Of a stretch of DNA of 12,358 nucleotides, positions 1 through 12,358 are shown piece after piece. Source of the stretch: Pseudomonadota bacterium (GTDB lineage Bacteria > Pseudomonadota > Alphaproteobacteria > Rickettsiales > UBA1997). Each line of letters opens with the position of its first letter. Position 1 is the stretch's first letter. Location of the stretch: NCBI GenBank assembly GCA_009921385.1, contig RFXY01000014.1:1-12358 (forward strand). Direction: 5' to 3'. The position numbers were made by a program, and so were the translations under genes. The notes beneath the pieces are model-generated. The model saw only the letters and a list, made by a program, of their open reading frames with translations, searched no databases and was not told the DNA's origin.

Positions 1-3000
1 ACTTAATTGAATCTGCATTAAATTGTAATCTAGTAAGATTGTTTGTGCTGTTATAATCAAGCATAAAAGACTGAGACCAATTTCTCCACCAAGCAAAATT
101 AGATGTTCTGTATAATTGCTGATTTATTTTTTGCACTATAAATAAACTCGATTGGTTTATATCATCTACAGAACCGCTAGCTAGAGTGTCGATTCTGATA
201 TTCGGATCGTTGTTTAAATAACCAAGAAAATAACCATCATCTGCACCACCATTAAAATTAATAGCAGAGCTGTTATTGATGCCACTATTTACATAGGTTA
301 AAGTGCCAACTGGTCGAAATTCAAAAGGAGTGGCATTTTCTTTTAGATCGTTCCAAACTGGAACCGATTCGTTATTGTTTAAAATTCTGCCAAAAGAAGC
401 GATGGTGTTGTCTTTGGTTTCGAGCCATAAACTTATTTTGCTAGAATCTGGTACTGGCGGTAAACATCCTTTGAGTTGAAAGTTGGCATTGCAAGTATAG
501 CTAGGGGTGCCAACATAACCTTCGCTACACACGATATTGGCAGAAGTGGGAACGGTGGTTTTGTTGGTTGCTGTTGCCAACAGGGCAGAAGAATTGCTCC
601 CGCTAAATTTATAGGCTCCAAAGCCAATAATTTTGCCACCAGGAGTGGCAGAAGAGGCTGTGCAACTGGTAATTTGAGTGCAACTGCCACCTGTAATTGA
701 GCCAGTTCCGCCATTACTTGGGCAGTTGACTGTGAGAGTTGAGCCGTTGGCGGTGTAGCCAGAAGTGCAATAAGCGGTGGTGTTGTGAGTAAGATTTGTT
801 CCGCTTGCACTATTGGCAACATTAGCAACATTAGCAACTTGGCAAACATTTGCTTGGCAAGGGTTGTTAAAAGTTTTGTTGCCAGTATTACAAGAAACAG
901 TAGGCGAGCCGTTGTAACCATTTTTACAAGTTAACACACCAGAATTATTGCCACTTAATATGCTTAACGAATTAACCAAACTAATATTGTTGCTACTTGC
1001 TTCTGCGGGAGTAAGAACACAATTATCTGGGTTGCAAGAGCCAACAATGGTTGCTTGCCCGCCGTAGTTTTGGCAATTAACCTGCACCGAACTGCTATAG
1101 CCACTAGCATCGCAAGTGATGTAGTCGTTATGAGCAAAACCTTGGCTACTACTGGTGGCAGAAATGCCTGCGGTAGCTGGAATGGTGGAACAAACCATTG
1201 GCAAATTCCATTTTTTGGCAAGATAGGTTTGTGTAGATATTCTATCGGCATCGCTAAGTGCGGTTTTGTAGACTAAAATTTCGCCAATTTTGCCAGTGAA
1301 ATTGTTGAGAAAACTGCCTAATCTATCAACATCGGCAGAACCAACCAAGATTTGCCCAGTGCGTGTGATAGGAGAAGTAAAAGAATTGTTGTTATTGTTG
1401 GTTAAAACTTGTAGACTATTTTGATAGCCAACCGAGGTGCTAGTATTTTTAACCAAGCTAATTAAAACAGGGTTGTTATTGCCTATAGATGCCGATTGTG
1501 CACGATAATTAGTTGCATCGGTTTTAGAAAAATCAAACAATATTTTATTGTTATCATAAACTGAAGATAACATTCTTTCGCCACCGCCAAGGGAAATACA
1601 GCTATTTAATGTAGTATCGCTAAGAGAGGAGTTGTAATAATAAATATTGCCAACATAGCCTCGATAATAATCGTAGTTCCAGTAATCATTGGAACCGCAA
1701 CTAATAGCATAAGGAAAATAAAAATCATAACCAGCATTGTCTAGTCTGGTTTTTGTTTTAATGTTTCCTCCATAAATATCGGTAATTTTTAAATAAGGTA
1801 TTTTATTAGTATAACGAATGGTAATTATCATTCCATCTACATAATTTGCTTGTTCGGCAGTTGTAAGAACAATACTAAGAGGTGCTGGCATATAGCCTCC
1901 TGCATGCTGAACTATCTCTACTGCATTTGTGCCAACATTTACACCTACTCCTGCATAACTACCATATGTAGATCCCCATTCTGGGTAAATTAGATATTTA
2001 GCACCATCTGCACAACAAGCTCCTGTTCCGTTAGCAGATTCTCTATCTAGATGGGTTGTTGTGGTGCTGGTAGGTTTAGCATAAATTATTACTGTAAAGT
2101 TATTTTTATAAACTGTGTAATTTGCTGAGGTTTGTAAGCAAGAATTGCCTGCATCAAATAATAATGCAGGAGAAGATCCGAAAATATTATTGGCATATTT
2201 TGGAGGTGTATTTCTTTGGTTTAATGTTTTTGTGTTTGCTGAGTTTGTCCAGCTAGTAAAGTTGGCACCGTTGATGCCTGTTGCAGGCACAATAAACTGT
2301 TCTGTTGGTGAGCATGCTCCAGTTTGGCTTACTGTAGAAGAAGAATGACCATTGTAGAATGCATAATTACCTTCGCTACTCCACCCAAAACTGTTGGTGT
2401 TTTTGGTGGAGTCGGCTTGTTGCACAATAAAGATGGTTGCTTGATCGTTGCCGGCAATATCGGAGCGAGAAATATTAAAATTATTGTTGCTAGCATAAAA
2501 ACCAAGCAACGAATTATCGCCGTTAAAAGCAACTGCCGAACCATTATTAATGCCGTTAGTTTGGTTTTTAAATAAAATATCGCCGCCGGTTTTGCATTGA
2601 TTATTACACAAAGTGCCATTTGCTAAAGTAATATAAGAAACATTGCTAGTGCAGGCGGTGCCAAAAGTGCAAGGATAAGAATTGTTGGGATAAATTGGTT
2701 GAAAAGTAAATTTTGCTCCTGTTGGTTTGAGATCGTTCCACTTGGTGATGGTTGCATTGTTGGTAACATTTTCGATTTCGAAAGAGCCATAGGTGTTATC
2801 TTTGGCTTCGAGCCATAAAGTTAAATTAGCGGTAATTGGCGGAGTGCAACCTTGCATTTTCAAGCCATCGGCATTGCAAGTGTAGGTGATGTCGGAGGCA
2901 GTTTTTACATAACCAGAAGCGGTATCGCAAATAATATCGTTTATAGGTGTTTGGTTTGGTGTATAAGAAAAAGAGGTTGATCTAGAAAAGTTGGCAGTTT

Positions 3001-6000
3001 TTTGATAGGCTTTCCAGCCATTTATTTTGTTGTTAGCATCAAAATCAATAGAGCATGCAACCGCTTGACAACTACCTCCTATTAAAGAGCCAGCTCCGCC
3101 ATTACTAGAGCATTGAGCAGTTAAAGTGTAAAAGCCAGAGTTTAAAATTGGTTTATAACCATTGATGCAATAAACAGTGTTGGAGTGTGTTACTTGCGAA
3201 TTACTTGCAGAATTGGTGGCACTGGCAACATTAGTGATATTGCAAGTATTTGCCTGACAAGAATTGGTTATGGTTTCGGTTTCTGCTAAACAACTTATAG
3301 TTGGCGATCCGTAATAAAAAGGAAGACAACTACCGTTGGTGCCGTTAATGGTTATAGAAGAATTGGTGTTGATGCCAAGTGGAGAATTAATAATAATATT
3401 ATTTGCTAAGGCTTCAAGTTCAGTAAAAACACAATTATTAGGAGTGCAGGCGCCAATTGTGGTGGTGCCGTTATTTGGGCTACAAATAAAATTGCCGTCG
3501 CTATTGCAAATGCTTTGAGTTGTAGTGAATGTTGCTGGTTTAGAATAGCCAAAAGAACAAGTTAAATTTGGATTATTTAAAATGCTTGTGCAAGATGTTG
3601 CGGTTTGAGAAGTTATAGTTTGATTGCCGTTGGTTAAATTTACGGTGCAATTGTTGGTAGAACAACCAGCATAATTACTGTCGTTACAAACAACTGTCGA
3701 GCCGCCAGAACTGTTGTATCCTGTGTTGCAACTAATGTTTTGATTGTGTCTATAAGTTCCGCTTACTAAATCTGGTCTAGTTGGCACAGTGCAATCTCGA
3801 TAACAAGTTGGCACAACTCCATCGGTGTTTAATCCGCAAACTACAGAAGTGCCATTAGAACCATTGCTATAGCCAGTAGCACATTGCACTGCGGTGTTAT
3901 GATTATAGGTGCCAAAAATAATATCAGTTCTGCTTTGGCTAGGCACAGTGCAGTTAAGATAGCATTTGCCATTTCCAGAAACATTGCTTAAAGAATTATA
4001 GTTGCCACCATATTGAGTGCAGTTTGCATTCATGGCAAAACCAGAAGTTGCGGTTCTGGTGCTGGCATTTCCCATGGTAAAACCACTTTGGCAAAGCATA
4101 GCTTCATTATGCAAATAAATATTTTTGGTAGTTTTTACACCGATAGTATCGCTTGCATTAGAGATGCTACACACTTTGGTAAAACCCCATTTTGTTGCTA
4201 AATAATCTTGCACATTTATGCGATCGACATCGGATAATACTGTTTTATAAACTATGATTTCACCAATTTTGCCAGTAAAACCATCGGCGATTTTTAAAAA
4301 ACCAGTGGACGATGTGAGATTATTTGCTGTAGTTGCATCTAGAACTGTAAAACTATTGTTATTGCTATTTTCTCTGTTATCTTGGTAAACTTTAACAATG
4401 TTGTTATTGATAGAAATCGTAATAATTTTTGGGGTAGTGTTGGCAGTGTTTTCGCTTGAAACATAAGTTGTGCTACCAAGAGTTACTTGAGTTTTGTTGC
4501 CAGCGGTATAGTTTTCGAGTTTAAATAAATTATTGGTATTGGTATTATCTTGCCATAAAAAGCTACTACCACCACTGTTTTGAGATTGTTGCACTATAAA
4601 AACAGTTGCTTGATTACTTGAAGTGTTGATTAAATTGCTTAACACAGCATTGCTAGAAGTTAGGGTAGAATTGCCAGAAAAACTAATTGCCGAGTTAGAA
4701 TTTATGCCATTTGCACCAGTAACATAAGTGGTATTACCACCGCTAAAATTAAATTTTGTGGCAGTGGTTTCTTTGATATCGTTCCATAAAGTAATTGCAG
4801 AAGACGGATTATTTTCACCGAAAGAAGAAATGGTATTATCTTTGGCATCTAGCCATAAAGATATATTGCTTGTGCTTGGTGGTGTGCAACCGCTTAAAGT
4901 TATTGTGTTGTTAATGCATTTGTATTGTGGGCTTCCAGTATAGCCAGCACTGCATACAATAGAATAATTAGAAGGAATGTTAGTTGCGGTTGCTGTATAA
5001 GATAGATATGCTTTTTTACTGCTTCTATTAATAATATTATCGCCAAATTTATAAGCCCCCCAGCCAATAATTTTACCATTTGCATCGCTAGTAATCGAGC
5101 AAAATTGCCATTTTGTGGCTAAATAATTGTGAACTGTAGCTACTTCGTTATCGCTAAGAGATTTATTATAAATCATTAATTCTGCAACTTCGCCAGCATA
5201 TTTTTCGTTATTATCAAATTTTCTGCCGACAACAAAATAACCATTACCAGTACTCAACTTATTTAAGTTGCCACTTTCAATTTTACTGTCAGTATTATTA
5301 AAAATATTGACATAACTTGCACTATTGATTTTATTTATACTCATGCTAGAAATGTTGCCAAGATTATTGTTGGAACTAATGCAACCCTTTGCTATATCAT
5401 TACAATTATAATAGGCATTTTCTCCAGAAAAATAAGCAAAATTACTCACAAATAACATACCAGCTCTCTTAAAATTTTGTAAAGAGTTAGAATTTTGTTC
5501 AAATAAAGTCATGGTACTAGAAGAATTTATTTTATGTACTGCAATCATAGTGTAACTATCTGAACCATTAGTAATTGGCATCATATTTTGTGTTGTAGTA
5601 AACAAAGAATCGTTGCCATCAAAACTAATAACCGGCATATTGTTATAATTAGCAGAGGTTGGTTTGTAGGTTGGTTTGTTGGCATCGGTGCCTTGAGTAA
5701 CTTCGGTTGCAGTTCCGCCAGCACTATTTATTTTACTTATCCAGGTGCCAATTTTTTCGTTTGGTGCCGTTCCTGATTTCATAATAGAGCTGGCATCGTT
5801 AGCATCTAGCCATAAAGTGAGTGAAGAAGCTATGCCAATACTATAAAATTCGTTTGGCACACAATTTCCGCCAAAAACCCTACCAAGTAAAATATTATTA
5901 CAGTCGGCAGTAATTGGAGCTGTTTGAGTAAAGCCAGTTTTGCAAGTAATCGGATCGCCATGAGTAAAGGTTGTTAAAGTTCCACTTCCGCCAACAATGT

Positions 6001-9000
6001 TTGGATTTAAAACATTGCATCTATTGATGGTGCAAGTGCCAACAGTGAGTGTTGAGCCACTAGATGTGCAATCTAATTTACTGTTAACAATTGCAGAAGA
6101 AAAACTATCAACCAATGGTTTGCTATAACCATAAGGGCATTTTGCTCCACCAGTGTTTGTTGTTGCACCAAGAGTTGCAGTTGAGGCATTGGCAAGAATA
6201 GTGCTATAATAGGTGTCATGATCATATAGAGTGGTGCTTACTAGAGCAGATCCGCCTACTGAATTATCTTTATTAAAAGTTACATAGCATTTGTTGATAC
6301 TGCAACTGCCACTAACCGTTGCTTCGCCACCATAAAGCAAACAACTAGCAGAAATAGAGCCATTGTAGCCTCGATCGCAAGAAAGAACAGTTCCGTCAGC
6401 AATGCTTTGGTTCGAAAATTTTGTGGTATCTCTTGTTACATAACCAGTGTTACCATTAATTTTAATGCAAATTTTTGGAGAGAATCCCCATTTAGTTGCC
6501 AAGTAATCTTGCACATTAACTCTTTCGGTATTGTTTAATGATCTTTTATAAATAATAATCTCGCCTAATTTGCCAACAAAATCGTTGGCAATAGTAAGAG
6601 TGCCAGAGGTGGAAGAAATGCTAGAAGCGGTGTTATTGTTGATGATTGTCAAAGCATTTTGATAAGCAATCGTGCCACTACTAGATTTTACTATCGATAT
6701 TAAAGTTGGGCTTGTGCTATAAGATTGATTTGATGATTTATAGCTTGCAGTAGGAGAAAAATCGAATTTAAATTTGCCGTTATCAGCAGAATCGGTAGAT
6801 ATTTGCATTAATTTATTAGCACCATCTTGCCACAACAAGCTTGAATTTCTGCTGGCATTTTCTGATTTTTGCACAATAAAAATGGTAGAGTCGGTGTTGT
6901 TGCTAATAATTTTCGCCTTATCAACGGTGGCAGAAAAGTTTTGACCGCTTAAATTAAGAGCGGATTTGCCATTTATAGCACTAAGGCTTTGCAAAGCAGA
7001 GCTTGAAGCGGTAAAATTAATTTTATTAGCACTTAAATCTTTCCATGTAGTAATATTACTTAAATTACTACCAAACGAATTATAAGTGTTGTCTTTAGCT
7101 TCAAGCCACAAACCAATATCAGCATAGTTAGGCGGTCCGCAACCTTCTATGGTCAGATTATTGCGATTCGGGCAAGAATAGCTAATATTGACACCACTAT
7201 TCACATAACCACTAGCAGTATTACAAGATAAAGGACCAGTAACAGTTTGACCAAAATCAAAATAAATATTATTGCCACTGGTTGCAATAGAAGAAGTAAA
7301 GCTAGAGGCGGGTATTACCGTCCAGCTTGATTTATCACTACTTACTACAAATTGAATATTCGCATCACCTTTATTTTCATACCACCAAATATCAATAGGA
7401 ACAATATCTCCGCTATTAAGATTTATTCCAGCATCATGATAGTTTAATTTTCTACCATAAATAGCCCAATCATTAATAATTTCTTGATTATTGATTTTAA
7501 CTACAACACCATCATCAGAATATGTGCCAAAATAATGAATCCCTGTTCTGCTGGCTCTATAATATCCAGTAAAATTAATTATAACATCATCAACTTTGCC
7601 AGTATCTAAAACAGCAGAATCTCCCCAGTCATAATCTATGTTTCCAATAAATCCAGTTGTTAACAAAATTAGATTATCTCTAGTTGGTTGACTACTATTC
7701 CAAGGGTCTTTGGTATAAGTTGTGTATTTTATAGCATTAGCTCCACCACTATAAACATAAGCACCGAAATTGTTAATAATATTACTAGCGATATTCTGAG
7801 TGGCTTCACAAGTTATGCGAGCACAACCTGCAAAAACAGCGGGTGCATTATGTGTGGTGCAAGTATATGTTGCTGTTCCGTCATATCCAGAGGCACAATT
7901 TAAGCCAGTTATTGCTTTTGCTATATCGGTATAATCAAAATTAGTTAAGCCAGTTACTGTATAGCCAGTGGTGTTTGGATTTGTGCAGGTTATTCTGGTG
8001 CAACTGCCACCAGTGATTGTTCCGGTAATGGCGGTGGCATAATCGTTATTTGGGCAGTTGGCAGTGAGAGTTCCTGCACTAGATACATAACCTTTAAGGC
8101 AATAAATTTGTTGAGTGTGACTTACTTTTGAAGGTGCTAAAGCACCAGCGGTGCCACTTGTTAAAGGAACCAAGCATTCATTGGTGGCACAAGAGCCGTT
8201 AATGGTGATTGCGTTATTGTTTGTATCGCATAAATAATTAAGTGGGGCGAGATTATCGTTATAGCCATAAGCACAAGATAACAAACCTTTTTGAGCTGGC
8301 TTTTTATATTCAACCAAAGTGGGATTGGCTTGTGAAGAATCTTTAATTAAACTGCTGTTGTATAAAATAGTAGCAAGATCTGTTCTGCTTAATACTTTAC
8401 ACATTTTACCCAAACAGGTTTTGCTAGTGGGATCAAAATATTTAGCATCGTTGATAGTTCTGTCGATATTAGAAACCGCACATCCGCAATTAAATGTGGT
8501 GGTTTGATATTTATTTGAATCGCCTTGACAACTATTTTGATAGATGTCGCCATTATAATATCCATTAACACCATCTATAATGCCATCTAATATACTGCAA
8601 TTTACTGAGCAATTATTATTCTTTAGAGCGTTGCAAAAATTTTTCCCTTCCTCTCTTAAACCTTTTGTATTTTTAAGGCAGGCTTTTTGGCATTCTTTGC
8701 TTATTGTAAAATCTGAACCACCAGAAAAACATTTAATCACAGTATCTAAAGATGCATTAAAAGTATCGTTGGTTAAATCAGAAACATATTGTTTTAAACC
8801 GTCTGCTTGACATTGGTAAGAAGTTATATTTAACGATTCACCGTTAGAAATTGTTTTGTAAATGCCAGTTCTGCTACTGTGTGTTTTGCCTTCATAAAGT
8901 TGATTTTCTGGAATATTACATAATTCAGAAGTGCTTTCTGCAACAGTGGTTGTGTCGCTAAATTGATTGGTGTTACTAAAATCGCTAAAAGAAGCGGTTG

Positions 9001-9523
9001 TTTTATCGCCAGTGTCAAAAATTTTATAATTGGCAAAGCCATCTGGTGCAAAATCGCTAGTGCCTAATACAGGAATTAAATAACCATAAAAATTGCCGTA
9101 GCGATTAATAGCATCTTCTTTGGCAATACCTAAAGTTACATAAGGTATTTCGCCGTAATAATAGTAATAATCAATATTGTTTATTTTTATAATTTTTGGT
9201 GTTAGTCCAGCACAACCTTCAGCTTGTCTTGCCACTTCCTCTCCGTTTCCGCCAGTAGCAGGGCAGGGCAGAACCGTATATCTACAATCACCCTCTTTAC
9301 ATCCTGCACTATTTTTTAGTTTGAGTGCTTCGATTTTATTTTTAATGTTTTGTATTCTTTTATAATCTACTTTTGTTTGTTTATAGAGGTTTTCAAAGCT
9401 ATTTACAGCCAAAAAACTAATAGCAACAAGGGCAAAAATAATCAATAAAATCGAGGCATCAAGCAAGCTAAAGCCTTTTTTAGTTGATTTATTGAAATGT
9501 TTTGCTAGTTGCTTGTTTAACAT
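1..9523 (-). CDS. Giant modular type IV prepilin-like surface protein (3' end beyond window)
   Basis: I read every triplet of this minus-strand frame and found no stop across 3,174 codons; the C-terminus lies off the left edge. The ATG at 9523-9521 is fixed by an in-frame TAA at 9529-9527. Residues 1-17 are a basic leader ending KKG, followed by FSLLDASILLIIFALVAISF, a class III prepilin signal and helix. Then come a pseudopilin-like segment (about 84-155), Cys-rich sequence (to about 572), PA14 (about 600-738), LamG1 (799-1014), Cys block (1019-1221), LamG2 (1228-1474), Cys block (1475-1546), LamG3 (1550-1781), long Cys block (1785-2226), LamG4 with a nested domain (2230-2774), Cys block (2778-3020) and incomplete LamG5 (3024 on). 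The protein is rich in Asn, Ser, Thr and Gly. Ordinary pilins are about 150 residues. The paired cysteines imply an oxidising, exported location. Adhesion or glycan binding is inferred from the domain types only. No pilus assembly gene is nearby. Confidence 0.9.
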   Translation of the reverse strand, partial: MLNKQLAKHFNKSTKKGFSLLDASILLIIFALVAISFLAVNSFENLYKQTKVDYKRIQNIKNKIEALKLKNSAGCKEGDCRYTVLPCPATGGNGEEVARQAEGCAGLTPKIIKINNIDYYYYYGEIPYVTLGIAKEDAINRYGNFYGYLIPVLGTSDFAPDGFANYKIFDTGDKTTASFSDFSNTNQFSDTTTVAESTSELCNIPENQLYEGKTHSSRTGIYKTISNGESLNITSYQCQADGLKQYVSDLTNDTFNASLDTVIKCFSGGSDFTISKECQKACLKNTKGLREEGKNFCNALKNNNCSVNCSILDGIIDGVNGYYNGDIYQNSCQGDSNKYQTTTFNCGCAVSNIDRTINDAKYFDPTSKTCLGKMCKVLSRTDLATILYNSSLIKDSSQANPTLVEYKKPAQKGLLSCAYGYNDNLAPLNYLCDTNNNAITINGSCATNECLVPLTSGTAGALAPSKVSHTQQIYCLKGYVSSAGTLTANCPNNDYATAITGTITGGSCTRITCTNPNTTGYTVTGLTNFDYTDIAKAITGLNCASGYDGTATYTCTTHNAPAVFAGCARITCEATQNIASNIINNFGAYVYSGGANAIKYTTYTKDPWNSSQPTRDNLILLTTGFIGNIDYDWGDSAVLDTGKVDDVIINFTGYYRASRTGIHYFGTYSDDGVVVKINNQEIINDWAIYGRKLNYHDAGINLNSGDIVPIDIWWYENKGDANIQFVVSSDKSSWTVIPASSFTSSIATSGNNIYFDFGQTVTGPLSCNTASGYVNSGVNISYSCPNRNNLTIEGCGPPNYADIGLWLEAKDNTYNSFGSNLSNITTWKDLSANKINFTASSSALQSLSAINGKSALNLSGQNFSATVDKAKIISNNTDSTIFIVQKSENASRNSSLLWQDGANKLMQISTDSADNGKFKFDFSPTASYKSSNQSYSTSPTLISIVKSSSGTIAYQNALTIINNNTASSISSTSGTLTIANDFVGKLGEIIIYKRSLNNTERVNVQDYLATKWGFSPKICIKINGNTGYVTRDTTKFSNQSIADGTVLSCDRGYNGSISASCLLYGGEATVSGSCSINKCYVTFNKDNSVGGSALVSTTLYDHDTYYSTILANASTATLGATTNTGGAKCPYGYSKPLVDSFSSAIVNSKLDCTSSGSTLTVGTCTINRCNVLNPNIVGGSGTLTTFTHGDPITCKTGFTQTAPITADCNNILLGRVFGGNCVPNEFYSIGIASSLTLWLDANDASSIMKSGTAPNEKIGTWISKINSAGGTATEVTQGTDANKPTYKPTSANYNNMPVISFDGNDSLFTTTQNMMPITNGSDSYTMIAVHKINSSSTMTLFEQNSNSLQNFKRAGMLFVSNFAYFSGENAYYNCNDIAKGCISSNNNLGNISSMSINKINSASYVNIFNNTDSKIESGNLNKLSTGNGYFVVGRKFDNNEKYAGEVAELMIYNKSLSDNEVATVHNYLATKWQFCSITSDANGKIIGWGAYKFGDNIINRSSKKAYLSYTATATNIPSNYSIVCSAGYTGSPQYKCINNTITLSGCTPPSTSNISLWLDAKDNTISSFGENNPSSAITLWNDIKETTATKFNFSGGNTTYVTGANGINSNSAISFSGNSTLTSSNAVLSNLINTSSNQATVFIVQQSQNSGGSSFLWQDNTNTNNLFKLENYTAGNKTQVTLGSTTYVSSENTANTTPKIITISINNNIVKVYQDNRENSNNNSFTVLDATTANNLTSSTGFLKIADGFTGKIGEIIVYKTVLSDVDRINVQDYLATKWGFTKVCSISNASDTIGVKTTKNIYLHNEAMLCQSGFTMGNASTRTATSGFAMNANCTQYGGNYNSLSNVSGNGKCYLNCTVPSQSRTDIIFGTYNHNTAVQCATGYSNGSNGTSVVCGLNTDGVVPTCYRDCTVPTRPDLVSGTYRHNQNISCNTGYNSSGGSTVVCNDSNYAGCSTNNCTVNLTNGNQTITSQTATSCTSILNNPNLTCSFGYSKPATFTTTQSICNSDGNFICSPNNGTTTIGACTPNNCVFTELEALANNIIINSPLGINTNSSITINGTNGSCLPFYYGSPTISCLAETETITNSCQANTCNITNVASATNSASNSQVTHSNTVYCINGYKPILNSGFYTLTAQCSSNGGAGSLIGGSCQAVACSIDFDANNKINGWKAYQKTANFSRSTSFSYTPNQTPINDIICDTASGYVKTASDITYTCNADGLKMQGCTPPITANLTLWLEAKDNTYGSFEIENVTNNATITKWNDLKPTGAKFTFQPIYPNNSYPCTFGTACTSNVSYITLANGTLCNNQCKTGGDILFKNQTNGINNGSAVAFNGDNSLLGFYASNNNFNISRSDIAGNDQATIFIVQQADSTKNTNSFGWSSEGNYAFYNGHSSSTVSQTGACSPTEQFIVPATGINGANFTSWTNSANTKTLNQRNTPPKYANNIFGSSPALLFDAGNSCLQTSANYTVYKNNFTVIIYAKPTSTTTTHLDRESANGTGACCADGAKYLIYPEWGSTYGSYAGVGVNVGTNAVEIVQHAGGYMPAPLSIVLTTAEQANYVDGMIITIRYTNKIPYLKITDIYGGNIKTKTRLDNAGYDFYFPYAISCGSNDYWNYDYYRGYVGNIYYYNSSLSDTTLNSCISLGGGERMLSSVYDNNKILFDFSKTDATNYRAQSASIGNNNPVLISLVKNTSTSVGYQNSLQVLTNNNNNSFTSPITRTGQILVGSADVDRLGSFLNNFTGKIGEILVYKTALSDADRISTQTYLAKKWNLPMVCSTIPATAGISATSSSQGFAHNDYITCDASGYSSSVQVNCQNYGGQATIVGSCNPDNCVLTPAEASSNNISLVNSLSILSGNNSGVLTCKNGYNGSPTVSCNTGNKTFNNPCQANVCQVANVANVANSASGTNLTHNTTAYCTSGYTANGSTLTVNCPSNGGTGSITGGSCTQITSCTASSATPGGKIIGFGAYKFSGSNSSALLATATNKTTVPTSANIVCSEGYVGTPSYTCNANFQLKGCLPPVPDSSKISLWLETKDNTIASFGRILNNNESVPVWNDLKENATPFEFRPVGTLTYVNSGINNSSAINFNGGADDGYFLGYLNNDPNIRIDTLASGSVDDINQSSLFIVQKINQQLYRTSNFAWWRNWSQSFMLDYNSTNNLTRLQFNADSIK
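2..454 (-). repeat. LamG/ConA-like jellyroll domain 5 (cut by the window edge)
   Basis: Residues 3024-3174, open at the edge. It has ISLWLETKDNTIASFGR, PVWNDLKENATPFEF, SAINFNGG and SSLFIVQKINQQLYRTSNFAWW. This is the first two thirds of the same domain as copies 1, 3 and 4. The gene therefore continues at least through the end of this domain. Confidence 0.85.
464..1192 (-). other. Cysteine-rich block E
   Basis: Residues 2778-3020, between LamG4 and LamG5. It carries NCVLTPAEA, CKNGYNGSPTVSC, PCQANVC, ANSAS...LTHNTTAYC, GSITGGSC and GKIIGFGAYKFS...GCLPP. The order copies block D (residues 2031-2226). Confidence 0.55.
823..849 (-). repeat. Short 9-nt tandem repeat encoding VAN repeats
   Basis: The plus strand reads ggcaac attagcaac attagcaac ttggcaaac, a 9-nt unit repeated with slight drift. 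On the coding strand it gives VANVANVAN in block E. The matching place in block D reads TNVASATN, so the expansion is local and probably arose by replication slippage. Confidence 0.6.
1202..2836 (-). repeat. LamG/ConA-like domain 4, interrupted by a nested domain
   Basis: Residues 2230-2774, about 545 residues against about 215-245 for the other copies. The first part has LTLWLEAKDNTYGSF and ATIFIVQQADSTKNTNSFGW. The last part has ILFDFSKT, PVLISLVKNTSTSVGYQNSL, then GKIGEILVYKTALSDADRIS and TYLAKKWNL. The two parts together match LamG1 and LamG3 end to end, so the extra length is an insertion. Confidence 0.82.
1595..2320 (-). other. Jellyroll-like domain inserted inside LamG4
   Basis: Residues about 2402-2643. 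It lies where LamG1 passes directly from its SLLW strand to its KFDF strand. It contains PALLFDAGNSCLQT, NNFTVIIYAKPTS, and a closing YVGNIYYYNSSLSD that mimics the closing LamG strand without KWG. Cys2404 and Cys2642 sit at its two ends and could form a bond that pins the insertion. A ConA-like fold is likely but not shown. Confidence 0.65.
2846..4171 (-). other. Long cysteine-rich block D
   Basis: Residues 1785-2226, the longest inter-LamG block. The N-terminal half carries a tandem pair of sushi-like repeats (listed separately). The C-terminal half (2031-2226) carries NCVFTELEA, SCQANTC, TNSAS...VTHSNTVYC, GSLIGGSC and the KINGWKAYQ...GCTPP linker. That half is a diverged duplicate of residues 2835-3020. 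Confidence 0.55.
3650..3952 (-). repeat. Tandem pair of sushi/CCP-like repeats
   Basis: Two adjacent units, residues 1858-1910 and 1911-1958. Both follow C-TVP...G-T-Y-(N/R)-H-N...C-x-TGY...G-x-S/T-VVC...C. This resembles the four-cysteine sushi pattern, with a Tyr-x-His element before Cys2 and Gly-Tyr after it. The units are clear repeats of each other; the assignment to the sushi fold is an inference. Confidence 0.6.
4181..4876 (-). repeat. LamG/ConA-like jellyroll domain 3
   Basis: Residues 1550-1781. It opens with ISLWLDAKDNTISSFGE, has ATVFIVQQSQNSGGSSFLW in the middle and closes with GKIGEIIVYKTVLSDVDRIN and VQDYLATKWGF. It is close to LamG1 and to the split LamG4, so these three probably share a common duplicated ancestor. 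Confidence 0.88.
4886..5101 (-). other. Cysteine-rich linker C
   Basis: Residues 1475-1546, a short form of the pre-LamG linker. It has GKIIGWGAYKFG, then CSAGYTGSPQYKC and ends GCTPP. Related linkers precede LamG4 (KINGWKAYQK...GCTPP) and LamG5 (GKIIGFGAYKFS...GCLPP); the one before LamG1 ends GCGPP. Confidence 0.6.
5102..5842 (-). repeat. LamG/ConA-like jellyroll domain 2
   Basis: Residues 1228-1474. It opens with LTLWLDANDASS, has a mid-domain VISFDGNDSLF strand and closes with GEVAELMIYNKSLSDNEVAT and NYLATKWQF. This copy is the most diverged: it lacks the FIVQ(K/Q) strand of the others and matches the generic bacterial LamG-like consensus (P-V-I-x-F-D-G-x-D) best. Confidence 0.87.
5861..6469 (-). 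other. Cysteine-rich block B
   Basis: Residues 1019-1221, joining LamG1 to LamG2. Recurrent elements include CDRGYNGSISASC, CPYGYSKP and CKTGFTQTAPITADC, each a C-x-x-G-(Y/F)...C half-module like those in the other blocks. CPYGYSKP has a close partner, CSFGYSKP, in block D. Confidence 0.55.
6482..7129 (-). repeat. LamG/ConA-like jellyroll domain 1
   Basis: Residues 799-1014. It follows a CGPP linker (795-798), opens with IGLWLEAKDNTYNSF and ends with GKLGEIIIYKRSLNN and NVQDYLATKWGF. The opening 'LWL(D/E)A' strand and the closing 'G-x-I-(A/G)-E-(I/V)-(I/L)-(V/I)-Y-(N/K)-x-x-L-(S/N)-x-x-E-R...YLA-x-KWG' strand are typical of bacterial LamG-like jellyroll domains. The mid-domain FIVQKSEN strand also recurs in copies 3, 4 and 5. 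Confidence 0.88.
7310..7725 (-). other. PA14 domain
   Basis: Residues about 600-738. The diagnostic core is FTGYYRASRTGIHYFGTYSD, followed by DG (Asp670, Asp671, Gly672), VVVKINNQEIINDW (Trp686), then SGDIVPIDIWWYE. This matches the PA14 beta-barrel pattern: a G-x-Y element, an aromatic-rich strand, S/D-D-G, a short loop, W, and a late strand pair describing the object's 'weight'. PA14 domains are commonly carbohydrate-binding in adhesins and glycosidases. Ligand is unknown here. Confidence 0.85.
7808..8401 (-). other. Cysteine-rich block A, sushi/CCP-like modules
   Basis: Residues about 375-572, between the N-terminal region and PA14. It shows repeated C...C-x-x-GY...C...GGSC spacing, including CLKGYVSS...TLTANCPNN and TGTITGGSC. 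The same module recurs near residues 2090-2170 and 2890-2960. The Cys/Gly-Tyr spacing resembles sushi (CCP) domains, but this is a pattern resemblance only. Confidence 0.55.
9059..9274 (-). other. Pseudopilin-like segment after the helix
   Basis: Residues about 84-155. It contains LPCPA (85-89), then a G-x-IPY-x-TLGI-type stretch and DAINRYGNFYGYLIP. This order (CPA, then G-x-(I/V)P-x-x-TLG, then D-x-x-x-(R/W)-x-G with an aromatic Y) resembles the short ectodomain found after prepilin signals in many alphaproteobacterial pseudopilin-like proteins. The comparison is from memory, not an alignment. Confidence 0.5.
9395..9523 (-). other. Type IV prepilin signal peptide and N-terminal helix
   Basis: Residues 1-43 of the giant protein. 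A 17-residue leader with several Lys residues ends in KKG; predicted prepilin-peptidase cleavage is between Gly17 and Phe18. The mature end reads FSLLD, then about 18 hydrophobic residues, then a charged helical stretch to about residue 70. Canonical pilins have Glu at mature position +5; here it is Asp22. The motif supports processing by PilD/GspO-type peptidase and N-methylation of Phe, but no such peptidase is in the window. Confidence 0.85.
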
Positions 9524-9538
9524 TTTTAATTAACAAGC
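9511..9538 (-). promoter_or_regulatory. Possible mRNA hairpin presenting the start codon of the giant gene
   Basis: On the minus strand, GCTTGTTAA upstream can pair with TTAAACAAGC at codons 2-5 (nine base pairs with one bulged A). The loop contains the ATG. A perfect 12-bp palindrome, AACAAGCTTGTT, overlaps at 9532-9543. No Shine-Dalgarno sequence is present, so structure could affect initiation, or the palindrome could be an operator. Both readings are inference. Confidence 0.35.
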
Positions 9539-9585
9539 TTGTTTGGTTAGGTTGTTTTGCATAAGATTTAAAGACGGGAAATGAT

Positions 9586-9591
9586 ATTATA
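9586..9591 (-). promoter_or_regulatory. Candidate -10 box for the giant gene
   Basis: The minus strand reads TATAAT, a perfect -10 match, 63 nt upstream of the ATG. No good -35 hexamer lies 16-18 nt further upstream. In DNA this AT-rich such a match can occur by chance. Confidence 0.3.
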
Positions 9592-9664
9592 AACTTTCAA
9601 ATTCTAGAAAAGGAATTTTTGTTTTCAATCTCTTCTTGTTCTTTTGTTATAAAAAAATGCTGTA

Positions 9665-9693
9665 TTAATATAAATTGAAACAATAGATATTAT
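9665..9693 (+). promoter_or_regulatory. Candidate promoter for the purB operon
   Basis: TTAATA (9665-9670), 17 nt, then TATTAT (9688-9693). These match the sigma-70 consensus at 4 of 6 and 5 of 6 positions. Transcription would begin inside the left arm of the large inverted repeat. AT-rich context makes this weak. Confidence 0.3.
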
Positions 9694-9746
9694 ACCATTT
9701 CCATTAGTTAAAACCATAGTATTATTTTAATTAATGGAATTGGTAT
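9692..9746. repeat. Long inverted repeat in the divergent intergenic region
   Basis: Arms of 22 nt at 9692-9713 and 9725-9746 with an 11-nt loop. Only two positions fail to pair by Watson-Crick rules: one T-T mismatch (9698/9740) and one G-T wobble (9707/9731). There is no T-run directly after either arm, so it does not look like an intrinsic terminator. It could be an operator, a leader structure or a dispersed palindromic element. Confidence 0.7.
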
Positions 9747-9757
9747 TGCTATGCAAC

Positions 9758-9784
9758 TTCATCAAAAACATTGCTTTTGATGAA
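9758..9784. repeat. 10-bp perfect hairpin upstream of purB
   Basis: TTCATCAAAA (9758-9767) and TTTTGATGAA (9775-9784) pair perfectly around a 7-nt loop. It lies between the larger inverted repeat and the purB start, in the probable purB leader. It has no adjacent T-tract on either strand. Confidence 0.6.
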
Positions 9785-9797
9785 AAGTAATTTTAAA

Positions 9798-9833
9798 ATG
9801 ATGTTTTTAATTTTTTTATCTTTTAAGTTATGA
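9798..9833 (+). CDS. Possible 11-codon leader ORF overlapping the purB start
   Basis: ATG at 9798 opens a frame reading MMFLIFLSFKL and ends at TGA 9831-9833. The stop overlaps the purB ATG (9830-9832) in an ATGA arrangement, a classic set-up for translational coupling. PurB itself has no clear Shine-Dalgarno sequence. The peptide is hydrophobic and so short that chance is a fair alternative in this T-rich stretch. Confidence 0.3.
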   Translation: MMFLIFLSFKL

Positions 9834-11146
9834 TTCAGCGATATTCTTTGCCCGAAATGAGTTTTATTTGGCAGGCAGAAAACAAATATCAAATTTGGTT
9901 TGAAATCGAAATGCTTGCCACCGAGTGTTTAGAGCAACTCAACATTGCTCCAGCGGGCACCACCGGCAGGCTTCGCCAAAATTTTGCCAAAGCTGGTGGC
10001 AAATTTAATGTAGAAAGAATCGATGAAATCGAGCAAACCACCAAGCACGATGTTATTGCTTTTCTCACCCATTTGGCCGAACTTACTGGCGAAAATTCTA
10101 AATTCATTCACTATGGCATGACCAGCTCTGATGTGCTTGACACTGCTTTATCGATGCAACTAACACAATCTTGCGATTTGTTAATCACTAAATTAGAAAA
10201 ACTGTTAGAAGCTCTAAAAAAACAGGCTTTCTTACACAAAAATACTGTATGTGTTGGCAGATCGCACGGCATTCATGCCGAGCCAACCACTTTTGGCTTG
10301 AAAATGGCTAGGTTTTATGCCGAATTTAAGCGAAATTTACAACGTTTAAAAATGGCAAAACAAGAAATTGCTATTTGTGCCATTTCGGGGGCGGTGGGCA
10401 CTTTTGCCAACATTGCTCCACAAGTGCAAGATTTTGTAGCCAACAAGCTTGGCTTGATTTCTGAAACCATTTCTACTCAAGTAATTCCAAGAGATCGTCA
10501 TGCTTTTTTCTTTGCCACTTTGGCGGTTATTGCTTCTAGCATCGAAAATATTGCGGTTGAAATTAGGCATTTACAACGAACCGAAGTTTTAGAAGTCGAA
10601 GAATTTTTTAGCCCAGGGCAAAAAGGCAGTTCTGCTATGCCTCACAAAAGAAACCCGGTATTAAGCGAAAATCTCACTGGTTTGGCAAAAATGGTGCGAA
10701 GTGCTGTGGTTCCTGCCCTAGAAAATGTTGCTTTATGGCACGAAAGAGATATTTCTCATTCTGCGGTTGAGCGATTCATTGCCCCTGATTGTTGCATCAC
10801 TCTTGATTTTGCTTTGCACCGACTCACTTTATTGGTAGAAAATTTGTTGATTTACCCGCAAAATATGCAAAAAAATCTCGATAATTTGGGTGGCTTGGTT
10901 TATTCGCAACGAGTTTTGCTGGCTTTAATTGAAGAAGCCAACATTTCTCGAGAACAAGCCTATGCTTTGGTGCAAAAAAATGCTATGAAAATCTGGAGAA
11001 AAGAAGAATCTAGTTTTTTGTCTTTACTTGAAAAAGAACCAGAAATAATCAACAAATTAGGCAAAGAAAAGTTGCAATCATTGTTTGATATTGGCTATCA
11101 TCTAAAACATATCGATCATATTTTTCAACAAGTTTTTAATAATTAA
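9830..11146 (+). CDS. purB: Adenylosuccinate lyase
   Basis: PurB, 438 residues, cleaves SAICAR to AICAR and adenylosuccinate to AMP, each with release of fumarate, in cytosolic purine synthesis. It belongs to the fumarase/aspartase superfamily. Seen here: KHD (72-74), MTSSD (97-101), GRSHGIHAEP (143-152) with His146 as candidate acid, and the mobile signature loop GSSAMPHKRNP (266-276). By family alignment Ser268 is the likely catalytic base. The start MIQRYSLPEM matches the usual alphaproteobacterial N-terminus, and the whole chain (e.g. CAISGAVGTFANI, STQVIPRDRHA, HLQRTEVLEVEEFFSPGQKG) follows that clade. The length is normal and no key residue is missing. It is the first gene of a tight plus-strand cluster, with 3 nt to the next gene. 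Confidence 0.97.
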   Translation: MIQRYSLPEMSFIWQAENKYQIWFEIEMLATECLEQLNIAPAGTTGRLRQNFAKAGGKFNVERIDEIEQTTKHDVIAFLTHLAELTGENSKFIHYGMTSSDVLDTALSMQLTQSCDLLITKLEKLLEALKKQAFLHKNTVCVGRSHGIHAEPTTFGLKMARFYAEFKRNLQRLKMAKQEIAICAISGAVGTFANIAPQVQDFVANKLGLISETISTQVIPRDRHAFFFATLAVIASSIENIAVEIRHLQRTEVLEVEEFFSPGQKGSSAMPHKRNPVLSENLTGLAKMVRSAVVPALENVALWHERDISHSAVERFIAPDCCITLDFALHRLTLLVENLLIYPQNMQKNLDNLGGLVYSQRVLLALIEEANISREQAYALVQKNAMKIWRKEESSFLSLLEKEPEIINKLGKEKLQSLFDIGYHLKHIDHIFQQVFNN

Positions 11147-11149
11147 GCA

Positions 11150-12289
11150 ATGAACTTACTTTTTGAAGCTTTAAAGCAAGTGAAACACTCATCTTTGCTT
11201 ATTCTTTTTCCTAATGGTGAAAAAAAAATATTTGGCGAAGATACCAGCAATATTTGTGAAATTATTATTTTAGACGAAAATAATATTTCAACATTGTTTA
11301 GTGATGGCGATATTGGCTTTGGAGAGGCTTATATTCGCAATCAATGGTCTAGCCCGAATTTGCCAGATTTGTTAGCTTTTTTTACTATCAACAGCAAATA
11401 TCTCGAAGAATTTTTGCATCAAAACCGTTGGCAAGCTTGGTGGTTGTATCTTAAATGCTGGTTTAATAAAAATACCAAAAAAGGCAGTAAAAAAAATATC
11501 GAATTTCATTACGATCTTGGCAATAATTTTTATAGTTTGTGGCTTGATCAAACCATGACTTATTCTAGCGGTTTATTTTTGTCACCGCAAGACGATTTGC
11601 AACAAGCCCAAATCAACAAATATCATAACATTCTTAATAAGTTAAAAACAGGCTCAATTCTTGAAATTGGTTGCGGTTGGGGCGGTTTTGCTAATTTGGC
11701 AACTCAACATAATTTTTCTGTAACTGGCCTTACTCTTTCTAAGCAACAACAGCAATATTGTCAAGAAAATTTTCACAAAAATCAACAGTTTGAGGTTAAG
11801 CTACAAGATTATCGTGACGAAAACAATGTTTATCAAAATATTGTATCTATCGAAATGTTTGAGGCGGTTGGCAAACAATATTGGGAAACCTATTTTAACA
11901 AAATAAATCAATGTTTAGCTAGCAAAGGCAAGGCGGTTTTGCAAATTATCACTATCGATGAAGATATTTTTGAGCAATATCAAAACAGAGTTGATTTCAT
12001 TCAAAAACATATTTTTCCAGGCGGAGTTCTGCCAACAAAAAACATCATACGAAATTTAGCCAAAAAATATAATTTCAACATTGTAAGCGAAACCGCTTTT
12101 GGGCTTGACTATGCTAAAACACTAAAAATTTGGTTAGACAATTTTAATCAACAAATTGACACGGTTTTGCATTCTGGTTTTAATCTCGAATTTGTAAGAA
12201 AATGGCAGTTTTATTTAAGTTATTGTTATGCTGGTTTTGTGGCTAATCGCACCGATGTTGTGCAATTTGAACTAGAAAAGAAAAATTAG
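11150..12289 (+). CDS. Cyclopropane-fatty-acyl-phospholipid synthase family methyltransferase
   Basis: A 379-residue SAM-dependent methyltransferase of the CFA-synthase family, expected to modify unsaturated acyl chains of membrane phospholipids. Seen: an N-terminal lipid-binding part (about 1-110), FHYDLGNNFYSLWLD (119-133), SAM motif I LEIGCGWGGF (171-180), MFEAVG with Glu238 (236-241), IFPGGVLPT (288-296) and FGLDYAKTL with Tyr321. Aligned from memory to the E. coli enzyme, the Glu and Tyr of the bicarbonate site are kept, but Cys139 is Ser140 and His266 is Gln265. The product may therefore not be a cyclopropane ring; a methyl-branching or UfaM-like reaction is an alternative. For that reason no gene symbol is given. 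It sits 3 nt after purB and 3 nt before the next gene. Confidence 0.88.
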   Translation: MNLLFEALKQVKHSSLLILFPNGEKKIFGEDTSNICEIIILDENNISTLFSDGDIGFGEAYIRNQWSSPNLPDLLAFFTINSKYLEEFLHQNRWQAWWLYLKCWFNKNTKKGSKKNIEFHYDLGNNFYSLWLDQTMTYSSGLFLSPQDDLQQAQINKYHNILNKLKTGSILEIGCGWGGFANLATQHNFSVTGLTLSKQQQQYCQENFHKNQQFEVKLQDYRDENNVYQNIVSIEMFEAVGKQYWETYFNKINQCLASKGKAVLQIITIDEDIFEQYQNRVDFIQKHIFPGGVLPTKNIIRNLAKKYNFNIVSETAFGLDYAKTLKIWLDNFNQQIDTVLHSGFNLEFVRKWQFYLSYCYAGFVANRTDVVQFELEKKN

Positions 12290-12292
12290 AAT

Positions 12293-12358
12293 ATGGCAAA
12301 AATAATTTTTATGGGCACCGCCAGTTTTGGTTTGCCAACTTTGCAAAATATTTTGCAA
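12293..12358 (+). CDS. fmt: Methionyl-tRNA formyltransferase, N-terminal fragment
   Basis: Only 22 codons are inside the window. The N-terminus reads MAKIIFMGTASFGLPTLQNI, which fits the Fmt opening strand and loop (typically (I/V)xFMGTPxFAxPxL). Fmt formylates Met-tRNA(fMet) with 10-formyl-THF for translation initiation. The ATG lies 3 nt after the previous stop, so it is likely co-transcribed with purB. The usual Pro-Asp/Glu after GT is Ala-Ser here, a mild departure. Another formyltransferase of the same fold is possible; the call rests on very few residues. Confidence 0.72.
   Translation, partial: MAKIIFMGTASFGLPTLQNILQ

What the first reader, a model, noticed from the sequence alone, without database searches (positions are those of the whole stretch)
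1..9523. A prepilin of at least 3,174 residues carrying PA14, LamG and sushi-like modules
Seen directly: one open frame with a class III prepilin signal at residues 1-43 and more than 3,000 residues of repeated extracellular-type modules, still open at the edge. Known: most pilins are about 150 residues; modular minor pilins with an added adhesive domain (PilB with vWA, PilC with a ConA-like lectin in Streptococcus sanguinis) exist but are far smaller. Inference: this is a giant modular pilin-type adhesin or sugar-binding fibre, possibly presented at a pilus or pseudopilus tip.
Basis: partly seen in the sequence, partly recalled or inferred. Interest (0 to 1): 0.88.

Follow-up and report, generated by a model that had tools for sequence, protein, structure and literature searches.

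The report
Giant modular pilin-type adhesin in Rickettsiales
A bacterium of the Rickettsiales group carries a gene that looks like a pilus subunit about ten times larger than its ordinary relatives, built as a long chain of sugar-binding-like and complement-like modules, and other oversized subunits with different cargo occur in other genomes of the order.

Summary
Window 2-9523 (minus) is one stop-free frame of 3,174 residues, open at the edge. It starts with a class III prepilin signal (KKG|FSLLDASILL) and a head motif shared with ordinary 231-374-residue Rickettsiales prepilins, some encoded beside prepilin peptidase and secretin. It continues as about 19 four-cysteine sushi-like units, one PA14 domain and five LamG-like modules. 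One orthologue, with the same purB-cfa neighbours, lies in a Rickettsiales MAG (64% identity over residues 1-1000, dN/dS about 0.28), so the gene is real at least to residue ~1,026. Prepilin frames of 1,000 residues or more occur in at least nine of 343 genomes of the order, with unrelated cargo. Relatives encode a PilT/MshL-like type IVa machine. Best reading: a giant modular minor pilin, probably at the tip, presenting lectin-type modules for attachment. Modular pilins with LamG or PA14 are known (PMC8179133); the size, module number and recurrent Rickettsiales set appear new. Cleavage, assembly, tip location and ligand are inferred. The 3' end and the window's own genome were not available.

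The parts
2..9523 (-). giant prepilin gene, 3,174+ residues, open at the window edge
   Evidence: orthologue L001
9473..9523 (-). prepilin leader, residues 1-17, ending KKG
   Evidence: sequence
9311..9472 (-). pilin alpha-1 (residues 18-71), D instead of E at +5; 49 of 54 residues identical in the orthologue
   Evidence: low-confidence helix 20-71
8924..9310 (-). pilin head with LPCPA and YGEIPYVTLGI motifs (residues 72-200)
8408..8923 (-). Cys-rich linker, residues 201-372, 55% identical in the orthologue
7823..8401 (-). sushi-like units 1-3 (residues 375-567)
   Evidence: two of the three are in A5
7325..7639 (-). PA14/GLEYA domain (residues 629-733) set inside a four-Cys unit (572-795, unit 4)
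6476..7135 (-). LamG-like module 1 (residues 797-1016)
5861..6469 (-). sushi-like units 5-7
   Evidence: two of the three are in A5
5102..5842 (-). LamG-like module 2
4886..5101 (-). sushi-like unit 8 (WGAYKF type)
4172..4882 (-). LamG-like module 3, the one modelled
2846..4171 (-). sushi-like units 9-15
   Evidence: five of the seven are in A5
1199..2842 (-). LamG-like module 4 with a second domain nested in it
1616..2307 (-). nested module, 80.9% DNA identity over 701 columns to a module of G001:C28 that there stands between sushi-like units
464..1192 (-). sushi-like units 16-19
2..454 (-). LamG-like module 5, cut by the window edge
9830..11146 (+). purB, adenylosuccinate lyase, divergent neighbour
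   Evidence: TIGR00928, 496.5 bits
11150..12289 (+). cyclopropane-fatty-acid synthase-like methyltransferase

Best explanation
The gene encodes a giant modular minor pilin of a type IVa/MSHA-like pilus in a Rickettsiales bacterium. Inferred steps: membrane insertion by the alpha-1 helix; leader removal by the prepilin peptidase after KKG; incorporation through the LPCPA pilin head, most simply at the tip because so long a cargo would disturb packing in the shaft; passage of the string of small disulfide-rich modules through the secretin; and binding of surface glycans (protist host or prey, or biofilm matrix) by the PA14 and LamG modules, with the sushi-like units as spacers or secondary binding sites. 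PilT-type retraction would then pull the cell to its target. Shown by computation: the frame, its conservation to residue ~1,026, pilin-family membership of the head, PA14 and LamG-like folds, and the machinery in relatives. Not shown: cleavage, assembly, tip location, ligand.
For: Class III signal and head motif shared with a prepilin family. In G105 four such prepilins lie next to prepilin peptidase and secretin; in G136 three lie next to the peptidase. In 16 chosen genomes: prepilin peptidase 16 of 16, secretin 16 of 16, T2SSF platform 15 of 16, T2SSE-family ATPase 16 of 16, of which 14 have a full-length PilB-type frame. PilT/PilU above cut-off in G001; MshL the best secretin model; MshE-related c-di-GMP motif above cut-off in the G252 ATPase. 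Orthologue with the same synteny; pS 0.542, pN 0.224 (dS 0.96, dN 0.267). The PA14 domain and the stretch before it change most between orthologues (39% each, against 91% in alpha-1 and 79% in LamG1). The LamG module model hits PilC, the lectin pilin of S. sanguinis, at ranks 26 and 30. Non-Glu at +5 in 7 of 10 giants, Glu in 20 of 20 complete prepilins under 500 residues of the aligned set; a tip-capping subunit lacks Glu5 (PMC10191384, passages).
Against: Pfam N_methyl does not hit it. The N-terminal structure model is poor (pLDDT 33). The window's own genome is not held. G001, the nearest genome, gave no T2SSF match and no full-length PilB, though it is a fragmented 1.0-Mb MAG; G251 also lacks a full-length PilB frame. 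Asp at +5 keeps the charge, so the tip argument is weak for this very protein. The family profile also hits one non-pilin chain, a C-type lectin, at E 1.8e-5. Among 343 genomes only G001 holds a true orthologue (next best E 1e-14). Residues beyond ~1,026 have no independent assembly apart from the nested module.
Confidence: 0.62

Rival explanations
1. The pilin-like N-terminus serves only as a membrane anchor or secretion route: the protein is a cell-surface or released adhesin, not a filament subunit.
For: G252 carries similar modules on carriers without a pilin head: a 1,689-aa lipoprotein-like frame (by eye) and a 5,000-aa frame, so the modules do not need a pilus. N_methyl is not hit.
Against: The conserved G|F site, an alpha-1 at 91% identity and a head shared with prepilins next to pilD and secretin would be superfluous in a plain anchor.
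Confidence: 0.2
2. It is a tip pseudopilin of a type II-secretion-like system that pushes out other proteins.
For: Two prepilins of the G252 cluster hit GspG weakly and the G252 platform protein scores best with GspF, both below cut-off.
Against: A PilT-family retraction ATPase above its cut-off in G001 and MshL/MshE-like components point to a retractable pilus.
Confidence: 0.1
3. The great length is an assembly artefact: modules of several genes were joined by repeats.
For: Modules are repeated; the nested module sits elsewhere in G001:C28.
Against: No tandem arrays were found and the LamG-like modules are only 29-42% identical to the third one in protein. Open frame and low third-position GC persist throughout. 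The first 1,026 residues are collinear in an independent assembly.
Confidence: 0.08

Closest known systems
Modular type IV pilins PilB and PilC of Streptococcus sanguinis (PMC8179133, PMC9934059; passages seen)
   Same: Class III prepilin signal, small pilin part, adhesive cargo; the LamG-like module model matches the PilC lectin structures 7oa7 and 7oa8.
   Different: Processed PilC is 52.8 kDa with two extra modules; this protein exceeds 3,174 residues with about 25 modules, a different pilin head (LPCPA motif) and Asp at +5.
Modular pilins of the InterPro survey in PMC8179133 (passages seen)
   Same: PF13385 (LamG_3) and PA14 are among the cargo domains named there; S74 too, as in L095.
   Different: That survey keyed on the N_methyl signature, which this protein lacks in Pfam; its most extreme multi-domain case is an 860-residue protein.
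MSHA pilus of Vibrio
   Same: Relatives have a secretin scoring best with MshL and an ATPase with the MshE-related c-di-GMP motif.
   Different: MshL scores are below cut-off; I recall no giant modular prepilin there.
PilY1/PilC tip adhesin
   Same: Large multi-domain tip protein, by analogy.
   Different: PilY1 is not a pilin; it sits at the tip through minor pilins (PMC8179133, passages).

Membership tests
type IV prepilin | hydrophilic leader ending in G or A, then F and ~20 hydrophobic residues | tested here: met
   KKG|FSLLDASILLIIFALVAISFLAV; G17 and F18 invariant in four sequences
type IV prepilin | Glu at +5 (typical, absent in tip caps) | tested here: not met
   Asp in all four sequences; a typical, not a necessary, feature
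type IV prepilin | sequence homology to known pilins | tested here: met
   A3 profile (window is 1 of 30 rows) against PDB: Geopilin 1e-6, PilE 2e-5, TcpA and GspG 9e-5, but also a C-type lectin at 2e-5; N_methyl not hit by the single sequence
type IV prepilin | pilin fold: alpha-1 of about 50 residues plus beta-sheet head | tested here: inconclusive
   helix 20-71 predicted but pLDDT 33
type IV prepilin | processing and assembly into a filament | not testable with these tools
   needs experiment
modular pilin | pilin module fused to domains not specific to pilus biology | tested here: met
   PA14 above cut-off; LamG-like fold
PA14 domain | Pfam PF07691 above gathering score | tested here: met
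   32.3 bits against 24; orthologue 28.7
Laminin_G_3 / ConA-like | Pfam PF13385 above gathering score | tested here: not met
   18.1 bits against 27.6
Laminin_G_3 / ConA-like | ConA-like fold | tested here: met
   model of module 3, Foldseek best E 6e-8; one of five modules modelled
Sushi/CCP | profile match PF00084 | tested here: inconclusive
   2 of 14 units, best E 0.005; complement chains frequent among weak PDB hits, best E 0.05
type IVa/MSHA-like machine in the host | peptidase, extension ATPase, platform, secretin, retraction ATPase | tested here: inconclusive
   found in relatives, incompletely in G001; own genome not held

The most novel reading that the evidence does not exclude
Rickettsiales with pili use a constant LPCPA pilin head as a carrier on which giant, exchangeable chains of animal-like extracellular domains (sushi-like, LamG, PA14, FG-GAP, C1q, ALK/LTK Gly-rich) have been grafted several times independently. 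These tip chains are the recognition organ by which extracellular members of the order grip protist hosts or prey.
Probability: 0.33. Interest if true: 0.82.

Novelty: new variant of a known kind. Interest (0 to 1): 0.62.

Why it matters
How extracellular Rickettsiales attach to hosts is an open question; pili have been proposed (PMC10847448, passages), but the word pilin does not occur in that paper's main text. A recurrent set of giant prepilins with lectin-type cargo gives named genes and modules to test. At 3,174+ residues this one is more than three times the 860-residue case named as most extreme in PMC8179133, which raises the question of how such chains pass a secretin.

Tried and rejected
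Led nowhere: viral-contig scans with P0003 and P0001 gave no relative. A protein search with residues 1-520, limited to proteins of similar total length, gave no hit. The full-length protein search gave two hits, which I read as LamG modules only. The NCBIfam scan of P0001 was empty. The N-terminal structure model was too poor for a fold search, so none was run. PHROGs hit only one virion protein family, best at the second LamG-like module; I rejected a phage origin because of the purB/cfa setting and the orthologue. The promoter scan of 9400-9950 was at chance level. I rejected chance or frame artefact and tandem-repeat expansion. Paper searches showed no description of this class in the rows that they listed (titles and starts of abstracts only): 3 rows; 15 of 65,798; 15 of 1,380; 1; 2; 2; 10 of 11; none. 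This is no proof of absence from print.

Full report
Observation. The minus-strand frame 2-9523 is open for 3,174 codons and leaves the window. By base composition about 214 stops are expected; the other two frames of the strand hold 167 and 359. Third-position GC is 0.24 to 0.34 along the gene. No tandem DNA repeats were found. The neighbours, on the other strand and divergent, are purB and a CMAS-type methyltransferase.

Reality of the gene. A scan of genome contigs with the N-terminal alignment found one locus, L001, in a record titled Rickettsiales bacterium isolate CE-Jul18-19. It has the same neighbours, a truncated methyltransferase and purB, and an open frame of 1,021 residues that runs off its contig. 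Identity is 64% over residues 1-1000. Over 1,008 aligned codons pS is 0.542 and pN 0.224 (dS 0.96, dN 0.267), so the frame is under purifying selection; purB is identical at 381 of 438 residues. That the window is from the Rickettsiales is inferred from this kinship. Two further N-terminal fragments exist, P0006 (97%) and P0007 (70%). Of 343 genomes of the order only G001, which is that MAG, gives an orthologue-level match (E 1e-116; next best 1e-14). In it a second contig, G001:C28, starts inside a 725-residue frame of the same module types and ends with a stop after a sushi-like unit; it is probably, not certainly, the 3' end of that orthologue.

The N-terminus. The signal is MLNKQLAKHFNKSTKKG|FSLLDASILLIIFALVAISFLAV. 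Four sequences share G17, F18 and D22. The head carries LPCPA and YGEIPYVTLGI, motifs shared with prepilins found (72 of 343 genomes match). One search aligned 38 rows: the window and 37 others; four rows of one G001 gene (L001, L002, L004, L044) were left out as copies. A 30-row profile of the family hits 22 PDB sequences at E up to 1, nearly all type IV pilins or pseudopilins by name, the best at 1e-6; one is a C-type lectin at 1.8e-5. The profile finds 160 of 343 genomes of the order and 144 of 385 drawn from the class, which include some order members. In G105 four such prepilins lie beside divergent peptidase and secretin genes; in G136 three lie beside the peptidase. Against this, Pfam N_methyl does not hit the protein, and the AlphaFold model of residues 1-375 from four sequences has mean pLDDT 33; its helix 20-71 has the length of a pilin alpha-1, but that proves little.

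The cargo. By cysteine spacing I read 19 four-cysteine units (positions); 14 of the 19 were aligned and share all four cysteines, as they were cut to. C-x(2-4)-G[YF] occurs 18 times against a shuffled mean of 2.3. Pfam Sushi matches 2 of 14, best E 0.005; the profile's PDB hits are weak, the best being adhesion G-protein coupled receptor F1 at E 0.03, but complement-control chains are frequent among them. Five modules start with LWL[ED]..D. The third, modelled with five paralogous or orthologous rows, reached pLDDT 74 and pTM 0.79 and matches ConA-like domains of lectins, sialidases, arabinanases and neurotoxin-complex proteins; the PilC lectin pilin of S. sanguinis came at ranks 26 and 30. 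The PA14 domain matches RsgI3 at E 7e-9; Epa1 appears only at E 0.4. It keeps an SDDG stretch where PA14 lectins bind calcium (recall), which the orthologue lacks. Between orthologues the PA14 domain and the 57 residues before it change most (39% identity each), against 91% in alpha-1, 87% in unit 3 and 79% in LamG1.

Module movement. A module of about 230 residues is nested in the fourth LamG-like module. It is 80.9% identical in DNA over 701 columns to a module in G001:C28, where it stands between sushi-like units. That is near the divergence of purB (83.7% DNA identity), so the module is old and its position has changed, or different copies of a pair are seen in the two genomes.

A set of giants. 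Prepilin frames of 1,000 residues or more appear in nine of the 343 genomes: G001, G117 (2,445), G248, G251 (1,530), G267, G270 (1,633), G312 (1,665) and G342 among printed rows, and G247 (1,423); these lengths are the tool's stop-to-stop frames, and G001, G247 and G248 are cut by contig ends. Among printed rows of the class sample only G001 reaches 1,000; the largest other is 859. Both lists were cut and only the best 10 or 8 candidates of a genome were scored, so nine is a lower bound and the contrast is not a test. Pfam cargo: G117 has 21 FG-GAP stretches; G270 and G267 ALK/LTK glycine-rich domains; G312 two C1q stretches and S74; G251 one PKD match below cut-off and G247 none; G248 none, G001 GLEYA and PA14; G342 only N_methyl. 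G251, G247 and G248 lie beside a gene I read by eye as recR and hold 16, 20 and 10 C-x-G[YF] motifs, so a second lineage carries sushi-like chains. On a FastTree of the heads, printed without support values, giants fall at several separate places.

Residue +5. In one search Glu is present in 20 of 20 complete prepilins under 500 residues, 5 of 7 of 500 to 999, and 2 of 6 of 1,000 or more; of five cut rows under 500, four have Glu and one (L007) Thr. With four giants outside that alignment, read (G001, G247, G251 Asp; G342 Glu), 3 of 10 giants have Glu. These are few lineages, so the count is only suggestive.

Machinery. In 16 genomes chosen for head matches, not at random: peptidase 16 of 16, T2SSE family 16 of 16, but a full-length PilB-type frame in 14, not in G001 or G251, T2SSF 15 of 16, not G001, secretin 16 of 16. 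The T2SSE family also covers PilT and VirB11 types. The 343-residue ATPase of G001 is PilT/PilU family above cut-off; its secretin scores best, below cut-off, with MshL; the G252 ATPase scores best with PilB below cut-off and carries an MshE-related c-di-GMP motif above cut-off; the G001 peptidase hit no NCBIfam model. So a retractable type IVa/MSHA-like pilus is the likely machine.

Comparison with print. PMC8179133 (passages) reports more than 1,200 modular pilins of 264 architectures, with PF13385 and PA14 among the cargo, and names as most extreme an 860-residue protein with 12 copies of one motif. PMC9934059 (passages) gives processed PilC as 52.8 kDa. PMC10191384 (passages) states that the tip complex is capped by a subunit without Glu5. 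PMC10847448 and PMC9352585 (passages) report pili in several Rickettsiales lineages; [quoted passage not shown] So the principle is known. What appears new is the size, the number of modules, the LPCPA carrier and its repetition in the order.

Verdict. A giant modular minor pilin is the best reading (0.62). Unshown: cleavage, filament incorporation, tip position, ligand, full length.

Noticed in passing
L081 8319-10154; L090 5991-7826; L128 2739-3728: Tandem prepilins of 303 and 307 residues in G001 and G252 with LamG-like C-termini (in G001 one is above and one below the Pfam cut-off); a 330-residue G001 prepilin, for which Pfam shows no LamG, lies beside a TPS-domain (FhaB-like) frame.
   Followed up: partly
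L085 2349-17348: A 5,000-residue open frame in G252 with 180 cysteines and no Pfam match; one stretch matches window cargo at E 2.7e-6.
   Followed up: partly
L087 1-5067: A 1,689-residue frame in G252, lipoprotein-like by eye, matching window cargo modules at E down to 1.6e-16: the same cargo on another carrier.
   Followed up: partly
L095 5708-10690: Prepilin with two C1q stretches and an S74 intramolecular chaperone near the C-terminus, hinting at a trimeric or self-cleaving tip.
   Followed up: no
L093 2567-7429; L097 6778-10161: Prepilins with Met at +5 and ALK/LTK-type glycine-rich domains, named after animal receptors.
   Followed up: no
L094 7959-15290: 2,444-residue prepilin with 21 FG-GAP repeat stretches, next to another prepilin-like frame.
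   Followed up: no
L129 5232-7046: PilB/GspE-type ATPase with an MshE-related c-di-GMP-binding motif in a Rickettsiales genome.
   Followed up: partly
L084 1376-3328; L088 1-2118: A second prepilin of 651-706 residues with Asp at +5, shared by G001 and G252, followed by an unknown 423-509-residue frame.
   Followed up: no
window 12293-12358: Start of a third plus-strand frame reading MAKIIFMGTASFG, probably methionyl-tRNA formyltransferase (by eye).
   Followed up: no
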